Of a stretch of 64,000 bases of DNA, positions 1-64,000 are shown in pieces. The notes under the pieces are model-generated. The model ran no database searches. It was not told where the DNA came from and was given only the letters and a program-made list of their open reading frames with translations. The stretch comes from Prochlorococcus sp. AG-402-O21 (GTDB lineage Bacteria; Cyanobacteriota; Cyanobacteriia; PCC-6307; Cyanobiaceae). Position numbers and translations under genes: made by a program. Position 1 is the stretch's first letter. Each line of letters begins with the position of its first letter. The stretch spans positions 62,001 to 126,000 of the forward strand of contig QCIZ01000002.1 of assembly GCA_003216375.1 (NCBI GenBank), read 5' to 3'.

Positions 1-1
1 G

Positions 2-40
2 AAAGAGAAACCAGAGTTTCCTGAAGACAAAAAACATTAA
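2..40 (+). CDS. possible 3' end of a gene running in from the left edge
   Basis: One frame is open from the window edge and ends in TAA at 38-40, giving a short Lys/Glu-rich charged tail. A hairpin with a long T tract lies 50 bases downstream, which fits the end of a plus-strand transcript. Thirteen codons are too few to prove coding, and a second frame is also open to the edge and stays open slightly longer. Confidence 0.2.
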   Translation, partial: KEKPEFPEDKKH

Positions 41-91
41 AAAGCTCCAGTCAAATTAATATATTTAAAAACTCAATTTATATAAAAATAC

Positions 92-128
92 ATCCTTGAA
101 GGATTTATATATCTCTTTTTTTTTTTTC
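92..128 (+). terminator. likely intrinsic terminator
   Basis: ATCC-TTGAA-GGAT forms a short stem and is followed about ten bases later by an almost unbroken run of T residues. It would end transcription of whatever gene enters from the left edge. The stem is only 4 to 6 bp, so the call rests mainly on the T tract. Confidence 0.4.
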
Positions 129-211
129 TATAGAAAAGCACTTCAATAGTCTATTCTAGGACTGGACATATCAAAAACTCAAATCAAGAAATACCTCTTT
201 GGGTTGAACAA

Positions 212-388
212 ATGCCTAAACGACATACAAATTCTGGTGGTGAATCTAATCTTCTAAGCTTTATGAGTGGAGTTCATTTCTGGGAAAAAGGAGAAATGGC
301 ATATTCAGCTCTAAAAAAAATTAATGAGCATAAAGCTAATAATGAATTGGAGAAAGCTCAAATAATGTTAGATGATTGGATTTTATAA
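212..388 (+). CDS. small hypothetical protein, 58 aa
   Basis: This short plus-strand ORF starts ATG-CCT-AAA-CGA and ends TAA. The product is mixed polar and helical; the second half (AYSALKKINEHKANNELEKA, roughly residues 30-49) looks like an amphipathic helix. The frame stays open upstream to a stop at 131-133 but offers no ATG, GTG or TTG earlier, so the ATG at 212 is the only normal start. No recognisable domain. A gene is supported by the balanced composition and by two unrelated small ORFs following on the same strand. It could still be a chance ORF. Confidence 0.4.
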   Translation: MPKRHTNSGGESNLLSFMSGVHFWEKGEMAYSALKKINEHKANNELEKAQIMLDDWIL

Positions 389-472
389 AAATAATACGTC
401 AAGAAAGAAATAAACCAATTGAAATTCAATCAATAGGTAAAGTAAGTTAAATTTTATGTCATACAGGTATAT

Positions 473-871
473 ATGCCCTCCACAAGGAAAAGGATTGGCT
501 ATCTGCCCTCAATTAATGCTCATGAGACGATAACCAAAATTGCAATAAAAGAAAAACTAAGCCAATCAAAAGTGGTTGGCATATTAGTTGAGGAGGCCTT
601 GATAGCTAGAGATAAATTAGATGTTCATAATTCAAATGATTTCAATAAACATAAACTTTTTAGCGAAAAAATTAATATAGATAAATCATCATTCGAATAT
701 AGTGATTTCGACGAGTTAATATCAGACAAAGGTGTAAGTTATAATACAAATAATTATAAGAATCATTCAGAGGATAATTTATTCGAACCAAAAGGAAAAT
801 ATAACGAAGAGTTATTTGAACAGTTTAAACAATTTATTATGTTTCAAAAAATGATTCAGAATAAACAATAA
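473..871 (+). CDS. ribbon-helix-helix-like protein, unknown target
   Basis: 132 residues. The first 45 contain a basic strand (RKRIGYLPS) followed by two predicted helices with SQSKVVGILVEEAL, resembling the ribbon-helix-helix DNA-binding fold of CopG/Arc type repressors. The remainder is a low-complexity, Asn/Lys/Glu-rich tail of about 85 residues with no fold I recognise. Proteins of this style occur in several copies in Prochlorococcus genomes (recollection). A DNA-binding role is inference from the N-terminus only. There is no toxin-like partner next to it, so I do not call a toxin-antitoxin pair. The ATG at 473 is used; an ATG at 456 is out of frame. Confidence 0.6.
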   Translation: MPSTRKRIGYLPSINAHETITKIAIKEKLSQSKVVGILVEEALIARDKLDVHNSNDFNKHKLFSEKINIDKSSFEYSDFDELISDKGVSYNTNNYKNHSEDNLFEPKGKYNEELFEQFKQFIMFQKMIQNKQ

Positions 872-1060
872 AAATATTTCTAAAGTAATTGAAAAGTATC
901 TATCTAAATTTATAAACAACTAAAATAGTAAAACATTCAAAGAATGCAGAGATCAACAAAAATCACGCATAAAACAAATCAATGGACTAGAAAGTATGAG
1001 TATTAGTTCTTCTAAGGATCACTCAACAAGTTTTTTTTATAAGAAATCTTAAATATAAAA

Positions 1061-1327
1061 ATGACAACAACAAAAACTCGCCCAAAATCAAACTCATCTA
1101 ATCTCCTTGAGGAAGCCTTAAATCAGCCTCCTATTGGAGAAACAGCTAATTTTGCATGGAATGCAACACCCTTAGGGATAGCTGCAATTTATAAAGGAAT
1201 TTCCCCTTCAAAACCTCCATATGAGCAAGCAATTAAAGAGGGTGAGGAGTTAGCTATGGATCTAAGTCGAGAAGAAAAAGAATTTCATCTCACTCAAAAA
1301 GGGCTTGCACTTATTTTCTACTCTTAG
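1061..1327 (+). CDS. conserved hypothetical protein, 88 aa
   Basis: Soluble 88-residue protein with a polar Ser/Thr/Lys N-terminus, a Gly/Pro-containing middle (QPPIGETANFAWNATPLGIA) and a charged C-terminal helix (GEELAMDLSREEKEFHL). No signal peptide or membrane segment. I do not recognise a named family, though the sequence has the look of a cyanobacterial conserved protein. It is convergent with the minus-strand gene at 1381, and a terminator-like hairpin sits in the 53-base gap. Function unknown. Confidence 0.6.
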   Translation: MTTTKTRPKSNSSNLLEEALNQPPIGETANFAWNATPLGIAAIYKGISPSKPPYEQAIKEGEELAMDLSREEKEFHLTQKGLALIFYS

Positions 1328-1345
1328 ACATAAATCAAAATTTTA

Positions 1346-1380
1346 TAACCTCAAATCAAACAAATTTGAGTTAGGTTTTA
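1346..1380. terminator. bidirectional terminator between convergent genes
   Basis: CTCAAAT (1350-1356) and ATTTGAG (1364-1370) form a 7-bp stem around a 7-base loop, extended by ACC/GGT pairs. T runs occur on both strands beyond the stem (TTTTA on plus, ATAAAATTTTG on minus). It sits exactly between two convergent stop codons, so it can serve both genes. Confidence 0.5.
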
Positions 1381-1716
1381 TTAATTGTCTTCAACAGATG
1401 AGTCTATGACCCACTCTTCAGACAATCCAAGTAGCACAAGAGCTTTGTCCTCCCAATCTGTATCAATTGACCAATCGTAAGGTACTTCAAAAGATATTTT
1501 TATCTCATTTTGATTTTTAGTATATGTTTTACTTTTAGGGAACCTTTTACTAGAAATTTCGTTTTCTAATATAAATATATCGTTGGCATTAACGTATTCA
1601 ACGTATCCTAAATTCTTTATTTCAGCCTCAAACTTGAGTTCCAGTCTTACATTAAAACAATGAGCCTCATCCCAGTCTGAATAGTGTGAAAAATATTTAT
1701 CCCAGGAATTTGACAT
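1381..1716 (-). CDS. hypothetical acidic protein, 111 aa
   Basis: 111-residue soluble protein rich in Asp, Glu and Trp (for example WDKYFSHYSDWDEAHCFN near the start and SIDTDWEDKALVLLGLSEEW near the end). It has alternating beta-like stretches in the middle and no signal peptide or membrane helix. I do not recognise the family. It stands alone on the minus strand, convergent with the gene at 1061-1327. The length and normal composition favour a real gene. Confidence 0.55.
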   Translation of the reverse strand: MSNSWDKYFSHYSDWDEAHCFNVRLELKFEAEIKNLGYVEYVNANDIFILENEISSKRFPKSKTYTKNQNEIKISFEVPYDWSIDTDWEDKALVLLGLSEEWVIDSSVEDN

Positions 1717-1855
1717 TTTAAATTCTAAACCACAATGGTTAGACTACTCAAGGATAAGAAAAATTATCCAAATCAACTGATGAAAGTGTATTAAATTATA
1801 AAATATTTAAATTAATGAAAAATAACAAGTAAATAAAAAATATTAAAAAGAATTT

Positions 1856-2059
1856 TTAGTTCGTAAAAGTAAGAAAATTAAAATCATTAAGCACCCAAGT
1901 ACCTAAAGTCAGTAAGCCAAATCCAGCAACGAACATCATCAAAGCCGCAACCTTATATCTTGTAGCCTCTGCCCCTCTCCTAAGCAGAAAGGTGTCAGCT
2001 GCAAAAGAATTTGTTTGAAGGACAGGCTTTTGTACTGTCTTTTTTCTTGATGAAAACAT
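1856..2059 (-). CDS. small single-pass membrane protein, 67 aa
   Basis: The N-terminal 35 residues are basic and probably cytoplasmic. Residues about 36-58 (YKVAALMMFVAGFGLLTLGTW) form one hydrophobic helix, then a short tail. The helix resembles that of the 64-residue protein at 35329-35523 (shared pattern MFF/V-x-G-x-x-L-x-x-x-G-x-W-x-L). It lacks the ExxNGR motif expected of a high-light-inducible chlorophyll-binding protein, so I do not call it Hli. Function unknown; thylakoid or plasma membrane location is inference. Confidence 0.55.
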   Translation of the reverse strand: MFSSRKKTVQKPVLQTNSFAADTFLLRRGAEATRYKVAALMMFVAGFGLLTLGTWVLNDFNFLTFTN

Positions 2060-2151
2060 TTTCCTTTATACTTCTCTAAATAAATTAATGGAATTTATCT
2101 TCGACCGCGAAGAATTCACAAACAAAAAGTAAGTGCAAAGCAATAATTGGG

Positions 2152-2194
2152 AAAAAAGTGCTCCGCCAAACAGAATTAAGCCCGTGTTGGAGCA
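2152..2194 (-). terminator. minus-strand intrinsic terminator
   Basis: Read on the minus strand, TGCTCC (2194-2189) pairs with GGAGCA (2164-2159), and six T residues follow after one base (2157-2152). The 24-base loop contains partly pairing GTGTTGG/CCAAAC segments. It lies about 140 bases past the stop of the MetF-like gene and would be its natural transcript end, unless it marks the 3' end of a small RNA in the 2195-2330 gap. Confidence 0.5.
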
Positions 2195-2330
2195 TAAAAC
2201 AAATATGGCAGGAAAACACTAATTTCAGAAAATGATTAATTCAATTACAAAATGAACGACTATAGAAGAAAATAAATATAAACAACGTGAAAAGCAGGTA
2301 AAGACATTAATTTAAATTTAATTATGCTTT

Positions 2331-3176
2331 TTATTCAAAAAAGTTGTTTTTTAATATTTTCAAATGTTCATCTTTAAAAATGCTGGTTTCGATTATTGGA
2401 AAGATATTATTCTCTTTATAAGCTAATAAGATTTTTTTTACAACTTTATTAGCAAAGTCTATTGAGTCTAAGAACTCACTTGAACAATAAACACCTTTCC
2501 AAGGACGATACTTAAATCTAGCTAGAAATTGCTTGGAGGGAATTAAAATACTACCAAAAAGCTTTATATTTAATTCTTCTGAGTTATTTTGCATAGTAGA
2601 ATAAATTATATTTTTTAATATTTTAATTCTACTTTTTAGAAGTTTGTAATCCGTACCAAATTGAATCCAAACAGAGCTTACTAGACCAGATTCGAGTTTC
2701 TTTTCTAATCTTATAATCTCTTCTTTAAACAAAAAGCTGGGTAAGTAAGGATTAAATGCTACTCCAATAGCAATATCTTCACTGTTTAATAAGGGATTAT
2801 CTTTAAGGAAAGACAAAATTGATAAAGAGTCTAATGTCGATCTTTTTTGAGAACCAGAAACAAGAAGAACTTCCTCGCAACCTAAATGATTTAAGACCTT
2901 AAGAAATTTGATAAATGAATCTTGAGTATTAAGCCTATTTCTTCTGAATTCATGGAGGATACTAAAATGAGGAATTATATCTATACCTGGAAACTCATCT
3001 TTTGAAATCTTAATTGATTCTAATAGAAAATCTTTTTTTAAGCTATTTTTACAGGGAATATTAATTTTATAAAGATTATTTCTCTTATAAAAAGATAGAA
3101 TTCGTCGCAGTTCATCATATGATTTAAAAGAAATTTCAAACCTTATATTATTCAAATCAAATAATATATCTTTCAT
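2331..3176 (-). CDS. MetF-like TIM-barrel protein
   Basis: 281 residues, close to the roughly 290 of bacterial methylenetetrahydrofolate reductase. Several blocks fall in the MetF order: GIDIIPHFS near residues 64-72 (MetF: PHLTC), a GCEEVLLVSGS strand near 99-109 (MetF: ALRGD), IAIGVAFNPYLP near 136-146, a lysine-rich helix then SSVWIQFGTDY near 167-177 (MetF: ITQFFFD), and a late LFGSILIPSKQF (MetF: PGILPVSNF). The usual Arg-Gly-Asp turn is Ser-Gly-Ser here, so folate or FAD binding may be altered. I infer a divergent FAD/TIM-barrel member of PF02219. It stands alone on the minus strand. Function is not proven. Confidence 0.55.
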   Translation of the reverse strand: MKDILFDLNNIRFEISFKSYDELRRILSFYKRNNLYKINIPCKNSLKKDFLLESIKISKDEFPGIDIIPHFSILHEFRRNRLNTQDSFIKFLKVLNHLGCEEVLLVSGSQKRSTLDSLSILSFLKDNPLLNSEDIAIGVAFNPYLPSFLFKEEIIRLEKKLESGLVSSVWIQFGTDYKLLKSRIKILKNIIYSTMQNNSEELNIKLFGSILIPSKQFLARFKYRPWKGVYCSSEFLDSIDFANKVVKKILLAYKENNIFPIIETSIFKDEHLKILKNNFFE

Positions 3177-3572
3177 TAATGGATAATCTCAACTAAAGTA
3201 TAATAATAGTAAGCTACGACCAATTCAAAGGGATTTCCAAAAAAAATTAGTAATTTAATTTTTTCATCAGAATCAGTATATTTAGTAAGAATATTTTTCA
3301 GTAAATATAGATTAGGTAAAGAAATAATATCTAGAAGTGAAACGACAAAAATCTGATTATAAGGTTTTTAGAAATAAAGATCAGAAATGATCAGATATTA
3401 ATATAGGAGAATAGAATTTATTAAACCTGGAACAGATAGAAAGATAAATATCAATATAAAAGATTTTAGGCACTCACAGTCTTAGACATTCGATGTGATA
3501 AAACTGGTAAAATATTCAAGCTCCAATACATACAAAATCAATAGTAATAAACGTTAATTTAGCAAGATATTG
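3177..3572. other. 396-base gap with no supported gene
   Basis: Very AT-rich. I see no ORF with coding character, no tRNA and no strong hairpin. A GATCAGA direct repeat near 3380-3395 is short and probably chance. The right end may hold the 3' untranslated region of the minus-strand gene that ends at 3573; the left end carries the promoter of the MetF-like gene. Confidence 0.4.
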
Positions 3573-3869
3573 TTAGAGATCTATGTTGTCAATCTTTTTT
3601 CTTGCATTTTCCAACCTAATTGTTCCTTGATTATTTTCAGAAAAACGTTCATTTGCATCTTTTACTAATATAACTGATAAATCCTTTACATTGAAAATAA
3701 AATTCTTTTGATTCAAATACATTTGAGTTATTAATTCCTTAATTTCTAAATTAAAAGTCGTACTAGACAACAAGAGAATTGAGGTCCAAGAAGTAATGAC
3801 AGCTGAGAATATAAGAGAAAACTTAAAGATTTTATGGAAAGTATTTAGCAATTTGAAAATAAAAAACAA
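3573..3869 (-). CDS. hypothetical membrane-anchored protein, 98 aa
   Basis: The N-terminal 35 residues are hydrophobic (FSLIFSAVITSWTSILLLSS), forming one membrane helix or an uncleaved signal anchor. The rest is polar, ending in a charged tail (ANERFSENNQGTIRLENARK). No family recognised. The start at 3869 gives the basic pre-helix (FKLLNTFHKIFK) expected for inside-negative insertion. Its neighbour upstream on the same strand is the DUF1651 gene, 53 bases away, so they may share a transcript. Confidence 0.45.
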   Translation of the reverse strand: MFFIFKLLNTFHKIFKFSLIFSAVITSWTSILLLSSTTFNLEIKELITQMYLNQKNFIFNVKDLSVILVKDANERFSENNQGTIRLENARKKIDNIDL

Positions 3870-3921
3870 ACGTATTTATGTTAACTAATAAAAAGCAGAA
3901 TGCACATTCCAAAAGAGAATT

Positions 3922-4191
3922 TCAAGCAGTCTTGCTATTTTTACAATTAAATTCAACCCAATTAGCTTCAATCAATTGCTGCCATGTCTTTTCTGAATCT
4001 TGTTTTGTGACCTTTCTTCTGCTTTTAAACTTCATGGGTTTGCCATTTGGAACAACTCCCCACATATCAATAGTGAAATCGGCAGCGATGTTTTCATTAG
4101 ATACATTTTTAAAATCAAAATGAATTGCCCATTTATTGTGAGGATCAATAAGCCATCCTTTAGGGGCTTCTAAGCTTTCTACTTTTGCCAT
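3922..4191 (-). CDS. DUF1651 family protein
   Basis: 89 residues with the arrangement I associate with DUF1651, a small family of marine Synechococcus and Prochlorococcus: GWLIDPHNKWAIHFD near residues 12-26, then LKSRRKVT-like KFKSRRKVTKQDSEKTWQQL near 54-73 and a terminal NWVEF strand. Function of the family is unknown. A plus-strand ORF covers the same bases but has a composition typical of an antisense shadow. A terminator-like hairpin lies about 35 bases upstream of the start. Confidence 0.7.
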   Translation of the reverse strand: MAKVESLEAPKGWLIDPHNKWAIHFDFKNVSNENIAADFTIDMWGVVPNGKPMKFKSRRKVTKQDSEKTWQQLIEANWVEFNCKNSKTA

Positions 4192-4223
4192 CAGTAAATA
4201 TAGTCTTAGTTTTGTTTTTAATT

Positions 4224-4247
4224 AAAAAATCAGGCTTCGTCAAGCCT
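4224..4247 (-). terminator. minus-strand terminator or attenuator
   Basis: On the minus strand AGGCTT-GACG-AAGCCT is followed by GA and six T residues (4229-4224). It has the shape of a textbook intrinsic terminator, yet no minus-strand gene lies upstream of it. It precedes the DUF1651 start codon by only 33 bases, so it may sit in that gene's leader or block antisense transcription from the right. Confidence 0.45.
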
Positions 4248-4341
4248 AAGAATCTAAAGTGAAGTTAAAGAAGTAATAAAATTATTATTTAAAAAATTAA
4301 AAAAAATAGATATAATAATTTCAGACAAGCAACCTAATAAG

Positions 4342-4533
4342 ATGTCCTCTGAAGCTGGCAGCACTCAATGTCGAGGGTTAATAGAGGCGAAAGAAAGCCT
4401 TATAAAAGCCATGAACTCGCTTAGAGCGATTGACAAAACAGATCATATACAACGAACATTACGTGATCTCTATAATGAATTGGAAATTCTCCATGAATCA
4501 AGAAGAATAAAAGAATCGAACAATCTAAATTGA
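4342..4533 (+). CDS. hypothetical helical protein, 63 aa
   Basis: 63 residues, soluble, largely helical and charged (EAKESLIKAMNSLRAIDKTD, then IQRTLRDLYNELEILHESRR). The heptad-like spacing of Leu/Ile residues suggests a short coiled coil or helical hairpin. No signal peptide. I do not recognise the family. It lies alone on the plus strand between the DUF1651 gene and the DUF1824 gene. Confidence 0.5.
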   Translation: MSSEAGSTQCRGLIEAKESLIKAMNSLRAIDKTDHIQRTLRDLYNELEILHESRRIKESNNLN

Positions 4534-4721
4534 ATACCTATTCAAATAAATTATTATTAAGCAATATCTTTAGTTATTATTATTTATGAATTCCAGAATT
4601 TAGAATTATTAAAGAATTTACTTAGAAATACTTTAATAAATGGATCAAAATTATTATTATTAAATTAAATAAAAGAAAAAAGATTGACTTGGCTGATAAA
4701 ATAATTAAAATAATTATTTAA

Positions 4722-5123
4722 ATGTCTAGTAAAGATATTAAAATCTGCAAATTAGAAGATCTTGATAAATTGAGATCTGCTCCAAAACTAAATAAAAATC
4801 AGTCAGAAAAACTTTTCAATGAGTTGAGAACTATTATTAATAAATCAGATTGGTTAACAATAGGAATTATGTCACCTTCATTAGAAATAGGAATCAATAT
4901 AATTAGGAGAATAGAAGAGAAATTTGAATGCAATAAGATGAAATGCATCTCTTTGCCTAGCTCAGAAGGGCCAATATTCTTAAAAGCAAATCAAAAAACA
5001 GGTGAAATACACGCTAGAATTGAATTTGGATTAGGAGAAGGTATATTAATTAGTTGTCAAAACTATGACAATTCATTGACCTCTAAAACTATTGGTCCTT
5101 TTCCATTAGATTTCTTTGATTAA
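4722..5123 (+). CDS. DUF1824 family protein
   Basis: 133 residues. The layout fits the cyanobacterial DUF1824 family: a helical N-terminus, a central DWLTIGIMSPSLEIGINIIR block near residues 47-66, a Gly-rich strand SSEGPIFLKANQKTG near 86-100, and the closing EGILISCQNYD ... TIGPFPLDFF. No catalytic residues are obvious and no function is established for the family that I know of. Soluble and probably cytoplasmic. It is a solitary plus-strand gene. Confidence 0.75.
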   Translation: MSSKDIKICKLEDLDKLRSAPKLNKNQSEKLFNELRTIINKSDWLTIGIMSPSLEIGINIIRRIEEKFECNKMKCISLPSSEGPIFLKANQKTGEIHARIEFGLGEGILISCQNYDNSLTSKTIGPFPLDFFD

Positions 5124-5349
5124 AATAATAATTAATCAGTTAGAATAATAAATTAATATTTTAAGGAAATAAGTCTAAAAACAAGCAAAAAGATAGAATG
5201 ATGTCAGAAGAAGTGCTATCATTATATTGTTAATCGAATAAAAAATTTTAATACCTTGCAAAAATCTCAAATTTATAAATAAATGAATCAAATTTTTTAC
5301 TACTTTAAAACTACTAGAGAAGATCTAATAAACTTATATTTCAGTATAA

Positions 5350-5802
5350 ATGGATAAAGAAAGAGGAAAATTCTATCAATCTGGGGACGGCTCTTATTTT
5401 TATTCAGCTGATGATGCCTCCAAATGGGATCTTCTTGATAGGATTGGTCAACTCAATCTCCTTCATGTTTTAAAAAAAGAATGGGAACCTGAAGAAACAA
5501 GTCAAAGTAAATTAAGAAAAGTTCTTCAAGAAATAAATATTGATGAGTTCGAGGATTTCATGGCAGATATACTTGGAATATGCGAGTCATTCGAGGAGAT
5601 GGTATATGAATTTGAAGGTAACATAAATTTAAGTCCCGAATATTTAGAGAGGGTTTACCCAGAAGAAAAAGAAAGTCTAGACAAGTTAAAAAAACAAATA
5701 AAAGAACACAAAGAATGGAAAGAAAAACATCAAGCTTCATATCCTTTTCTAACAAAAAAACTCTTAGAAAAGAATGAAAAGGACAATAACGAATATAATT
5801 AA
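5350..5802 (+). CDS. hypothetical charged protein, 150 aa
   Basis: 150 residues. The start KFYQSGDGSYFYSADDASKW looks like a small folded beta unit. The middle is acidic and helical (WEPEETSQSKLRKVLQEINI), and the last 45 residues are Lys/Glu-rich and probably coiled coil (KLKKQIKEHKEWKEKH). No transmembrane segment. I do not recognise the family. A 65-residue minus-strand ORF inside it is a shadow of the Lys/Glu-rich stretch. Confidence 0.6.
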   Translation: MDKERGKFYQSGDGSYFYSADDASKWDLLDRIGQLNLLHVLKKEWEPEETSQSKLRKVLQEINIDEFEDFMADILGICESFEEMVYEFEGNINLSPEYLERVYPEEKESLDKLKKQIKEHKEWKEKHQASYPFLTKKLLEKNEKDNNEYN

Positions 5803-6467
5803 TAATCTACTAATTAATTGATAGCCCCTACTTAAAATCAAGTTAAACAAGAAATTATATGGTTGATTTGAATAAAATTTTCTCGATATTTTTATGATTT
5901 AACATAATTATTATTTATTCTAAAAGCTATCTATAGCCTAGTTTACAATCTATATTAATAGAATTCCTAACGTAACTTAATCTTTTCATATGCATATCAA
6001 TTTGAAAAATTAATATGAAGAATTTATTCTCAAAAAAGATATTAATTGAAGCAGAGTTAATTAGATAAGTGAATATACATCTAAATAATAATTAATGAAT
6101 GATTAATATATTAAATAGTTAAACAATAAAAATTTGCTCATAAGCTTGATTGGATATTTATGGAATAAAATTTATAATTGAAGTTTTATTGGTCAAAAAA
6201 ATTAACTTTCTAAAGGTGCTAGATTTACGCTTTAAGACTCATAATTTTGATAAAAATTATATTAAAGTGATTTTACCTACACAATCTAAGAAAAAATCCA
6301 TTATAGTCTTAACAAATGTTCACAAATTTTTTTCTGGCTTCAACCCTAGATCTCAGTTAATGGCATTGTCTACCATTATTGCCTTTAAGGAATTCAATCT
6401 TATAGCTGAATTTTTTAGGGAAAGATTTCTAAATTCATCTCAAAGCATCAAATTTACATACAAAAAA
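5803..6467. other. long AT-rich stretch, gene content uncertain
   Basis: 5803-6149 shows nothing coding. From 6150 a plus-strand frame is open into the small membrane protein at 6468-6644. Its first 106 residues are hydrophobic/basic with no clear fold, and I cannot tell a real N-terminal domain from chance. No RNA gene or repeat was seen. Confidence 0.35.
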
Positions 6468-6644
6468 ATGACTTCTACTAATCCAAAATCAACAAAGTTG
6501 ATAAACAGAGATGATGTAAATGAAATGATAGAGAATGCAATAAGAAGACATAATCGAAGATCCACAATAATTTCAGCCATACTTGGATGGATACTTATTG
6601 GAGGATATTCATTTGGACTATTTCACGTAGTACAAAACATATGA
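6468..6644 (+). CDS. small tail-anchored membrane protein, 58 aa
   Basis: I start this gene at the ATG at 6468. The product begins TSTNPKSTKLINRDDVNEMI, has a basic segment (RRHNRRS), then one membrane helix (TIISAILGWILIGGYSFGLF) close to the C-terminus. The pattern 'Thr/Ser-rich start, charged helix, basic patch, single helix' is common among small Prochlorococcus membrane proteins. The frame is open back to 6150, giving 164 residues, but the extra part lacks convincing structure. Function unknown. Confidence 0.5.
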   Translation: MTSTNPKSTKLINRDDVNEMIENAIRRHNRRSTIISAILGWILIGGYSFGLFHVVQNI

Positions 6645-6782
6645 TAAATACAGTAATATATTGTAGATAAATATTGTTTAAACTTTTCTAATTAAGATAC
6701 TAACAATATATTGACTAGTTAATTATAATCATATTAAATAGTACTGTAATTTCTTTTACATAATTAGGATTATTTATTAAAT

Positions 6783-6807
6783 CCTAGTCGAATTAATCTC
6801 GTCTAGG
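6783..6807. repeat. imperfect hairpin
   Basis: CCTAG-T-CGA and TCG-T-CTAGG pair around a 7-base loop with a T/T internal mismatch. It lies 140 bases after the small membrane protein gene on the plus strand and just past the stop of the minus-strand ORF at 6844. No T tract follows closely on either strand, so terminator function is doubtful. Confidence 0.3.
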
Positions 6808-6843
6808 CAAGATAATATCAAGTATTTTGTCTTAAATTATTTA

Positions 6844-7002
6844 TTATCCAATACTGCTCCATCTGTCTTGATAAGGGAGTTGATAGTCTTCCTTATTCAT
6901 CGGTATCCAACTCCAATCACAGCATATTGAGACTTGATAACCAATTACATACAAAGCGAGAATTGCATTGAATAAATTAATATGCGAGATAGGTGTATCC
7001 AT
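6844..7002 (-). CDS. small membrane protein, 52 aa
   Basis: Reading the minus strand from ATG at 7002 to TAA at 6844 gives 52 residues: a short polar start, one hydrophobic helix (INLFNAILALYVIGYQVSI, about residues 8-26), then a Trp/Tyr-rich polar tail (CCDWSWIP, DYQLPYQDRW). The even composition and good membrane helix argue for a real gene. No named family. It is the first of five short minus-strand ORFs between 6.8 and 8.4 kb. Confidence 0.45.
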   Translation of the reverse strand: MDTPISHINLFNAILALYVIGYQVSICCDWSWIPMNKEDYQLPYQDRWSSIG

Positions 7003-7164
7003 AATTATAAAAAATATAGAACATTCTAGCTAATATGAGATTTATAGTGAACTTCCAATAAATAAAGTGGCCATTAATATATCATTAAAATAAGAAAAAA
7101 TAATTATTAAATGTTTTTACTATATTTAATATTATATATTTATTAATTTTTCAATGATAAAGGT

Positions 7165-7311
7165 TTACTTACTACTAGCAATTGGAACTGTAGGATGATC
7201 AAAGGGATCATCATTCAAAATAGGTGCACATACTTGACGACAAGACTTTCCCTGCTCATCTTCAATACAAACTTCTAAACATTCAAAATATCTGTCTTGT
7301 GCTGTTTTCAT
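7165..7311 (-). CDS. small Cys-rich protein, 48 aa
   Basis: ATG at 7311 to TAA at 7165 encodes 48 residues with four cysteines in a regular pattern (YFECLEVCIEDEQGKSCRQV and then CAP), spaced 4, 9 and 4 apart. This spacing could bind a metal or form two disulfides. The tail DDPFDHPTVPIASS is Pro/Asp-rich. The start MKTAQ-DRYFEC resembles a conserved small picocyanobacterial protein as I recall it. Function unknown. Confidence 0.55.
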   Translation of the reverse strand: MKTAQDRYFECLEVCIEDEQGKSCRQVCAPILNDDPFDHPTVPIASSK

Positions 7312-7399
7312 ATTTTTTATATAAGTAGTAACTAAAGATACTATTCAATGATTAGATTTCTAGATAAATTAACAAAACTTTTTTAGGTAAATGCACTTA

Positions 7400-7579
7400 T
7401 CAACGATCTTTTAAATGAAATAGTATCTCCGAAGATTTTTTATTAGCATCACATGCTAATACACATTGTGTTAATTCCTTATTAGCAAGAAGTTGCAGTA
7501 TCCTTGCCATATCAATAGAAGATAGTTCTCCATCGGAACTCCATTTAAGAGTAGTTTTTCTTTGAATGGGTTTGTTCAT
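7400..7579 (-). CDS. hypothetical protein, 59 aa
   Basis: ATG at 7579 to TGA at 7400. The product starts with a basic segment (NKPIQRKTTLKW) followed by a helical stretch (ELSSIDMARILQLLANKELT) and a short Cys-containing segment (CVLACDANKKSSEILF). Soluble, no membrane helix. The amino-acid make-up is that of a normal small protein rather than random AT-rich translation. It follows the next small ORF on the same strand; there may be a shared transcript. Confidence 0.5.
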   Translation of the reverse strand: MNKPIQRKTTLKWSSDGELSSIDMARILQLLANKELTQCVLACDANKKSSEILFHLKDR

Positions 7580-7819
7580 GTCCCTAAAAAGAAACTAAAA
7601 TACATTTAGCATATATTTAAAATTTCCATTCTTTTTTTAGATTGTCTTTATTTTTTACCAAAAAGTGTAGGTATAAAACACTATTATAATTATTGTATTT
7701 GATTTACTAATTAATTTTCAGAAATATGTAGAAAATACTTTGTTGGAGATTGAGATAAAAAAATAGATTTCAAGAAATTTTGAGACAAGGGAATATAAGT
7801 GTTATTTTTATAAAATAAA

Positions 7820-7942
7820 TTAACTTGCTGATACTGAATTTAATTCAGTAATTACATTTTTTTCACCCTGGTAATTGCGTGTTTTAATTTTTAAGTCTTT
7901 AAGAAAAAACTTAGCAAATTGTTGGGTTTTTTTCTTTTCCAT
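7820..7942 (-). CDS. tiny basic ORF, 40 aa
   Basis: ATG at 7942 to TAA at 7820. It starts with Lys-rich residues (EKKKTQQFAKFFLKDLKIK) and ends in a polar Ser/Asn tail. No membrane segment. The case for a gene rests on strand agreement with the neighbouring small ORFs only, and it could be spurious. Confidence 0.35.
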   Translation of the reverse strand: MEKKKTQQFAKFFLKDLKIKTRNYQGEKNVITELNSVSAS

Positions 7943-8239
7943 CAATATCGGATCAATAAATCTGATTAACTAACAAAAAGTTAGATATTTTAATTAATAT
8001 AGCGTATGAAACATATTTCCGTGAGTGAAAACCGAACAACTGAATTTTTGAAGCTTTGAAGCTTTGATTTATTCCTCAATTTTATATTCTTTAAGATTAC
8101 TTATAAACCTAGTAGACATATAAACAAAATAAATTAACTATGAGAAAAAATATTATAAAGAGAATTTTGCACCTTCTAATGGAATATATATGCCTAGTGT
8201 ACTAATTAAAATAAAAATATTTATCTTATATCTTTAATT
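7943..8239. other. about 300 bases without a gene
   Basis: AT-rich. The only structures seen are a small CTAAC-aaaaa-GTTAG hairpin near 7970 and a short tandem duplication GAAGCTTT near 8052-8068. Neither supports a named element. Confidence 0.35.
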
Positions 8240-8374
8240 CTAATTAGTCGATCTAGTCCAACTTTTTCTAATCTTTGATTTTTTATCACCTTTAAATATA
8301 AAAACCATTAGCAGCGGACCAATTCCCATTAGTGGAACTAGAAGGTTCATGGCATAGTTATGGGTTTCTTCCAT
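8240..8374 (-). CDS. small membrane protein, 44 aa
   Basis: ATG at 8374 to TAG at 8240. A polar start (EETHNYA) leads into a hydrophobic helix (MNLLVPLMGIGPLLMVFIF, residues 9-27) and a strongly basic tail (KGDKKSKIRKSWTRS). The positive tail next to the helix fits an N-out, C-in single-pass protein. No named family. Confidence 0.45.
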   Translation of the reverse strand: MEETHNYAMNLLVPLMGIGPLLMVFIFKGDKKSKIRKSWTRSTN

Positions 8375-8533
8375 TTCAATCAAATAATATTACAAATTCT
8401 AATTAATTTTTATGATGTGTTAATGCGTAAAAATTCTCATTGATCGGCAATGAACAGTCTAATTTCAAGACAATAAATTTAGACTTTTCAAAAGCTCTGC
8501 TATTCCTGCATTTTCAAGTTTTTTAGATAAAAT

Positions 8534-8773
8534 ATGAGAATTAATTTTTATCTAATAAAAATGAACAATGGTTCTTTTAAAATTAACTATTTATCTCCTA
8601 CAGGATTAATTGGTTTCTGGATACTATTCATAGGATTAATATTTACAGGTATTATGTTCTATTACGTCTTTTTCAGACTTAATGTAGATAAAGATTCATA
8701 CAAGGATAGGAAAAGAAAAGAATTAGAAAAAGAGAGTCAAAAAGAAAAGATTGCTAGGCTTTATCCAAAATGA
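8534..8773 (+). CDS. small membrane protein, 79 aa
   Basis: One long hydrophobic helix (TGLIGFWILFIGLIFTGIMF, about residues 28-47), then a highly charged Lys/Glu-rich tail (KDSYKDRKRKELEKESQKEK) that is probably a cytoplasmic helix. The ATG at 8561 would give a 70-residue protein starting NNGSFKINY and is an equally good or better start. Function unknown. It is the only plus-strand gene in this stretch. Confidence 0.5.
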   Translation: MRINFYLIKMNNGSFKINYLSPTGLIGFWILFIGLIFTGIMFYYVFFRLNVDKDSYKDRKRKELEKESQKEKIARLYPK

Positions 8774-9094
8774 AATACTATAAATTTAAATAATGTAGAT
8801 CAGAATATTTCAATTCCATTTTATCAAAATAGGACGAACATTGTTTATGAGATGTAATTTCATAATTAATTATTGATCGTTCGATCCCTAATTAATTGGT
8901 TATTAAATCTAGATTTCATAAAAGGTCGAAAAGAGCTCTAACGAAGAGAAATCAGATTTTCAAGCAAAATAATCAAACTTCTATTACATCTCGTTTTTCT
9001 TCAGAGGATTTTTTTTTTTTTTGCTAAAAAAAAGAGATAATAAGAGTAGAAAAGAAAGGCTTCTAATTAATTGGAGCCTATTTTAATTAAACCT
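8774..9094. other. structured intergenic region with T tract
   Basis: No ORF is supported. The region contains the nested inverted repeats described at 8849-8992 and, at 9009-9022, fourteen consecutive T residues followed by GC-T and eight A residues. The T run follows the inverted repeat on the plus strand and could end a short plus-strand RNA. The promoter of the downstream repeat protein must also lie here. Confidence 0.4.
8849..8992 (+). ncRNA. candidate structured small RNA
   Basis: GAGATGTAAT (8849-8858) is the exact reverse complement of ATTACATCTC (8983-8992), closing a 144-base element. Inside, AATTAATTA (8864-8872) pairs with TAATTAATT (8889-8897) and encloses GATC-GTTC-GATC. T-rich tracts follow on the plus strand. 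I see no family match. It is a structural candidate only, and the strand is inferred from the T tracts. Confidence 0.35.
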
Positions 9095-9445
9095 ATGGCT
9101 TCGAATCAAGCGAAAACTGGTATTAGTTTTAATGAAAAGTCCCCGTTTTCAACATCCGAGAGGCAGGTTCCCGCAGCTTTAACAATGATGGTCGATTCAA
9201 TGACGAGCATGGTTGAAAGAGCAAAAATCGATCTTGAGAATGTTGATCAGCGAGCTAGAGCGGACCTTGAGAACATCGATCAAAGGGCCAGACAGGATGT
9301 TGCCCTTCTCGATCAAAGAGCAAGAGAAGATATTCAAAAAGTTGATCAAAAAGCCAGAAAAGACATAGCCATTCTTGATAAAAGAGCACGAGAAGATCAT
9401 GAACTACTGAGGAAGGTACGGCAAGCCAAAGGATTGGCCTCTTAA
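9095..9445 (+). CDS. hendecad-repeat coiled-coil protein
   Basis: I choose the ATG at 9095 (116 residues); a TTG at 9071 would add eight. After a polar N-terminus, residues about 50-105 consist of five imperfect 11-residue units built on xxLDQRARxDI (VDQRARADLEN, IDQRARQDVAL, LDQRAREDIQK, VDQKARKDIAI, LDKRAREDHEL). Eleven-residue periodicity gives a slightly right-handed coiled coil, as in proteins that lie on membranes or form rods. No signal peptide. No family identified. The repeat units differ at DNA level, so this is an old duplication. A minus-strand ORF in the repeat is a shadow. Confidence 0.75.
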   Translation: MASNQAKTGISFNEKSPFSTSERQVPAALTMMVDSMTSMVERAKIDLENVDQRARADLENIDQRARQDVALLDQRAREDIQKVDQKARKDIAILDKRAREDHELLRKVRQAKGLAS

Positions 9446-9559
9446 TATCAGTTATTTATATTGTCCAAAATGAAGGTTATCTCACAAAAACTATTAACTA
9501 CTTAGTTATTTAAATTTTTACTAAATAATTTACGATATCTACCAGTTGAATTAATAGTT

Positions 9560-9736
9560 AGTACCGCTTTGCCGTAAGGCCCAAGAAGCATCGACCTGGA
9601 AGAACCAGAGGGGGAATCAAAGTGGAGCTTCGTTTCCAGAACAAGCTGGTATACGTCACTTTCACGACAGCTTCCCCATATCGAAAGAGAGTCAGATCAG
9701 AGCACTTTAGAAGGCCTTTACCAACAAAGCAGTACT
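9560..9736 (-). ncRNA. ssrS: 6S RNA
   Basis: The segment folds into one long rod, as 6S RNA does. The ends pair (AGTAC with GTACT, GCTTTG with CAAAGC, GTAAGGCC with GGCC-T-TTAC) and the centre forms a second long stem (GGGGGAA/TTCCCC, AAAGTG/CACTTT, AGCTT/AAGCT), separated by a large bulge. It lies 23 bases after the purK stop, and cyanobacterial 6S RNA is known to be a purK neighbour. I assign the minus strand because on that strand the 3' side of the bulge carries a small CTGG/CCAG hairpin, as in E. coli 6S. Role: mimics an open promoter and binds sigma70-type RNA polymerase. The strand is less certain than the identity. Confidence 0.75.
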
Positions 9737-9759
9737 TCTGCAATCTAAACCAACCAGCA

Positions 9760-10905
9760 TCAAGAGGTAGGCCAAATTGACCTAATGGTTTTTAAAACAT
9801 CTAATGCTTCTTTTTTTCTAGACAAAGCATCATTATTATTCAAGAGATAAGTCACGTGCCCAAGCTTTCTACCTTTTTTTTCTTCCTCTTTTTCATACCA
9901 ATGAACATTCACGCCAGGAATACTCCTTAAATCATCCAACCTCTGAGTAAGTGATATCGGATAGTTGCTTTGCAAACCAAGCAAGTTCGCCATCAAAGCA
10001 CCATTTACAAGCATTTCAGGGATAGGGGCATCAATACCAGAAGCGATACAAATTTGTTGATCAAACTGGCTGCTACTACAAGCATCTATAGAGAAATGAC
10101 CTGAGTTATGAGTTCTTGGAGCTATTTCATTTACAAGTAATCCTTCAGATCCATAGAAAAATTCAATAGCTAGAACTCCAACATAGTCCAACTCAGCCAG
10201 CAAAGAAGATACGATGTTTTTCACCATAAGCTCAACGTCATGTTTGATGTCAGCTGGAGCAAGAACCCAGTCACATACTTGCTTAGATTGAAAAGTCTCT
10301 ACGATTGGCAAACATCGAACAATTCCTTTTGAATCCCTACTAGAAACAATTGATAATTCTTTATCGAAAGAAACCCATTTCTCTAACATCCATTGTTCCT
10401 TCGTTTGAACCTGAATAAATTCTTGAAGTTGCTTTAAATTTTTAATAATTTTAGTTCCTTTGCCGTCATATCCACCTTTGGCAGCTTTTGCCATCAATGG
10501 GAATTCCCAATCGGCAGGAATCTCAATTTTCGATGATTTTTCTAAGGGTATAGGCAACCAATCAGGGCATGGAATATCAAGACTGTTCAACAATTCTCTT
10601 TGAGTTATTTTGTTAATTAAAGGTTTTATAGATTGTAGCCTGGGGATAAAAGAAACTCCATTGTTTTGAAGAGAAAGTAAGCTTGGTATATCAACCCACT
10701 CATTCTCAAAAGTAATCATGCGGGACTTTTCCGCAAGAAGTTTTGTACCCTCAGCATTAGTGGGGTTATGCAGAACTACTTGATTTGTTTTTTTGGCGGC
10801 GGGATCAGTTTTAGCTCCCGTCTGAACAATGACATCAATATCTCTTTTCTTTCCAGCCTCAACAAGAAGCATTGCCAGCTGTCCTCCACCGACGACCCCA
10901 ATCAT
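9760..10905 (-). CDS. purK: N5-carboxyaminoimidazole ribonucleotide synthase
   Basis: ATP-dependent carboxylation of aminoimidazole ribonucleotide in de novo purine synthesis. 381 residues. The N-terminal Rossmann-like VGGGQLAML (residues 4-12), the ATP-grasp glycine loop KAAKGGYDGKGTK near 140-152, and the late metal/phosphate segment NEIAPRTHNSGH are all present, and no key block is missing. The start ATG-ATT-GGA is followed immediately by the GVVGGGQL strand, as is normal in PurK. It is divergent from aroB across 286 bases. The 6S RNA follows the stop codon on the same strand and may share its transcript. Confidence 0.95.
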   Translation of the reverse strand: MIGVVGGGQLAMLLVEAGKKRDIDVIVQTGAKTDPAAKKTNQVVLHNPTNAEGTKLLAEKSRMITFENEWVDIPSLLSLQNNGVSFIPRLQSIKPLINKITQRELLNSLDIPCPDWLPIPLEKSSKIEIPADWEFPLMAKAAKGGYDGKGTKIIKNLKQLQEFIQVQTKEQWMLEKWVSFDKELSIVSSRDSKGIVRCLPIVETFQSKQVCDWVLAPADIKHDVELMVKNIVSSLLAELDYVGVLAIEFFYGSEGLLVNEIAPRTHNSGHFSIDACSSSQFDQQICIASGIDAPIPEMLVNGALMANLLGLQSNYPISLTQRLDDLRSIPGVNVHWYEKEEEKKGRKLGHVTYLLNNNDALSRKKEALDVLKTIRSIWPTS

Positions 10906-11191
10906 TAGTTCAAGACCTCATTTTTAGAGATTTGTGCACTTGCAGGCAAACAACATAAATTTTGTACAAACAAACAGAAATAATGAATGAGTTGTGATTT
11001 TAATAAAAACATCCTTGATTCACAACCCAAAGAATATTCCACAATGTAATTATTATGATCCTGGCATAAATACTTAACAATGACGAACATATATCATTGG
11101 TTTTCAAAATGAGTTAGTCAACCATATAATTGCTTCCATATTTTGGTGGTTTAACATAGTAAATCATCAAAAAATCTTACATCCTCAAACT

Positions 11192-12298
11192 GTGAATAAA
11201 GACAACCTCCATATCAAAGTCTCTTTAACTAGCAACCCATACGAAATAGTCATAGGAAAAAGTAGTCTTGATTGTTTAGGAGATGAGCTATGTAAAATTG
11301 GTTTTAAAGATGGACTAAAAGTTTTAGTCGTTTCTAATAAGGAAGTCTCAGATCACTATAGTGATTGCATAATTAACAGTCTGATCAAAAGTAAGTTCAA
11401 TCCAAAACTTCTAATATTGAAAGCAGGAGAAGAGCAAAAAAATCAATCTTCTATAGATTTAATCCACGACGCAGCTTATGAAGCCAGGTTAGAGAGAGGG
11501 TCATTAATGATTGCCCTTGGAGGTGGTGTGATTGGAGACATGACTGGATTTGCCGCTGCCACTTGGTTGCGTGGAATCCATGTAGTCCAAATACCTACAA
11601 CTTTACTTGCCATGGTTGATGCCTCTATTGGTGGCAAAACAGGCATAAATCATTCAAAAGGTAAAAATCTTATAGGTGCTTTTCATCAACCTAAATTGGT
11701 GTTAATAGATCCACAAACGTTATTTACACTTCCAGCAAGAGAGTTCAGCGCAGGTATGGCTGAAATAATAAAATATGGCGTTATTTCAGACCTAGAACTA
11801 TTCGAACTTTTAGAAAAGCAAGAAAATATCTCCGATTTTTCACGAATAAATGAGAAGCTTCTAATAGAAGTAATTAAGCGTTCTGCAAAATCAAAGGCAG
11901 AAATTGTTATAAAAGATGAGAAGGAGAGTGGAATTAGAGCATTCTTAAATTATGGTCATACATTTGGCCACGTAATCGAAAATCTTTGTGGCTATGGTAA
12001 ATGGCTTCATGGTGAGGCAGTAGCAATGGGTATGGTCGCAGTCGGTCAGTTGGCCGTTCAAAGAGGACTATGGGAAGAAAGTGACGCAAAAAGACAGAAG
12101 CAACTAATAGATAAAGCAGGTTTACCAACAAAGTGGCCTAAGCTTGAACAAGAAAATGTTCTAAGATCACTTCAAGGCGACAAGAAAGTAAAAAACGGCA
12201 AAGTCAGTTTCGTTATGCCCTTAACAATTGGTGATGTGAGATTATTTAATGATATCTCTAATAAAGAAATATATGAATGCTTGCAAAAACTTAGCTAA
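11192..12298 (+). CDS. aroB: 3-dehydroquinate synthase
   Basis: Second step of the shikimate pathway, converting DAHP to 3-dehydroquinate with NAD and a divalent metal. 368 residues, normal length. The NAD loop [22 protein letters not shown] spans about residues 107-128. Probable metal ligands are E191 (AEIIKYG), H256 (NYGHTFGH) and H273 (LHGEAVAMG). The start is GTG at 11192; no ATG is close. The 3' end overlaps the convergent methyltransferase gene by 8 bases. Confidence 0.95.
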
Positions 12299-13493
12299 TT
12301 GGCTCTTGAAGGAAACGATTGCTTAAAATTAGATCATAACTATTGTCCTTCTGGAAAGCTAACCACCTAAATTCCCCTAGCCCCATTGGATCAACAAGTC
12401 TCAATAGTGACTCTCTTCGATTTAAAGCGGCCGACAAATCTTGACTACTTGTATTTTGAAGAGAAAATAGGAATCTTGAAAGTCCTAATGCCAATAGAGC
12501 CTGACCCTGCCTAGTCTCACCCATAAACTTCCATCCGTTGATCAAGGCATAACTAATAGTTGATTCAATACATAAATGTGCTGTTAAATCACTCAATCCT
12601 GGATCTTTTAAAATATTTGTATTTGCTTTTTGATTCCTGTAAGAAATAAGAGTCCCGTCATATCTATTTGCATTGTAATACCGCTTGGATTCCATCGCAT
12701 AGTCGACAATCAATAATGAGCCATTGATTAAAACCTTAGACAACTTCCCAAACCAAGTTGGCAAGTCACAATGCCATTCTGTAACCCATCCATCACAAAT
12801 ATCCTTTGGTGGGAACTCAATGTTTAAAAGACTATTCGATTCTTGCAAAAACTCCATAATCGCCGAAGTGGGTTTGAGATCAACAAACTCCAAAAAATAT
12901 TCATCATTTATTTTTCTTAAAGCTACTCCTTGTCTAAAGATTTTATTTCCAGTAAAAATTAATCTCTCTACTGGAAAAGCATCTAAAGCTTCATTAGCAA
13001 TAACTACACCTGTTACTGGCCTTAAAATAAGATCTTCTAAATCACACCAGCGACAATAAATACCCTCAAAACTATTGACTACTTTTTCTTGTCGTTTTCT
13101 CATCCCTACATTTAATTCAACTAAAACAAACTCGATTTTACTGATTAAAGCAGGTTCAATTTCAGCAATAGCAATTGCTAAATCTCTAGATAAAGTTCCT
13201 TCTCCTGGTCCAATCTCAACAAGAGAAAGCAATTCAGATTCAATTCCTGACTTCTCTAAATCTAGAAGCCAATCAACGACTTGAATAGCTAATAAACGTG
13301 CAAAATCATTACCCAAAGATGGAGAAGTACAAAAGTCTCCATCCTTCCCAATATTCAATCTTCCAGTTGAATAAAATCCATTTTCAGGATCATTTAAAAC
13401 TAAATCCATATATTTGTAGAAACTAATAGAACCGCCACTATTTATGATTCGATCAATTAACCATTCGGGACATCTCGCGGTGGGGTCAATCAT
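12291..13493 (-). CDS. MidA-like SAM-dependent methyltransferase (COG1565)
   Basis: 400 residues, matching the COG1565/DUF185 family related to mitochondrial complex I assembly factor NDUFAF7 (MidA), a protein arginine methyltransferase. The N-terminal [33 protein letters not shown] is typical; SAM motif I appears as [14 protein letters not shown] near residue 90, and [16 protein letters not shown] follows near 165-180. Whether the cyanobacterial protein acts on NDH-1 is inference. It starts 32 bases from the divergent Psb32-like gene, so both promoters are crowded. Confidence 0.85.
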
Positions 13494-13525
13494 GATGGAG
13501 AATACCTTCAGAGAAAATCAAGCAC

Positions 13526-14329
13526 ATGCTGAAGAAATCATTTAAAAGAGCCATAATTTTTTGCCTGGGCCTAATAATAATGTTTTCAATGGGAGGGAGG
13601 ACATTTGCTTACGATAATCCTGAACTATTACCAAAAGAACAAACACCAATAATCGATCTTGCAAAAACTCTTAGTGAGAAACAAAGATTAGATTTAGAAA
13701 CCTCACTTAATTCTTATGAACAAGAAACTGGATGGAAAATAAGGGTATTGTCACAATATGAGAAAACCCCTGGGCTAGCTGTCAAAGACTATTGGGGTCT
13801 TGATGAAACAAGCTTACTAATAGTTGCTGACCCTAGAGGAGGAAATTTACTTAGTTTCAATGTTGGAGATGCATATTTTGCCCTAATGCCCAGAATCTTT
13901 TGGGTGGAGCTGCAAACTAGATTTGGAAACCAATTTTATGTAAGGGATAACGGAGAAGATGGTGCGATCTTAGCTTCAATTAAAGCTGTAGAAACCTGTT
14001 TAGACCGTGGCGGTTGCGAAGTAGTACCTGGCTTACCTCAAGAACAATGGCAATGGACATTATTAACCTCTTTATTGGGGGGGGTTATTGCAGGTTTTGC
14101 GGCTTCTCCAAGAGAAGGTGGTAAATCATTTTCAATAGGATGGCTATTGCTCCTCTCTCCTCTTTGGATAATTCTATTTGGAATTTTTGGCATTGCTCCT
14201 GTGGTAACAAGAACTAATGATATTTTGCCATTAATGAGAAATATTTTGGGATTTATAGGCTCTGCAATTGGTGCTTATTTGATTGCAGAAAGAAAATTTA
14301 AGGATCCTGATTTAAATAAGCAAAGTTAA
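13526..14329 (+). CDS. TPM-domain protein, Psb32/TLP18.3-like
   Basis: 267 residues. Residues 1-29 form a signal peptide (KRAIIFCLGLIIMFSMGGRT, then FAYDN). The lumenal or periplasmic TPM domain runs from about 36 to 165 with ELLPKEQTPIIDLAKTLSEK, WKIRVLSQYE and GDAYFALMP. Two membrane helices close the protein (near 175-195 and 200-225), with a short cytoplasmic tail. TPM proteins such as Psb32 and plant TLP18.3 help photosystem II repair, and I infer a similar thylakoid role. The name Psb32 is by family only. Confidence 0.8.
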   Translation: MLKKSFKRAIIFCLGLIIMFSMGGRTFAYDNPELLPKEQTPIIDLAKTLSEKQRLDLETSLNSYEQETGWKIRVLSQYEKTPGLAVKDYWGLDETSLLIVADPRGGNLLSFNVGDAYFALMPRIFWVELQTRFGNQFYVRDNGEDGAILASIKAVETCLDRGGCEVVPGLPQEQWQWTLLTSLLGGVIAGFAASPREGGKSFSIGWLLLLSPLWIILFGIFGIAPVVTRTNDILPLMRNILGFIGSAIGAYLIAERKFKDPDLNKQS

Positions 14330-14368
14330 AGTCAATTGTAGATGAAGAAAATAAAAATATAGTGAATA

Positions 14369-15259
14369 CTAGTTTTCTTGGTTTAATAAAATCTCTTTAT
14401 ATGCAATTGATGCATCATTCCTAAACCATCTGTGGGATACATGAACGAGCTTGTTATTAGAGAACTCAACCCAAGAAAAATGACACAAATTCTCACCTGC
14501 AGAATCAATACCTCTTCTTGGAACACACGCTGCATTTAAATATGAAGTCCCCCACAGATCTTGAGCAAAAGTTTTTCTAGTTCGATTCCCCCCAATTCTT
14601 AATTGATGATGAGTGTGGCCAAAAACGACTAATTCTGGAACTCTAAATTTACGAATTTGATCAATTGCGATACCAAGATCCTTATCCCCCCAATCCATTG
14701 AGGGCAATTTCCAATCTCTGCCACAAAGGCTAGAAGCCTCTGATCCAAGACCTACTGGTCCAGCATGAGCAAGTATTAATAAAGGAAAATCTAATGGTGC
14801 TGACTTGGCGGCAGAAACAATCCTGAATACAGATTCATCAAGGCTGACCTCCCCGAATACAGATTTAACTTCTGGTGTTAAGAAAAAGCCTCCCCCACCA
14901 CTGCAAGGTCTAGCTCCAACGACAGAAAGTTCATTTAATGCCCATTTCGATAAATTCCATGAACAATTCTTTTCACCTAACAAATCCAACTGGGCTTGTA
15001 AAACATTACCAGATCCGTCTCTACCTCTATCATGATTTCCCAGTACGACAGAAGTGGGTATAGAAATTTTATTTATTCCCCGAACAATTCTTAAATCACC
15101 ATCGGACAAGTCGCCAACAAATAAAACACCATCAGGATTCAGTTCCAAAAGCAGATCTAGATCATCCTGACTCCATGAGCCATGTAAATCCCCAGCGATA
15201 GCGATTCGGATATCTGTCAGATTTTTTTGGAAATTACCCTCTATACTGCCCCAACACAT
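14369..15259 (-). CDS. cyanobacterial/plastid-type metallophosphoesterase
   Basis: 296 residues with every calcineurin-like motif in order: GDLHG near 23-27, VGDLSDGD near 48, LGNHDRG near 73, AHAGP near 165 and GHTHH near 215. These provide the two-metal centre. The layout agrees with a cyanobacterial family (TIGR04168 as I recall it) also found in plastids. Substrate unknown; a protein or nucleotide phosphatase is possible. Its start codon shares one base with the nadA TTG on the opposite strand. Confidence 0.85.
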
Positions 15260-16245
15260 TGAATTGGAAACTAATTACTACTGTTTCCTATTACAAGACT
15301 GATATATCAGTCTCAAATAAAAGCAAAAATCTCATTGATGAGATCAATTTTTTGCGTAAAAAAAGAAACGCTATAATTCTTGCTCATTACTATCAAGAGC
15401 CTGCGATTCAGGATATTGCAGATTTTATTGGAGATTCACTTGAATTATCCAGAAAAGCTTCTGAGACAAATGCAGACGTCATTGTTTTTTGTGGCGTTCA
15501 TTTCATGGCTGAGACAGCAAAGATCTTGAGTCCAAATAAGACTGTTCTTCTTCCTGATTTTGATGCTGGATGCACACTCGCAGATGATTGCCAACCTGAT
15601 GACTTCCAAAAATTCTTAGACAAGCATCCTGATCATTTTGCCATTAGCTATGTAAATTGCAGTGCAGCGGTGAAGGCAAAAAGTGACCTAATTTGTACTA
15701 GTAGTAACGCAGTTGATCTGGTAAACAAATTACCCAAAGATTTACCTATTTTATTTTCACCAGACAGGAATCTTGGCAGATGGGTTGAACGTCAAAGTGG
15801 CAGAAAATTAACTTTGTGGCCAGGCAGATGTATTGTCCATGAAACTTTTAATGAAGAATCGCTTATAAAATTAAAAATCAAAAATCCAACTGCTGAAGTT
15901 CTTGCTCACCCTGAATGTCAAGAAAATCTATTAGATTTGGCAGATTTCATAGGTTCAACAAGCAAATTGCTGAATTATTCACAAAATAGTGATAATGATA
16001 AATTTATCGTTCTCACTGAGCCAGGAATAATCCATCAAATGAGATTAAATGACCCTTTAAAGACATATATTGAAGTACCTGGACTAGATGGGTGTAGTTG
16101 CAATGAATGTCCATACATGAGAATGAATACATTAGAAAAAGTATTTAATTGTCTAAAAGAAATGAATCCAGAGTTGCATATGGACGAACAAATTAGATCA
16201 ATGGCCTACAAGCCACTTAAAAGAATGCTTGATATGAGTAATTAA
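15259..16245 (+). CDS. nadA: quinolinate synthase
   Basis: Condenses iminoaspartate with dihydroxyacetone phosphate to quinolinate in NAD synthesis, using a 4Fe-4S cluster. 328 residues. Family signatures are [20 protein letters not shown] near 39-58, [16 protein letters not shown] near 75-90, [14 protein letters not shown] and the C-terminal [18 protein letters not shown]. Cysteines in these blocks supply the cluster ligands. The start is TTG at 15259: there is no ATG upstream of the first conserved helix, and a later TTG would cut it. Overlaps the divergent phosphoesterase start by one base. Confidence 0.93.
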
Positions 16246-16252
16246 TTAACTG

Positions 16253-16807
16253 ATGAATTTATCCCTTTTTATTGTTGTATTAGGGGGAAGAAGTTTAAAA
16301 AGTAATATAGAACTACACGATGTAAGATGGGTCTTAGGTGAAACGATAGAGGATACTTTCCCTGAGCTTAGGAAACAATGGATAGGGAAGAAAAGCGGCC
16401 TTCATATCGATAGTTATAAGTGTATTAGATATGTTGATGGATATGAAATAGTCATATCTAGATCCAATAAAGATAGTTTAAGTAGTACACGAAAAGATGA
16501 TTTTTTACTTTGGTTTGTTAATTTAGGCGGGTACAATCCCAAAAAGATGTACGAGGAGCACGAATTCAATCTAATTGTCGCAAAAAAAGCTATTCAGGCA
16601 AAGAATAAAGCCAAAAAGAATTGGGAATCAAATTTAAAAAATAAACATAATGATGACTACTCAGCGATCAATTATTTGGAACAAGTTGATGATTTGCATC
16701 CTATAAAGATAAAGAATTGGGAAATAAATTTAATCCCAGATCCAGAAGAGAGAAATGAAAAACTTATTCCTGATTGGTATGGATATAGGAGAATTGATAA
16801 GTTTTAA
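16253..16807 (+). CDS. DUF1543 domain protein
   Basis: 184 residues. The N-terminal 55 residues match DUF1543 as I know it (FIVVLGGR near 6-13, then IELHDVRWVLGETIEDTFPE and KKSGLHIDSY). The rest has a second similar half and a Trp/Pro-rich end (KLIPDWYGYRRIDKF). Function unknown; soluble. It begins 8 bases after nadA on the same strand and is probably co-transcribed. Its stop abuts the convergent protease gene with no gap. Confidence 0.8.
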   Translation: MNLSLFIVVLGGRSLKSNIELHDVRWVLGETIEDTFPELRKQWIGKKSGLHIDSYKCIRYVDGYEIVISRSNKDSLSSTRKDDFLLWFVNLGGYNPKKMYEEHEFNLIVAKKAIQAKNKAKKNWESNLKNKHNDDYSAINYLEQVDDLHPIKIKNWEINLIPDPEERNEKLIPDWYGYRRIDKF

Positions 16808-18121
16808 TTATTTTTTCAGAGCGAAACCTAAATTAGATTTTAAGGGGTTATAAGAATTTTTATTACCTTCAACTTTAAACTTTTTAAGCAATATATTTTC
16901 AGCCACAACATATTGACTATCTTTTAAAGTTCCTAGATCTGAATTTGTTAATCTATTTTCATCATTCAACAAAAGATCTACTTCAATATCAGGTTTTATT
17001 CCATTTTTATTAATATCTTTACCACTTGGTGTTAAATATTTAGCGACTGTAACTGTTAGACCTGAGCCATCAGAAAGAGACCTGACAGACTGGACTAGTC
17101 CTTTACCAAAAGTCTTTTTCCCAACCAATACTCCTCTTTTATTATCTTTAATTGCTCCAGAGAGAATCTCGCTAGCACTCGCAGATCCTTCATCGATTAA
17201 AACTACAACTGGTCTGTTGGTTAAAGCTCTGCTTTTTGCTTTCCTAATATCAGTAATACCATCTTTTGTTTTAGTACTGACAATTATTCCTCTATTTATC
17301 CATTGTCTAGCTATTTCAATGCTTGCCTCAAGCAAACCACCTGGGTTACTTCTAAGATCTAATACATAACCAAGAGGTTGTTGTTTTTCTAATTTATTAA
17401 TCGATAAACTCATTTCTTTTGGAGATTTTGCATTGAATTGTTTCAACCTTAGATAACCAATTTTCGCACCTAAAACTGTATTATTTATTCGACTATCAAC
17501 CACATTAATTTCAATTCTATCTCGTATCAATGAGACATTCAATAACTCATCGTCTCTAAGAATACCTAATTCAACCTTAGTTCCTTTTTTGCCTCGAATA
17601 AGCTTAACGGTACTATCTATACTCAGACCTTCGATAGACTTGCCATCTATTGAGACAATTATATCCTTAGGTTTTATTCCTGCAAGAAAAGCTGGTGTTC
17701 CTTCTATTGGTGAAACAACTACAATTTGATTAGTAACTTGATCAAGAGATATTTGAATACCTACTCCCATCAATTCACCCGTTGTATCTATTCTCATTTC
17801 ATTTAATTCTTTAGGATCTAAAAATCTTGTATAAGGATCATCTAATCCTGTCAACATATCTTTTATTGCAACGTATGCATCTTCATTATCAAAATATTTT
17901 GTTGATAGAATTTCCTTTCTTAATTTAATCCAATCTTTTGCTTTGTATTTTCCTGAATAGTCCAAAAAATCGCGATAAATAATTTGCCATACTTGATCAA
18001 TAATCTCTTTTGGATTATTAGTAATCAAAGTAGAAGAATTTGCCTGGAAGGAATAAGATGGCGCAGGGAAAACAACTGATAATAAACATATTTTTAAAAA
18101 TATCTTCAACATAATTATCAA
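16808..18121 (-). CDS. carboxyl-terminal processing protease (S41)
   Basis: 437 residues. An N-terminal signal peptide (about 1-25, ending PSYSFQA) exports it to the lumen or periplasm. A PDZ domain lies near 110-200 (GVGIQISL, GTPAFLAGIKPKDIIVSIDG). The S41 core follows, with the catalytic serine in DEGSASASEILSGA and the lysine in KKTFGKGLVQS, a Ser-Lys dyad. Cyanobacterial CtpA cleaves the D1 precursor, and paralogues CtpB/CtpC have other targets. I cannot tell which paralogue this is. It lies 44 bases downstream of ispG on the same strand. Confidence 0.9.
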   Translation of the reverse strand: MIIMLKIFLKICLLSVVFPAPSYSFQANSSTLITNNPKEIIDQVWQIIYRDFLDYSGKYKAKDWIKLRKEILSTKYFDNEDAYVAIKDMLTGLDDPYTRFLDPKELNEMRIDTTGELMGVGIQISLDQVTNQIVVVSPIEGTPAFLAGIKPKDIIVSIDGKSIEGLSIDSTVKLIRGKKGTKVELGILRDDELLNVSLIRDRIEINVVDSRINNTVLGAKIGYLRLKQFNAKSPKEMSLSINKLEKQQPLGYVLDLRSNPGGLLEASIEIARQWINRGIIVSTKTKDGITDIRKAKSRALTNRPVVVLIDEGSASASEILSGAIKDNKRGVLVGKKTFGKGLVQSVRSLSDGSGLTVTVAKYLTPSGKDINKNGIKPDIEVDLLLNDENRLTNSDLGTLKDSQYVVAENILLKKFKVEGNKNSYNPLKSNLGFALKK

Positions 18122-18165
18122 ATAATTTTTTTAATAATAAAACAATTAAAATGTATATTCTATTT

Positions 18166-19389
18166 TTAAGGATCTACCCATTTACCATCTTCTTTAATTA
18201 AATCAACTAAAGCCTGTACTCCTTCATCCTCAGGTACCCTCTTGATTTCATCTCTATTTCTATAAAGCGCAATAGTTCCAACACCTTTACCTACATAACC
18301 ATAGTCAGCATCTGCCATCTCTCCAGGTCCATTAACGATGCAACCCATTACAGCGATATCCAAACCCGTTAAATGTTGAGTAGCGTCCCTAACTCTTGCT
18401 ACAACTTCCTCTAAATTAAATAATGTTCTACCACAACTAGGACAACTAATATATTCAACCATAGTTTTTCTCAAACCAACCGCTTGTAAGATTGAATATG
18501 CAACTGGTATTTCTTTTTCAGGCGCCTCTGTTAAAGAGACTCTAATGGTATCTCCAATACCTTCTGATAACAATGTACCTATCCCTACCGTACTTTTAAT
18601 TCTTCCATAATCCCCATCTCCCGCTTCGGTTACACCTAAATGAAGAGGATAATTAAATCCCTCTTTATCCATTGTGTCCGCCATCATTCTATAAGCAGCA
18701 AGCATCACTGGTGCTCGAGAAGCCTTCATCGAAATTACAATATTATGAAAATCCAATGAATGACATATTCGAATAAATTCCATGGCTGATTCAACCATTC
18801 CAAAGGGCGTATCTCCATAAGCAAATAACATTCTTTCAGACAAAGAGCCATGGTTAACGCCTATTCTTAAGGCCTTATTTTGCTCTTTTAGAGTATTAAC
18901 AATTGGTTCGAATTTTTGTATAATTTTCTCTTTTATTACGTCAATTTCATCTTTAGTAAATTCAGTTCTATTGGGATCAGGTTTTTCAAAAACGAATAAT
19001 CCCGGGTTGATACGAACTTTATCTACATGCTTAGCCACTTCTAAAGCTATTTTCATTCCATTGTGGTGAACATCCGCTACCAATGGAACTGGTTGATAAG
19101 TGCTAGCTAGTAGTTTCTTGATTTCCCCCACAGCTTTTGCACTTGCAAGAGTTGGAACTGTTAATCTGACAATCTCACATCCAACTTCATGCAATCTCCT
19201 TATTGCGGCAGTTGAGCCCTCAATATCCATCGTATCTTCATTAATCATTGACTGAACCCGAACTGGATTATCGCCACCAATACCAATATCTCCCACCATT
19301 ACAGTCCTAGTATCTCTACGGATAATTCTGGTGCTATATCGCTGTGCGAGATTATTTTCTTCCATATTCTTTTCCAGGGTCGCAATCAT
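18166..19389 (-). CDS. ispG: 4-hydroxy-3-methylbut-2-enyl diphosphate synthase
   Basis: MEP pathway enzyme (GcpE) converting methylerythritol cyclodiphosphate to HMBPP with a 4Fe-4S cluster and, in cyanobacteria, ferredoxin. 407 residues, normal for the cyanobacterial type. Seen: [20 protein letters not shown] near 43-62, VADVHH near 103, RINPGL near 120, the CPSCGRT pair near 310 and the third cysteine in [17 protein letters not shown] near 345. Upstream of ctp on the same strand, it supplies isoprenoids for chlorophyll and carotenoids. Confidence 0.95.
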
Positions 19390-19441
19390 GAGTTAACAAT
19401 TGAGCCTCTTTAATTAGTAAGAATGACATATTTAAGGGCTA

Positions 19442-20005
19442 TTATAAAAAATCAATTTTTTCTTTGATTTTTAGGAAATCAGAATTAGTCAGACTCATCG
19501 GTTTACCTTCCTCTTTTGATGGATTCCTAAGTAAATAAGATGGATGGAAAACAGGCATAACAAGTCTGTCCTCCCAATCGATCCATTTCCCCCTGAGAAT
19601 ACTAATACGAGACTTGATTTTCAAAATCGCTTCTAGTGCTGTTGCTCCAACTAGAACTATTACCCTGGGATTTACAAGTTTTATTTGTTGATACAACCAG
19701 GGAAGGTTTTCTTGGATTTCAGCCTTTGTTGGGCGTCTATTTTGGGGTGGTCTACATTTGACCACGTTGCAAAAATAAACATCTTGGTTTATATCAATTC
19801 CTACATTTTGAAGCAATTTATCAAGTAATTTTCCAGACCTTCCTACAAAAGGTTCTCCCAGTTCCTCCTCCTTTGCTCCTGGGGCCTCTCCAATAATCAT
19901 CAACTTAGCGAAAGGGTTACCCCTAGATACAACAATTTTGTTTTTGGAATTGCTGAAATTACAAACTTCAGAAAAGTCTTTATCAGGAGCACTATTTTTT
20001 TTCAC
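19442..20005 (-). CDS. uracil-DNA glycosylase family 4-like, cluster Cys reduced
   Basis: Removes uracil from DNA. 187 residues, similar to family 4. Motif A GEAPGAKEEELGEPFVGRSG lies near 39-58, NVVKCRPPQNRRPT near 80-93, and motif B HPSYLLR near 160. Normal family 4 enzymes hold a 4Fe-4S cluster through four cysteines. Here the first pair reads C15-x-x-S18, and the cysteine usually 16 residues after KCRPP is missing near residue 100, so at most two ligands remain. Start overlaps the VOC gene stop by 4 bases, indicating translational coupling. Confidence 0.85.
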   Translation of the reverse strand: MKKNSAPDKDFSEVCNFSNSKNKIVVSRGNPFAKLMIIGEAPGAKEEELGEPFVGRSGKLLDKLLQNVGIDINQDVYFCNVVKCRPPQNRRPTKAEIQENLPWLYQQIKLVNPRVIVLVGATALEAILKIKSRISILRGKWIDWEDRLVMPVFHPSYLLRNPSKEEGKPMSLTNSDFLKIKEKIDFL

Positions 20006-20415
20006 ATCAGAGTATCCAAATCTGATCCTTTTGAAAGGTACGGCACTAAAATCAAGAATTTATTACCTTCTGGATCCAGAATCCATTGCTCAGCTCCAAA
20101 GTTTGCCAATTTTGTTGTGCCCATAACACTACCTCCTATTTTTAATATCTCAGAAATCCACATTTCAATCATTTTTGATGGATCTTCAGAAGGTTCACCT
20201 TGAAAACATAATGAGGTTGAATTTCCTTTCCTTTGCCATTCATGATTCTCATTAGGTCGATAAAAATGTATTTTGGATCGATTATTTATTGAAATAAAAT
20301 AATGAGTTGCATTAAAACCTTTATTTGCCTTGTCAGAGTTGACCTTGGCATAAAAATCAGACAATTCTTTAGGGTTTTCAGAAGCAATTACAAAGTTTAT
20401 GTTCATCAAAGGCAT
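20002..20415 (-). CDS. VOC (glyoxalase-like) protein
   Basis: 137 residues with two beta-alpha-beta-beta modules typical of the vicinal oxygen chelate fold: INFVIASENPKELSDFYAKV near 6-25 and, in the second half, LANFGAEQWILDPEGNKFLI near 108-127. Metal ligands of true glyoxalase I are not clearly conserved, so substrate and activity are unknown. It is the first gene of a probable two-gene transcript with the UDG. A palindrome lies between its start and aspC. Confidence 0.75.
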   Translation of the reverse strand: MPLMNINFVIASENPKELSDFYAKVNSDKANKGFNATHYFISINNRSKIHFYRPNENHEWQRKGNSTSLCFQGEPSEDPSKMIEMWISEILKIGGSVMGTTKLANFGAEQWILDPEGNKFLILVPYLSKGSDLDTLM

Positions 20416-20454
20416 GCAAGTATCTGATTAAGTAGTAAGTTTGTAATTAGATCA

Positions 20455-20473
20455 ATTCACTTTAAAAGTGAAT
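20455..20473. promoter_or_regulatory. 19-bp palindrome, possible operator
   Basis: ATTCACTTT-A-AAAGTGAAT is perfectly symmetric around one base. It lies 34 bases before the aspC start and 40 before the divergent VOC gene start, the usual place for an operator. It does not match the Fur, NtcA or LexA consensus that I know. Confidence 0.4.
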
Positions 20474-20506
20474 CTAAGAAAAACATTTTGAAGTTATGCT
20501 TCGAAG

Positions 20507-21685
20507 ATGACTGAAAAATCACAGATATCTAAAAGAGCTCTCTCAATAAAACCTTCTCTAACTCTTGAGATCAGCGCAAAAGCTAAGGCTTTAAAAGCTG
20601 AAGGAAAAAACATTTGTAGTTTAAGCGCTGGAGAACCTGATTTCGATACCCCTGAATTTATTATCGATGCCACTCTAAAAGCATTAAAAGATGGAAAAAC
20701 TCGTTATGGACCTGCTGCTGGAGATCCAGAATTAAGAGAAGCCATTGCCCAAAAGCAATCAAATATTAATAAAGTTCCCACAAAAACAGACAATGTTTTG
20801 GTAACAAACGGAGGGAAACAAGCAATATACAATTTATTTCAAGTAGTTTTAAATCCTGGAGATGAAGTCCTCATACCTGCACCATATTGGCTTAGTTATC
20901 CAGAGATAACCCTTTTAGCTGGTGCCAAGCCAATTAAAATTAAATCTTCAACTAAAGATAATTTCAAAATAGATATCCATTCTCTAGAAGAAAACGTAAC
21001 TGAAAAAACAAGGTTATTAATTATCAACTCTCCAAGTAATCCAACAGGCTGCGTTTTAACCGAGCAAGAGATGAATACTATTTCTGAGTTTTTAAGAAGA
21101 CATCCAAGAATTTTTTTAATGAGTGATGAAATTTATGAATTTCTTATTTCTCCAAGTCAAGTTCATCACAGTTTTGCAAAAATAGCACCAGATTTAAAAA
21201 ATAGAATTTTCACAGTCAACGGTTTTGCCAAGGCTTGGGCAATGACTGGATGGAGGATTGGATACCTAACAGGAAATACAGAGGTAATAAAGAAAGCCAT
21301 TGCTTTACAAAGTCAAAGTACAAGCAATGTATGCAGTTTTGCTCAAAAAGGAGCTATTGCCGCACTTCAGGGCTCAAAAGATTGCGTTCATGAAATGGCA
21401 GAAATTTATAACAAAAGGAGGTTATTGATAACAGAACGACTAAAAAAAATAAAAAATGTTTCTTTTGTCCCTCCCACTGGAGCTTTCTATGTTTTCCCAG
21501 AAATTAATCTAGAGGATATCGATTCAATAAGTTTCTGTAAATTGGCACTAGAAAAGGTTGGCCTAGCAATAGTTCCAGGGATTGCTTTTGGAGATGACAA
21601 ATGCATAAGAATCTCATATGCATCTTCAAAAGAAATGATCAACGATGGAGTTGATAGGCTAGAAAGACTATTAAATGATTTTTAA
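20507..21685 (+). CDS. aspC: aspartate aminotransferase-type class I aminotransferase
   Basis: PLP enzyme moving amino groups between aspartate or related amino acids and 2-oxoglutarate. 392 residues, subgroup I-gamma length. Seen: SLSAGEPDFDTPEFI near 38-52, TRYGPAAGDPELREAIA near 66-82, NSPSNPTGC near 171, DEIYE near 206, the PLP lysine in FAKAWAMTGWRIGY near 240-253, and RISYASS near the end. Some members also act as prephenate or LL-DAP aminotransferases. It is 21 bases before phnD, but the importer probably has its own promoter. Confidence 0.88.
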   Translation: MTEKSQISKRALSIKPSLTLEISAKAKALKAEGKNICSLSAGEPDFDTPEFIIDATLKALKDGKTRYGPAAGDPELREAIAQKQSNINKVPTKTDNVLVTNGGKQAIYNLFQVVLNPGDEVLIPAPYWLSYPEITLLAGAKPIKIKSSTKDNFKIDIHSLEENVTEKTRLLIINSPSNPTGCVLTEQEMNTISEFLRRHPRIFLMSDEIYEFLISPSQVHHSFAKIAPDLKNRIFTVNGFAKAWAMTGWRIGYLTGNTEVIKKAIALQSQSTSNVCSFAQKGAIAALQGSKDCVHEMAEIYNKRRLLITERLKKIKNVSFVPPTGAFYVFPEINLEDIDSISFCKLALEKVGLAIVPGIAFGDDKCIRISYASSKEMINDGVDRLERLLNDF

Positions 21686-21706
21686 ATTAAAAATAAAAAA
21701 AAAAAA

Positions 21707-22618
21707 ATGAATCAAGCGCCAAGATCAATCAAGTTCACGAAAATAACTATTGCTTTTTTATCAATATTTAACTTATCTAATATTAGTTCATTAAAAGCAG
21801 AGGAAATACTTCGCATTGGGGCGATACCAGATCAAAACCCAGAGCACCTGAATCGTCTATATAAAGTATTATCCTCTGAATTAAGCGAGCAGCTCAATGT
21901 TCAAGTCCGTTATAAACCAGTTACTAATTATGCTGCAGCTGTAACAGCTTTTAGGACCGGGAATTTAGATTTAGTATGGTTCGGTGCTTTAACGGGTGTA
22001 CAAGCAAGACTTCAAAGCAATGGATCCAAGGTAATAGCACAAAGAGATATTGATGAAAAATTCCATAGTATTTTTATTGCAAACAAGAAAAGTTCAATCC
22101 AAAAAATAAATAACATAAGTGACTTAAAGACACTAAAAGGCAAGCGTTTTACTTTTGGCTCTGAAAGTTCAACATCAGGAAGATTGATGCCACAATATTT
22201 TTTAAACAAAGCAGGTGTTCAACTTAAAGATTTCAAAGGTGCAAGCCCAGGCTTTAGTGGGAGCCACGATTCAACATTAATGCTTGTGCAAAGTGGTTCA
22301 TATGAGGCAGGTGCTCTTAGCGAAGAAGTATGGAAGAGAAATCTTGATATAGGACGCGTGGACCCCTCAAAAGTCTTTGTGATTTGGAAGACTCCTTCTT
22401 ATCATAATTATCATTGGCTTGCTCAAGGAAACCTAGATAAAAAGTTCAAAAAAGGCTTTACGAAAGAGCTTACAAATGTATTTTTACGTTTCAATGAAAA
22501 GTCAAAAAAACAAAAACAAATTCTCGAATTATTTAGCGCAAAGAAATTTATAATATCAAAAAATGAGAATTATAATAAAACAGAAAAGGTAGGTAGAAAA
22601 ATTGGAAAGATTAAGTGA
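21707..22618 (+). CDS. phnD: PhnD-family ABC transporter substrate-binding protein
   Basis: 303 residues. Signal peptide about 1-31 (FTKITIAFLSIFNLSNISSL). The mature protein has the PhnD/phosphonate-binding layout: ILRIGAIPDQNPEHLNRLYK near 34-53, VRYKPVTNYAAAVTAF near 65-80, DLVWFGALTGVQAR near 85-98, and FTFGSESSTSGRLMPQYFL near 147-165. PhnD proteins of Prochlorococcus bind phosphonate or phosphite; a related family has been proposed for selenate, so the ligand is not fixed. Overlaps phnC by 4 bases. Confidence 0.85.
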   Translation: MNQAPRSIKFTKITIAFLSIFNLSNISSLKAEEILRIGAIPDQNPEHLNRLYKVLSSELSEQLNVQVRYKPVTNYAAAVTAFRTGNLDLVWFGALTGVQARLQSNGSKVIAQRDIDEKFHSIFIANKKSSIQKINNISDLKTLKGKRFTFGSESSTSGRLMPQYFLNKAGVQLKDFKGASPGFSGSHDSTLMLVQSGSYEAGALSEEVWKRNLDIGRVDPSKVFVIWKTPSYHNYHWLAQGNLDKKFKKGFTKELTNVFLRFNEKSKKQKQILELFSAKKFIISKNENYNKTEKVGRKIGKIK

Positions 22619-23349
22619 CTAAGTTACTAGAATTAAAGAATATAAGCCATAGCAATAAAGAAAGTATTAGAGTAAAAGGTATTAATTTAACAATAAATCA
22701 AGGTGAGAAGATAGCGCTTATTGGCAAGAGTGGCTCTGGCAAAAGTACATTAATCTCGATCGCAAATGGATCACTAATCCCAAACGAAGGGGATGTAATA
22801 TGGAAAGGTTCTCACATTAACAATATTTCAAATATTGAGTCGTCAAAGATAGGAACTATATGGCAGGATTTATCTTTGATAGAAGAGCTAAATGTCGCTC
22901 AGAATATAAACTGCGGTGCACTAGGTAAACACAATTTCATATGGGCTTTAAAAAATCTCCTCGGAGTCTTAGATAAAGGTTTATGCCAAGAATGTCTAGC
23001 AGCAGTCTCTCTGCCAAAAAAAACTATTTATTCCTATATAAATAAACTTTCTGGTGGGCAAAAAAAAAGAATAGCAATTGCACGTCTTTTAAGACAAGAA
23101 CCAGAGATTCTTCTTGGAGACGAACCTTTCTCAAATTTAGACCCTCTATTATCAAAAAATATCTTAAATTTATTTATTAATCAAAAAAATTATCTTAGAA
23201 TTAAAATCCCTGAGACCATACTTATAAGTCTTCACCAAATTAATTTAATAAATAATTTCAATAGAGTTATTGGGTTAAAAGATGGAGAGATTGTAATAGA
23301 TAGAGAAATTCATAATATCAATCAATCAGAGTTTGATTGGCTATTTTAA
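22615..23349 (+). CDS. phnC: PhnC-type ABC importer ATPase
   Basis: 244 residues. Walker A GKSGSGKST near 37-45, Q-loop IWQDLS near 82, signature LSGGQKKRIAIARLL near 143-157 and Walker B ILLGDEPFSNLD near 163-174, all intact. It powers uptake by the PhnD/PhnE partners. Start GTG at 22615 lies inside the phnD stop region (GTGA), so translation is coupled. The stop is 6 bases before phnE. The three genes form one operon. Confidence 0.9.
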   Translation: MTKLLELKNISHSNKESIRVKGINLTINQGEKIALIGKSGSGKSTLISIANGSLIPNEGDVIWKGSHINNISNIESSKIGTIWQDLSLIEELNVAQNINCGALGKHNFIWALKNLLGVLDKGLCQECLAAVSLPKKTIYSYINKLSGGQKKRIAIARLLRQEPEILLGDEPFSNLDPLLSKNILNLFINQKNYLRIKIPETILISLHQINLINNFNRVIGLKDGEIVIDREIHNINQSEFDWLF

Positions 23350-23355
23350 TTCACA

Positions 23356-24906
23356 ATGAAATTAATAAAACCAGTATCAACTTTATTAACATTAATCCCA
23401 TCAATAGCGTACATTCCCATTCTCATAGAAACCATCAAAGGATTTCATATTGGGGGTCTAAATATCATATTTCTATTCATAAGCTCAGCAATAAAACCAT
23501 CGTTCAATCAAGAAGTAGTTAAAAGCGCATGGGAAGGACTTCAAATAACAATTGCTACTGCTTTAACTAGCTGGGTTATAAGTATGCTTATTGGAATTCT
23601 TTTAGGTGTACTATCTACAGATTTATTTTGGAAAAGTATTCCTAAATTTTCTTCTTTAGGTAAATTCATAAAATACTCATTAGCAATTCCAAGATCAATA
23701 CATGAAGTAGTCTGGGGCCTGCTATTTATACAAATTTTAGGTTTGAATATTTGGGTGGCAATTATATCTATAGTCATTCCCTATTCAGCCTTAACAGCAA
23801 GAGTAATTTCAGAGCAACTAGATAGTTTTGACATACAACCTCTAATAGCAATTAGGAAAACTGGATCTAATGCTATAAGCTCATTTATAACTATTCTTCT
23901 ACCAAAGTTAATACCTATCGTATCTACATATGGAAGTTACAGATTTGAATGTGCAATTAGAGGTGTAACATTACTTGGAATATTTGGATTAGGAGGTATA
24001 GGAACAGAACTATATTTAACTTTAAAATCCTTTGAGTTCAATGAAATGTGGACTTGTTTATGGATGCTTTGGTTAGTTATGATTTTATTAGAGAAATTTA
24101 TAAGATATTTAAGAAGTTATTTATCTGAAAATATTAGTTTGAAAAATTCTTTCTTAATTTCAATCTCAATATTTTCACTATCTCTATCGTTAGGTATTAG
24201 TTGGCTTTATAATCTAAATTTTGAGATATTTACTCCATTAAGCTTTTCGTATTTAAATTTACCTTCCTTCGTAGAGATAAGAAATGGATTTAATACCTTA
24301 CCTCTTTTTAAACTAATCATTACAACAATTTTAATAACTTTTTTCGCCTCTGGTATTGCAATAGGGACACCTCCTCTTTTACTAGTATTATTCCCAGGTA
24401 AATTCCCTCTAAAAGTTCAAAATCTTATTTGGATCTTCTTTAGATTGATACCTCCTCCATTGACCACTATACTTATTCTTCTTTTTACTAGTCCTAATAT
24501 ATCTGTAGCCGCATTATCACTAGGAATTACACATATGGGTGTCATGGGAAGATTACTTACAGATAATATACTAAATCAAGAAAAAAATATTTATCGAGCA
24601 ATTAAAAGCAATGGTTCAAGCAAGAAATCAGCAACACTTTATGGAATATTAGCCCCCCAAAGTAATAGTTACTTAGCTTATGGAGCATATAGAAGTGACG
24701 TAATTCTAAAGGAAACAGCAATTATAGGTGCAGTCGGAGGAGTAGGATTAGGGTGGCAATTACAAGAATCACTAAGCTCATTCGATTGGGCACAAGTCAT
24801 GATAATAACTGCTACTTTCTCTTTATTAACAATCTCAGGAGAATTTTTATTTAACACTTCTCAAAATTATTGGTTAAAGAATTCAACCAATAATTTCATT
24901 AGTTAG
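23356..24906 (+). CDS. phnE: PhnE-type permease with two fused membrane halves
   Basis: 516 residues, about twice a standard PhnE. It holds two BPD_transp_1 units, the first ending near residue 250 and the second covering about 310-510. About ten to twelve hydrophobic helices are visible. Cytoplasmic EAA-like loops occur as ALTARVISEQLDSFDIQPLI near 140-160 and MGRLLTDNILNQEKNIYRAI near 395-415. A single polypeptide would then form the whole pore with a PhnC dimer. Follows phnC by 6 bases. Confidence 0.87.
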   Translation: MKLIKPVSTLLTLIPSIAYIPILIETIKGFHIGGLNIIFLFISSAIKPSFNQEVVKSAWEGLQITIATALTSWVISMLIGILLGVLSTDLFWKSIPKFSSLGKFIKYSLAIPRSIHEVVWGLLFIQILGLNIWVAIISIVIPYSALTARVISEQLDSFDIQPLIAIRKTGSNAISSFITILLPKLIPIVSTYGSYRFECAIRGVTLLGIFGLGGIGTELYLTLKSFEFNEMWTCLWMLWLVMILLEKFIRYLRSYLSENISLKNSFLISISIFSLSLSLGISWLYNLNFEIFTPLSFSYLNLPSFVEIRNGFNTLPLFKLIITTILITFFASGIAIGTPPLLLVLFPGKFPLKVQNLIWIFFRLIPPPLTTILILLFTSPNISVAALSLGITHMGVMGRLLTDNILNQEKNIYRAIKSNGSSKKSATLYGILAPQSNSYLAYGAYRSDVILKETAIIGAVGGVGLGWQLQESLSSFDWAQVMIITATFSLLTISGEFLFNTSQNYWLKNSTNNFIS

Positions 24907-24930
24907 TTATTTTATTCAACATATCGACTT

Positions 24931-25578
24931 ATGAATAAATATCAGAAAAAATTAATCATAATTGGAGATAGTGGGGTTTACGGATGGGGAGATCTAGAGG
25001 GAGGGGGATGGTCTGAGAGATTAAGACAAAACTGGTTAAATTTAGATGGTGCGCCTATCATTTATTCTCTTGGAATAAGAGGAGATGGATTAGAGAAAGT
25101 TGCTATCAGATATAAGAATGAGTGGGCATCAAGGGGAGAGTTAAGGAGAAAAGTTCCTGAAGGTATTTTGCTATCAATTGGATTAAATGATACGGCTAGA
25201 ATTGGAAGAGAAGATGGAAGACCCCAACTTTCCGAAGATGCTTTTAAATTTGGCTTAAAACAATTAGTAAACGAAATTAAGAATGAAGTACATATAATGG
25301 TTCTTGGATTAACACCTGTTAATGAAGACTCAATGCCTTTTGCAGAATGTCTTTGGTATTCAAATCAAGCTTGCTCTAAATATGAAAATAAAATTGAAGA
25401 AACTTGCTTAGAATTAAATGTTCCGTTTTTATCTATCCATGAGAAAATGATCAACCTATTATCATTTAAAGAATTACTCTCATCAGATGGAATACATCTA
25501 AATACTAAGGGGCATAAATGGATTTATGACCAAATTAGCGAATGGCCAGCACTGAAGAATTGGGCTGATTTAAAATAA
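24931..25578 (+). CDS. SGNH/GDSL-type hydrolase
   Basis: 215 residues. Block I IGDSGVYGWGD near 11-21 carries the nucleophilic serine in GDS. Block III LLSIGLNDTARIG near 89-101 gives the asparagine. Block V DGIHLNTKGHKWI near 193-205 supplies Asp and His. No signal peptide, so probably cytosolic. It is likely an esterase, lipase or thioesterase; substrate unknown. It follows phnE by 24 bases on the same strand and may be read through from the transporter operon, with no clear functional link. Confidence 0.85.
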   Translation: MNKYQKKLIIIGDSGVYGWGDLEGGGWSERLRQNWLNLDGAPIIYSLGIRGDGLEKVAIRYKNEWASRGELRRKVPEGILLSIGLNDTARIGREDGRPQLSEDAFKFGLKQLVNEIKNEVHIMVLGLTPVNEDSMPFAECLWYSNQACSKYENKIEETCLELNVPFLSIHEKMINLLSFKELLSSDGIHLNTKGHKWIYDQISEWPALKNWADLK

Positions 25579-25583
25579 ACATT

Positions 25584-26327
25584 TCAAACAAACTTCAAAT
25601 ATAAAAAGATAGAAATAATAGCGGCTATAGATGTCTGAATAGAATTAACTAATTCATTAGTCATCCAATCAATCTTATTTTGAACTACTGCTCCAATATA
25701 ACTTTCCAAAAATGTTGCTAAATAACCAGAGAAGAAGACTATAAAAGCAACAGATAGTCCAGAAATAATCGATAGATTAAGCATAAAAACAGTCATGATA
25801 AAACTTCCTAACAAACCAGCCATTGAACCTTCGATACTTATTGCCCCCTCTGTTCCTGGTGATACTGACTTTAAAGTCGTAATTAGAAAAGTTCTTTTAC
25901 CAAATCTTTTGCCAATTTCACTTGAAAAGGTATCGGAAAGTTTTGCACTGAAACTAGAAGCAAAACCTACCATGAATAAATTTAAAAAATTTGGCCAAAG
26001 ACAACTTAACAAGGCTAGTGAGCAACCTGTTGCTGCAGACCCCCATACATTTTCAGGGCCACGTTGACCACCTCTTGCTTCAGCAATCCCTCGGGAAGCC
26101 TTATTTTTGTATCCAATTTTTGTAACTAAAGTTCCCAACAAGAGATAGACACAAACTGATATCCAACCATTCCAACCAATAGATCCTAATAAAAGTGTTC
26201 CAAGTATTCCAGCATGAATCCATCCTTTCTTAGTTAAAAATGGAAGCCTATGTCCTACAAATATCAACAAGAAATTAATCAAAAAAGCATTAATCCAAAT
26301 ACCGCTTATAGAAGAGAAGTTAGCCAT
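25584..26327 (-). CDS. DUF92 protein, VTE6-like (phytyl-phosphate kinase family)
   Basis: 247 residues, about six membrane helices. The family signature EARGGQRGPENVWGSAATG lies near 84-102, with a later GKRTFLITTLKSVSPGTEGAISIEG near 142-166. DUF92/TIGR00297 includes plant VTE6, a phytyl-phosphate kinase in tocopherol and chlorophyll phytol salvage; the cyanobacterial homologue is thought to do the same. Marine Prochlorococcus could use it for recycling phytol. Located in the membrane; convergent with the SGNH gene, 5 bases apart. Confidence 0.85.
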   Translation of the reverse strand: MANFSSISGIWINAFLINFLLIFVGHRLPFLTKKGWIHAGILGTLLLGSIGWNGWISVCVYLLLGTLVTKIGYKNKASRGIAEARGGQRGPENVWGSAATGCSLALLSCLWPNFLNLFMVGFASSFSAKLSDTFSSEIGKRFGKRTFLITTLKSVSPGTEGAISIEGSMAGLLGSFIMTVFMLNLSIISGLSVAFIVFFSGYLATFLESYIGAVVQNKIDWMTNELVNSIQTSIAAIISIFLYLKFV

Positions 26328-26390
26328 CGTTCCTAACCAGCATACCTATTTCTAAACAATAGACGGTTTTATGATCAAAAATATTCAATC

Positions 26391-27155
26391 TTAAAGGGAT
26401 GATTTAAGTCTTCTCCATGAAGTCATTAACTGACAGGCACTTACGGCAGCTGTTGATGTCCTCAAAATAGTTTCTCCCATAGATACCCCAGACAAGCCAG
26501 AGTCAAAAGCTAATGCCTCTTCATCTTTATTCCAGCCTCCCTCTGGGCCAACTACCACCCAAACTTGATTGACTTTATGTGGTGTTTCTTTTAACCAATT
26601 CACACAATCTTGCAAGTTTTGAATGCGTGTTGTGGCAAATCCTATTTGAGCTTCGGAAGGCAAATCATTTATCCAATTAGGGAATGTCAAAACCTGCATT
26701 AGTTTTGGACTCCAGAGTCTTTCAGATTGCTCAACGGCCTCATGAATAATTTTTTGAAATCTAATAATTTTTTCGTTACTACATTCTTTAACTACTGATC
26801 GTTTTGAAATTAATGGTTGAATAATGTCAACTCCTATCTCACAACTCATTTGCAAAAAGTTTTCAAACCCCTTTTTAGGAATAACTACAGCAATGCCTAT
26901 TAATGGTCTCTCTCTTGGAACGACTTGAAAGGGTTTATCAAAAGCATTGGTAAGTTTTATAGTTTTATTTTCAACAATTTTTGCGTTCCAAAGATGACCT
27001 TTTCCATCAATAACCTCTAAAAGATCTTTCGATCTCATCCTCATAACTCTAGATAAATAATGTGATTCATTAGAGGTCAATATCAACTCTCCATTTGAAT
27101 CGATTTCATCACTTAATCGATTTGGATTTATAAATAATCTTCTTTTCTCAGCCAT
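26391..27155 (-). CDS. rsmE: 16S rRNA m3U1498 methyltransferase
   Basis: 254 residues. RsmE is a SPOUT-class enzyme that methylates U1498 of 16S rRNA. The N-terminal PUA-like part has SHYLSRVMRMRSKDLLEVID near 31-50. The C-terminal trefoil knot has VVVGPEGGWNKDEEALAF near 197-214 and GETILRTSTAAVSA near 228-241, which bind SAM. Length is normal. It lies 6 bases after the DUF3531 gene on the same strand and is likely co-transcribed. Confidence 0.92.
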   Translation of the reverse strand: MAEKRRLFINPNRLSDEIDSNGELILTSNESHYLSRVMRMRSKDLLEVIDGKGHLWNAKIVENKTIKLTNAFDKPFQVVPRERPLIGIAVVIPKKGFENFLQMSCEIGVDIIQPLISKRSVVKECSNEKIIRFQKIIHEAVEQSERLWSPKLMQVLTFPNWINDLPSEAQIGFATTRIQNLQDCVNWLKETPHKVNQVWVVVGPEGGWNKDEEALAFDSGLSGVSMGETILRTSTAAVSACQLMTSWRRLKSSL

Positions 27156-27161
27156 AGAAAA

Positions 27162-27617
27162 TTAATCTGTTGAAGAAAAAATTGCATCAGGATGCTCTTC
27201 TACTGGCCAATCTTCATTTACTCCTCCGATAATTAGTTCTTCTATTTTCAAAACATCAACATCCATTTGTTTTAGCACATTTATCAAAACATCAATGGCA
27301 ATCAGGTCAGAAGTACCTAAATCGACCCAACATCTAGCCCAGCACTCATTAAATTCAAATTCTCCAAGATTATGCATTAATGATGGAAGACTAGAGGAGG
27401 TATCGTCATTTTCATAGCTCATCCAACTGATGTCAGAACCCATTTCGTGTGTTTGCAAATTTTCAGAATTAAATCCCCCAAGTCTGCCTAGAACATACCA
27501 AGAATCAAAAATACCATCGACATATTCTTTTTCTCCCTTACTTGGGACATCTGAATATCTAAGCCATATCCAACAATTGAAAGGATCAACTTCACGAAAT
27601 CGAACTTCCATAAACAA
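27162..27617 (-). CDS. DUF3531 family protein
   Basis: 151 residues. MEVRFREVDPFNCWIWLRYS near the start, DGIFDSWYVLGRLGGFNSEN near 40-60 and FEFNECWARCWVDLGTSDLI near 88-107 match DUF3531, a cyanobacterial and plastid family of unknown function. Trp-rich and acidic, soluble. First of a two-gene run with rsmE. It has no signal sequence. Confidence 0.82.
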   Translation of the reverse strand: MFMEVRFREVDPFNCWIWLRYSDVPSKGEKEYVDGIFDSWYVLGRLGGFNSENLQTHEMGSDISWMSYENDDTSSSLPSLMHNLGEFEFNECWARCWVDLGTSDLIAIDVLINVLKQMDVDVLKIEELIIGGVNEDWPVEEHPDAIFSSTD

Positions 27618-27726
27618 TAGATCTTAAAAAAGAAAAACTAAAAGATATCAAACATAATCTAATGTAAATTGATTAAAGAAAATTGAAAAATCTTTATTTA
27701 ATTGATCAAAGCCTCAATAAAAAATA

Positions 27727-28353
27727 ATGCTTAGTTTAAAAAATATTTATTACCATCCCTCAACAGCAGAGAAGCCAATCCTTAAAGATTTGTGTTTGAA
27801 ATCAAATGCTGGAAAAATCACAATAGTTAGAGGACCCAGTGGGAGCGGAAAAACTACATTAGTAGAAATAATTAGCGGTATATCTGGATATCAGAAAGGA
27901 GAGATAACATGGTTCGACAAAACTCTAAATGCACGTCAGCGCAGGTGGTTATGTGGATTGGTTTTTCAATTTCCAGAAAGATATTTTCTTGGATTATCGG
28001 TGGCTCAAGAATTACGCATTGGACATAAGAGATTAACGACTGAAGAACAAGTTTCCGTTCTCACAAAAGTGGGGTTGATCAACTTAGATTTAAAAAAGCC
28101 GCCAGAATCTCTTAGTGGAGGACAACAACGACGACTAGCTATTGCTGTTCAATTATTAAGAAGTCCAAAAGTACTTTTATTGGATGAGCCAACAGCAGGT
28201 TTAGATTGGTCAGTAAGAAACGGAATTATAGAATTACTCGCAAAGCTTAAAGACAAGCAAACTATCCTAATAGTTACACATGAACCCGAACTTTTTAAAA
28301 ATTTGAATACCGACAATTATGAGTTGAGAAATGGTCAACTTATCCCTGAGTAA
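27727..28353 (+). CDS. ABC transporter ATP-binding protein
   Basis: 208 residues. Walker A RGPSGSGKTTLVE near 37-49, Q-loop LVFQFPERYF near 79-88 (close to the ECF/CbiO type, where FQNPE is usual), signature SLSGGQQRRLAIAVQLL near 122-138 and Walker B LLLDEPTAGLDW near 144-155. No membrane partner is adjacent, so substrate is unknown; an orphan ATPase of an ECF-like importer is possible. It is 17 bases before hslO on the same strand. Confidence 0.85.
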   Translation: MLSLKNIYYHPSTAEKPILKDLCLKSNAGKITIVRGPSGSGKTTLVEIISGISGYQKGEITWFDKTLNARQRRWLCGLVFQFPERYFLGLSVAQELRIGHKRLTTEEQVSVLTKVGLINLDLKKPPESLSGGQQRRLAIAVQLLRSPKVLLLDEPTAGLDWSVRNGIIELLAKLKDKQTILIVTHEPELFKNLNTDNYELRNGQLIPE

Positions 28354-28369
28354 TCAATTCAACTAATCA

Positions 28370-29269
28370 ATGACAGATTTACTAGTTAGAGCTACTGCTG
28401 CGAAAGGAGGGATCAGGCTAGTTGCCGTATCAACAACAGAATCAACAAAAGAAGCAAAAGAAAGACATTCTCTTTCATATTTAACTTCTGCAATTGTAGG
28501 TAGGGCCATGAGTGCAAGCCTCTTGCTTGCAAGCTCAATGAAAGTAAATCATGGAAGGGTAACTTTGAGGGTAAGCTCAAATGGACCACTAAAAGGATTA
28601 ACTATTGATGCGGGTAGAGATGGAAGTGTGAGAGGTTATGTTGGCGATCCAAGTCTTGAATTAGACCTAATTAAAAATAAAAGCAATAACTATACATTTG
28701 ATTTTAAAAAAGCAACAGGTATTGGCTATCTTCACGTTATTAGAGACGACGGGAAAGGTGAGCCACACAACAGCACAGTTGAATTAATTAATGGAGGGAT
28801 AGGTGAAGACATCGCTTCCTATTTATTACATTCTGAACAAACTCCATCAGCTGTATTTGTTGGAGAAAGAATTAATCAGGATGGAATAGTTTGTAGCGGA
28901 GGACTTTTAGCACAAATATTACCCAAAGCAGAACGAGACTATTCATTGATAGCCCTACTTGAAGATAGATGTAAAGAAATCAACTCTTTTAGTGAATTAT
29001 TAAACAAAAAAGGAACTAACCTTATTTCTCTAATTGAAGAAATTTTTCCTGACCTTGATCAATCACATTCAGATATTATTAGCACATCTCAAGAAGTTCG
29101 TTTTAAATGTAGATGCTCAAGAGAAAGAAGCCTATCAGCATTGAAGATTTTGGGAAAAGAAGAGCTTCAGAAAATGGTAAAGGAGGATGGAAAAGCAGAA
29201 CTCACATGTCAATTCTGCAAAAATGTTTATCTTGTTAACAAGGACGAATTGACATCTTTAATCGATTAA
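28370..29269 (+). CDS. hslO: redox-regulated chaperone Hsp33
   Basis: 299 residues. Hsp33 holds unfolded proteins under oxidative stress. Seen: [16 protein letters not shown] near 43-58, [13 protein letters not shown]-like GDPSLE near 91, and the zinc-redox switch at the C-terminus, here CRCS near 248-251 and CQFC near 280-283 (family form CxC and CxxC). All four zinc cysteines are thus present. Cytosolic. Translational start ATG-ACA-GAT-TTA. Convergent with the CPP1-like gene, 4 bases apart. Confidence 0.94.
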
Positions 29270-29273
29270 AGGA

Positions 29274-29963
29274 TTAATCAAGGAAAATCACTCCTAACCA
29301 AAGTAAAAATACTGCTGGTATCGCCTCAAATTTATCAGAAGACAATGATCCAGCGTTATCAATAAATGACTGAGCGCCACCCAAAAGTAATGCACCAGAT
29401 AAAAGTCCAATACTTAGAAGAAGTATGCACCAAAGGATAGAGGAAAAGAAAGGTCTACCTCTTCGAGACTGACTAATGAATAAGCCTATTGTTGAGAATG
29501 AAAGTATTAATTCAACACTTTCAGAAGGCACAATTAAAACGAGCAAAAAAGCCAATATTCCTAAAGAAACCCGTATATTTAGTTCTTGTCCAGAGGGCAA
29601 CTCTAAGCTTGGTAAAAAATTAGATTCTGATGCCTCGTTTTTGGGAAGATTTAAATTTTTCAACCTAGTCAGAAGAGACCCAGCCCCCATATCACCAACT
29701 TTCTTGGATTCATTTTCTTTCTTTGAAGCATTTATAGCTTCATTACTTGCATTACCAAGTTGTCTTGACTTGAGACTTACCATTAACAACGAATCATAAG
29801 CAGCTTCTATCTTTGCTTTTGTGATTTGTTCATCTCCTGCCTCTATTAACTTTTTGTCCCTTGCTTCTTGAATAGCATCAAAACTTGCACCCTCATTTAC
29901 TCCAAGTATCAAATAAGGATCTTGTGAGTTTGAATTTGGTTGTGAATTAGTACCAGGCTCCAT
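29274..29963 (-). CDS. CPP1-like J-domain-related membrane protein
   Basis: 229 residues. The N-terminal half has a J-like helical unit without the HPD motif (DPYLILGVNEGASFDAIQEA near 16-35, then IEAAYDSLLM). The C-terminal half has about three to four membrane helices. This matches the CPP1/DUF3353 family; plant CPP1 is a chaperone that stabilises light-dependent protochlorophyllide reductase. A similar role with POR in this organism is inference. Located in thylakoid or plasma membrane. Confidence 0.8.
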   Translation of the reverse strand: MEPGTNSQPNSNSQDPYLILGVNEGASFDAIQEARDKKLIEAGDEQITKAKIEAAYDSLLMVSLKSRQLGNASNEAINASKKENESKKVGDMGAGSLLTRLKNLNLPKNEASESNFLPSLELPSGQELNIRVSLGILAFLLVLIVPSESVELILSFSTIGLFISQSRRGRPFFSSILWCILLLSIGLLSGALLLGGAQSFIDNAGSLSSDKFEAIPAVFLLWLGVIFLD

Positions 29964-30018
29964 AGATTTTTCAAAAAAGATTTATGAACTCTCTTTAATA
30001 AATAGATTTTAATCTACT

Positions 30019-31686
30019 TTAGAGGGAAACAGGATCAACACCACTGACAACCGGAGCAACTGAGTTTAATTCCATTTCAGGATGATCTTCTTTTAGCTGA
30101 TTTAGATTCCATTCATTTTTAAAAAGAAGTACTGGCCTAAGCCAAGCGTCCTGAACCGTTTTGCAATTAAAAATTCTTCCAACCTCATCTAAAGCCGGCC
30201 AACCCCCTTTTACCCATCTGGCGACTTGATAACCCATTGGTTCAAGCCTGGTTTCCACTCCATATTCACTGACAAGTCGATGTTGTACTACCTCAAGCTG
30301 AAGCTGACCAACTGCTGCCAAAATTGGATCTCTTTTGCTTTGATCTTTATCGTAAAGAATTTGAACCGCTCCCTCTTCTCTTAATTCATTGACCCCTTTC
30401 CTAAAGTTCTTAAAAGCTGAGGGATTTGGATTTCTTAACCAACTAAATATCTCAGGGCTAAAACATGGGATCCCCTCGAATTCCACTCTTGGTCCAATAA
30501 ATAATGTATCTCCAATAGAAAACATCCCTGGATTATTCAAACCAATGACATCCCCAGGGTAAGCATCATCAACAACTGCCCTATCTTTACCAAAAATTTT
30601 TTGGGGACGAGAGAGTCTGATTTGTTTACCCGTCCTAGCATGTTGAACTGTCATATCTTTTTTAAACCTCCCACTACATACCCGCACGAAGGCGACTCTA
30701 TCTCTATGTTTTGGATCCATATTTGCTTGTAATTTAAATACAAATCCACTAAATGATTCTCTTGTAGGAACGATTGGTCCATTAAAGCTATTTCGAGCAA
30801 CGGGTCCCTGAGATAGCTCAAGAAAATTATCTAAAAATGGCCTAACCCCGAAGTTGGTCATTGCAGATCCAAAAAACACAGGAGTTAATTCACCAGATAA
30901 TATTAATTCTTGATTTAAGTCACAACCAGCCTCATCAAGGATCTCAATTTCTTCAAGTGCTTTTGTCAATAGTTCTTCTTCTACTAAGTTTTTAAGTTCA
31001 GGGTCATTAATTTTCAACCTAATTTCACCAGATTGCTTTCCTCTTTCCGCTCGAGAAAATAAAACAACTTCTTTGGTTGCTCGCTCTACAACACCTCTAA
31101 AAAGCTCACCACTTCCTATTGGCCAATTAACTGCAAAGGTTGATAATCCTAATTCAGACTCAATCTCATCTAATAATTCCAGTGGTTCTTGACCTGGCCT
31201 ATCCATTTTATTGATGAAAGTAAAAATTGGTATTTGACGCATTCTGCAAACCTCAAAAAGCTTTCTTGTTTGAGGTTCAAGTCCTTTCGCTGCATCCTCA
31301 AGCATCACAGCATTATCAGCAGCGGCAAGTGTCCTATAGGTATCTTCCGAAAAATCTTGGTGACCAGGGGTATCTAATAAATTAATGGTCTTTTCTTTAT
31401 AAGCAAATTGTAAAACAGTTGATGTGATTGATATGCCTCTTTGTTTTTCAAGCTCCATCCAGTCAGAAGTAACTTTTCTCTGCTCTCCTCTTGCTTTTAC
31501 AGCTCCTGCTTGTTGAATAGCTCCGCCGTAAAGCAAAAGTTTTTCTGTCAAAGTGGTTTTCCCAGCATCAGGGTGGGAAATAATCGCAAAATTTCTTCTT
31601 TTACCAACTTCCTTACTTAAAGATATCGTTAGTTCTTCTTCTGAATTTGGATCTGAATTAGTTTTGTCTTGGGGAGTTGATTTCAT
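30019..31686 (-). CDS. prfC: peptide chain release factor 3
   Basis: GTPase that removes RF1 or RF2 from ribosomes after termination. 555 residues, longer than the 529 of E. coli, with an extra 28-residue acidic N-terminus. G1 [15 protein letters not shown] near 38-52, the RF3-typical [20 protein letters not shown] near 62-81, G3 [15 protein letters not shown] near 102-116 and G4 NKMDRPG near 158. All GTP motifs intact. Single gene with its own promoter. Confidence 0.95.
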
Positions 31687-31722
31687 TATTGTTTTTGATT
31701 GTTCAATTGTTGAGAGAAAAGA

Positions 31723-32406
31723 TTAAATACACCCAATAATCTCAAAATAAAGCTCATCAACTTGAAAAAGCTCTAATTGAGATAACCCTGTATCGACTAA
31801 CTGTTGAGATACTTCCTCAACTGTAAATGATGCTTTGAGAGATGCATAAAAATCCTTTTTTAGAATTTCTGGAGAATTTGAAAGATGTTTTTCTTTTAGC
31901 TCAAATGCTTTTTCAACAGAAGCAGGCCTTATTAAATCACGATGAATATGAATACACTTTGTTTTACCAAGTTTTTTTAATGCACCCCAAAAACAATAAG
32001 GATCGTGAAAATGATGCAAGGCACTATTACTGACTAAAACATCAGCCTTAAAAGGAAAATGTTTACCATCTGAGGCTATCGAATTAATGTCAATCATTTC
32101 ATAAGAGAGATTCCTCGTAAGATTGCTAGAAAGTCTCTTTTCTGCTTCATTTAACATTTCTTTTGAGCCATCAATTCCTACAACCTTTACAAAGGGCCAA
32201 TTTTTAGAAACTCTCTCTGCAATATTTCCAGGTCCACATGCAATATCAAAAATCAAATCGTTTTTATTAAGAGTTCTTCCTACTTTGTTTAAATATTTTT
32301 CAAGTGATTTCACAACCATTGAATCGCTTCTAGAGAAATCCGCATCCGCATAAGCCCTTACCTGAGAAGGGCTTTGCATGAGTTCAGGTTCAGGTGTTCT
32401 ATTCAT
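31723..32406 (-). CDS. class I SAM-dependent methyltransferase
   Basis: 227 residues. Motif I IFDIACGPGNIAERV near 48-62 and motif II VVGIDGSKEML near 74-84 are clear; VLVSNSALHHFHDP near 123-136 fits motif IV. Substrate unknown; UbiE-like small-molecule methyltransferases have this layout. It lies 36 bases before prfC on the same strand and divergent from nrdJ. Nothing in context reveals its substrate. Confidence 0.82.
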   Translation of the reverse strand: MNRTPEPELMQSPSQVRAYADADFSRSDSMVVKSLEKYLNKVGRTLNKNDLIFDIACGPGNIAERVSKNWPFVKVVGIDGSKEMLNEAEKRLSSNLTRNLSYEMIDINSIASDGKHFPFKADVLVSNSALHHFHDPYCFWGALKKLGKTKCIHIHRDLIRPASVEKAFELKEKHLSNSPEILKKDFYASLKASFTVEEVSQQLVDTGLSQLELFQVDELYFEIIGCI

Positions 32407-32468
32407 TACTAAAAGAAAAAAATTAATTCTTCCCTTTGACCCCTGTAGATGGTGTTAAAAAAACTTGC

Positions 32469-32488
32469 TAACGCTATACATGGCGTTA
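32469..32488. promoter_or_regulatory. inverted repeat upstream of nrdJ
   Basis: TAACGC-tatacatg-GCGTTA is a perfect 6-bp inverted repeat with an 8-base spacer, 31 bases before the nrdJ TTG. It could be an operator or a 5' leader hairpin. It does not match the NrdR box that I know, and no cobalamin riboswitch is visible. Confidence 0.35.
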
Positions 32489-32519
32489 CCGTAGTACTTA
32501 CCAAAGGGATACAAAGATT

Positions 32520-34856
32520 TTGACAATTGCAACAAGCCAGCCCGAAACGAATAATTCAGCCTCGGGAAAAGAAAATGTTACTACTGATTTTCCAATAACT
32601 GCACCTGCAGCTAATCCTGTCTTTTACAGAACATATAGTAGAAAACTTCCCGCAGGTCGTGAAAGCTGGGAACAAGTAAATAAAAGAAACCTTGATGGTC
32701 TTAAAAAGCTTGGGGGATTAAACGAGGCAGAAATAAATTTAATGCAAAGAATGCAACAGGAGAAGAAAGCTCTTCCTTCCGGCAGGTGGCTTTGGATAGG
32801 AGGAACAGAATGGATTGAGAAAGAAAAGAATTTTTCTGGAGCCTACAATTGCACCTCAACAAATCTTGTTGATTGGCAAGCCTTTGGACTCATGATGGAT
32901 TTAGCCATGATGGGTTGCGGAACTGGAGCAATAATTGAACCTCACTTAATTGATAAACTGCCAGAGGTTATCAATACAATAAATATTGAAAGTGTTTCCG
33001 ATATTGGGTTAACTCCCTCTGGAGAAAGAAATGAAAAAACTACATTCTCTATCCAAGAGAATAATGTACTTATAAAAGTAGGAGATAGTAGACGTGGATG
33101 GGTTGATAGCTATCAAAAAATCCTTGAATTAAGTAGTGACAATAGTTTCAATTCTAAAGTCATTAATGTATCTATTGATTTAAAAGATGTAAGACCAGCA
33201 GGTGAATCACTTAAAGGATTCGGAGGCATGGCGAACCCAGTCAAATTAAAAGATTTGTACCCTCGTGTGGCAAATCTTTTAAATAAAGCAAGGGGAAGAA
33301 AACTAACCTCAATTGAGTGCTGTCTCCTTATAGACGAAGCAGCCGTCACGATCGTTGCAGGCAATATCAGAAGAAGTGCAGGTATGCGTCAATTTTCTTC
33401 TCAAGATATTGAAGCTGCTGGCGCTAAAGAAAATTTGTGGAAGCAAGACTCAGATGGTAATTGGAGTATTGATCCAGAAAAGGATGCCTTAAGAATGGCA
33501 AACCATACTCGTGTTTACCACACTAAACCTGAATTAAAAGTTCTTGTTGAAGCCGTTATCAAGCAATTTCATTCAGGAGAAGGTGCAATTCAATTTGCAC
33601 CAGAAGCAATTGCCCGTTCTAACGCAGACATACTTACAACAGTAGAACTAAGGAATGAATTTATAGATATATATTGCGACCAAGGCAAAGAAGAAGCCTC
33701 CAAATGGATTCAAGCAAATTACGGGCCATTCGATGATAAAGAACTTTTTCACAGACTCAGTAGATATGGACTTAATCCTTGTGGTGAAATTTTAGGCTCA
33801 GATTTCCACTGTAATCTTGCCGAAATCCATCTTAATCAAATTGATCCATTAGACATCAATCAACAAGAAGATGCCTTCAAAGCAGCAGCCTTGTCAGTTG
33901 CTTGTCTACTTAACCATCGATTCGAAGTAGAGCGGTACAGAAAAAGTCGTGAATGGGATCCCATTGTTGGGGTAAGTTTCACAGGCCTTTTTGACTTTTT
34001 TGTTCATGCATTCGGGACACCCTGGTTAAAATGGTGGGAAGCTGGGCGACCTGAGACAAAAGAAGGGCAAGATTTTAAAACTCAAGAAGCTACTTTTTTG
34101 AGTCGATGGAGAAAAATCGTCAACGATACAGTATTTGATTATTGTGATAGACATAATATCCGTCGTCCAAGTCGTTGTACAACAGTTCAACCCGCGGGTA
34201 CAAAGAGTCTCCTAACTGGGGCTTCACCAGGATGGCATCCTCCAAAAGCTCAGCGTTTTATTAGAAGAATCACTTTTCGCAAGAACGATCCAGTCGCTCT
34301 AGCTTGCATGGATTATGGATACACAATCGTTCCTTCTCAGTCAGATAAGGATGAGAGTGGAAAACTACTAGATAATCCATTTGATCCAAAATGTACTGAG
34401 TGGCTAGTTGAAATCCCAACTGAGGTAAGTTGGGCAAACATACCTGGTGCGGATCAAATAGATATAAATAACTTCTCAGCTCTAGCACAATTTGATTTTT
34501 ATATGCAAGTTCAAACTAACTACACAGACCACAATACCTCTGCCACAATTGAATTTAGAGAGAATGAGATAGAGGATTTAGCTAAAGCTCTGCATAGCTC
34601 AATAGATGAAAATAAAGGTTATATTTCGGCCGCTTTGCTGGCAAGATTTGATGCGAATGCAACCTTCCCTAGACTTCCTTTTGAACCTATTGACGAAGAA
34701 TGCTATACAAAGCTGCAGGCAGAGGTCATAGAAAGAAGAGAAGCTTGTGATTTCTTTGATGCTCTTAGTCGATATGATCAAGGGGAACTTTCTGAAGCTG
34801 GGCCAGCTGGTTGCGATTCTGACAAATGCTTACTACCACTTGCTAAACCCTCCTAA
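32520..34856 (+). CDS. nrdJ: adenosylcobalamin-dependent ribonucleotide reductase (class II)
   Basis: 778 residues. Reduces ribonucleotides (probably triphosphates) to deoxyribonucleotides with B12, needing no oxygen or iron. Seen: YNCTSTN with C111 near 109-115, GCGTGAIIEP near 138, LNPCGEILGSDFHCNLAEI near 417-435 with the radical cysteine, and a C-terminal CDSDKC redox pair near 767-772. Single-chain form, as in other marine picocyanobacteria. Start is TTG at 32520; the alternatives are further inside. Needs cobalamin, consistent with a CbiX gene at 44.7 kb. Confidence 0.93.
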   Translation: MTIATSQPETNNSASGKENVTTDFPITAPAANPVFYRTYSRKLPAGRESWEQVNKRNLDGLKKLGGLNEAEINLMQRMQQEKKALPSGRWLWIGGTEWIEKEKNFSGAYNCTSTNLVDWQAFGLMMDLAMMGCGTGAIIEPHLIDKLPEVINTINIESVSDIGLTPSGERNEKTTFSIQENNVLIKVGDSRRGWVDSYQKILELSSDNSFNSKVINVSIDLKDVRPAGESLKGFGGMANPVKLKDLYPRVANLLNKARGRKLTSIECCLLIDEAAVTIVAGNIRRSAGMRQFSSQDIEAAGAKENLWKQDSDGNWSIDPEKDALRMANHTRVYHTKPELKVLVEAVIKQFHSGEGAIQFAPEAIARSNADILTTVELRNEFIDIYCDQGKEEASKWIQANYGPFDDKELFHRLSRYGLNPCGEILGSDFHCNLAEIHLNQIDPLDINQQEDAFKAAALSVACLLNHRFEVERYRKSREWDPIVGVSFTGLFDFFVHAFGTPWLKWWEAGRPETKEGQDFKTQEATFLSRWRKIVNDTVFDYCDRHNIRRPSRCTTVQPAGTKSLLTGASPGWHPPKAQRFIRRITFRKNDPVALACMDYGYTIVPSQSDKDESGKLLDNPFDPKCTEWLVEIPTEVSWANIPGADQIDINNFSALAQFDFYMQVQTNYTDHNTSATIEFRENEIEDLAKALHSSIDENKGYISAALLARFDANATFPRLPFEPIDEECYTKLQAEVIERREACDFFDALSRYDQGELSEAGPAGCDSDKCLLPLAKPS

Positions 34857-35018
34857 AGAAAGTCAGATAATCTTGAATCAGTCGGATACATTGATGTACA
34901 TACAAATAGTAAATGGATTAATCGAATAATTTTCTTTTCAAAGAAGTTTTAAAGATAATGGTCCAAATCAGAAATGTTGGCTAAATATTAAGTAGGTATT
35001 GTGTTTCTTGAAATTTAA

Positions 35019-35282
35019 ATGACTACGACTAATAAACCAATAAATATTAGTAGCACAAATACTAATGATGCACTTATCGATCAACTTAGAGCTTGTCAAA
35101 ACCCTGAGGAAATTCTGAAGTTCGAAAAATGGTTCAATTCAAATATTGAATCAGACAAACTTTATAAAAGAATTTGCGAACTGCTAAAAAATAGAAGTAT
35201 ATCCAGAGCACTAGGGTCAAAATGGCTCCTAACACTTATTGAAGATAGAGAAAATACTATTACTAAGTTGTCGGTTAAATAA
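35019..35282 (+). CDS. hypothetical protein, 87 aa
   Basis: 87 residues. A Thr/Asn-rich start (about 20 residues) leads into a helical body (LIDQLRACQNPEEILKFEKW, then LYKRICELLKNRSISRALGS). Soluble, no signal peptide. The even helical pattern supports a real gene. No named family. Convergent with the small membrane protein at 35329-35523. Confidence 0.6.
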   Translation: MTTTNKPINISSTNTNDALIDQLRACQNPEEILKFEKWFNSNIESDKLYKRICELLKNRSISRALGSKWLLTLIEDRENTITKLSVK

Positions 35283-35328
35283 TCTTTACTTTAAGTCTAT
35301 GGTAAGGAATCAATTATGAAGTCGTTTT

Positions 35329-35523
35329 TTAGAAAGGGAATGGTCCTGATGCGCCACTTGAAGCAGTAAAACCTGACAAAGCCCAGATTCCAAAGGAAAA
35401 CAAAGCACATCCAATAAAGAACATCAAGTGAGCGACATAACGATATTTCTCTTTTTGACTAATACCACCTTCCATTGGAAGGTCTCCAAGGAAACGAGAT
35501 TGTGGGCTCTTGTTGCTTGCCAT
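35329..35523 (-). CDS. small single-pass membrane protein, 64 aa
   Basis: 64 residues. Polar start (SNKSPQSRFLGDLPMEGGIS), then one helix (YVAHLMFFIGCALFSFGIWAL, about 29-49) and a Gly/Ser/Phe tail. The helix aligns with that of the protein at 1856-2059. It lacks the chlorophyll-binding ExxNGR motif. The conserved-looking N-terminus suggests a real gene; function unknown, thylakoid location inferred. Confidence 0.6.
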   Translation of the reverse strand: MASNKSPQSRFLGDLPMEGGISQKEKYRYVAHLMFFIGCALFSFGIWALSGFTASSGASGPFPF

Positions 35524-35762
35524 GAATGTGAATTACCAATGTCTGAAATTATTGCACAAATAACATCATTGATATTTCCGCAGTTAGAGAATCTATAGGT
35601 TCTGAAATTTTTTAAAGGTCTAATCTAAGAGTTTCTCTCTAAAACTGAATTGACAGAATTAATCGTAATCAAAGCAATGCACAAAGTGAAGTTGCAAAAA
35701 TTTTCATAATTTCTATTGTTATATGCAATAAAAACTTAGGTTTAAAAAGATTTGAGCACTCA

Positions 35763-35795
35763 ACTCCTTTAAATTTAGGAGTAAAAAAATTTTTC
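35763..35795 (+). terminator. terminator-like hairpin
   Basis: ACTCCT (35763-35768) pairs with AGGAGT (35777-35782) around an 8-base AT loop, followed by seven A and five T residues. It may stop transcription on the minus strand from the right or on the plus strand from the left, and it marks the upstream edge of the leader. Confidence 0.35.
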
Positions 35796-35799
35796 TATT

Positions 35800-35882
35800 A
35801 CCGATGTTCGGTTGAAGTAGTGCTTTCCTACTCCCTTCTTATCAATAGGAGGAGTAGACCAAAGGTGTAGCAAGGAGGGCTT
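35800..35882 (+). promoter_or_regulatory. candidate regulatory mRNA leader with SD sequestration
   Basis: Seen directly: AGTAG (35816-35820) can pair with CTACT (35828-35832). CTACTCC (35828-35834) can instead pair with GGAGTAG (35851-35857). CCCTTCTT (35833-35840) can pair along its whole length, with one G-U, with the Shine-Dalgarno AAGGAGGG (35872-35879). The three pairings share bases and exclude one another, so the leader could hide or expose the ribosome site. An upstream ACCGA/TCGGT hairpin may complete the fold. The position before a tiny ORF recalls the cyanobacterial glutamine-sensing downstream-peptide riboswitch, but I cannot match its consensus. Confidence 0.45.
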
Positions 35883-36035
35883 ATGAAACTCTTTACTCCT
35901 TTCACCATTCCCAAAAAGGACAATTGCGATCTTTGCAGGATCAAAACTAGTAGAAGAACAAAAGCTGAAAATCCATTTTTAGATCAACTATTTAAAACTC
36001 TCTACAGGGATAGATTTGATTTCGTTTTCGACTGA
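35883..36035 (+). CDS. small protein, 50 aa, behind a structured leader
   Basis: ATG at 35883 to TGA at 36033-36035, 50 residues. It follows a very strong Shine-Dalgarno AAGGAGGG with 3-base spacing to the start, rare in this AT-rich genome and good evidence of translation. The product is basic with one CDLC pair (residues 15-18) that could bind metal, and ends in an aromatic/charged tail (FKTLYRDRFDFVFD). No family recognised. Its last 48 bases overlap the convergent small ORF at 35988-36137. Confidence 0.55.
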   Translation: MKLFTPFTIPKKDNCDLCRIKTSRRTKAENPFLDQLFKTLYRDRFDFVFD

Positions 36036-36137
36036 GTTGGGTTGATTCATTTCTTTCCACATTGGTGAATTACTAGCCAAGAAGAAAACTCCAATCGCAG
36101 CAATAAATGGGAACAGATTTTTAAATTGCTTCAACAT
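35988..36137 (-). CDS. small membrane or exported protein, 49 aa
   Basis: ATG at 36137 to TAG at 35988, 49 residues. A short basic start (LKQFKNLF) leads into a hydrophobic stretch (PFIAAIGVFFLASNS), then a polar tail. This is the shape of a signal peptide or single-pass anchor. It overlaps the convergent plus-strand ORF by 48 bases; both may be real, though one could be a shadow. No family known. Confidence 0.4.
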   Translation of the reverse strand: MLKQFKNLFPFIAAIGVFFLASNSPMWKEMNQPNSVENEIKSIPVESFK

Positions 36138-36286
36138 TGCTTCTGCCAGCCATCTTCTGAAGTTTCTTCACCATGCCAAATATTTCCCATCCTGCCAATG
36201 GAACTTAAATGAGAATTGAAAATAATACGGTTATTTGATAATCATCCATTACTTAAGAATTAAATATCTAATACTCCCATGTTCCC

Positions 36287-36321
36287 CAATGCAATTTGTT
36301 TTTCCCTAAACAATTGCATTG
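36287..36321. repeat. strong hairpin
   Basis: CAATGCAAT-T-TGTTT pairs with AAACA-ATTGCATTG around a 6-base loop, 14 bp with a single bulged T. Flanks are moderately T-rich on the plus strand. It lies between the small ORFs and tRNA-Ser. Its function is unclear: terminator, processing site or protein-binding site. Confidence 0.45.
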
Positions 36322-36402
36322 ACTATATTTTCAACTTATAGATTTTTGCTTTTTTCAAATTTACTTGTAAAAATCCTGAGCTAATGAGGTAAAATTTTAG
36401 GT

Positions 36403-36489
36403 GGAGAGTTGGTCGAGTGGTTTATGGCTCTAGTCTTGAAAACTAGCATGGGGGCAACTCCATCGGGGGTTCGAATCCCCCACTCTCCG
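36403..36489 (+). tRNA. tRNA-Ser (UGA)
   Basis: Acceptor GGAGAGT (36403-36409) pairs with ACTCTCC (36482-36488), discriminator G. The anticodon stem CTAGT/ACTAG closes the loop CTTGAAA with anticodon TGA. A long variable arm (ATGG/CCAT) marks the class II tRNA for serine, and the T arm is GGGGG-TTCGAAT-CCCCC. It reads UCN codons, mainly UCA. The 3' CCA is not encoded. The last 13 bases reappear inverted 10 bases downstream (36499-36511). Confidence 0.96.
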
Positions 36490-36511
36490 TTCTTATGTGG
36501 AGAGTGGGGGA
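36476..36511 (+). repeat. 13-bp inverted repeat using the tRNA-Ser 3' end
   Basis: TCCCCCACTCTCC (36476-36488, T-arm plus acceptor strand of the tRNA) is exactly complementary to GGAGAGTGGGGGA (36499-36511) across a 10-base loop. A T-rich tract follows within about 10 bases (ATCTTTCTCATTTTTGTTTT). The structure looks like a terminator whose upstream arm is the tRNA itself; it would compete with tRNA folding until processed. Confidence 0.6.
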
Positions 36512-36858
36512 GATTATATCTTTCTCATTTTTGTTTTATACATTCGTAGGATAAAGAAAAAGCTCTTATTTATACTGCAAGTCTCAGGCTTCAAAGAAAT
36601 AGCTCAAAAGCATGCATTCTTTAAATTTATTTATTTTAAAGACCGTTAATATAAGAAAAACAAATATCCAATATCAACAAGAATTCTAAAATGTCCATGA
36701 TTTTTTTATTTTTTCGTTAGTGTATTGCCAAAATTACTTTTTTGATTTTTAAGAAATTGATCTCATATAGATCTAGATAATCTAATAATCCAAAAGACTT
36801 ATTAGATTGTTTTTCTTAATACAACTCAGAAAGCCATACATCACTCAATCAAATCAAA
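36512..36858. other. about 350 bases without a supported gene
   Basis: No ORF is supported. The stretch ends in a strong hairpin with T tract (36779-36815), so a short plus-strand RNA could lie in 36520-36780, but I see no conserved fold. The promoter of the small gene at 36859 must be near the right end. Confidence 0.35.
36779..36815 (+). terminator. orphan plus-strand terminator
   Basis: AATCTAATAA (36779-36788) pairs perfectly with TTATTAGATT (36799-36808), loop of 10, followed by GTTTTTCTT. It is a good intrinsic terminator by shape. No annotated plus-strand gene other than the tRNA lies between 36035 and here. Confidence 0.5.
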
Positions 36859-37029
36859 ATGAGAGAAGAGCGCTACCTAAAAGACAGAGAAGCTATCGTA
36901 AGAGCAGACATTTGGAAAGAAATAACCTCATCTTGCAAAGGGCTAAGAACTGAACTTGGCTACACAAATGTTCAAATAGTAGAATTTTTAAAAGAAATCA
37001 CAAAGACCTTTGAAAGAGATCAACTTTAA
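36859..37029 (+). CDS. small hypothetical protein, 56 aa
   Basis: ATG at 36859 to TAA at 37027-37029, 56 residues. A strongly charged start (REERYLKDREAIVRADIWKE) and a second helical half (NVQIVEFLKEITKTFERD) make it a soluble helical hairpin. One cysteine (residue 26). The highly ordered charge pattern is unlike random translation. No family named. Confidence 0.55.
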   Translation: MREERYLKDREAIVRADIWKEITSSCKGLRTELGYTNVQIVEFLKEITKTFERDQL

Positions 37030-37072
37030 ACTCTAAAAAATATTTTTTTATATTATTTAGTTATTGATTATT

Positions 37073-37321
37073 TTATTTTCCCATCATTTGTAAAACTTTG
37101 ACAAATGATTTTATTTTTTTACTAGCATTTTTGGCTATTAAACGCTGATTTTCAGTAATAACAAAGCTCGATATTAACATAATTTCAATCATCACCAGTG
37201 GTAAGTTATTACGAAGCAATATTTCCAAAGTCTTTAAGTTCTTATATGATTCAGAGGGCTTATTTGATAAAATTTCAAGAACAGGTAATTCCCAGTTCTT
37301 TATTACTTTTAAAAAATGAAT
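37073..37321 (-). pseudogene. open frame without a normal start codon, 82 codons
   Basis: On the minus strand a frame opens directly after TAG with ATT-CAT-TTT and runs to TAA at 37073, giving helical residues (WELPVLEILSNKPSESYKNL, LLRNNLPLVMIEIMLISSF). The first start codon candidates are a TTG and a GTG well inside. It may be a decayed gene, a gene with an ATT start, or chance. No homology is recognised. Confidence 0.25.
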
Positions 37322-37363
37322 CTAAAATTGGTTATTAATATAAAAGAGGATCAGTAAAATTAA

Positions 37364-39208
37364 GTGTTTTCTTTTAGTAAACGTGACTTCGCAAGTCTCA
37401 TTTTTATAGCATTTGCTGGAATAATCCTTTTCTTTTGGGGGCTTGGAGCTACTGGATTAATAGACGAAACACCTGCAAAATTTGCTGCAGCAGGAAGATC
37501 AATGAGTGTTTCCGGCAATTGGCTAACACCCATTTCGAATGGAATACCGAGATTTGATAAACCGCCCTTAATTTATTGGTTAATGGGATTAATTTATTCA
37601 ATACCTAATCAAACATCATGGGATCCTTTAGGTTCTTTTGCAGCTCGCTTCCCGTCGGCCATATCTTCTCTTTTATTGATGACAATTCTAGGAGAAACAT
37701 TGTTGAGATGGCCTCAAAAGAAAAACAATAATCGAAGAAGAACTGCAGTTGTAACTGCACTTTCCTTTGCTCTTTCTCCTTTCGTCATGATATGGAGTCG
37801 TACAGCAGTATCAGATGCTTTACTCTGCGGGACATTTGGTCTAAGTATGCTTTTGCAATGGCGTTGTTATGTAAAACCTAGACCAAATTCATGGGTATAT
37901 GCATGGATAGTTTTAGGCTTATCAATACTTGCAAAAGGTCCAGTAGCAATAGTATTGATGATCTTTTCTCTATTTCTCTTTGGTCTATTTCAAAATGATT
38001 TTGATCGAATAAGACGACACATAAAGCCTGGGTATGGACTTTTAATTGCGATGGGTATAAGTATGCCATGGTTCATCGTTGAATATATTTTAGAAGGAAA
38101 TTTATTTCTTAAAAGTTTTTTTGGATATCACAACTTTCAAAGATACACAAGTATTGTAAATTCACATCAAGAAGGTATATTCTTTTTTGTATTAATGTCA
38201 ATAATAGCTTCCTTACCGTTTACTCCTCTATTAATTCTAGGGTTGATAAAAGGTACTAAAGAAATAACAAGAAATTTTCTTAAGAGAAGTCTTAAACCAT
38301 CTAATTCTTTATTAGTTTTCTCAATATCATGGCTCTTATCAGTGTTTATATTCTTTACTTTATCTGGTACTAAACTTCCAAGTTATTGGCTTCCTGCAAT
38401 ACCTGCAGCTGCCATAATAATAGGGCAGGCTGAAAATTTTGAGGGTAATCAAGAAAACAATAAAAGTAAATTATATAATTTCTGCTGGTGGATATCTATT
38501 TTATTTCTAATTTTGATCGCTTTTGTTTTTTTATTGCCAATTTTCATACCTGACTTAAGTTTACTCAATCAAATTAATGATAATGAAATGAACAATTTAT
38601 CAAACCAACTTCTTAGCAGTGGAATATTAAAAAGAGGAGGTATTTGTTTATTATTTGCTGCATTTATAGGTATTGCTTCAAAGAAATCATCAAAAATTAA
38701 TTTATTGGTACTTCAGATTCCAATTATATTCTTTCAATTACTAGCCATAAATCCTCTATTTGGATTAATCGACATAAATAGGCAATTGCCATTACGAGAA
38801 GCCTCTAAGTTTATAATTAACGCAAGAAAGTCTAATGAATCGATAGCGATGGTGGGTATAAAAAAACCATCTGTTCACTTTTATACTAATAAAATAATTT
38901 TATATGAATCTAATACAAATGTTAATATTATTAATTTATCAGAAAGATTAGCTCTTGAGGAAAGAATCGGGTGGGAAGGTCATCAAACAGGAAGTCATAA
39001 AGGTTCAAATAGTGTATTAATTCTAATAGATAATGCGACTGCAAAATTAAGTCATTGGAAATTACTTGATCCAAAAGAATTGCGTAGATTTGGTATTTAC
39101 AATGTATGGCGAGTGGACATATTAAGGTTAGAACAGATAGCTAATAAGTTTAAAAAAGAAAATAATTTAAAATCTTCTTGGACACAATACGATCCTGAAA
39201 GATATTAG
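37364..39208 (+). CDS. ArnT/PMT-family glycosyltransferase
   Basis: 614 residues, GT-C fold with about twelve hydrophobic helices. First loop DETPAKFAAAGRSMSVSGNW near 30-49 carries the acidic residue expected for catalysis, and GIPRFDKPPLIYWLMGL near 56-72 is the typical ArnT/PMT second block. The C-terminal 130 residues are soluble. The family moves sugars from lipid-linked donors to lipid A or proteins. Acceptor here unknown. Start is GTG at 37364. Convergent with the LpxB-related gene. Confidence 0.85.
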   Translation: MFSFSKRDFASLIFIAFAGIILFFWGLGATGLIDETPAKFAAAGRSMSVSGNWLTPISNGIPRFDKPPLIYWLMGLIYSIPNQTSWDPLGSFAARFPSAISSLLLMTILGETLLRWPQKKNNNRRRTAVVTALSFALSPFVMIWSRTAVSDALLCGTFGLSMLLQWRCYVKPRPNSWVYAWIVLGLSILAKGPVAIVLMIFSLFLFGLFQNDFDRIRRHIKPGYGLLIAMGISMPWFIVEYILEGNLFLKSFFGYHNFQRYTSIVNSHQEGIFFFVLMSIIASLPFTPLLILGLIKGTKEITRNFLKRSLKPSNSLLVFSISWLLSVFIFFTLSGTKLPSYWLPAIPAAAIIIGQAENFEGNQENNKSKLYNFCWWISILFLILIAFVFLLPIFIPDLSLLNQINDNEMNNLSNQLLSSGILKRGGICLLFAAFIGIASKKSSKINLLVLQIPIIFFQLLAINPLFGLIDINRQLPLREASKFIINARKSNESIAMVGIKKPSVHFYTNKIILYESNTNVNIINLSERLALEERIGWEGHQTGSHKGSNSVLILIDNATAKLSHWKLLDPKELRRFGIYNVWRVDILRLEQIANKFKKENNLKSSWTQYDPERY

Positions 39209-39240
39209 AAATACAATATTAATTTAAATAAGAAAATATT

Positions 39241-40446
39241 TTAATCATTAATAAAAGAATCTGTTATTGACTTAGCCATAGTTTCTGATACTCCTCTAAC
39301 ACTCTTTTCTTCTAAAGTTAATTTATTATCTTTCTCTTTAAAAAAGAATTCTTCAGAGCTACTATCTAATAAATCAAGAATTAATTTACAGGTTTCAATC
39401 ATATATTTTTTCTGTAGAACGGAGCCATTAGCACAATATATTTTAGTGCCTAATAATCTTCTCTGTGCTTCAGCAAAAGTGGCAGTAAATTGCGGACCTT
39501 TCCCTTCTATTTGAACAACTGACTTTCCAAGAAGTACTGCTTGTTCAGTAGCAGTACCTGCCATACTAATTAAAACATTGCTACTTTGAACAACTTTTAC
39601 AAATTCATTCCTATAGATATTAACAACGGAATTATTTTTCATTAATTTTAATGGATGATCTTTGTTAGATCGATAACACAACTTCCATCCATAAGGAGTA
39701 ATAATATTTTTCAAAAGAGAGTCATTTAATGAAGAAACCAATGCAACATCAAAACTAATATCATAATCCTCATATTTTAGATTAGAAATATAATCGATGA
39801 CTCGAAGTATTAGACATAAATTATCTCCTACTTCGGGCATTCTGCTGCCAGGCAATATACCCAAACGCTTATTATGTTTTGGAAGACTTTGATGGTTAGT
39901 TATAAATGGATCCATAAAAGGATTACCAATAAATTCAACTTTGCCAAATATTTGTTTTTTTAAATCATCAGCACTAAGTTTATCTCTCGTGAAAATTTTA
40001 AAAAACCTATCGTTAGATAAACAAATAGAACAAGGCCAAGGTAATTTTAATTTTCCTTCATAGTGACTGGAATATGCTACGAGATAAGTTGCTACTGGCA
40101 ATCCAGTTAACCATGCAACTGTAATAGGGAGCACATCCCCAACTACAACTAATAAGTCATATTTAGAAGAAATCGAAAATAAAAGGTAAATGCGTTTTAT
40201 TAGATAAATTATCTGGCCTTGAATCAATTCAAGAATTCGACCTCTTAGGCTTGTATAGCCCATTCCACCTGTACTAAACGATTTAGTCTTTCCCAGGACT
40301 TTTAGCCCTACGTTTAAGTAATCTTCACCATGGCCAACTAAAGGTAAGGCCTTTACTTCATGTCCAAGTTTTTTAAATGCTTTACCCATAAGAGACCCTG
40401 AGAGGTCTTCTCCATGACCATTACTTAGAAAAAGGATTTTTGACAA
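39241..40446 (-). CDS. LpxB-related conserved protein (TIGR03492-like)
   Basis: 401 residues, related to lipid-A-disaccharide synthase but a distinct cyanobacterial group. Seen: ILFLSNGHGEDLSGSLMGKA near 4-23, GDVLPITVAWLTGLP near 103-117, GILPGSRMPEV near 200-210, and SMAGTATEQAVLLGKSVVQIEGKGPQ near 293-318 (donor-site glycine/glutamate block). GT-B fold. Probably a cell-envelope glycosyltransferase; substrate unknown. Facing the PMT-type enzyme across 32 bases. Confidence 0.8.
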   Translation of the reverse strand: MSKILFLSNGHGEDLSGSLMGKAFKKLGHEVKALPLVGHGEDYLNVGLKVLGKTKSFSTGGMGYTSLRGRILELIQGQIIYLIKRIYLLFSISSKYDLLVVVGDVLPITVAWLTGLPVATYLVAYSSHYEGKLKLPWPCSICLSNDRFFKIFTRDKLSADDLKKQIFGKVEFIGNPFMDPFITNHQSLPKHNKRLGILPGSRMPEVGDNLCLILRVIDYISNLKYEDYDISFDVALVSSLNDSLLKNIITPYGWKLCYRSNKDHPLKLMKNNSVVNIYRNEFVKVVQSSNVLISMAGTATEQAVLLGKSVVQIEGKGPQFTATFAEAQRRLLGTKIYCANGSVLQKKYMIETCKLILDLLDSSSEEFFFKEKDNKLTLEEKSVRGVSETMAKSITDSFIND

Positions 40447-40690
40447 TTAAAAGCTACTATGTTTGAAAAGCTAACAATTCAATATTAGGCTCAAAACAAA
40501 AAAAATAAAGTCAAATAACTATTTTCTATTTGAATTGTGAACTTAAGCATTTTTTCTCTAATTTATCTTAGAATTAATTAAAAAAATATATAGTAGAAAA
40601 AATTATCTGTTTATAAATGACAAATAAGTTATTTACTCTATAAGAGGGATCAAGAATTTATAATAGGGTTTATATTATCTTTAATCGAAT

Positions 40691-41401
40691 ATGATCTCAA
40701 TTCTTAAATACCTTAATCCATTCACTCCTGTCAAGCCAAAAGTTATTTACACAAGTTGGGGAAGTATTGATCCAGCTGTAGATATCTTCCCTGTTGTTTA
40801 TCTATTATTTATTTACGGTTTTATATATATATTTCCTTATGGTAGAGACATAGTAGGAATGAGTTGGTTTGATTGGTTTAGAAGCGAAGATGGCCCTTTG
40901 GAATGGATACAGTTTATTGGATATTTAATAGGTTTTATATGTTCAAGTATAATTCTTTTTAAACGCAGAAGAATAGGAATTAATAAAAAATGGATGGCGT
41001 GGTTGATTTTGACTTTGATTTGTTTTTTTGTCGCTGGAGAAGAGATAAGTTGGGGAGAGCGTATAACGGGGATAGGACTTGATTCTATAAGAGCAATAAA
41101 TAGTCAAGGAGAAACAAGCATACATAATATTCACTTTTTTCATCATTACCTTTTAGACCCATCTTTCGAAATTTCTTGTCTCTTTCTTGGTTGGATTGGA
41201 TGGAGAGCTTGGCCCTCTATTGATGCTTTCCCTGAAAAAAGGTATAGTCTATATTTCCTTTTCGTGGCTTTATTTTATTTCTATTTTGATATCTCTCAGG
41301 CATCGACAATAAGTCAAATCCGAAATGATCAAGAGATTTTTGAGGTGCTAATGTCTCTTGGAATAGCATCTCATTGCTGGAATAAAGCATTTCAAAAATA
41401 A
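40691..41401 (+). CDS. membrane protein with EDGPLEW and GEEISWGER motifs, unknown
   Basis: 236 residues with about six membrane helices. Two striking polar blocks stand out: FRSEDGPLEWIQFIGYLIG near 60-78 and FFVAGEEISWGERITGIG near 113-130, followed by NSQGETSIHNIHFFHHYLLD near 136-155. Dense Glu, His and Trp inside membrane segments suggest a membrane enzyme or cofactor/metal site. I have seen this motif set in other bacteria without a function. Divergent from the LpxB-related gene. Confidence 0.75.
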   Translation: MISILKYLNPFTPVKPKVIYTSWGSIDPAVDIFPVVYLLFIYGFIYIFPYGRDIVGMSWFDWFRSEDGPLEWIQFIGYLIGFICSSIILFKRRRIGINKKWMAWLILTLICFFVAGEEISWGERITGIGLDSIRAINSQGETSIHNIHFFHHYLLDPSFEISCLFLGWIGWRAWPSIDAFPEKRYSLYFLFVALFYFYFDISQASTISQIRNDQEIFEVLMSLGIASHCWNKAFQK

Positions 41402-41599
41402 TAATCAGAATCTAGAAAAATAATTTATAAAACGAAAAATATTTATTGCCTAAATATTAATTAGATTATTAAAATTGAATATAAATCTCTTTTAGATTAT
41501 GTAAGTTCATTAAATAGATACAAAATCTTAAAAGATGATTTATTAAAAAATGAAATTCAGAGACTATATTTATTATCTTTCTTAAGTAAATACTATTTG

Positions 41600-42070
41600 C
41601 TAACAATCTAATGTTTCACTTGTTTTTTTATTAGTAACGCTATTTGTCCCATCTGCGATAATACATAACTTCTTTTTAACATCATTAGCAATCAATACAT
41701 CAGTAAAATCCGCACCATCAATAACAACGTTTTCGAATTTGGCATTATAAGCGAAAGCACCTTCTAATATGCTATTAGAAAGATTTGCACCGTTAAGTAT
41801 GGCCGCATCCATAGTTACATCTCTCATGTTTGTATTACTTAGATTAGCGTTTTCAAGCTTTGCATCAAAAAAACTAGCTCCTTGAAGATCACAGCCTGAA
41901 AAGTCTGCATCTTGGAGATCACTTAAATAGAAAGTGGCTCCTTTTAAATCAGTGTTAGAGAAATCAGCTCCTATCAAGGTTTGCTTCCCATAGTCCAAAG
42001 CAGCATAAGTTGGAAGAGAATAAAAGAGAAACAGGATCGAGCTTACAAAAAGAAGAAGAAGTTTAAACAT
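41600..42070 (-). CDS. exported pentapeptide-repeat protein
   Basis: 156 residues. Signal peptide about 1-23 (FKLLLLFVSSILFLFYSLPT, then YAALD). Residues 35-125 carry about fifteen A(D/N)LxX five-residue repeats (ADFSNTDLKGATFYLSDLQD, ANLSNTNMRD, ANLSNSILEG), forming a right-handed beta-helix. Two cysteines near the C-terminus may form a disulfide. Related lumenal pentapeptide proteins occur in thylakoids; role unknown. Confidence 0.88.
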   Translation of the reverse strand: MFKLLLLFVSSILFLFYSLPTYAALDYGKQTLIGADFSNTDLKGATFYLSDLQDADFSGCDLQGASFFDAKLENANLSNTNMRDVTMDAAILNGANLSNSILEGAFAYNAKFENVVIDGADFTDVLIANDVKKKLCIIADGTNSVTNKKTSETLDC

Positions 42071-42389
42071 AACTTTCTAATATCTACCATTGATTATATT
42101 TTAATTCAGAATGGGTATAAAAGTTGAATATTGAATTTAATATATATTTGGATCTAAAGAAATACAACTATATTCTATTCTGAGAGTTCGAAACAAATTA
42201 AAAATAAATAAACAATTAAACTTTGAATTTGGAAATCGTCTAACAAGAATATTCAATGCTGCAGTTTCAAAAGAGCTAGAAATAACGATATAAATGAATA
42301 AAATTTTCTAACTAGCTTTTAAAAATTACTATATTTTAATATAGTAATTACCTAATCTTACCAAACCTAAAATATCGAAATTACTAGAA
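42071..42389. other. 319-base gap with a 26-bp palindrome
   Basis: No gene supported. A frame at 42180-42293 reads as plausible protein (RVRNKLKINKQLNFEFGNRL) but has no ATG, GTG or TTG and is only 37 codons. A perfect palindrome lies at 42324-42349. The divergent promoters of the pentapeptide gene and the GMC oxidase gene share this gap. Confidence 0.4.
42324..42349. promoter_or_regulatory. 26-bp perfect palindrome
   Basis: AATTACTATATT-TT-AATATAGTAATT has 12-bp arms with a 2-base centre, 40 bases before the GMC oxidoreductase start. The centre is too short for a stable RNA loop without opening some pairs, so a DNA-binding site is as likely as a hairpin. Confidence 0.4.
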
Positions 42390-44033
42390 ATGATTAACAA
42401 GCCATATGAAGCCATAATTGTTGGTTCTGGAGCAACAGGAGGGATGGCTGCTCTAACAATGGCCAAGGCAGGCGTAAGAGTATTAGTCATTGAAAGAGGA
42501 CCTGAGCTTGAAATAAATAGAGCAACTGGAACAGAGCCTTGCAATATGATTCGTAGACTAATAGGAGTTACAACTGGTAATTATCAAAATCAACCTCAGC
42601 ATCCAGGGTTCTGGAAATCAAATCCGTTATTGTACGCAAACAAGAAAGCAAATCCTTACACGCACCCACCAAAGGCTCCATTCATGTGGACTCAAGGGAA
42701 TCAAGTTGGGGGAAGAAGCCTGACCTGGGGTGGAATAACTTTAAGATTAGCCAAAGAAGATTTTGAAGCCTCAAAAGAAAAAGAATACAACCTAGAATGG
42801 CCCATTAGTTATAAAGATATTGAATCACATTACTCAGATATAGAAAATTTTCTAAAAATATATGGTAGCAAAGACGATCTCAGTCAACTGCCGAATGGTG
42901 AATATATTGGCAGAATTCCATTCACAGAAAGTGAAGAAAAGTTCGCCTACAATGTAAAAGAAAAATTAAATCTTCCATTTATACATTCCAGAGGCTTTGG
43001 GGCTAATAAAGATAAAACAATATGGCCCAGATCTAGTAGCTTAGGAAGCACATTAAAAGAAGCAATTAGACTAGGAAAAGTAGAAATACTATCAAATCAT
43101 ATTGTAGAAAAATTAGTATTGAATAAGAACAGAAAGGCTGCAAAAAGTATTATTATAGTCAACCAATGTACTGGAGAAAGAAGTGAAATAGAAAGTAAAT
43201 TAATAATATTATGTTCATCAACAATCCAAACAATACGAATTCTACTAAGTTCAGAAGAAAAAAATAATCCAAATGGTCTAATAGAGCCCTCTCAATCACT
43301 GGGAAGGAACTTAATGGATCACATATCAACATGTAGGTTTTTTACTGTCCCAATCGATAAGAAACTAACTAATTATTCTAATAAAGATAATAAAAATCTT
43401 TTAACAGGAGCAGGCAGCTTCTTTATTCCCATTGGCAGAGATCGATCAAGTAAATATAACTTTGTTGGTGGATACGGGATTTGGGGAGGAATAGATAGAT
43501 TTGAACCACCAGATTTCTTAAAAAAATACAACGATACAAAAACGGGATTCCTTATCGGTCATGGAGAGGTACTTCCAAATAATAACAACACTGTTTCTCT
43601 CTCAAAGAGCACAGATCAATACGATATTTCTATCCCACACATATCCATGGTTTGGCGTGAAAATGAACATCAAATGGTCAGAGAAATGAACAGAATGATT
43701 GAACTTATTATCAATTCTGGAAATGGAACTATTATTCCAGCAAATGAAATCCTAAATATTCCATTTACTAAAAAAATTCTAAATCAATCTGTTGCTATAA
43801 GAAACGATGCTCCACCACCTGGTTATTACATACATGAGGTAGGAGGAGCACCAATGGGAAATAATAGAGAAAAGAGCGTTGTAGACAATTGGAATCGCGT
43901 ATGGGAATGTAGCAATGTATTAGTAGTTGATGGGGCTTGTTGGCCAACTTCTTCTTGGCAAAGCCCAACCTTAACAATGATGGCAATAACTAAAAGAGCC
44001 TGTGAAAAGGCAATTATTGACTTGAAAGGTTAA
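42390..44033 (+). CDS. GMC-family FAD oxidoreductase
   Basis: 547 residues. FAD-binding AIIVGSGATGGMAALTMAKA near 8-27 and VLVIERGPE near 31-39, then MWTQGNQVGGRSLTWGGITL near 103-122, and the C-terminal GAPMGNNREKSVVD, NVLVVDGACWPT, and PTLTMMAITKRACE. The family includes choline, glucose and alcohol dehydrogenases; substrate here is unknown. A twin-arginine signal is absent, so it is probably cytoplasmic. Its 3' end overlaps the convergent DUF2811 gene by 20 bases. Confidence 0.88.
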   Translation: MINKPYEAIIVGSGATGGMAALTMAKAGVRVLVIERGPELEINRATGTEPCNMIRRLIGVTTGNYQNQPQHPGFWKSNPLLYANKKANPYTHPPKAPFMWTQGNQVGGRSLTWGGITLRLAKEDFEASKEKEYNLEWPISYKDIESHYSDIENFLKIYGSKDDLSQLPNGEYIGRIPFTESEEKFAYNVKEKLNLPFIHSRGFGANKDKTIWPRSSSLGSTLKEAIRLGKVEILSNHIVEKLVLNKNRKAAKSIIIVNQCTGERSEIESKLIILCSSTIQTIRILLSSEEKNNPNGLIEPSQSLGRNLMDHISTCRFFTVPIDKKLTNYSNKDNKNLLTGAGSFFIPIGRDRSSKYNFVGGYGIWGGIDRFEPPDFLKKYNDTKTGFLIGHGEVLPNNNNTVSLSKSTDQYDISIPHISMVWRENEHQMVREMNRMIELIINSGNGTIIPANEILNIPFTKKILNQSVAIRNDAPPPGYYIHEVGGAPMGNNREKSVVDNWNRVWECSNVLVVDGACWPTSSWQSPTLTMMAITKRACEKAIIDLKG

Positions 44034-44292
44034 AAATATCATTTAAGTATTTCTCTGCCACTGCCCTATCATCAGAACCATTTTGAAAAAGAAAATTTGC
44101 AATAGCTGAGCTAATAAGCTTGGATTGATCCCATTTCTCGTTTCCACTAATAAAATCCTTCATGCCGACGTATAGAGCTTCAGGCACCTCAGCCTCAAGA
44201 CTTATCGACATAAGATCCAAATCATTTTCACAACATCTAACCTCATCGGTTTTTATTCCCTCAATACGAGTTTCAATTTGATTAAACTCCAT
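44014..44292 (-). CDS. DUF2811 family protein
   Basis: 92 residues. SISLEAEVPEALYVGMKDFI near 29-48 and WDQSKLISSAIANFLFQNG near 54-72, with AVAEKYLNDIF at the end, match DUF2811, a small cyanobacterial family of unknown function. Acidic and soluble. Two adjacent cysteines near residue 20. The 3' end overlaps the GMC gene on the other strand. Confidence 0.8.
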   Translation of the reverse strand: MEFNQIETRIEGIKTDEVRCCENDLDLMSISLEAEVPEALYVGMKDFISGNEKWDQSKLISSAIANFLFQNGSDDRAVAEKYLNDIFNLSSQ

Positions 44293-44690
44293 TTCCTTTT
44301 AAAAAGTTCAATTTCTATGAGATAAGGATCTTAAATTTTCAGCAAAACGTCAAAGATAAAGAAAAGCTTTACAAGAAAAATGAGACATGACTAGACTCAC
44401 TTGATGGCAGGACTTCTCGAGAAAGCTAATCAAAAGAAAAAGTTTCACCCCCCCAAGGTCACTAAGTGTAAATTACTATTAAAATTTCCAATAAATCCCA
44501 CAAGTTCATCGCTAAAGCTAGGGTTTTAGATTTTTTTAGTGGAAAACTCTTCACCAGCTGTGGAAATCACTTGGGGAAAAGAGCTGAAACTAAACATTAA
44601 ATAAATGTATAAACAACGAGTCCATTGCGACGCAGTCAAGAAAGAGACAATTGATTCTTCAATTTAAACCTATTTTTTTTATATTTGGCT
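44293..44690. other. 398-base gap with DnaA-box-like motifs
   Basis: No ORF or tRNA is supported. Features seen: a perfect 10-bp palindrome TTCTCGAGAA (44414-44423), a C7 run near 44450, and three GGAAAA-type motifs at 44538-44580 that resemble DnaA boxes. No recognised RNA family. The upstream part probably holds the promoter of the DUF2811 gene. Confidence 0.35.
44538..44580. promoter_or_regulatory. cluster of DnaA-box-like motifs
   Basis: AGTGGAAAA (44538), TGTGGAAAT (44559) and TTGGGGAAAA (44571) lie in the same orientation within 43 bases. The DnaA box, read on this strand, is TGTGGATAA or TGTGGAAAA in related genomes. The first two differ by one or two bases; the third is weak. No dnaA or dnaN nearby. 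Confidence 0.25.
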
Positions 44691-45737
44691 TTAATTTAAA
44701 GAGCTAAGCGTGACAGGTCCTAAAGGATGCTGAGCATGCGGATAAGGAAAATGTTCATGTGAGTGCTCGTGAGTTTTATTTCCTGAGAAACTTTCCTTCT
44801 TATTTTTGCATTTGCATTCCTCAACGCCACAATCGAGACAAATGTCTAGACAACCTTCAACATGATCATGATGACTGATCTGCTCATATCCAACCTCACT
44901 TTCAAAACCTAATAAATTAGAGCGATATTTACATAAGGAACAATTCATAAAATTCTCTCCTTTTAAAACCTCCTGAATTCTTTCCATAAAAGTATCTATA
45001 ACTAAATCTTGGTCTGATAAATAACTTGCATTTAAAAACTGCACATCAGGATTATCATTTGAAACTCTCAAAGAATGATCTCTAACACGACTTACCAAAA
45101 CTCCAGAGAAAAGAAAATAAGGTAAGAGAATTACTCTTTTAAAACCTAGTTTAAGAGCATGTCTCAAGCCAGGATCAACTAGAGGGAATGTTACTCCTGA
45201 AAAAACGGTTTCTCCCCAACCAAAACCAAATCCTTCGACAAGCATCCTTGTAATTTTACAAACATTTGAATTTGCATCCGGATCTGAAGATCCCCTCCCT
45301 GCTACGACAAGCAATGTTTCAGAAAGCGGAAAAGTAGGATTACTGTCAATTATTTCTTGGAGTCGTGCTCCTGCTGCTCCAATCATCAAGGAATTCAGGC
45401 CAAGCTCCCTACCATATTGGATGGGAAGTCCCTTTTCAGAAGAGTATTTATTTAAAACTGCAGGGATATCATTCTTAGTATGTCCCGCAGCAAATAACAT
45501 TGCTGGCAAAGCAATTACTCTCTCTGCTCCCATATTTCTAAGTTGATCTAAGGCCTCGCTGATTATTGGACGATTAAATTCCAGAAATCCAAATGCAACT
45601 GGAATATTAGGTATTCTAGATTTTATTTTATCTACTACATTAATGAACTCTTTTACTGCATTAGGATCTCTACTCCCATGACCGCATAAAACAATTCCAA
45701 TATTAGATGGATATTTAATTGAAGCCGAGGAAATCAA
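44691..45737 (-). CDS. cbiX: CbiX-type sirohydrochlorin chelatase with metal-binding tail
   Basis: 348 residues. Inserts cobalt (or iron) into sirohydrochlorin for B12 or siroheme. Two CbiX halves are visible: GIVLCGHGSRDPNAVKEFIN near 14-33 with PAMLFAAGHTKNDIPAVL near 78-95, and LVVAGRGSSDPDANSNVC near 144-161 with LLPYFLFSGVLVSRV near 203-217. The last 90 residues add CSLC, a Cys-rich CLDICLDCGVEECKC and a His-rich THEHSHEHFPYPHAQH, likely metal storage or delivery. Fits the B12 need of NrdJ. Confidence 0.87.
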   Translation of the reverse strand: MISSASIKYPSNIGIVLCGHGSRDPNAVKEFINVVDKIKSRIPNIPVAFGFLEFNRPIISEALDQLRNMGAERVIALPAMLFAAGHTKNDIPAVLNKYSSEKGLPIQYGRELGLNSLMIGAAGARLQEIIDSNPTFPLSETLLVVAGRGSSDPDANSNVCKITRMLVEGFGFGWGETVFSGVTFPLVDPGLRHALKLGFKRVILLPYFLFSGVLVSRVRDHSLRVSNDNPDVQFLNASYLSDQDLVIDTFMERIQEVLKGENFMNCSLCKYRSNLLGFESEVGYEQISHHDHVEGCLDICLDCGVEECKCKNKKESFSGNKTHEHSHEHFPYPHAQHPLGPVTLSSLN

Positions 45738-45824
45738 AATGTTTTCACCTAGTAATCTGCTTGATTGAATATAGTTTTATAAAATATCAAGTTAAGAAAC
45801 TCAGTATAGAAAAAGGAGCAGATT

Positions 45825-47090
45825 ATTAAAGATTTAATAACACTACAAAACCAAAATTCCAATGACAGTGATGTCCTTGGAGTTTTTGAAACTGTCAACC
45901 CGGAATTATTCAGATTTCTGAAATCATCGGAAGACACATCCCATCCTTTTTTAGTTTCTAGTGGAGGAACAACAAGCAGAGCGGCAGCAGATAAACATTG
46001 GATTTTAAATCTTAGGAAAAACTACCAAAATATATCTTTGGATCTAGATAAAAAGCACGTAGAAATTGAAGCTGGGGTAACGATGGGAGAATTATCAGGT
46101 TTTTTAAAAAAGCATAAAAGAAGTTTCCCAATTGGTTTATCCGGAAAGACAGGCATAGGATATATTTTGACCGGTGGAATAAGTCCACTTAGTCGAAACA
46201 GAGGCTTAGCAATTGATCAAATCATAGAAATTAAAGGTTTTTGGGGAAATGGTAAAGAATTTCACTTATTACGACCAACCACACAAAAAGAATCATATTT
46301 AGAATGGAAAGCCCTTTGCGGAGCCGCAATATTTCTGGGCATAATCACAAAAATAAAGCTAAAAACTCAGCCATTAAGACCACTATTAAGTTGGACAGCA
46401 AACCTTTCATTTCCTCAGCTTTCAGAATGTATTAATCAAGCCGAAAGTTGGCCTAATTCACTTAGCTTTCAATGGATTTATGGAGAAGATATTTTTGCTC
46501 ATGCAATTGGCGAACTTATAAATACTGATGATGAGAGCTCATTAATAAACTTATTAGAAAGATTGCCATACTCGCGAAATCGATCAATTAATAAAGTCCT
46601 CGATATGAATTCTCTACCAAATCTAAGCTTGGAAAATCATAAAAATAATAATTCAAACCATTCTGAAGTTCTTGGGTTACTAGGTCCTGCTTGGCAAAAG
46701 AATAATCCACAAGTATTAAAAATCATTCAAGATTTAATCAATAAAAGACCTAACAAAAGCTGTTATGTAGCTTCACAACAATTGGGAGGCATGACACATT
46801 TAACTGATCTAGATACTTCATTTATCCATCGTGAAGCGATTTGGAAACCTTGGATTAATGGGGCTTGGGAGGCCTACGATCAATCAAAAAGAAAATCAAC
46901 CCTCAAATGGATGGAAGAGGCTTGGAACAATCTAGAATTCATATGCCCTGGCGTTCACCTTGCGCAAATACACCCTCATTTGCCTTGGCATAAAAGAGAG
47001 TTATCAACAGCATTCAAAGATTGGCTTCCAACATTACAAGAAATAAAAGGCATTCATGATCCAAGAAATTTAATGCCACCTTTAAAATAG
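45825..47090 (+). CDS. FAD-linked oxidase (PCMH type), start probably ATT
   Basis: FAD/FMN-containing dehydrogenase. From the first normal start (TTG 46038) the protein has 350 residues, but the frame stays open upstream to a stop at 45807-45809 and reads as a proper FAD-binding start: FETVNPELFRFLKSS, then FLVSSGGTTSRAAADKHWIL. This is the usual beginning of the PCMH domain. No ATG, GTG or TTG lies there, but AAGGAG at 45813-45818 sits 6 bases before ATT at 45825, giving about 421 residues. Later blocks: VEIEAGVTMGELSGFLKKH, GLSGKTGIGYILTGGISPLS. Substrate unknown. The start could also reflect a sequence error. Confidence 0.75.
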   Translation: MKDLITLQNQNSNDSDVLGVFETVNPELFRFLKSSEDTSHPFLVSSGGTTSRAAADKHWILNLRKNYQNISLDLDKKHVEIEAGVTMGELSGFLKKHKRSFPIGLSGKTGIGYILTGGISPLSRNRGLAIDQIIEIKGFWGNGKEFHLLRPTTQKESYLEWKALCGAAIFLGIITKIKLKTQPLRPLLSWTANLSFPQLSECINQAESWPNSLSFQWIYGEDIFAHAIGELINTDDESSLINLLERLPYSRNRSINKVLDMNSLPNLSLENHKNNNSNHSEVLGLLGPAWQKNNPQVLKIIQDLINKRPNKSCYVASQQLGGMTHLTDLDTSFIHREAIWKPWINGAWEAYDQSKRKSTLKWMEEAWNNLEFICPGVHLAQIHPHLPWHKRELSTAFKDWLPTLQEIKGIHDPRNLMPPLK

Positions 47091-47139
47091 TTAAATATAT
47101 TTATCTAAGTGAATAAATGTACTAACAAATTCAATTAAG

Positions 47140-48033
47140 TTAAACACTTAGGCTTACACGTTGATAACAGAACCACAACCATTGTTGAAATAATAAGTTC
47201 CTATGTGATCGCCATGAAGTATTTGATTTAGTCAAATCAAAATTTTCTGGAGGAGGAACGTCACCTCTTTTTTTATCTCTATCCATCTCAGATTTCAATC
47301 GGTCAACATTATATTCGGGGTGTCCCAAATGCATTAATTGCCTTTGATCAGGAGTTTCAAAAATTGTATAGCCTACTTTTTCCCCATGGGCTAATAATCT
47401 TAGCTTGCCTTCCTTTTCTGCTTTTTCCATTTCAATGTCAGGTAAACCAGCATGTCTACTTTGAGGGCAGAAGAACTCATCATCTTGTGTTCCCATTAAA
47501 GAATGGCCAGGAACAAGACTTCTCATTGGGTATACACCAAAAAGCTTTTTATTAAAAACATTTTTCTCAACTCCAGCCATATATGCCATAGCGAAACCAG
47601 CCCAGCATAAGCCTAGGGTACTTGCACATTTTAATTTTGATTCCTCAATTAGACTTACTAATTCTTTCCAATAATTAACCTCTTCAAAGGGTAAATGCTC
47701 CACAGGTGCCCCAGTAATGATCAACCCATCTAGAGGCATTGGAGTCATTGCCTCCTCCCAGTAAACATACAAGTTTTTTAGATGTTCTAAATCCCATGTT
47801 TTATATGAATGGGATTTCAATCTTATCCAAATAGGTTCTATTTGGAGAGGCGACAGTCCCAACGGGTGCAATAAATTAAATTCATATTGTTTTCCTAAAG
47901 GCATAATATTTAATATCCCAATCCTAAGGGGTCTAATATCCTGTCTTTCTGCTAATTCAGGCTCAATCCATGAGATATGATTTTTTTCAATTGAGGATAT
48001 TTTATGATAACTACGAGGAAGTATTAAAGCCAT
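47140..48033 (-). CDS. metA: homoserine O-acyltransferase
   Basis: 297 residues. Activates homoserine (by acetyl or succinyl) for methionine synthesis. PLRIGILNIMPLGKQYEFNL near 35-54, EAMTPMPLDGLIITGAPVE near 93-111, catalytic cysteine in STLGLCWAGFAMAYMAG near 137-153 and histidine in MHLGHPEYNVDRL near 233-245. Class I glutamine-amidotransferase-like fold. Being next to metY, an O-acetylhomoserine user, acetyl transfer is more likely than succinyl. Confidence 0.93.
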   Translation of the reverse strand: MALILPRSYHKISSIEKNHISWIEPELAERQDIRPLRIGILNIMPLGKQYEFNLLHPLGLSPLQIEPIWIRLKSHSYKTWDLEHLKNLYVYWEEAMTPMPLDGLIITGAPVEHLPFEEVNYWKELVSLIEESKLKCASTLGLCWAGFAMAYMAGVEKNVFNKKLFGVYPMRSLVPGHSLMGTQDDEFFCPQSRHAGLPDIEMEKAEKEGKLRLLAHGEKVGYTIFETPDQRQLMHLGHPEYNVDRLKSEMDRDKKRGDVPPPENFDLTKSNTSWRSHRNLLFQQWLWFCYQRVSLSV

Positions 48034-48055
48034 AGCTATATACCAACTTGAGAAA

Positions 48056-50130
<2,075 letters not shown>

Positions 50131-50185
50131 AAGAAAAAATAAATATCAATTTTACTTTAGTGACAAGATGGAGCTTGTGAAAACC

Positions 50186-51349
50186 CTAAACAATTTTTTG
50201 TACATTTGAGACAAAAGTTGAGTTTGAAGAAATTCCAATTTCATGCAGTGAATTTGACAAAATAGGAATTTGAGTAACGAAATTAGAAAGTAATCGGTAT
50301 TGGACCTCTGCTCTATAAAGATTCTGCGATTGATAATTTATTTTGAAATACCTGTTTGATTGTAAAAAGTCAGTTAAGAATCTAATAGTTAATTCAACTA
50401 TTATCAAGTAAATAAATTCGGGAATTAGTCCAAAGCAGTAATCACCCTTTTGATTTGGTATTGAGAAATAGCCTTCTAGAAAATAAATACAGCAATTAAT
50501 ATCAAAATAGACATTTTCTATATCACTTGGATCCTCGCCTGCCATATTACAAATAGAGCGAATACAATCGGCTAAATCAGTAAGAAGATAACCAGAGGAG
50601 ACCGTATCCAAATCGATCAAAGAAACAACATCTTTACATTTTATATCAAAGAGAAAATTATTTAACTTAGGATCACCATGTATAACACTATGATCTATTG
50701 ATTTTTCACGTAAAGATCCTAATAAAGATCTAACATATATAATATGATTAGACAAACTAATAATTAATTTTTGAGTCCTTTTATTTAAGTTATCGTCTAA
50801 TTTTATAAAGTTATAATCTTTAATGCTTATATTAAATTGATCTATATAGTACATCGTATTATGAAAATTTTTAATACTATTACCTACTTTTGAAAGATCT
50901 AGATCGGAGCAAATCAAATGAAACTTAGCAAGACCAAGGCCTGCTTCATAAGCAATTGATTTATCTTTTAAAACATCGTAGCTAAAAGTATCCTCTATAT
51001 ACATCATCGCTCGCCAATAATCGGAATCAAAAGGGAACAAAAAAAGCTTATTAGATTCACACCTAATTAAACTTGGGACCTCGAATCTACGGCAATCAAA
51101 TTCTGTTAAGTTTTTTTTTATTTTATTTTTAATATGATCCGTTATTAACTTATGATTCATATTTAATATATCATAAGATTCAAATACATTACTGAGACAC
51201 TGCAAGATAAATTTAGACTTTTTGCCGTTACTTAAATATTCAATAATATAAGTTTTATTTATAATGCCAGAATCTATTAAATCTATCTTTAAGACATTAC
51301 TTTTATAAAAAAAATTTTGTGTAATATAATTAATTTTTTTAAAATCCAT
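50186..51349 (-). CDS. NahK-like sugar kinase (APH fold)
   Basis: 387 residues, aminoglycoside-phosphotransferase fold. The catalytic loop SVIHGDPKLNNFLFD lies near 227-241, with D232 as base and N235/N236 for metal, and the Mg-binding VSLIDLDTVSSGYLLTDLAD near 247-266. The N-terminal SGIINKTYIIEY and FILQCLSNVFESYDILNMN fit N-acetylhexosamine 1-kinase (NahK) proteins, which make sugar-1-phosphates. Substrate here not known. It is 9 bases after the GpsA-like gene on the same strand. Confidence 0.75.
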   Translation of the reverse strand: MDFKKINYITQNFFYKSNVLKIDLIDSGIINKTYIIEYLSNGKKSKFILQCLSNVFESYDILNMNHKLITDHIKNKIKKNLTEFDCRRFEVPSLIRCESNKLFLFPFDSDYWRAMMYIEDTFSYDVLKDKSIAYEAGLGLAKFHLICSDLDLSKVGNSIKNFHNTMYYIDQFNISIKDYNFIKLDDNLNKRTQKLIISLSNHIIYVRSLLGSLREKSIDHSVIHGDPKLNNFLFDIKCKDVVSLIDLDTVSSGYLLTDLADCIRSICNMAGEDPSDIENVYFDINCCIYFLEGYFSIPNQKGDYCFGLIPEFIYLIIVELTIRFLTDFLQSNRYFKINYQSQNLYRAEVQYRLLSNFVTQIPILSNSLHEIGISSNSTFVSNVQKIV

Positions 51350-51358
51350 AAAATAAAT

Positions 51359-52900
51359 CTACAAATCAGACTTTATTAAATAAGTTTCTATATAATCAAT
51401 AACCTTATTATAAATTGGCATATCTTCTGATTCTATTTGATTACGAAAGTCAATATCACTTAATTCGATAAAAGATCTATCATTACCAGTTAAAGACTTG
51501 GTAACAAAATCAATTGAAGACTTTAAATGAAAATTATTTAAAGAATCAGATATTTTCTTACTCTGGCATGACTTAATAGACTCTTGACAGTAATTAGCTA
51601 GTTCACGAGTACTTGTCATAACTTTATAAACATTTTTCTTCATTCTCTCAGGACCCATTATACACATATATAAAAGATTTATCATTGAGGAGTTATTCAA
51701 AGGAATTGAATATTTCTTCAAGATATGTGGCCAATAATTTAAAGAATTTATTCCTTCTAAAGCTCCACGCTTAAGCCCAGATTTTGCGCACCATTCTATA
51801 AACTCGTCTACACCTTCTGGACACCTAGTATACTCAATCATCTTCTCAGCAAGGACTTGACCAGCTTGAAAATTCCTGGTTGGCTTACCACTTACAGGCA
51901 ACATCATGCTCCCTCTTACGTCGGCAACCATGGCGGTCAACTGACAAAAAGTATGATCTCTAACCTGCACAAAATCTCCATCCTTCAGGAAAGAAGCCTC
52001 TATACGTTGAACACCATATCCTAATTCAGTGATAGGAAAGGGTTGTTTTGTATATAAGCTCTCTCTATCTGCTCGACTCATAGAAACATAAGCAGCTTGA
52101 TCTAGGCATTGATCTAATAAAAGAGTTAATAAAGTTGGTAGTAATCCAGGATTATTCTTATGAAAAGTATGAGCAAAACCTGCCAAAATTGAAGAAATAT
52201 TTTTAGCAGCTTTTATGTATTGACCTTCAACGTTATGTATACCTGCAGAAACTTGAATATTAGGTGAAATTTTATTTAATAATTTGGCACCTAATATTGC
52301 ATTCATAGCATCTGGATGACAAAAATTAGCAGTAAAGCTATCCAATGGGTTACGAAGTGCTCCGTGTCGATGAAACCCTGAAAAAAAAGCTAGATTATTT
52401 AATTTTTCACACAACACGAAAGATTCATTCAGATTAAAGTCATGGCAAAATGATCCAACCAGGCATGCAATTAAAACATTATCTCGTTTAAGTTTTTTCC
52501 TGAGCTTAAATGCTAAATCAACATCGCTTATTATATGTTTACTATTTGAACTCAAAAGAACTAATTCACAGTTAATTATTAAGTCTTCAAGAGTATTATA
52601 TCTTCCTGATTTATCAGAGTTTGCAATTGCCATAGATTCAATTTTATTTTTTATAGCATTATCCATTTCAGACAGATCAATAGCAGAAAAAGCTCCGAAA
52701 AGTTCTCTACCGTCTCTAGGTGCTAAAAGAATGTTTAAGCCTTCATTTTGCAATGCACAGTTATAGGCAAGAGAAGCAGGATACAAGCCGACACTATAAA
52801 ATCCTACTTTTCCATTCAAAACCTCTCTAATTCTTTTAGCTAAAGGCTCACTTGAATAAGGCTCAGTAAAGAAGCTATTACTTAAATTCTTTTCAAACAC
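51359..52900 (-). CDS. GpsA/6PGDH-superfamily-like protein, unknown role
   Basis: 513 residues. It starts with a Rossmann-like strand GKVGFYSVGLYPASLAYNCA near 29-48, where GxGxxG is altered. The middle has SAGIHNVEGQYIKAAKNISS near 220-239, with the AxKN pattern that in glycerol-3-phosphate dehydrogenase carries the catalytic lysine. A long helical C-terminal part follows. NAD use is doubtful because the glycine loop is weak. Neighbours (kinase, divergent GG-phosphate phosphatase) suggest work on glycerol-phosphate or sugar-phosphate. Family call is tentative. Confidence 0.55.
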   Translation of the reverse strand: MFEKNLSNSFFTEPYSSEPLAKRIREVLNGKVGFYSVGLYPASLAYNCALQNEGLNILLAPRDGRELFGAFSAIDLSEMDNAIKNKIESMAIANSDKSGRYNTLEDLIINCELVLLSSNSKHIISDVDLAFKLRKKLKRDNVLIACLVGSFCHDFNLNESFVLCEKLNNLAFFSGFHRHGALRNPLDSFTANFCHPDAMNAILGAKLLNKISPNIQVSAGIHNVEGQYIKAAKNISSILAGFAHTFHKNNPGLLPTLLTLLLDQCLDQAAYVSMSRADRESLYTKQPFPITELGYGVQRIEASFLKDGDFVQVRDHTFCQLTAMVADVRGSMMLPVSGKPTRNFQAGQVLAEKMIEYTRCPEGVDEFIEWCAKSGLKRGALEGINSLNYWPHILKKYSIPLNNSSMINLLYMCIMGPERMKKNVYKVMTSTRELANYCQESIKSCQSKKISDSLNNFHLKSSIDFVTKSLTGNDRSFIELSDIDFRNQIESEDMPIYNKVIDYIETYLIKSDL

Positions 52901-53069
52901 AGTTTATTTTCATTCAATTGCATTATATACAATAATAAGAAACTTTTAAAAAGGTTTTTTATTATAATGAATATTTATCTATATACTCATTTAAGAATAA
53001 GAACTATCAAGAAATTATATATTGAATTGTACTAGAGTAAACTAATATTTAAAGGCTTCTTTTATTAAA

Positions 53070-54263
53070 ATGTTCAAAACGAAAGAAGAAGTTATTAGCA
53101 CTATTGTAAAGGAAAAAAATATTCTAATAGTTCAGGATCTTGACGGAGTATGTATTCCACTAGTTCAAGACCCACTCAAAAGAGAGATCAACAAAGAATA
53201 CGTGAAGGACGTTGCAAGATTAAGAGAGAAGTTTGCAGTTCTAACCTGCGGTGAGCATGAAGGCAGAAGAGGCGTAAATCGTTTAGTTGAAAAGGCACTT
53301 AATTCAAAAACAACAGCAAAAGAAAATGGATTTTACTTGCCTGGCCTCGCTGCATGTGGAGTTGAATTTCAAGATCGATATAGTAATTTATGCTATCCAG
53401 GCCTCCAGGAAAATGAGATTAACTTTCTAGCAAAAGTTCCAAAGTTAATGCGCTCAATGTTAACTAATGAATTAAAAGAATTCCTACCAAGCATATCAAA
53501 TGACTTAAGAAATAAATTTATCAATGTAGCCGTTTGCGATACTCGCTTTACTCCAACTTTAAACTTTAATGAAATTCTTACCTACGTGAAAAATGATTAT
53601 ATAAAAATAAAAGATTTACAATTAATTATGGCGAAAATAATGAACAATTTAATAGAAGAATCTAAAAATTGTGGATTAGATAACTCTTTTTATCTTCATT
53701 TGATGCCAAATCTAGGATTAAAAAACGGTAGAGAAATAATGAAATATGCAACTCAAAATGAATTCGGGACAACAGATATTCAGTTTATTATCAAGGGTGC
53801 AATAAAAGAAGCAGGTCTTTTATTTCTATTAAATAAATACATATCAAACAAAACTGGCGTTTATCCTTTCGGTGAAAACTTCAATGTCAGAAATGCCCCA
53901 AAGACACTTAATAAATTAATAGACCTATGCAAGCGTAAAATTCCTAGCGATCAAATGCCATTGTTAATAGGTGTTGGTGATACAGTAACCTCGATTAAAG
54001 ATAATAAGGATAATTCATGGCTGAGAGGGGGTAGTGATAGAGGTTTCTTAACATTGATACAAAGGTTGGGAGAATCATTCAAGAAAGAGAATCAAGTTAT
54101 ATTTGTTAACAGCTCCAACGATCAGGTATTAAGGCCAAGAGTTAATGGCATTGATATGAAAGGTATTAGTGATCCTAATGATGATTTAAAATTCGATATG
54201 GTTATTAATGATGGTCCAAAAGAATATATAGATTGGTTTAAGCAATTAGCTAGTAACTTTTGA
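53070..54263 (+). CDS. stpA: glucosylglycerol-3-phosphate phosphatase (StpA/GgpP-like)
   Basis: 397 residues. Removes phosphate from glucosylglycerol-phosphate to give the osmolyte glucosylglycerol. ILIVQDLDGVCIPLVQDPLK near 18-37 holds the HAD-type Asp pair (D23, D25), and LIGVGDTVTSIKDNKDNSWL near 305-324 gives the late acidic motif. The synthase GgpS is not in the window. Divergent from the GpsA-like gene across 169 bases, followed on the same strand by the radical SAM gene. Confidence 0.82.
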   Translation: MFKTKEEVISTIVKEKNILIVQDLDGVCIPLVQDPLKREINKEYVKDVARLREKFAVLTCGEHEGRRGVNRLVEKALNSKTTAKENGFYLPGLAACGVEFQDRYSNLCYPGLQENEINFLAKVPKLMRSMLTNELKEFLPSISNDLRNKFINVAVCDTRFTPTLNFNEILTYVKNDYIKIKDLQLIMAKIMNNLIEESKNCGLDNSFYLHLMPNLGLKNGREIMKYATQNEFGTTDIQFIIKGAIKEAGLLFLLNKYISNKTGVYPFGENFNVRNAPKTLNKLIDLCKRKIPSDQMPLLIGVGDTVTSIKDNKDNSWLRGGSDRGFLTLIQRLGESFKKENQVIFVNSSNDQVLRPRVNGIDMKGISDPNDDLKFDMVINDGPKEYIDWFKQLASNF

Positions 54264-54339
54264 CTTATTAATAAAATATTTGCACCTAAAAAATATTTTA
54301 ACTATAATGCCAAAACATGTTAGCTATATGTAGATCTCT

Positions 54340-55284
54340 ATGGAAATAACAAAAACAAAGTTCCCAGAAATAAAAAGAGACTATCTTGACACTTTGCAAA
54401 TAAATATAGGTTATAAATGTAATCAATCCTGTAGTCATTGTCACGTTAATTCTAGTCCAAGCAGAACAGAAATGATGAGCGATGATATTATAAAACTTAT
54501 ACCTAAAGTTATAAAGACTAATAATATTAGGCTATTAGATATTACCGGAGGTGCCCCCGAGCTTCATCCTAAATTCAAACAATTAGTAAAAGAAGTGCGT
54601 AGTCTCAATGTTGAAGTTATGGATAGATGTAATTTAACAATACTTACAGAACCAGGTTATGAAAATTTAGCAGGTTTTTTAGCCTCAAACAAAGTACAAA
54701 TAACAGCCTCCCTTCCTTGTTATCTCGAAGGGAATGTAGACAAACAGAGAGGTAAAGGTGTTTTCGAAAACAGCATATTAGCTCTTAAAAAGCTTAACTC
54801 GTTTGGCTATGGAAGAGAAGATAAAGATCTAATTTTGAATCTTGTTTATAATCCCAGTGGTCCACAACTTCCACCATCCCAAAAAGAATTAGAGGATACT
54901 TATAGACTAGAACTAAAAGAAAGGTTTGGTATTTTTTTCTCCAATTTATTTGTGTTAGCTAATATGCCAATTAATAGATATGAAAACTATTTAAAGATAA
55001 TTGGGAAACTAAAAGAGTATAATAAATTACTTAAAGATAATCATAATCCTGGAAACATTAACTCAGTAATGTGTAGAAACACTCTGAGTGTTGACTGGAA
55101 AGGTTATCTGTATGATTGTGATTTCAACCAACAACTTGGAATGAGAATAAATGGTGACATTAAACATTTGGACGATCTATTAATTCCATTTGTCTCTTTA
55201 AAGGATAATCCTATTTCAACAGGAGATCATTGTTTTGGCTGTACTGCTGGAGCTGGTTCTAGTTGTGGTGGAGAATTAGCTTAA
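54340..55284 (+). CDS. arsS: ArsS-type radical SAM protein
   Basis: 314 residues. The radical SAM cluster motif CNQSCSHC (C27, C31, C34) lies in INIGYKCNQSCSHCHVNSS. The C-terminal Cys-rich domain has VMCRNTLSVDWKGYLYDCD near 247-265 and HCFGCTAGAGSSCGGELA at the end. It matches the ArsS family thought to add the deoxyadenosyl group in arsenosugar synthesis; family membership does not prove that role. Cytosolic. Convergent with the Fur-family gene. No arsenic genes are next to it. Confidence 0.85.
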   Translation: MEITKTKFPEIKRDYLDTLQINIGYKCNQSCSHCHVNSSPSRTEMMSDDIIKLIPKVIKTNNIRLLDITGGAPELHPKFKQLVKEVRSLNVEVMDRCNLTILTEPGYENLAGFLASNKVQITASLPCYLEGNVDKQRGKGVFENSILALKKLNSFGYGREDKDLILNLVYNPSGPQLPPSQKELEDTYRLELKERFGIFFSNLFVLANMPINRYENYLKIIGKLKEYNKLLKDNHNPGNINSVMCRNTLSVDWKGYLYDCDFNQQLGMRINGDIKHLDDLLIPFVSLKDNPISTGDHCFGCTAGAGSSCGGELA

Positions 55285-55293
55285 AGCCAGTCT

Positions 55294-55752
55294 TTATTTA
55301 TTAAGACACATCGGACATAATGCTCTTACGTTTAAAGATGATTCCAATAATTTAAATCCTAAATTTTCAGCTGCTGCTTTACCTGCATTAATTACTGCCT
55401 TATTTTCAAACTCTTCAGTTCTACCACAGCGAATACAAATCAAATGATGATGATCTGGATGATCATGACTAAGCAATTCAAACCTATTACCCCCCTCACT
55501 TAAATCAAGCTCATTAAGGAAGGTCATCTTGACCAAGAGTCTTAAAGTTCTGTAAATAGTCGCAAGAGAGACCTTCTCTCCAGAAATTGTCAATTTGGAA
55601 TGCACCTCTTCCGCACTGAGATGAATTCCAGATCCAATCTCTTCAAATAAAGAAAGAACCTTTTTCCTTTGAGGGGTCATTCTTTTACCATCTGAACGAA
55701 GTCCCGATTCAAAAGGAGAAGGATGGGTACGATAGGAAGAGGGCGAAACCAA
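55294..55752 (-). CDS. fur: Fur-family metalloregulator
   Basis: 152 residues. Winged helix with MTPQRKKVLSLFEEIGSGIH near 25-44 and KVSLATIYRTLRLLVKM near 59-75. Metal sites appear in HPDHHHLICIRCGRTEEFE near 96-114, and the pair CIRC/CPMC near 105-108 and 146-149 binds structural zinc. Sub-type (Fur, Zur or PerR) cannot be fixed by eye. An inverted repeat lies 11 bases before its start and may be autoregulatory. Divergent from the isochorismatase-like gene. Confidence 0.88.
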   Translation of the reverse strand: MVSPSSYRTHPSPFESGLRSDGKRMTPQRKKVLSLFEEIGSGIHLSAEEVHSKLTISGEKVSLATIYRTLRLLVKMTFLNELDLSEGGNRFELLSHDHPDHHHLICIRCGRTEEFENKAVINAGKAAAENLGFKLLESSLNVRALCPMCLNK

Positions 55753-55763
55753 TATCAGTCTTG

Positions 55764-55793
55764 TTTTCTCAATAGTTTAGTGTAATGAGAAAA
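55764..55793. promoter_or_regulatory. inverted repeat before fur
   Basis: TTTTCTCA (55764-55771) and TGAGAAAA (55786-55793) are perfect inverted copies with a 14-base AT-rich spacer. The site lies 11 bases upstream of the fur start codon and in the divergent promoter region. It could be an autoregulatory operator. It is not a plain Fur box. Confidence 0.4.
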
Positions 55794-55894
55794 GCATGCA
55801 ATGCACAGAGGCTTCCATGAACGCATTTTAGTTGTAAATGATGTCTAAGATTATTAAATGATTTATATTTAAATTAAATAAAAAGAAATTCTAA

Positions 55895-56503
55895 ATGGAT
55901 CAATTTTTAAAACAAAGTCCTACAGAAAAGAAATTAAATAATAATAGTAAAATATTAATAGAGAATGAAACTCTACTACTCATAGTAGATGTTCAACAAA
56001 AGCTTATAAATAATATTAAAAGAAGTCAACTATTAATATTTAATATTAAAAAGCTTATCGATGCATGTAATTTACTCAATGTTAATATCGCTATTACGGA
56101 ACAAAATCCATTAAAGCTTGGCATGACTTTAGAATCAATTTTAAATGATAATGAATACCCTAAATTTGAAAAAATGGAATTTAGCTGTATCGAGAATAAG
56201 AACTTTCTTAATTATATAAATAAAAATAATTTCAAAAATATTATAGTTTGTGGAATTGAGAGTCATATATGTATCCTTCAGACATCGATTGATCTTTTAA
56301 GAAAAGGATTCAATATATTAATTCCAAGGGATGCTATCGGAAGTAGGAATGAAATAGATAACGATACTGCTTTTTTAAGGCTTATATTATCAGGAGCAGT
56401 AGCATCTACTACTGAGAGTCTAATATGTGAATTATGTAAGACCTCTAATAGAAAAGAATTTAGGGAGGTTAGTAAAATTTTAAAAAATTCATTTTCAAAT
56501 TAA
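55895..56503 (+). CDS. isochorismatase-family cysteine hydrolase
   Basis: 202 residues. Catalytic triad visible: D32 in LLIVDVQQKL, K93 in FEKMEFSC and C126 in CGIESHICILQTSIDLL. DAIGSRNEIDNDTAFLRLIL near 145-164 is typical of the YcaC-like branch. Substrate unknown; amidase or nicotinamidase-like activity possible. Cytosolic. It is followed by the MscS gene on the same strand, 65 bases apart. Confidence 0.87.
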   Translation: MDQFLKQSPTEKKLNNNSKILIENETLLLIVDVQQKLINNIKRSQLLIFNIKKLIDACNLLNVNIAITEQNPLKLGMTLESILNDNEYPKFEKMEFSCIENKNFLNYINKNNFKNIIVCGIESHICILQTSIDLLRKGFNILIPRDAIGSRNEIDNDTAFLRLILSGAVASTTESLICELCKTSNRKEFREVSKILKNSFSN

Positions 56504-56568
56504 ATAATAAGAAAATATCTAGACAAATCATTTTTATCGGGCAGTCTTAAGAAAAGGAATCTGGAATC

Positions 56569-57585
56569 ATGAATGATTTTTATAAAAACATAATAATTTC
56601 ATTACTTACGTTGAGCATAGGTTGCATTATTTCCCTAGTAAGTCCAAAAATCCTAAAAAAGGTTTTAAGAAGAATAACCTCTGCCACACAAAGCAAAACA
56701 GATGACTACATAGCGAATCTTTTAATTGAGACTATTAAGCCTTTAGGGTTTATTTTAAGTTTCATAGTTGCATGGAAAGTTTTATTGATCGGTGGAATAG
56801 TAGATAAGACATTTATAGGTATTAGTAAGTTTCTATGCCTTATTTATATAGTCAGATTTGTAAATAGAGTATTTTTAAAAATAATCCAAAGATGGGCAAA
56901 TAAAATCAATGATCAATCTATTAGCGAAATGATTCGCTCACTTAGCCCAATGGTTGGGGCATCTGTTTGGAGTCTTGGAGTTATTTTTTATCTTCAAAAT
57001 ATGGGTGTCCAAATGGCTGCTATTTGGGCTCTATTAAGTGCAGGAGGTATTGGGGCTGGCCTCGCCTTAAAGGAGCCAGTTCAAGAGTTCTTCGAATACA
57101 TAACGATACTCCTTGATAAACCATTTCAAAGTGGACAGTTTATTCATATTGATGGAATTTGGGCAAAAGTTGATAGAGTAGGTGTTAGATCTACACGCTT
57201 AAGAAGTATTAACGGAGAAGCAATAGTGATGAGCAATAGCAGACTAACAAATGGAGTAATATCAAATTATGCTGAAATGAATAAAAGAAGACTAGTTCAT
57301 AAATTGGGTGTGGTATATGAAACTACATATGAGCAAGCAAAAAACATCCCTATGATGATTAAAAATATCGTTGACAAGACTGAAAATGCGATCTTCGACA
57401 GATGTCATTTTGTCGAATTCGCAAATAGTAGTCTTGATTTTGAACTTGTCTATTACATTCCGACGAGTGATTATCTTCAAGCAATGTCAGCACAACAAGC
57501 AATCAATCTAGAAATTATGAGAAAGTTCCAAAATGAAAATATTAGCTTCGCATATCCAACCCAAACAATTCATTTGAATAAATAA
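56569..57585 (+). CDS. small-conductance mechanosensitive channel (MscS)
   Basis: 338 residues. About four membrane helices in the first 160 residues; the pore-lining helix reads AIWALLSAGGIGAGLALKEP near 152-171, Gly/Ala-rich as in MscS TM3. The beta domain follows with FEYITILLDKPFQSGQFIHI near 175-194 and VGVRSTRLRSINGEAIVMSN near 204-223. Opens under membrane tension in osmotic downshock. Located in the plasma membrane. Fits the osmolyte context upstream, though no direct link is shown. Confidence 0.88.
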   Translation: MNDFYKNIIISLLTLSIGCIISLVSPKILKKVLRRITSATQSKTDDYIANLLIETIKPLGFILSFIVAWKVLLIGGIVDKTFIGISKFLCLIYIVRFVNRVFLKIIQRWANKINDQSISEMIRSLSPMVGASVWSLGVIFYLQNMGVQMAAIWALLSAGGIGAGLALKEPVQEFFEYITILLDKPFQSGQFIHIDGIWAKVDRVGVRSTRLRSINGEAIVMSNSRLTNGVISNYAEMNKRRLVHKLGVVYETTYEQAKNIPMMIKNIVDKTENAIFDRCHFVEFANSSLDFELVYYIPTSDYLQAMSAQQAINLEIMRKFQNENISFAYPTQTIHLNK

Positions 57586-57592
57586 GAGATTT

Positions 57593-58615
57593 TTATTTAA
57601 TTATCTTATCTATTAGAAAATTAGATAACTCCCATAAATGATCAGATAAATCTTCTCTCTGGGCATCATTACTGATATCAGATTTTTCAAAACTAAATTT
57701 ACCTGATGAAATAATTTTATTACTATAATAATTAAATCCAGATTTTTTATATTTAGACATACAAGCTAAATTACTTAAAATTAAACCGGCTTCTTTATTT
57801 GATGTAGTTATTCTTAAAATATCTCTAGCTAAAAAAGCAAATAATATTTGTCCTAATTGATTATATTTTCTACTATACCTAAAAAATCCTCCACTATTTC
57901 TAGAGATTACCAAGCCTGGAGCCCATGCAATAACTGGCATTGATAGTTTTTTACTAATCAAATAAGTACTTAACTTTTTTGCAAAAAGAATATTGCATAA
58001 TTTGCTATCTTTATATGCTTTATCAGCATTAAATTTATTCCCATCAACCATCTCAAATCCGAAACTAGATTCTAATCCTTTTAAGTTTCCTAAGCTGGCC
58101 TTTGCTCCTACTTTCCCGCCAGCACTATCAGGGTTATGAACTTCTGAAGAGGTAATAATTATTTTTGGATTACTACTTGTCTCCATTAAAGATAAAATCT
58201 TTGTAGTAAGATAGAAATGTGATAAATGATTGACTGCAAAAGTTAATTCAATTCCCTGCTTTGATATTCTAGGTGTTTTCGATCCAGTATATTGAAGGCC
58301 AGCATTTAAGATTAAGACATCTATCTTGAAACGTTTATTTTTAAGTTCACAACATAGCGAGTCAATACTTTTCAAATCCGAAAGATCCATTATTGGAGTA
58401 GAAATCTCTCCTTTCTTAGATAATTTAATTGGTAATTGATTAAATATATTAATCAAGACTTCATTCGCTCTAAATATATTTTTACATGGTAAAATTATTT
58501 TATGACCAAGGGAAATTAAATTTAAAACTGCTTCATAACCAATACCTGATGTGCCTCCTGTTATAAAAATAGTTAAAGGTTTACCTTTTTTTGAACTATT
58601 TAATTTCTCTGTCAT
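57593..58615 (-). CDS. protochlorophyllide-reductase-like SDR
   Basis: 340 residues. Rossmann start TIFITGGTSGIGYEAV near 15-30, NAG near 104, and catalytic Y201/K205 in KAYKDSKLCNIL. HNPDSAGGKVGAKASLGNLK near 160-179 and NKFNADKAYKDSKLCN are typical of light-dependent POR, which has the same HNP..GGKV..LGDL block. The usual POR C-terminal segment is weak and the conserved POR cysteines differ, so it is probably a POR-like paralogue. Substrate unknown. Confidence 0.8.
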   Translation of the reverse strand: MTEKLNSSKKGKPLTIFITGGTSGIGYEAVLNLISLGHKIILPCKNIFRANEVLINIFNQLPIKLSKKGEISTPIMDLSDLKSIDSLCCELKNKRFKIDVLILNAGLQYTGSKTPRISKQGIELTFAVNHLSHFYLTTKILSLMETSSNPKIIITSSEVHNPDSAGGKVGAKASLGNLKGLESSFGFEMVDGNKFNADKAYKDSKLCNILFAKKLSTYLISKKLSMPVIAWAPGLVISRNSGGFFRYSRKYNQLGQILFAFLARDILRITTSNKEAGLILSNLACMSKYKKSGFNYYSNKIISSGKFSFEKSDISNDAQREDLSDHLWELSNFLIDKIIK

Positions 58616-58636
58616 AATTTTTTAATTTTAATTTTA

Positions 58637-58673
58637 ATATTTAATAATTAAATTAAATTAAATTATTAAATAT
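58637..58673. repeat. AT-only inverted repeat
   Basis: ATATTTAATAATT (58637-58649) and AATTATTAAATAT (58661-58673) are exact inverted copies with an 11-base spacer. The site lies 22 bases upstream of the POR-like gene, in a divergent gap. Its function is unknown; it may be a DNA hairpin or operator. Confidence 0.4.
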
Positions 58674-58800
58674 CTCAATTTTTATTGAAAAAGTCTTCAT
58701 AGATACTTAAAAATAAAATAAAACCATTAAGTTGATAAAAAAAATTAATACAATTCATTGTTAATCCCATCAGGAGCTATTGTTGATTCTATAGGCATAG

Positions 58801-58920
58801 GTGTTTAAAGTGGGATTCCTGGGAGGCAGTCAAATAACAAGATTTTATTCTAAGAAATTAAATGCTAATTTTCGAATCCAAGTAAACGGAAACGACAATG
58901 TTCCTCAAGGGGAGCCATGA
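58801..58920 (+). CDS. small ORF overlapping the crtL start, 39 aa
   Basis: Starts GTG at 58801 right after a TAG, ends TGA at 58918-58920 overlapping the crtL ATG (ATGA). The product is FKVGFLGGSQITRFYSKKLN and then NFRIQVNGNDNVPQGEP: mixed beta-like and polar, unlike random AT-rich translation. Overlapping stop and start suggests coupled translation with crtL. No close ribosome site is seen before the GTG (AGGAG is about 25 bases away). It could be a real micro-protein, a leader peptide or the tail of a broken gene. Confidence 0.45.
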   Translation: MFKVGFLGGSQITRFYSKKLNANFRIQVNGNDNVPQGEP

Positions 58921-60203
58921 GTAATAGTGCATTAAAAGATGCTCTAGTACTAGGTTCAGGCCCAGGCGCTTTATCAATAGCGGCAGCATTAGCAAGTGAA
59001 AACTTAAATATTGAAATCTTATCGGAGCAATCTCCAGAAGAACCTTGGCCCTTTACCTATGGTATTTGGGGTGAAGAGGTTGACGACCTTGGCTTAAGTC
59101 ATTTACTTGAACATAGATGGATAAATACCATTAGTTATTTTGGGGAAGGAGACAAGGATCCAAATTCCAAAAAGAATGAAGTTACTAAACATAATAGAGA
59201 TTATGGGCTTTTTGATAAAAACAAATTGCAAGCTTATTGGTTAGAGCAATGCAATAAGGCTGGAATAGCATGGCATAAAGGATCAGCAATTAACTTAGAA
59301 ACCAATCAATTAATCAGCACAGTTAAAACTTCTAATGGTAAGAAACTTAATGCTCGTTTAGTAATTGACGCAACTGGTTACAAACCCGTTTTTATTAAAT
59401 CTCCGAACCAAGGCCCAGTAGCCGTTCAAACTTGTTACGGCATCGTAGGTAAGTTCAACGAACCCCCTGTCGAGAAAGGTCAATTTGTTCTGATGGATTA
59501 TCGCTGTGACCACTTGAATCCAGATGAGAGGAAAGAAGCTCCAACATTTTTATACGCTATGGATATGGGAGATGGAAAATTTTTCTTAGAAGAAACATCC
59601 TTGGGTCTATTTCCTCCAGTCTCTCTTGATGAGTTAAAAAGAAGACTGGAAAAAAGATTAGAAACTCGGGGATTAGAAATAAAAAGTCTCGAGCATGAAG
59701 AGCATGGTTCATATTTGCCAATGAACATGCCTATACCTGATCTGTCACAACCGGTTCTTGGTTTCGGCGGTTCTGCTGGGATGGTACATCCCGCATCCGG
59801 ATATATGGTTGGAAGCCTTTTAAGGAGAGCTCCTAAGGTTGCCAAAGCTCTTTCATTAGCAATGAAAGATCAAAAAGCATCCTCAGCTTCACTAGCAAGG
59901 GAAGGATGGCAAGTCTTATGGCCATCAGAACTTAGAAGAAAACAAGCTATTTATAAATTTGGATTAGAAAAATTGATGCGATTTGAAGAGAAGTTACTAA
60001 GGGGATTCTTTGTCGAATTTTTTAGTTTACCTAATAAACAATGGTATGGATTCCTTACAAATACTCTTAGTCTTAAAGAATTAGTATCCGCAATGTGGAA
60101 AATGTTCAGGAAATCACCTTGGGCTATCAAGCAAGGCTTAATGAACATGCATGGTAGAGAATTAAATTTATTATTTAAAGCATTAATATTTAATAATAAA
60201 TGA
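58917..60203 (+). CDS. crtL: lycopene cyclase (CrtL-b type)
   Basis: 428 residues. FAD-dependent cyclase forming beta (or epsilon) rings on lycopene. DALVLGSGPGALSIAAALAS near 8-27, WPFTYGIWGEEVDDLGLSH near 43-61, VLMDYRCDHLNPDERKEAPT near 190-209 and VLGFGGSAGMVHPASGYMVG near 280-299. It is close to the Synechococcus beta-cyclase as I remember it; Prochlorococcus also has an epsilon-type paralogue, so the ring type is not certain. Ribosome site AAGGGGAG lies 6 bases before the ATG. Overlaps the next SDR by 4 bases. Confidence 0.9.
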   Translation: MSNSALKDALVLGSGPGALSIAAALASENLNIEILSEQSPEEPWPFTYGIWGEEVDDLGLSHLLEHRWINTISYFGEGDKDPNSKKNEVTKHNRDYGLFDKNKLQAYWLEQCNKAGIAWHKGSAINLETNQLISTVKTSNGKKLNARLVIDATGYKPVFIKSPNQGPVAVQTCYGIVGKFNEPPVEKGQFVLMDYRCDHLNPDERKEAPTFLYAMDMGDGKFFLEETSLGLFPPVSLDELKRRLEKRLETRGLEIKSLEHEEHGSYLPMNMPIPDLSQPVLGFGGSAGMVHPASGYMVGSLLRRAPKVAKALSLAMKDQKASSASLAREGWQVLWPSELRRKQAIYKFGLEKLMRFEEKLLRGFFVEFFSLPNKQWYGFLTNTLSLKELVSAMWKMFRKSPWAIKQGLMNMHGRELNLLFKALIFNNK

Positions 60204-60913
60204 GAAAGATTCTTATAAGTGGAGCAAGTAGAGGTATAGGTAAAGCGATAGCATCCAAATTACTCAAAGAAGGTCATTCATTAAGCTTAGGAGTAAGGAA
60301 AAAAGAAGATTTAATCAATACATGCTTAGATCCAAGATTAAATAATCCAGAAAGTTTTTTAGTTCATAAATATGATGCAACTGATCAAACTTCATCAAAA
60401 TCCTGGATAGAAAAAACAGTCAAAACTTTTAGAAATATTGATACTATTATTCATTGTGCTGGAATATTTAAAAAAACAAATTTAATATTTAATGATAATG
60501 ATATGCAAGATATTGAAGAACTATGGAAAGTTAATGTAATGGGGCCATGGATGTTAACAAAAGATGCCTGGAAGTATTTAAGTAATAGTACCTCAGCAAG
60601 AATTATTGTGTTGGTATCAATGAGTGGAAAACGATCAAAAGGCAACTTAGCTAGCTATTCAATGAGTAAATTCGCTTTAATGAGCTTATGCCAAACGATG
60701 AGAAATGAAGGTTGGGAAAAAGGTATTAGGGTTACAGCTATTTGCCCAGGCTGGGTAAATACAGATATGGCAAAAGAAATAAATCATTTTCCCAAAAAAG
60801 ATATGACACAGGCAAAGGATATTGCAAATATTTGTTCTAATTTACTTGATTTGCCAAACAGTTCTGTTCCTTTTGAAATAGCACTAAACTGTCAACTTGA
60901 AACAACACTATGA
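60200..60913 (+). CDS. short-chain dehydrogenase/reductase
   Basis: 237 residues. Rossmann start ILISGASRGIGKAIASKL near 4-21, HCAG near 85, and catalytic S140, Y153, K157 (ASYSMSKFAL) all present. The C-terminal ICPGWVNTDMAKEI near 184-197 is typical. NADP is suggested by the basic residues after the first helix. Substrate unknown. The ATG overlaps the crtL stop (ATGA), so it may act in carotenoid or lipid metabolism, but context alone does not prove that. Confidence 0.88.
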   Translation: MRKILISGASRGIGKAIASKLLKEGHSLSLGVRKKEDLINTCLDPRLNNPESFLVHKYDATDQTSSKSWIEKTVKTFRNIDTIIHCAGIFKKTNLIFNDNDMQDIEELWKVNVMGPWMLTKDAWKYLSNSTSARIIVLVSMSGKRSKGNLASYSMSKFALMSLCQTMRNEGWEKGIRVTAICPGWVNTDMAKEINHFPKKDMTQAKDIANICSNLLDLPNSSVPFEIALNCQLETTL

Positions 60914-60926
60914 GGAAAGACTTTTT

Positions 60927-61181
60927 TTAAACAGGATTAGTGGTTTTCTTAAATGTATTCAATACGCCCAGAATTGCCTTGCGAAGATACTTATGAAAAT
61001 AATTTCTATAAAAACTTCCTATAGCTTTACCTACTGAATAAGTTCTTTGTATGAGACCAACTATAAAATTAAAAAGCCACAGACAAACCAAAACTGTAAG
61101 AGCCAATGAAGCGATTGAGTAAACCTTGTTAAGCTGTTCTTGTATTGGCTCTAAGAATTGAAGATAATCAGAAATGTTCAT
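60927..61181 (-). CDS. small membrane protein, 84 aa
   Basis: 84 residues. One or two hydrophobic helices (SIASLALTVLVCLWLFNFIV near 22-41), then a basic amphipathic tail (RTYSVGKAIGSFYRNYFHKY and LRKAILGVLNTFKKT). It has the look of a conserved picocyanobacterial membrane protein. Function unknown. Convergent with the SDR at 60200-60913, 13 bases apart. Confidence 0.6.
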   Translation of the reverse strand: MNISDYLQFLEPIQEQLNKVYSIASLALTVLVCLWLFNFIVGLIQRTYSVGKAIGSFYRNYFHKYLRKAILGVLNTFKKTTNPV

Positions 61182-61243
61182 TCTCCCTAAAGATCATCAC
61201 CTATTAAATATCTTTATAGCTATATTTTTATAATTAAGCAAGA

Positions 61244-61275
61244 ATTTATAAATTATATGTATATAATTTATAAAT
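61244..61275. repeat. 32-bp AT-only palindrome
   Basis: ATTTATAAATTATAT-gt-ATATAATTTATAAAT has perfect 15-bp arms with a 2-base centre. It lies between the stop of the GIY-YIG-like gene and the start of the 84-residue gene on the minus strand, 12 bases past the former's stop. No T tract follows, so it is not a simple terminator. Confidence 0.5.
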
Positions 61276-61286
61276 AATTATTTAAA

Positions 61287-61847
61287 TTAAAAGGCAATTG
61301 AAAAGCTAGAGAAAGTATATAGAACATATGCAACTGAAATCATCGAAATAGCTATTAAAAAGCCTTTCAATCTGTTAGATACTGTCGAGAAAAGCGTAAG
61401 GTCATCAGTATCGTAACCACCAAAACCACCAAGAATTGCAATTGACCACATTGGGAAAGAGGCAAACAGTACTGAAAGAAACAAACTAAATATATACATC
61501 TTATTAATAAGGAATGAAACAATAAAAGTTATAGCTGCGAAAAATAAAGATCCATTTAATCCTATTCTTAACTCATCATTCAAGCTTTTTGGAAAATTAC
61601 TTTTACCTTCTAAATGTTTTTTACAATCATTAACTTCTGATTCAGACAAACGAAAATAGTTCGTATCTGGAATTCTCTTTTTCTTATAAAGCCTAAGCAA
61701 CCTTACTTCAAAAGATTTGGGATCATTAGTTTTGAAAGAAGAGATTATTTCACCTGGTTTCATCTTACTGGCCTCACTTTTCAAATTATTAGTGCATCCG
61801 AGTTTATATAAATCACCATTTTTCATTAAATAAACAAATCCTGACAT
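61287..61847 (-). CDS. GIY-YIG-like (MUG113/T5orf172) domain with membrane tail
   Basis: 186 residues. N-terminus GFVYLMKNGDLYKLGCTNNL near 3-22 and the following SFEVRLLRLYKKKRIPDTNY near 45-64 match the T5orf172/MUG113 branch of the GIY-YIG nuclease superfamily. The catalytic Arg and Glu are not obvious, so nuclease activity is doubtful. From residue 96 on there are about three membrane helices (GSLFFAAITFIVSFLINKMY, IFSLFLSVLFASFPMWSIAI, GFLIAISMISVAYVLYTFSS). A nuclease-like domain tied to a membrane is uncommon. Confidence 0.7.
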   Translation of the reverse strand: MSGFVYLMKNGDLYKLGCTNNLKSEASKMKPGEIISSFKTNDPKSFEVRLLRLYKKKRIPDTNYFRLSESEVNDCKKHLEGKSNFPKSLNDELRIGLNGSLFFAAITFIVSFLINKMYIFSLFLSVLFASFPMWSIAILGGFGGYDTDDLTLFSTVSNRLKGFLIAISMISVAYVLYTFSSFSIAF

Positions 61848-62031
61848 GATTTAATTTTCTTGAGAAATAAAGTGTTTGGAAAATAAAAAAATGGATTATA
61901 TTTTTATAGTAAAATATAATTTCCAAAAAAAATCATAAAGGATATACTTATGAAGCATATTCTTTTAAGGTTTATGAAAATCACTCATCATATCTAGGTA
62001 TAGGTCTCATGATGATTTTAACAGGAAAATT

Positions 62032-62700
62032 ATGAAGCACAATATTTTATATAGCTTTAGACGATGTCCTTATGCAATTAGAGCTAGATGGGCTTTATTA
62101 AATACAAATCAGGTAGTGGAGTTAAGAGAGGTCGAACTAAAGGACAAGCCTATTCAGCTAATTAAAATTTCTAAAAAAGCAACTGTACCTGTATTAAAGA
62201 CTACTTTAAACAAAGTGATTGACGAGAGTTTAGACATAATGAAATGGAGTATTGAAAGATCTAGTATGCATAAATTATTTGGTGATAATAATGATAAGTC
62301 GAAAGAAATATTTAGTCTTATAGAAACAAATGATAATCAATTTAAATATCATTTAGATCGGTTTAAATATGCATCTAGATTCAATTTTGAAGAAGCAGAA
62401 ACTCATCGAGCTGCTGCCACGAAAATACTTTTATCTTTAAATAACAGATTAAAAGAATTTGCGACCAAAAGGGAACCTTTATTTCTCGTTGATGCAAAAG
62501 AAACCTTAGCTGATTGGGCTATCTGGCCATTTGTAAGGCAATTTAGAATAGCGGATATAAAAAACTTTGATCAAAACCATGAAATCCAATATTTACGAAG
62601 TTGGTTAAATTATTATTTCACGCATGAGAAATATCCAATAGTTATGAAAAAGAATGAACTATGGAGGGAACAAAATAAGCCTTTAATTTTCGGGAAATAA
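62032..62700 (+). CDS. glutathione S-transferase-like protein
   Basis: 222 residues. N-terminal thioredoxin-like domain with RRCPYAIRARWALLN near 10-24 (active-site-like C12-P13), VELREVELKD near 31-40 and TVPVLK near 51. The C-terminal helical domain has ETLADWAIWPFVRQF near 156-170, the usual N-capping Asp box. Glutathione use is inferred from fold only. Two tiny upstream reading frames (61950-61997 and one ending in the ATGA overlap) precede it. Cytosolic. Confidence 0.82.
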   Translation: MKHNILYSFRRCPYAIRARWALLNTNQVVELREVELKDKPIQLIKISKKATVPVLKTTLNKVIDESLDIMKWSIERSSMHKLFGDNNDKSKEIFSLIETNDNQFKYHLDRFKYASRFNFEEAETHRAAATKILLSLNNRLKEFATKREPLFLVDAKETLADWAIWPFVRQFRIADIKNFDQNHEIQYLRSWLNYYFTHEKYPIVMKKNELWREQNKPLIFGK

Positions 62701-62709
62701 AGTAGAAAA

Positions 62710-62967
62710 TCATTCTGAAGCTCTTCTTTTGTCAATGATTCTTGATAACTCTAAAAAGTACCCAGCTGTACAAAATTTACCTAGATTTCTATCTCTATTT
62801 CCTATATCACTCCTAAACTCAGCAGTCTCTGCCATGACCAAATCCAGCTGGTCCTGAGGCAATTCATAGAGCTCTCTTAACTCAACCTCTTTTCCAAGTA
62901 GATGACTTTTAAACCATTTTTCTTTTAATTCTTGTGGAGGGATATCTTTGTAAATCTGTCGGTTCAT
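62710..62967 (-). CDS. conserved hypothetical protein, 85 aa
   Basis: 85 residues, charged and helical (QELKEKWFKSHLLGKEVELR near 12-31, then YELPQDQLDLVMAETAEFRS near 34-53). One cysteine near residue 66 in KFCTAGYFLEL. Soluble, no signal peptide. The order of charged helices looks conserved rather than random. Function unknown. Convergent with the GST-like gene, 9 bases apart. Confidence 0.6.
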   Translation of the reverse strand: MNRQIYKDIPPQELKEKWFKSHLLGKEVELRELYELPQDQLDLVMAETAEFRSDIGNRDRNLGKFCTAGYFLELSRIIDKRRASE

Positions 62968-63038
62968 TTAAAGCAGGGAAATGGTTTATTAAATCTAATA
63001 TTTATATAAATTATAACTTTAATTATGTATGTTAATTG

Positions 63039-64000
63039 TCATGCTGAAGCTTTTGTATATTTTGACTGCAAAGATATTGCGAAAACGAATAAAGACAATG
63101 AAATTAATCCACAAAATTCTGTCCATCCTTTAAGACCAAAATTACTTATAAACAAAGGAGCTACTACCGTAATTAAGCCTCCAGAAAGAAGTGGTTGAAG
63201 AAATAATTGCTTGATAGAAAACACAGGAAGCGTATTAGTAGAATTTCTAGGATCAGCCAATCTCAAGAGTAATAATCCACTAGCTGCAACTCCAGTTGAA
63301 TTTCCAAACTCTGCTATTGCTCTTTCAAACCATTCTTCTCTAAAAAATAATCTAGAAAAAATCAACATCCCTGCAAGATTCCAAATTAATCCACCAATAG
63401 CTAAAATAGTTATTGGACCCCAGTAGTTAACCAATAAAGGTAAATTCAATCCAGCCATGGCTGTGATTATTAGTAAATCTGTTGAAAGTATGCCAATCTC
63501 ACGTTGAAAAAGTGATGAGACTAATTTAGTATTTCCAGTTTTTTCTAATGAAAATCTTATACAGAATGAACCCATCAAAGCTAATGGAAAAACTGGAAAA
63601 GCCAATATCACTTGCTTACTTATATCACTCAAATAATTAGAAGATAGTCTTAAACAATAGAGTAAAAAAATTCCAACTAAAACAGCTAATCCTACTAGAG
63701 CAAAATTATATAAAAGCAACTTAAGTTGTTCAATTGGTTTAAATTCCAATTCAATGTCATTTAAATCATTTGTGATCTCTGGTTCAGCTGGAACAAGCCA
63801 TCCAAAAGACCTACCTAGCACGACTAAACCGCTACCTAGCAAAGTAGAAGCAAGTAAACCTACCGTTGCCATTGCGAACCCAAGATCTAAGCCCTCAGGG
63901 AAGCCTAACTTCATAAAACTATCTCCCATTATTGCAGCAGCACCGTGTCCTCCCTCAAAACCAACTTCAATAATGCATCCCATCAGTGGATCCACCCCAA
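63039..64000 (-). CDS. GltS-like sodium/glutamate symporter, 5' end missing
   Basis: The frame is open to the right edge of the window, so the N-terminal part is outside; 320 residues are visible. MGCIIEVGFEGGHGAAAIMG near the left visible end matches the conserved GGHGTAA loop of GltS transporters. About eight to nine membrane helices follow, with NSTGVAASGLLLLRLADPRN as the second conserved hairpin. GltS imports glutamate with sodium; the substrate of this member is not proven. Minus strand, so the gene starts beyond 64000. Confidence 0.82.
   Translation of the reverse strand, partial: GVDPLMGCIIEVGFEGGHGAAAIMGDSFMKLGFPEGLDLGFAMATVGLLASTLLGSGLVVLGRSFGWLVPAEPEITNDLNDIELEFKPIEQLKLLLYNFALVGLAVLVGIFLLYCLRLSSNYLSDISKQVILAFPVFPLALMGSFCIRFSLEKTGNTKLVSSLFQREIGILSTDLLIITAMAGLNLPLLVNYWGPITILAIGGLIWNLAGMLIFSRLFFREEWFERAIAEFGNSTGVAASGLLLLRLADPRNSTNTLPVFSIKQLFLQPLLSGGLITVVAPLFISNFGLKGWTEFCGLISLSLFVFAISLQSKYTKASA

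What the first reader, a model, noticed from the sequence alone, without database searches (positions are those of the whole stretch)
35800..35882. Possible translational switch before a 50-residue ORF
Three mutually exclusive pairings exist in 65 bases: AGTAG with CTACT, CTACTCC with GGAGTAG, and CCCTTCTT with the complete Shine-Dalgarno AAGGAGGG (eight pairs, one G-U). An SD of this strength is rare in this genome, and full-length masking is unlikely by chance. Position before a tiny ORF is like glutamine-sensing downstream-peptide riboswitches of marine cyanobacteria, but the consensus is not clearly matched. It could be a new riboswitch or sRNA target.
Basis: partly seen in the sequence, partly recalled or inferred. 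Interest (0 to 1): 0.7.

Follow-up and report, generated by a model that had tools for sequence, protein, structure and literature searches.

The report
Conserved leader of multicopy micropeptide genes
The short stretch in front of this tiny gene is a real, conserved leader shared by dozens of copies of a micropeptide gene family of one Prochlorococcus group, but the proposed switch that hides the ribosome-binding site is not conserved and it does not match the known glutamine riboswitches.

Summary
All three pairings can be written at the stated coordinates, and the Shine-Dalgarno (SD) is exceptional for this window (AGGAGG before 0 of 58 ORFs of 100 aa or more). P1 and P3 do not exclude each other. 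The decisive pairing, P3 (SD masking), fails: paired in 58.5% of cells over 66 homologous leaders (shuffles 58.8%), complete in 5 of 66, predicted in 1 of 66, and 8.8 to 9.8 kcal/mol above the MFE of the window RNA.

The leader itself is real. It precedes a micropeptide family (M[KR]LFTPF..) with matches in 35 of 41 genomes of the genus, often several per genome, under purifying selection; outside the genus a search of 300 family genomes gave two borderline relatives. Leader arms are conserved between copies with unrelated upstream DNA (p-distance 0.08 to 0.21; upstream about 0.70; loop 0.45; third codon positions 0.35), so the leader is probably a cis-element, with P2 its likeliest hairpin.

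No Rfam riboswitch matches it up to E 10, although it lies between nrdJ and a tRNA-Ser, the interval that holds yfr6 (Downstream-peptide leader, 33-aa ORF) in MED4. In 36 of 86 copies a convergent one-helix peptide gene lies nearby; here it overlaps the ORF. The function is unknown.

The parts
35751..35782 (+). Possible promoter region: TTTGAGCACTC aligns by eye with TTGAACATTC of sister copies; TAAATT (35770-35775) is one candidate -10
   Evidence: read by eye from alignments; no consensus promoter on + here; start site not measured (inference)
35782..36133 (+). Repeat unit shared with many places in the genus (leader, ORF, convergent gene); the longest matches run from about 35782 to 36133
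   Evidence: query positions about 133-484 of 35650-36520
35805..35815 (+). Type I upstream part of the leader (TGTTCGGTTGA); shared with copies of the same upstream type
   Evidence: for 35800-35814 (p-distance 0.49 overall, 0.68 between types)
35816..35832 (+). P1: AGTAG(N7)CTACT; four inner pairs kept in 57 of 66 leaders, two double changes
35828..35857 (+). P2: CTACTCC / GGAGTAG hairpin, conserved arms and free loop; predicted for the window copy (probability 0.87); C.U mismatch in 33 of 66 homologous leaders
35833..35879 (+). P3: CCCTTCTT / AAGGAGGG, the proposed SD mask; not conserved
35858..35871 (+). Conserved leader block ACCAAAGGTGTAGC just before the SD
   Evidence: p-distance 0.19-0.20
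35872..35879 (+). Shine-Dalgarno AAGGAGGG, 3 bases before the ATG; predicted to pair mainly with the first codons
35883..36035 (+). 50-aa micropeptide ORF (MKLFTPFTIPKKDNCDLC...), form A of the family; no Pfam, PHROGs or NCBIfam match
35988..36137 (-). Convergent 49-aa peptide ORF (MLKQFKNLFPFIAAIGVFFLASNSPMW...), one hydrophobic stretch (by eye); overlaps the 3' end of the + ORF by 48 bases

Best explanation
The stretch is the 5' leader of one copy of a micropeptide gene family (MKLFTPF family) of one Prochlorococcus genus-level group; beyond it only two borderline relatives were seen. Shown: the leader is homologous in dozens of copies, conserved in blocks and found with this family; the peptide is under purifying selection. 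Inferred: the leader works in cis, after transcription. Its CUAC segment can pair either with an upstream GUAG (P1) or, more stably in this copy, with the downstream GGAGUAG (P2), and it presents a near-perfect SD, which in predicted folds pairs chiefly with the first codons and not with the leader. A trans-acting factor (RNA-binding protein, small RNA or the ribosome) that binds the conserved arms would set translation or mRNA decay. It is most likely not a three-state SD-masking switch and not a glutamine aptamer.
For: Family: matches in 35 of 41 genus genomes at E <= 0.01; protein profile in 25 of 300 family genomes, 23 of the genus and two borderline; leader model in 32 of 41 genus genomes and in 6 of 151 sampled family genomes, all six of the genus. 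Purifying selection: pN/pS 0.29 for 29 distinct A-form ORFs and 0.21 for 24 B-form ORFs. Leader conservation between copies with different upstream DNA: CTACTCC 0.08, GGAGTAG 0.14, SD 0.17, ACCAAAGGTGTAG 0.19, P1 arm and loop 0.21, against P2 loop 0.445, third codon positions 0.346 and upstream 0.68-0.73. Cis role: 18 copies classed as broken ORFs have more diverged leaders than 66 classed as intact (0.174 against 0.117, p = 0.0014); of 13 further leader places, 5 hold decayed copies of the same gene, 7 no clear gene and 1 a different 92-codon frame. The SD pairs with coding (mean 0.59) more than upstream (0.11) in 66 leaders. Strong SD. P1: two double changes, reached by 14 of 500 shuffles.
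Against: No covariation proves any RNA structure: the RNAalifold consensus is -0.11 kcal/mol without P1, P2 or P3; P2 has no double change and a C.U mismatch in 33 of 66; at least three P2 pairs occur in the MFE of only 22 of 66 leaders, of P1 in 10. The conserved blocks could be a DNA element around an unmapped start site. SD exposure does not change when the coding part is shuffled. Related copies share ancestry. In L323, L327 and L329 leaders persist without the ORF, and 8 of the 13 extra leader places have no recognisable family ORF. No expression data.
Confidence: 0.5

Rival explanations
1. Three-state translational switch: P3 masks the SD and P1/P2 release it, controlled by a metabolite.
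For: P3 exists with eight pairs here and is complete in 5 of 66 leaders; P1 has two double changes; P1 and P2 arms are conserved while the loop is free; natural leaders hide the SD slightly more than shuffled ones (p = 0.03).
Against: P3 paired in 58.5% of cells, equal to shuffles; predicted in 1 of 66 leaders; costs 8.8 to 9.8 kcal/mol; no consensus structure.
Confidence: 0.07
2. A diverged glutamine-II (Downstream-peptide) or glnA riboswitch at the yfr6 locus.
For: Same nrdJ-trnS interval as yfr6 of MED4; GTTC and GAAGTAG strings recall the aptamer (recalled); the genus has Glutamine-II copies.
Against: No hit up to E 10; no GAAC partner for GTTC before the ATG (by eye); the 50-aa peptide has no Pfam match, so is not DUF4278 by that test.
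Confidence: 0.03
3. The conserved leader blocks are the body of a small RNA or the pairing site of one (for example Yfr1/Yfr10, ACUCCUCACAC by recall), the peptide being secondary.
For: Three exact ACTCCTCACAC motifs in the genome on one contig; GUGU and GGAG both lie in the conserved block before the SD; B-form copies are short units, two of them seen by eye with a terminator-like hairpin behind; some leaders persist without ORF.
Against: Peptide under purifying selection; leaders are more diverged where the ORF is broken; the spacing of GUGU and GGAG does not match the motif's complement. No duplex computation was run.
Confidence: 0.15
4. The convergent pair (MKLFTPF gene and the one-helix peptide gene on the other strand) is a type I toxin-antitoxin-like module.
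For: Convergent hit to the one-helix peptide within 1.2 kb in 36 of 86 leader copies, overlapping by 48 bases in the window copy; copies clustered within tens of kb in several genomes, many decayed; a similar suggestion was made for Yfr6/Yfr14 of MED4 (PMC2518516, passages).
Against: 50 of 86 copies gave no such hit; several of the hits are fragments; B-form copies with one do not overlap it, by their distances; no toxicity data; the + strand encodes a selected peptide.
Confidence: 0.1
5. A leader peptide (GTG at 35820 to TAG at 35868, 16 codons) is translated and attenuates the main ORF.
For: The frame runs to a stop after codon 16 in 36 of 66 leaders, a few of them with GGG in place of GTG.
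Against: pN/pS 0.92 over 29 distinct frames, higher than in the other two frames (0.72, 0.73); stopped after 5 codons in 10 of 66.
Confidence: 0.03

Closest known systems
Glutamine-II riboswitch / Downstream-peptide RNA (RF01704) and yfr6 of Prochlorococcus
   Same: Multicopy leaders before micropeptide genes in the same organisms; same nrdJ-trnS interval as yfr6 in MED4; a GTAG..CTAC element on the 5' side (before the aptamer in 44 of 59 Glutamine-II loci)
   Different: No aptamer match, no GUUC/GAAC helix, a different peptide (a Glutamine-II peptide of this genus matches DUF4278; the 50-aa ORF matches nothing)
SD-sequestering translational riboswitches and thermosensors (general kind, recalled)
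   Same: Strong SD preceded by alternative hairpins
   Different: The SD-masking helix is not conserved and not competitive
Type I toxin-antitoxin modules (general kind, recalled)
   Same: A small one-helix peptide gene faces the unit on the opposite strand in 36 of 86 copies; decaying copies in clusters
   Different: The facing strand encodes a selected peptide; no toxicity evidence; no such hit in 50 of 86 copies

Membership tests
Glutamine-II riboswitch (RF01704) | Covariance model score over the gathering cut-off | tested here: not met
   cmscan of 35500-36300 to E 10: only two snoRNA matches, below their cut-offs; window at gathering threshold: 6S and tRNA only
Glutamine-II riboswitch (RF01704) | Closing helix GUUC/GAAC around the aptamer (recalled; seen in the loci) | tested here: not met
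   GTTC at 35806-35809 has no GAAC before the ATG (by eye)
Glutamine-II riboswitch (RF01704) | Downstream DUF4278 peptide | tested here: not met
   No Pfam match for the 50-aa ORF; the peptide behind a Glutamine-II copy of the own genome matches DUF4278 at 1.4e-8
Glutamine-II riboswitch (RF01704) | Binds glutamine | not testable with these tools
   needs probing of RNA
glnA / glutamine-I riboswitch (RF01739) | Covariance model match | tested here: not met
   absent from cmscan to E 10
yfr6 | Location between nrdJ and trnS as in MED4 | tested here: met
   32520-34856 is the adenosylcobalamin-dependent ribonucleotide reductase; tRNA-Ser(UGA) at about 36402-36490; MED4 location from PMC1242208 section 10, which adds that SS120 lacks yfr6 there
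yfr6 | 33-aa peptide behind a Downstream-peptide leader | tested here: not met
   the own genome has 8 Glutamine-II matches, 7 over the cut-off, on other contigs
SD-masking translational switch | SD-masking helix conserved in homologues | tested here: not met
   58.5% of cells paired, shuffles 58.8%; complete in 5 of 66; predicted in 1 of 66
SD-masking translational switch | Alternative helix that frees the SD, supported by covariation | tested here: inconclusive
   P1 two double changes (14 of 500 shuffles reach this); P2 none
Type I toxin-antitoxin | Small hydrophobic peptide encoded | tested here: inconclusive
   49-aa ORF with one hydrophobic stretch, read by eye; no membrane prediction was run
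Type I toxin-antitoxin | Facing gene present with the leader copies | tested here: inconclusive
   36 of 86 copies have a convergent hit within 1.2 kb
Type I toxin-antitoxin | Peptide toxic, antisense RNA protects | not testable with these tools
   bench test needed

The most novel reading that the evidence does not exclude
A new cis-regulatory leader class, confined to one Prochlorococcus lineage, in which one CUAC segment is contested by a 5' GUAG and a 3' GAGUAG, controls a multicopy micropeptide family that is often paired tail to tail with a one-helix peptide gene: a fast-duplicating two-peptide module in variable regions of a streamlined genome, possibly toxin-antitoxin-like or phage-related.
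Probability: 0.15. Interest if true: 0.75.

Novelty: new variant of a known kind. Interest (0 to 1): 0.42.

Why it matters
Prochlorococcus genomes are streamlined, yet this lineage keeps several copies of a micropeptide gene with a conserved leader, for which I found no family model and no paper by its peptide strings in the held library, next to a separate set of glutamine-riboswitch micropeptide genes. If the leader is regulatory, it adds a second leader class for micropeptides in these cells and makes their role testable. For the scan, it shows that complementary strings need the homologue test: the sequence is conserved but the proposed SD mask is not.

Tried and rejected
Three-state SD-masking switch: disfavoured. 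Glutamine aptamer or another Rfam family: nothing. Upstream ORF: disfavoured. Phage origin: no match in phage records by DNA or protein, and 12 pattern matches in viral contigs of which none was confirmed. Known protein family: none for the + ORF in Pfam, PHROGs or NCBIfam, none for the - ORF. Genome-wide enrichment of TTGTAG(N5-9)CTAC: none (17 matches, backward control 23). Relatives outside the genus: two borderline hits, E about 1e-3, for the + peptide in 300 family genomes, none for the - peptide in 151. Peptide strings in papers: none in the held library.

Limits of the counts: the leader references are 80; alignment A2 has 66, the 14 left out by me being mostly degenerate, which favours conservation of pairs. 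A3 uses 36. One search uses 75 of 84 aligned leaders (ATG or GTG at the start column), and its between-type figures leave out 14 untyped rows. One search uses 65 of 66. In one search the class 'broken' is a text rule: it holds two copies cut by a contig or locus end and a few full-length but altered ORFs. The 13 extra leader places were picked by eye from the list. E-values of the leader model are rough, and its genome searches used stricter filters. The lists were capped. The neighbourhood count is limited by locus ends.

Changed on checking: P1 breaks were recounted, P2 mismatches counted (33 of 66), nrdJ tested and not only recalled, and the hydrophobic peptide row set to inconclusive.

Full report
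What was checked. The finding names three pairings in 35800-35882 before a 50-codon ORF. All three can be written at exact coordinates: P1 AGTAG 35816-35820 with CTACT 35828-35832; P2 CTACTCC 35828-35834 with GGAGTAG 35851-35857; P3 CCCTTCTT 35833-35840 with AAGGAGGG 35872-35879. P1 and P3 share no base and fold together when forced, so the claim of three mutually exclusive states is not exact. The SD is exceptional: of 58 mechanically listed ORFs of 100 aa or more in the window, 0 have AGGAGG and 1 has GGAGG upstream. A partner of eight pairs with at most one G-U for this SD turns up in 142 of 5000 dinucleotide shuffles of the leader. The stretch 35790-35905 folds no better than shuffles (z = -1.12, 24 of 200 as good).

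Energy. At 24 C, P2 is in the minimum-energy fold (probability 0.87), P1 and P3 have probability 0.00, and forcing P3 costs 9.6, 9.8 or 8.8 kcal/mol depending on the stretch folded. In the fold the SD of the window copy pairs with the first codons (0.66) and not upstream (0.00).

A family of copies. The 50-aa ORF has matches in 35 of 41 genomes of the genus, from one to nine per genome, partial and stop-containing ones included. I fetched the places that were not yet loci and found 136 profile matches in the 123 loci, 86 of them with nearly the whole leader, 84 after removing two duplicates. The copies share M[KR]LFTPF[TS]IP and fall into forms: A, 50 aa as in the window; B, 29 aa, seen by eye in L028/L029 with a terminator-like hairpin behind; C, 35 aa; D, 30 aa. 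A more distant group (MKLLTQFSIP..) appears. Selection on the peptide is purifying: pN/pS 0.29 over 29 distinct A-form ORFs and 0.21 over 24 B-form ORFs. In 300 genomes of the family the protein profile matches 25, of which 23 are of the genus and two are borderline; those two encode MRLQTQF/MKLQTQF peptides.

The leader. The leader model matches 32 of 41 genomes of the genus and, in a sample of 151 genomes of the family, 6, all of the genus. Copies have at least three different upstream sequences, yet from GTAG onward the leader is shared. Between copies of different upstream type the p-distance is 0.68-0.73 upstream, 0.21 for AGTAGTGCTTTC, 0.08 for CTACTCC, 0.445 for the loop, 0.14 for GGAGTAG, 0.19 for ACCAAAGGTGTAG and 0.17 for the SD, against 0.10, 0.11 and 0.35 for codon positions 1, 2 and 3. 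The arms are thus more conserved than third codon positions, and conserved arms around a free loop fit a P2 hairpin, though they fit a sequence motif as well. Of 13 leader places picked as lying apart from known copies, 5 hold decayed copies of the same gene (L317, L321, L324, L325, L326), 7 have no clear gene, and one (L319) is followed by a 92-codon frame starting with TTG; L323, L327 and L329 share a similar downstream sequence by eye. Leaders of 18 copies classed as broken are more diverged than those of 66 classed as intact (0.174 against 0.117, p = 0.0014), which speaks for a role in cis.

Paired substitutions. On 66 leaders (A2; 14 of the 80 references, mostly degenerate, were left out) P1 is paired in 91.2% of cells, with 20 of its 29 unpaired cells in the outermost pair and two double changes, in L015 and L026 (14 of 500 shuffles reach two); P2 in 87.4% with no double change and a C.U mismatch in 33 of 66; P3 in 58.5%, shuffles 58.8%, complete in 5 of 66. 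RNAalifold gives -0.11 kcal/mol and none of the three. In single-sequence folds at least three pairs of P1, P2 and P3 occur in the MFE of 10, 22 and 1 of 66 leaders. The SD is on average paired to coding at 0.59 and upstream at 0.11, but shuffling the coding part does not change its exposure (0.271 against 0.263, p = 0.40), and shuffling the leader changes it little (0.291, p = 0.03; 65 of 66 leaders).

Not a known glutamine riboswitch, but at the yfr6 address. cmscan up to E 10 finds no riboswitch at the site. Glutamine-II RNAs are present elsewhere: 8 matches in the own genome, 7 over the cut-off, none on the contig of the window, in front of peptides such as MSLTYRGLKYNQ.., one of which matches DUF4278. 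Axmann 2005 (PMC1242208; section 10 and passages read) places yfr6 of MED4 in a region framed by trnS and nrdJ; the window has the adenosylcobalamin-dependent ribonucleotide reductase at 32520-34856 and tRNA-Ser(UGA) at about 36402-36490. The same section says that SS120 lacks yfr6 there. Weinberg 2010 (PMC2864571; passages read) equates the 5' UTR of the yfr6 ORF with Downstream-peptide RNA. Steglich 2008 (PMC2518516; passages read) notes that Yfr6 and Yfr14 overlap and suggests a toxin-antitoxin pair. A review (PMC6316151; passages read) says that type 2 glutamine riboswitches occur in multiple copies and are associated with DUF4278 genes. In 44 of 59 Glutamine-II loci a GTAG(N)CTAC hairpin lies just before the aptamer; 4 loci were not located by the script and 11 lack it; its stem shows paired changes by eye. 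This resembles P1 and may be a common 5' element, but the pattern is not enriched in the genome and homology is not shown.

The convergent gene. The repeat unit found in the genus runs to about 36133 and includes a minus-strand ORF, 35988-36137, encoding a 49-aa peptide with one hydrophobic stretch, which overlaps the + ORF by 48 bases. A convergent hit to this peptide lies within 1.2 kb in 36 of 86 leader copies, some only fragments. A profile of it matches 5 of 151 family genomes, all of the genus. At the tRNA-Ser position itself, four fetched loci carry the tRNA: the window, one with a shifted frame (L017), one diverged but open (L038) and one with only a remnant (L097). In the capped list the tRNA matches of the other genomes that I looked through had no leader match beside them, so this particular copy is not generally kept.

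Conclusion. Shown: a conserved leader, a strong SD and a selected micropeptide in a genus-level multicopy family. Inferred: cis-regulation after transcription through the conserved arms. Disfavoured: SD masking by P3 and glutamine sensing. Open: transcription start, signal, peptide function, and the meaning of the convergent gene.

Noticed in passing
L174-L232 (Glutamine-II loci): A GTAG(N)CTAC hairpin, with paired changes in its innermost pair by eye, lies just before the Glutamine-II aptamer in 44 of 59 loci, often a few bases after a TATAAT-like box; from the distance given in PMC1242208 (ORF at nucleotide 97) it would be near the 5' end of the RNA.
   Followed up: partly
L084-L096 and L107-L122: Forms C and D of the family have their own conserved leaders (C with a GGGGGTTCT..AGAACCTCC hairpin, D with a near-palindrome CTACTACACATC-GATGTTGTAG), and share by eye an upstream string near ACGTGATAAGGAGTAAACAT.
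   Followed up: no
window 35988-36137 (-): Convergent one-helix peptide gene overlapping the 3' end of the 50-aa ORF; matches only in the genus among 151 family genomes.
   Followed up: partly
window 35763-35782: Inverted repeat ACTCCT..AGGAGT just upstream of the leader, followed by an A run and a T run.
   Followed up: no
window 36476-36511: Long hairpin (15 pairs) made of the 3' end of tRNA-Ser and an inverted copy behind it, ending in a T-rich stretch.
   Followed up: no
L318: A leader copy that breaks off before the SD and is followed by an inverted copy of its own upstream sequence (by eye).
   Followed up: no
L323, L327, L329: Leaders without start codon followed by a similar sequence in three genomes; the downstream sequence may belong to another small gene.
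   Followed up: no
window 9557-9738 (-): 6S RNA (RF00013, 99.5 bits).
   Followed up: no
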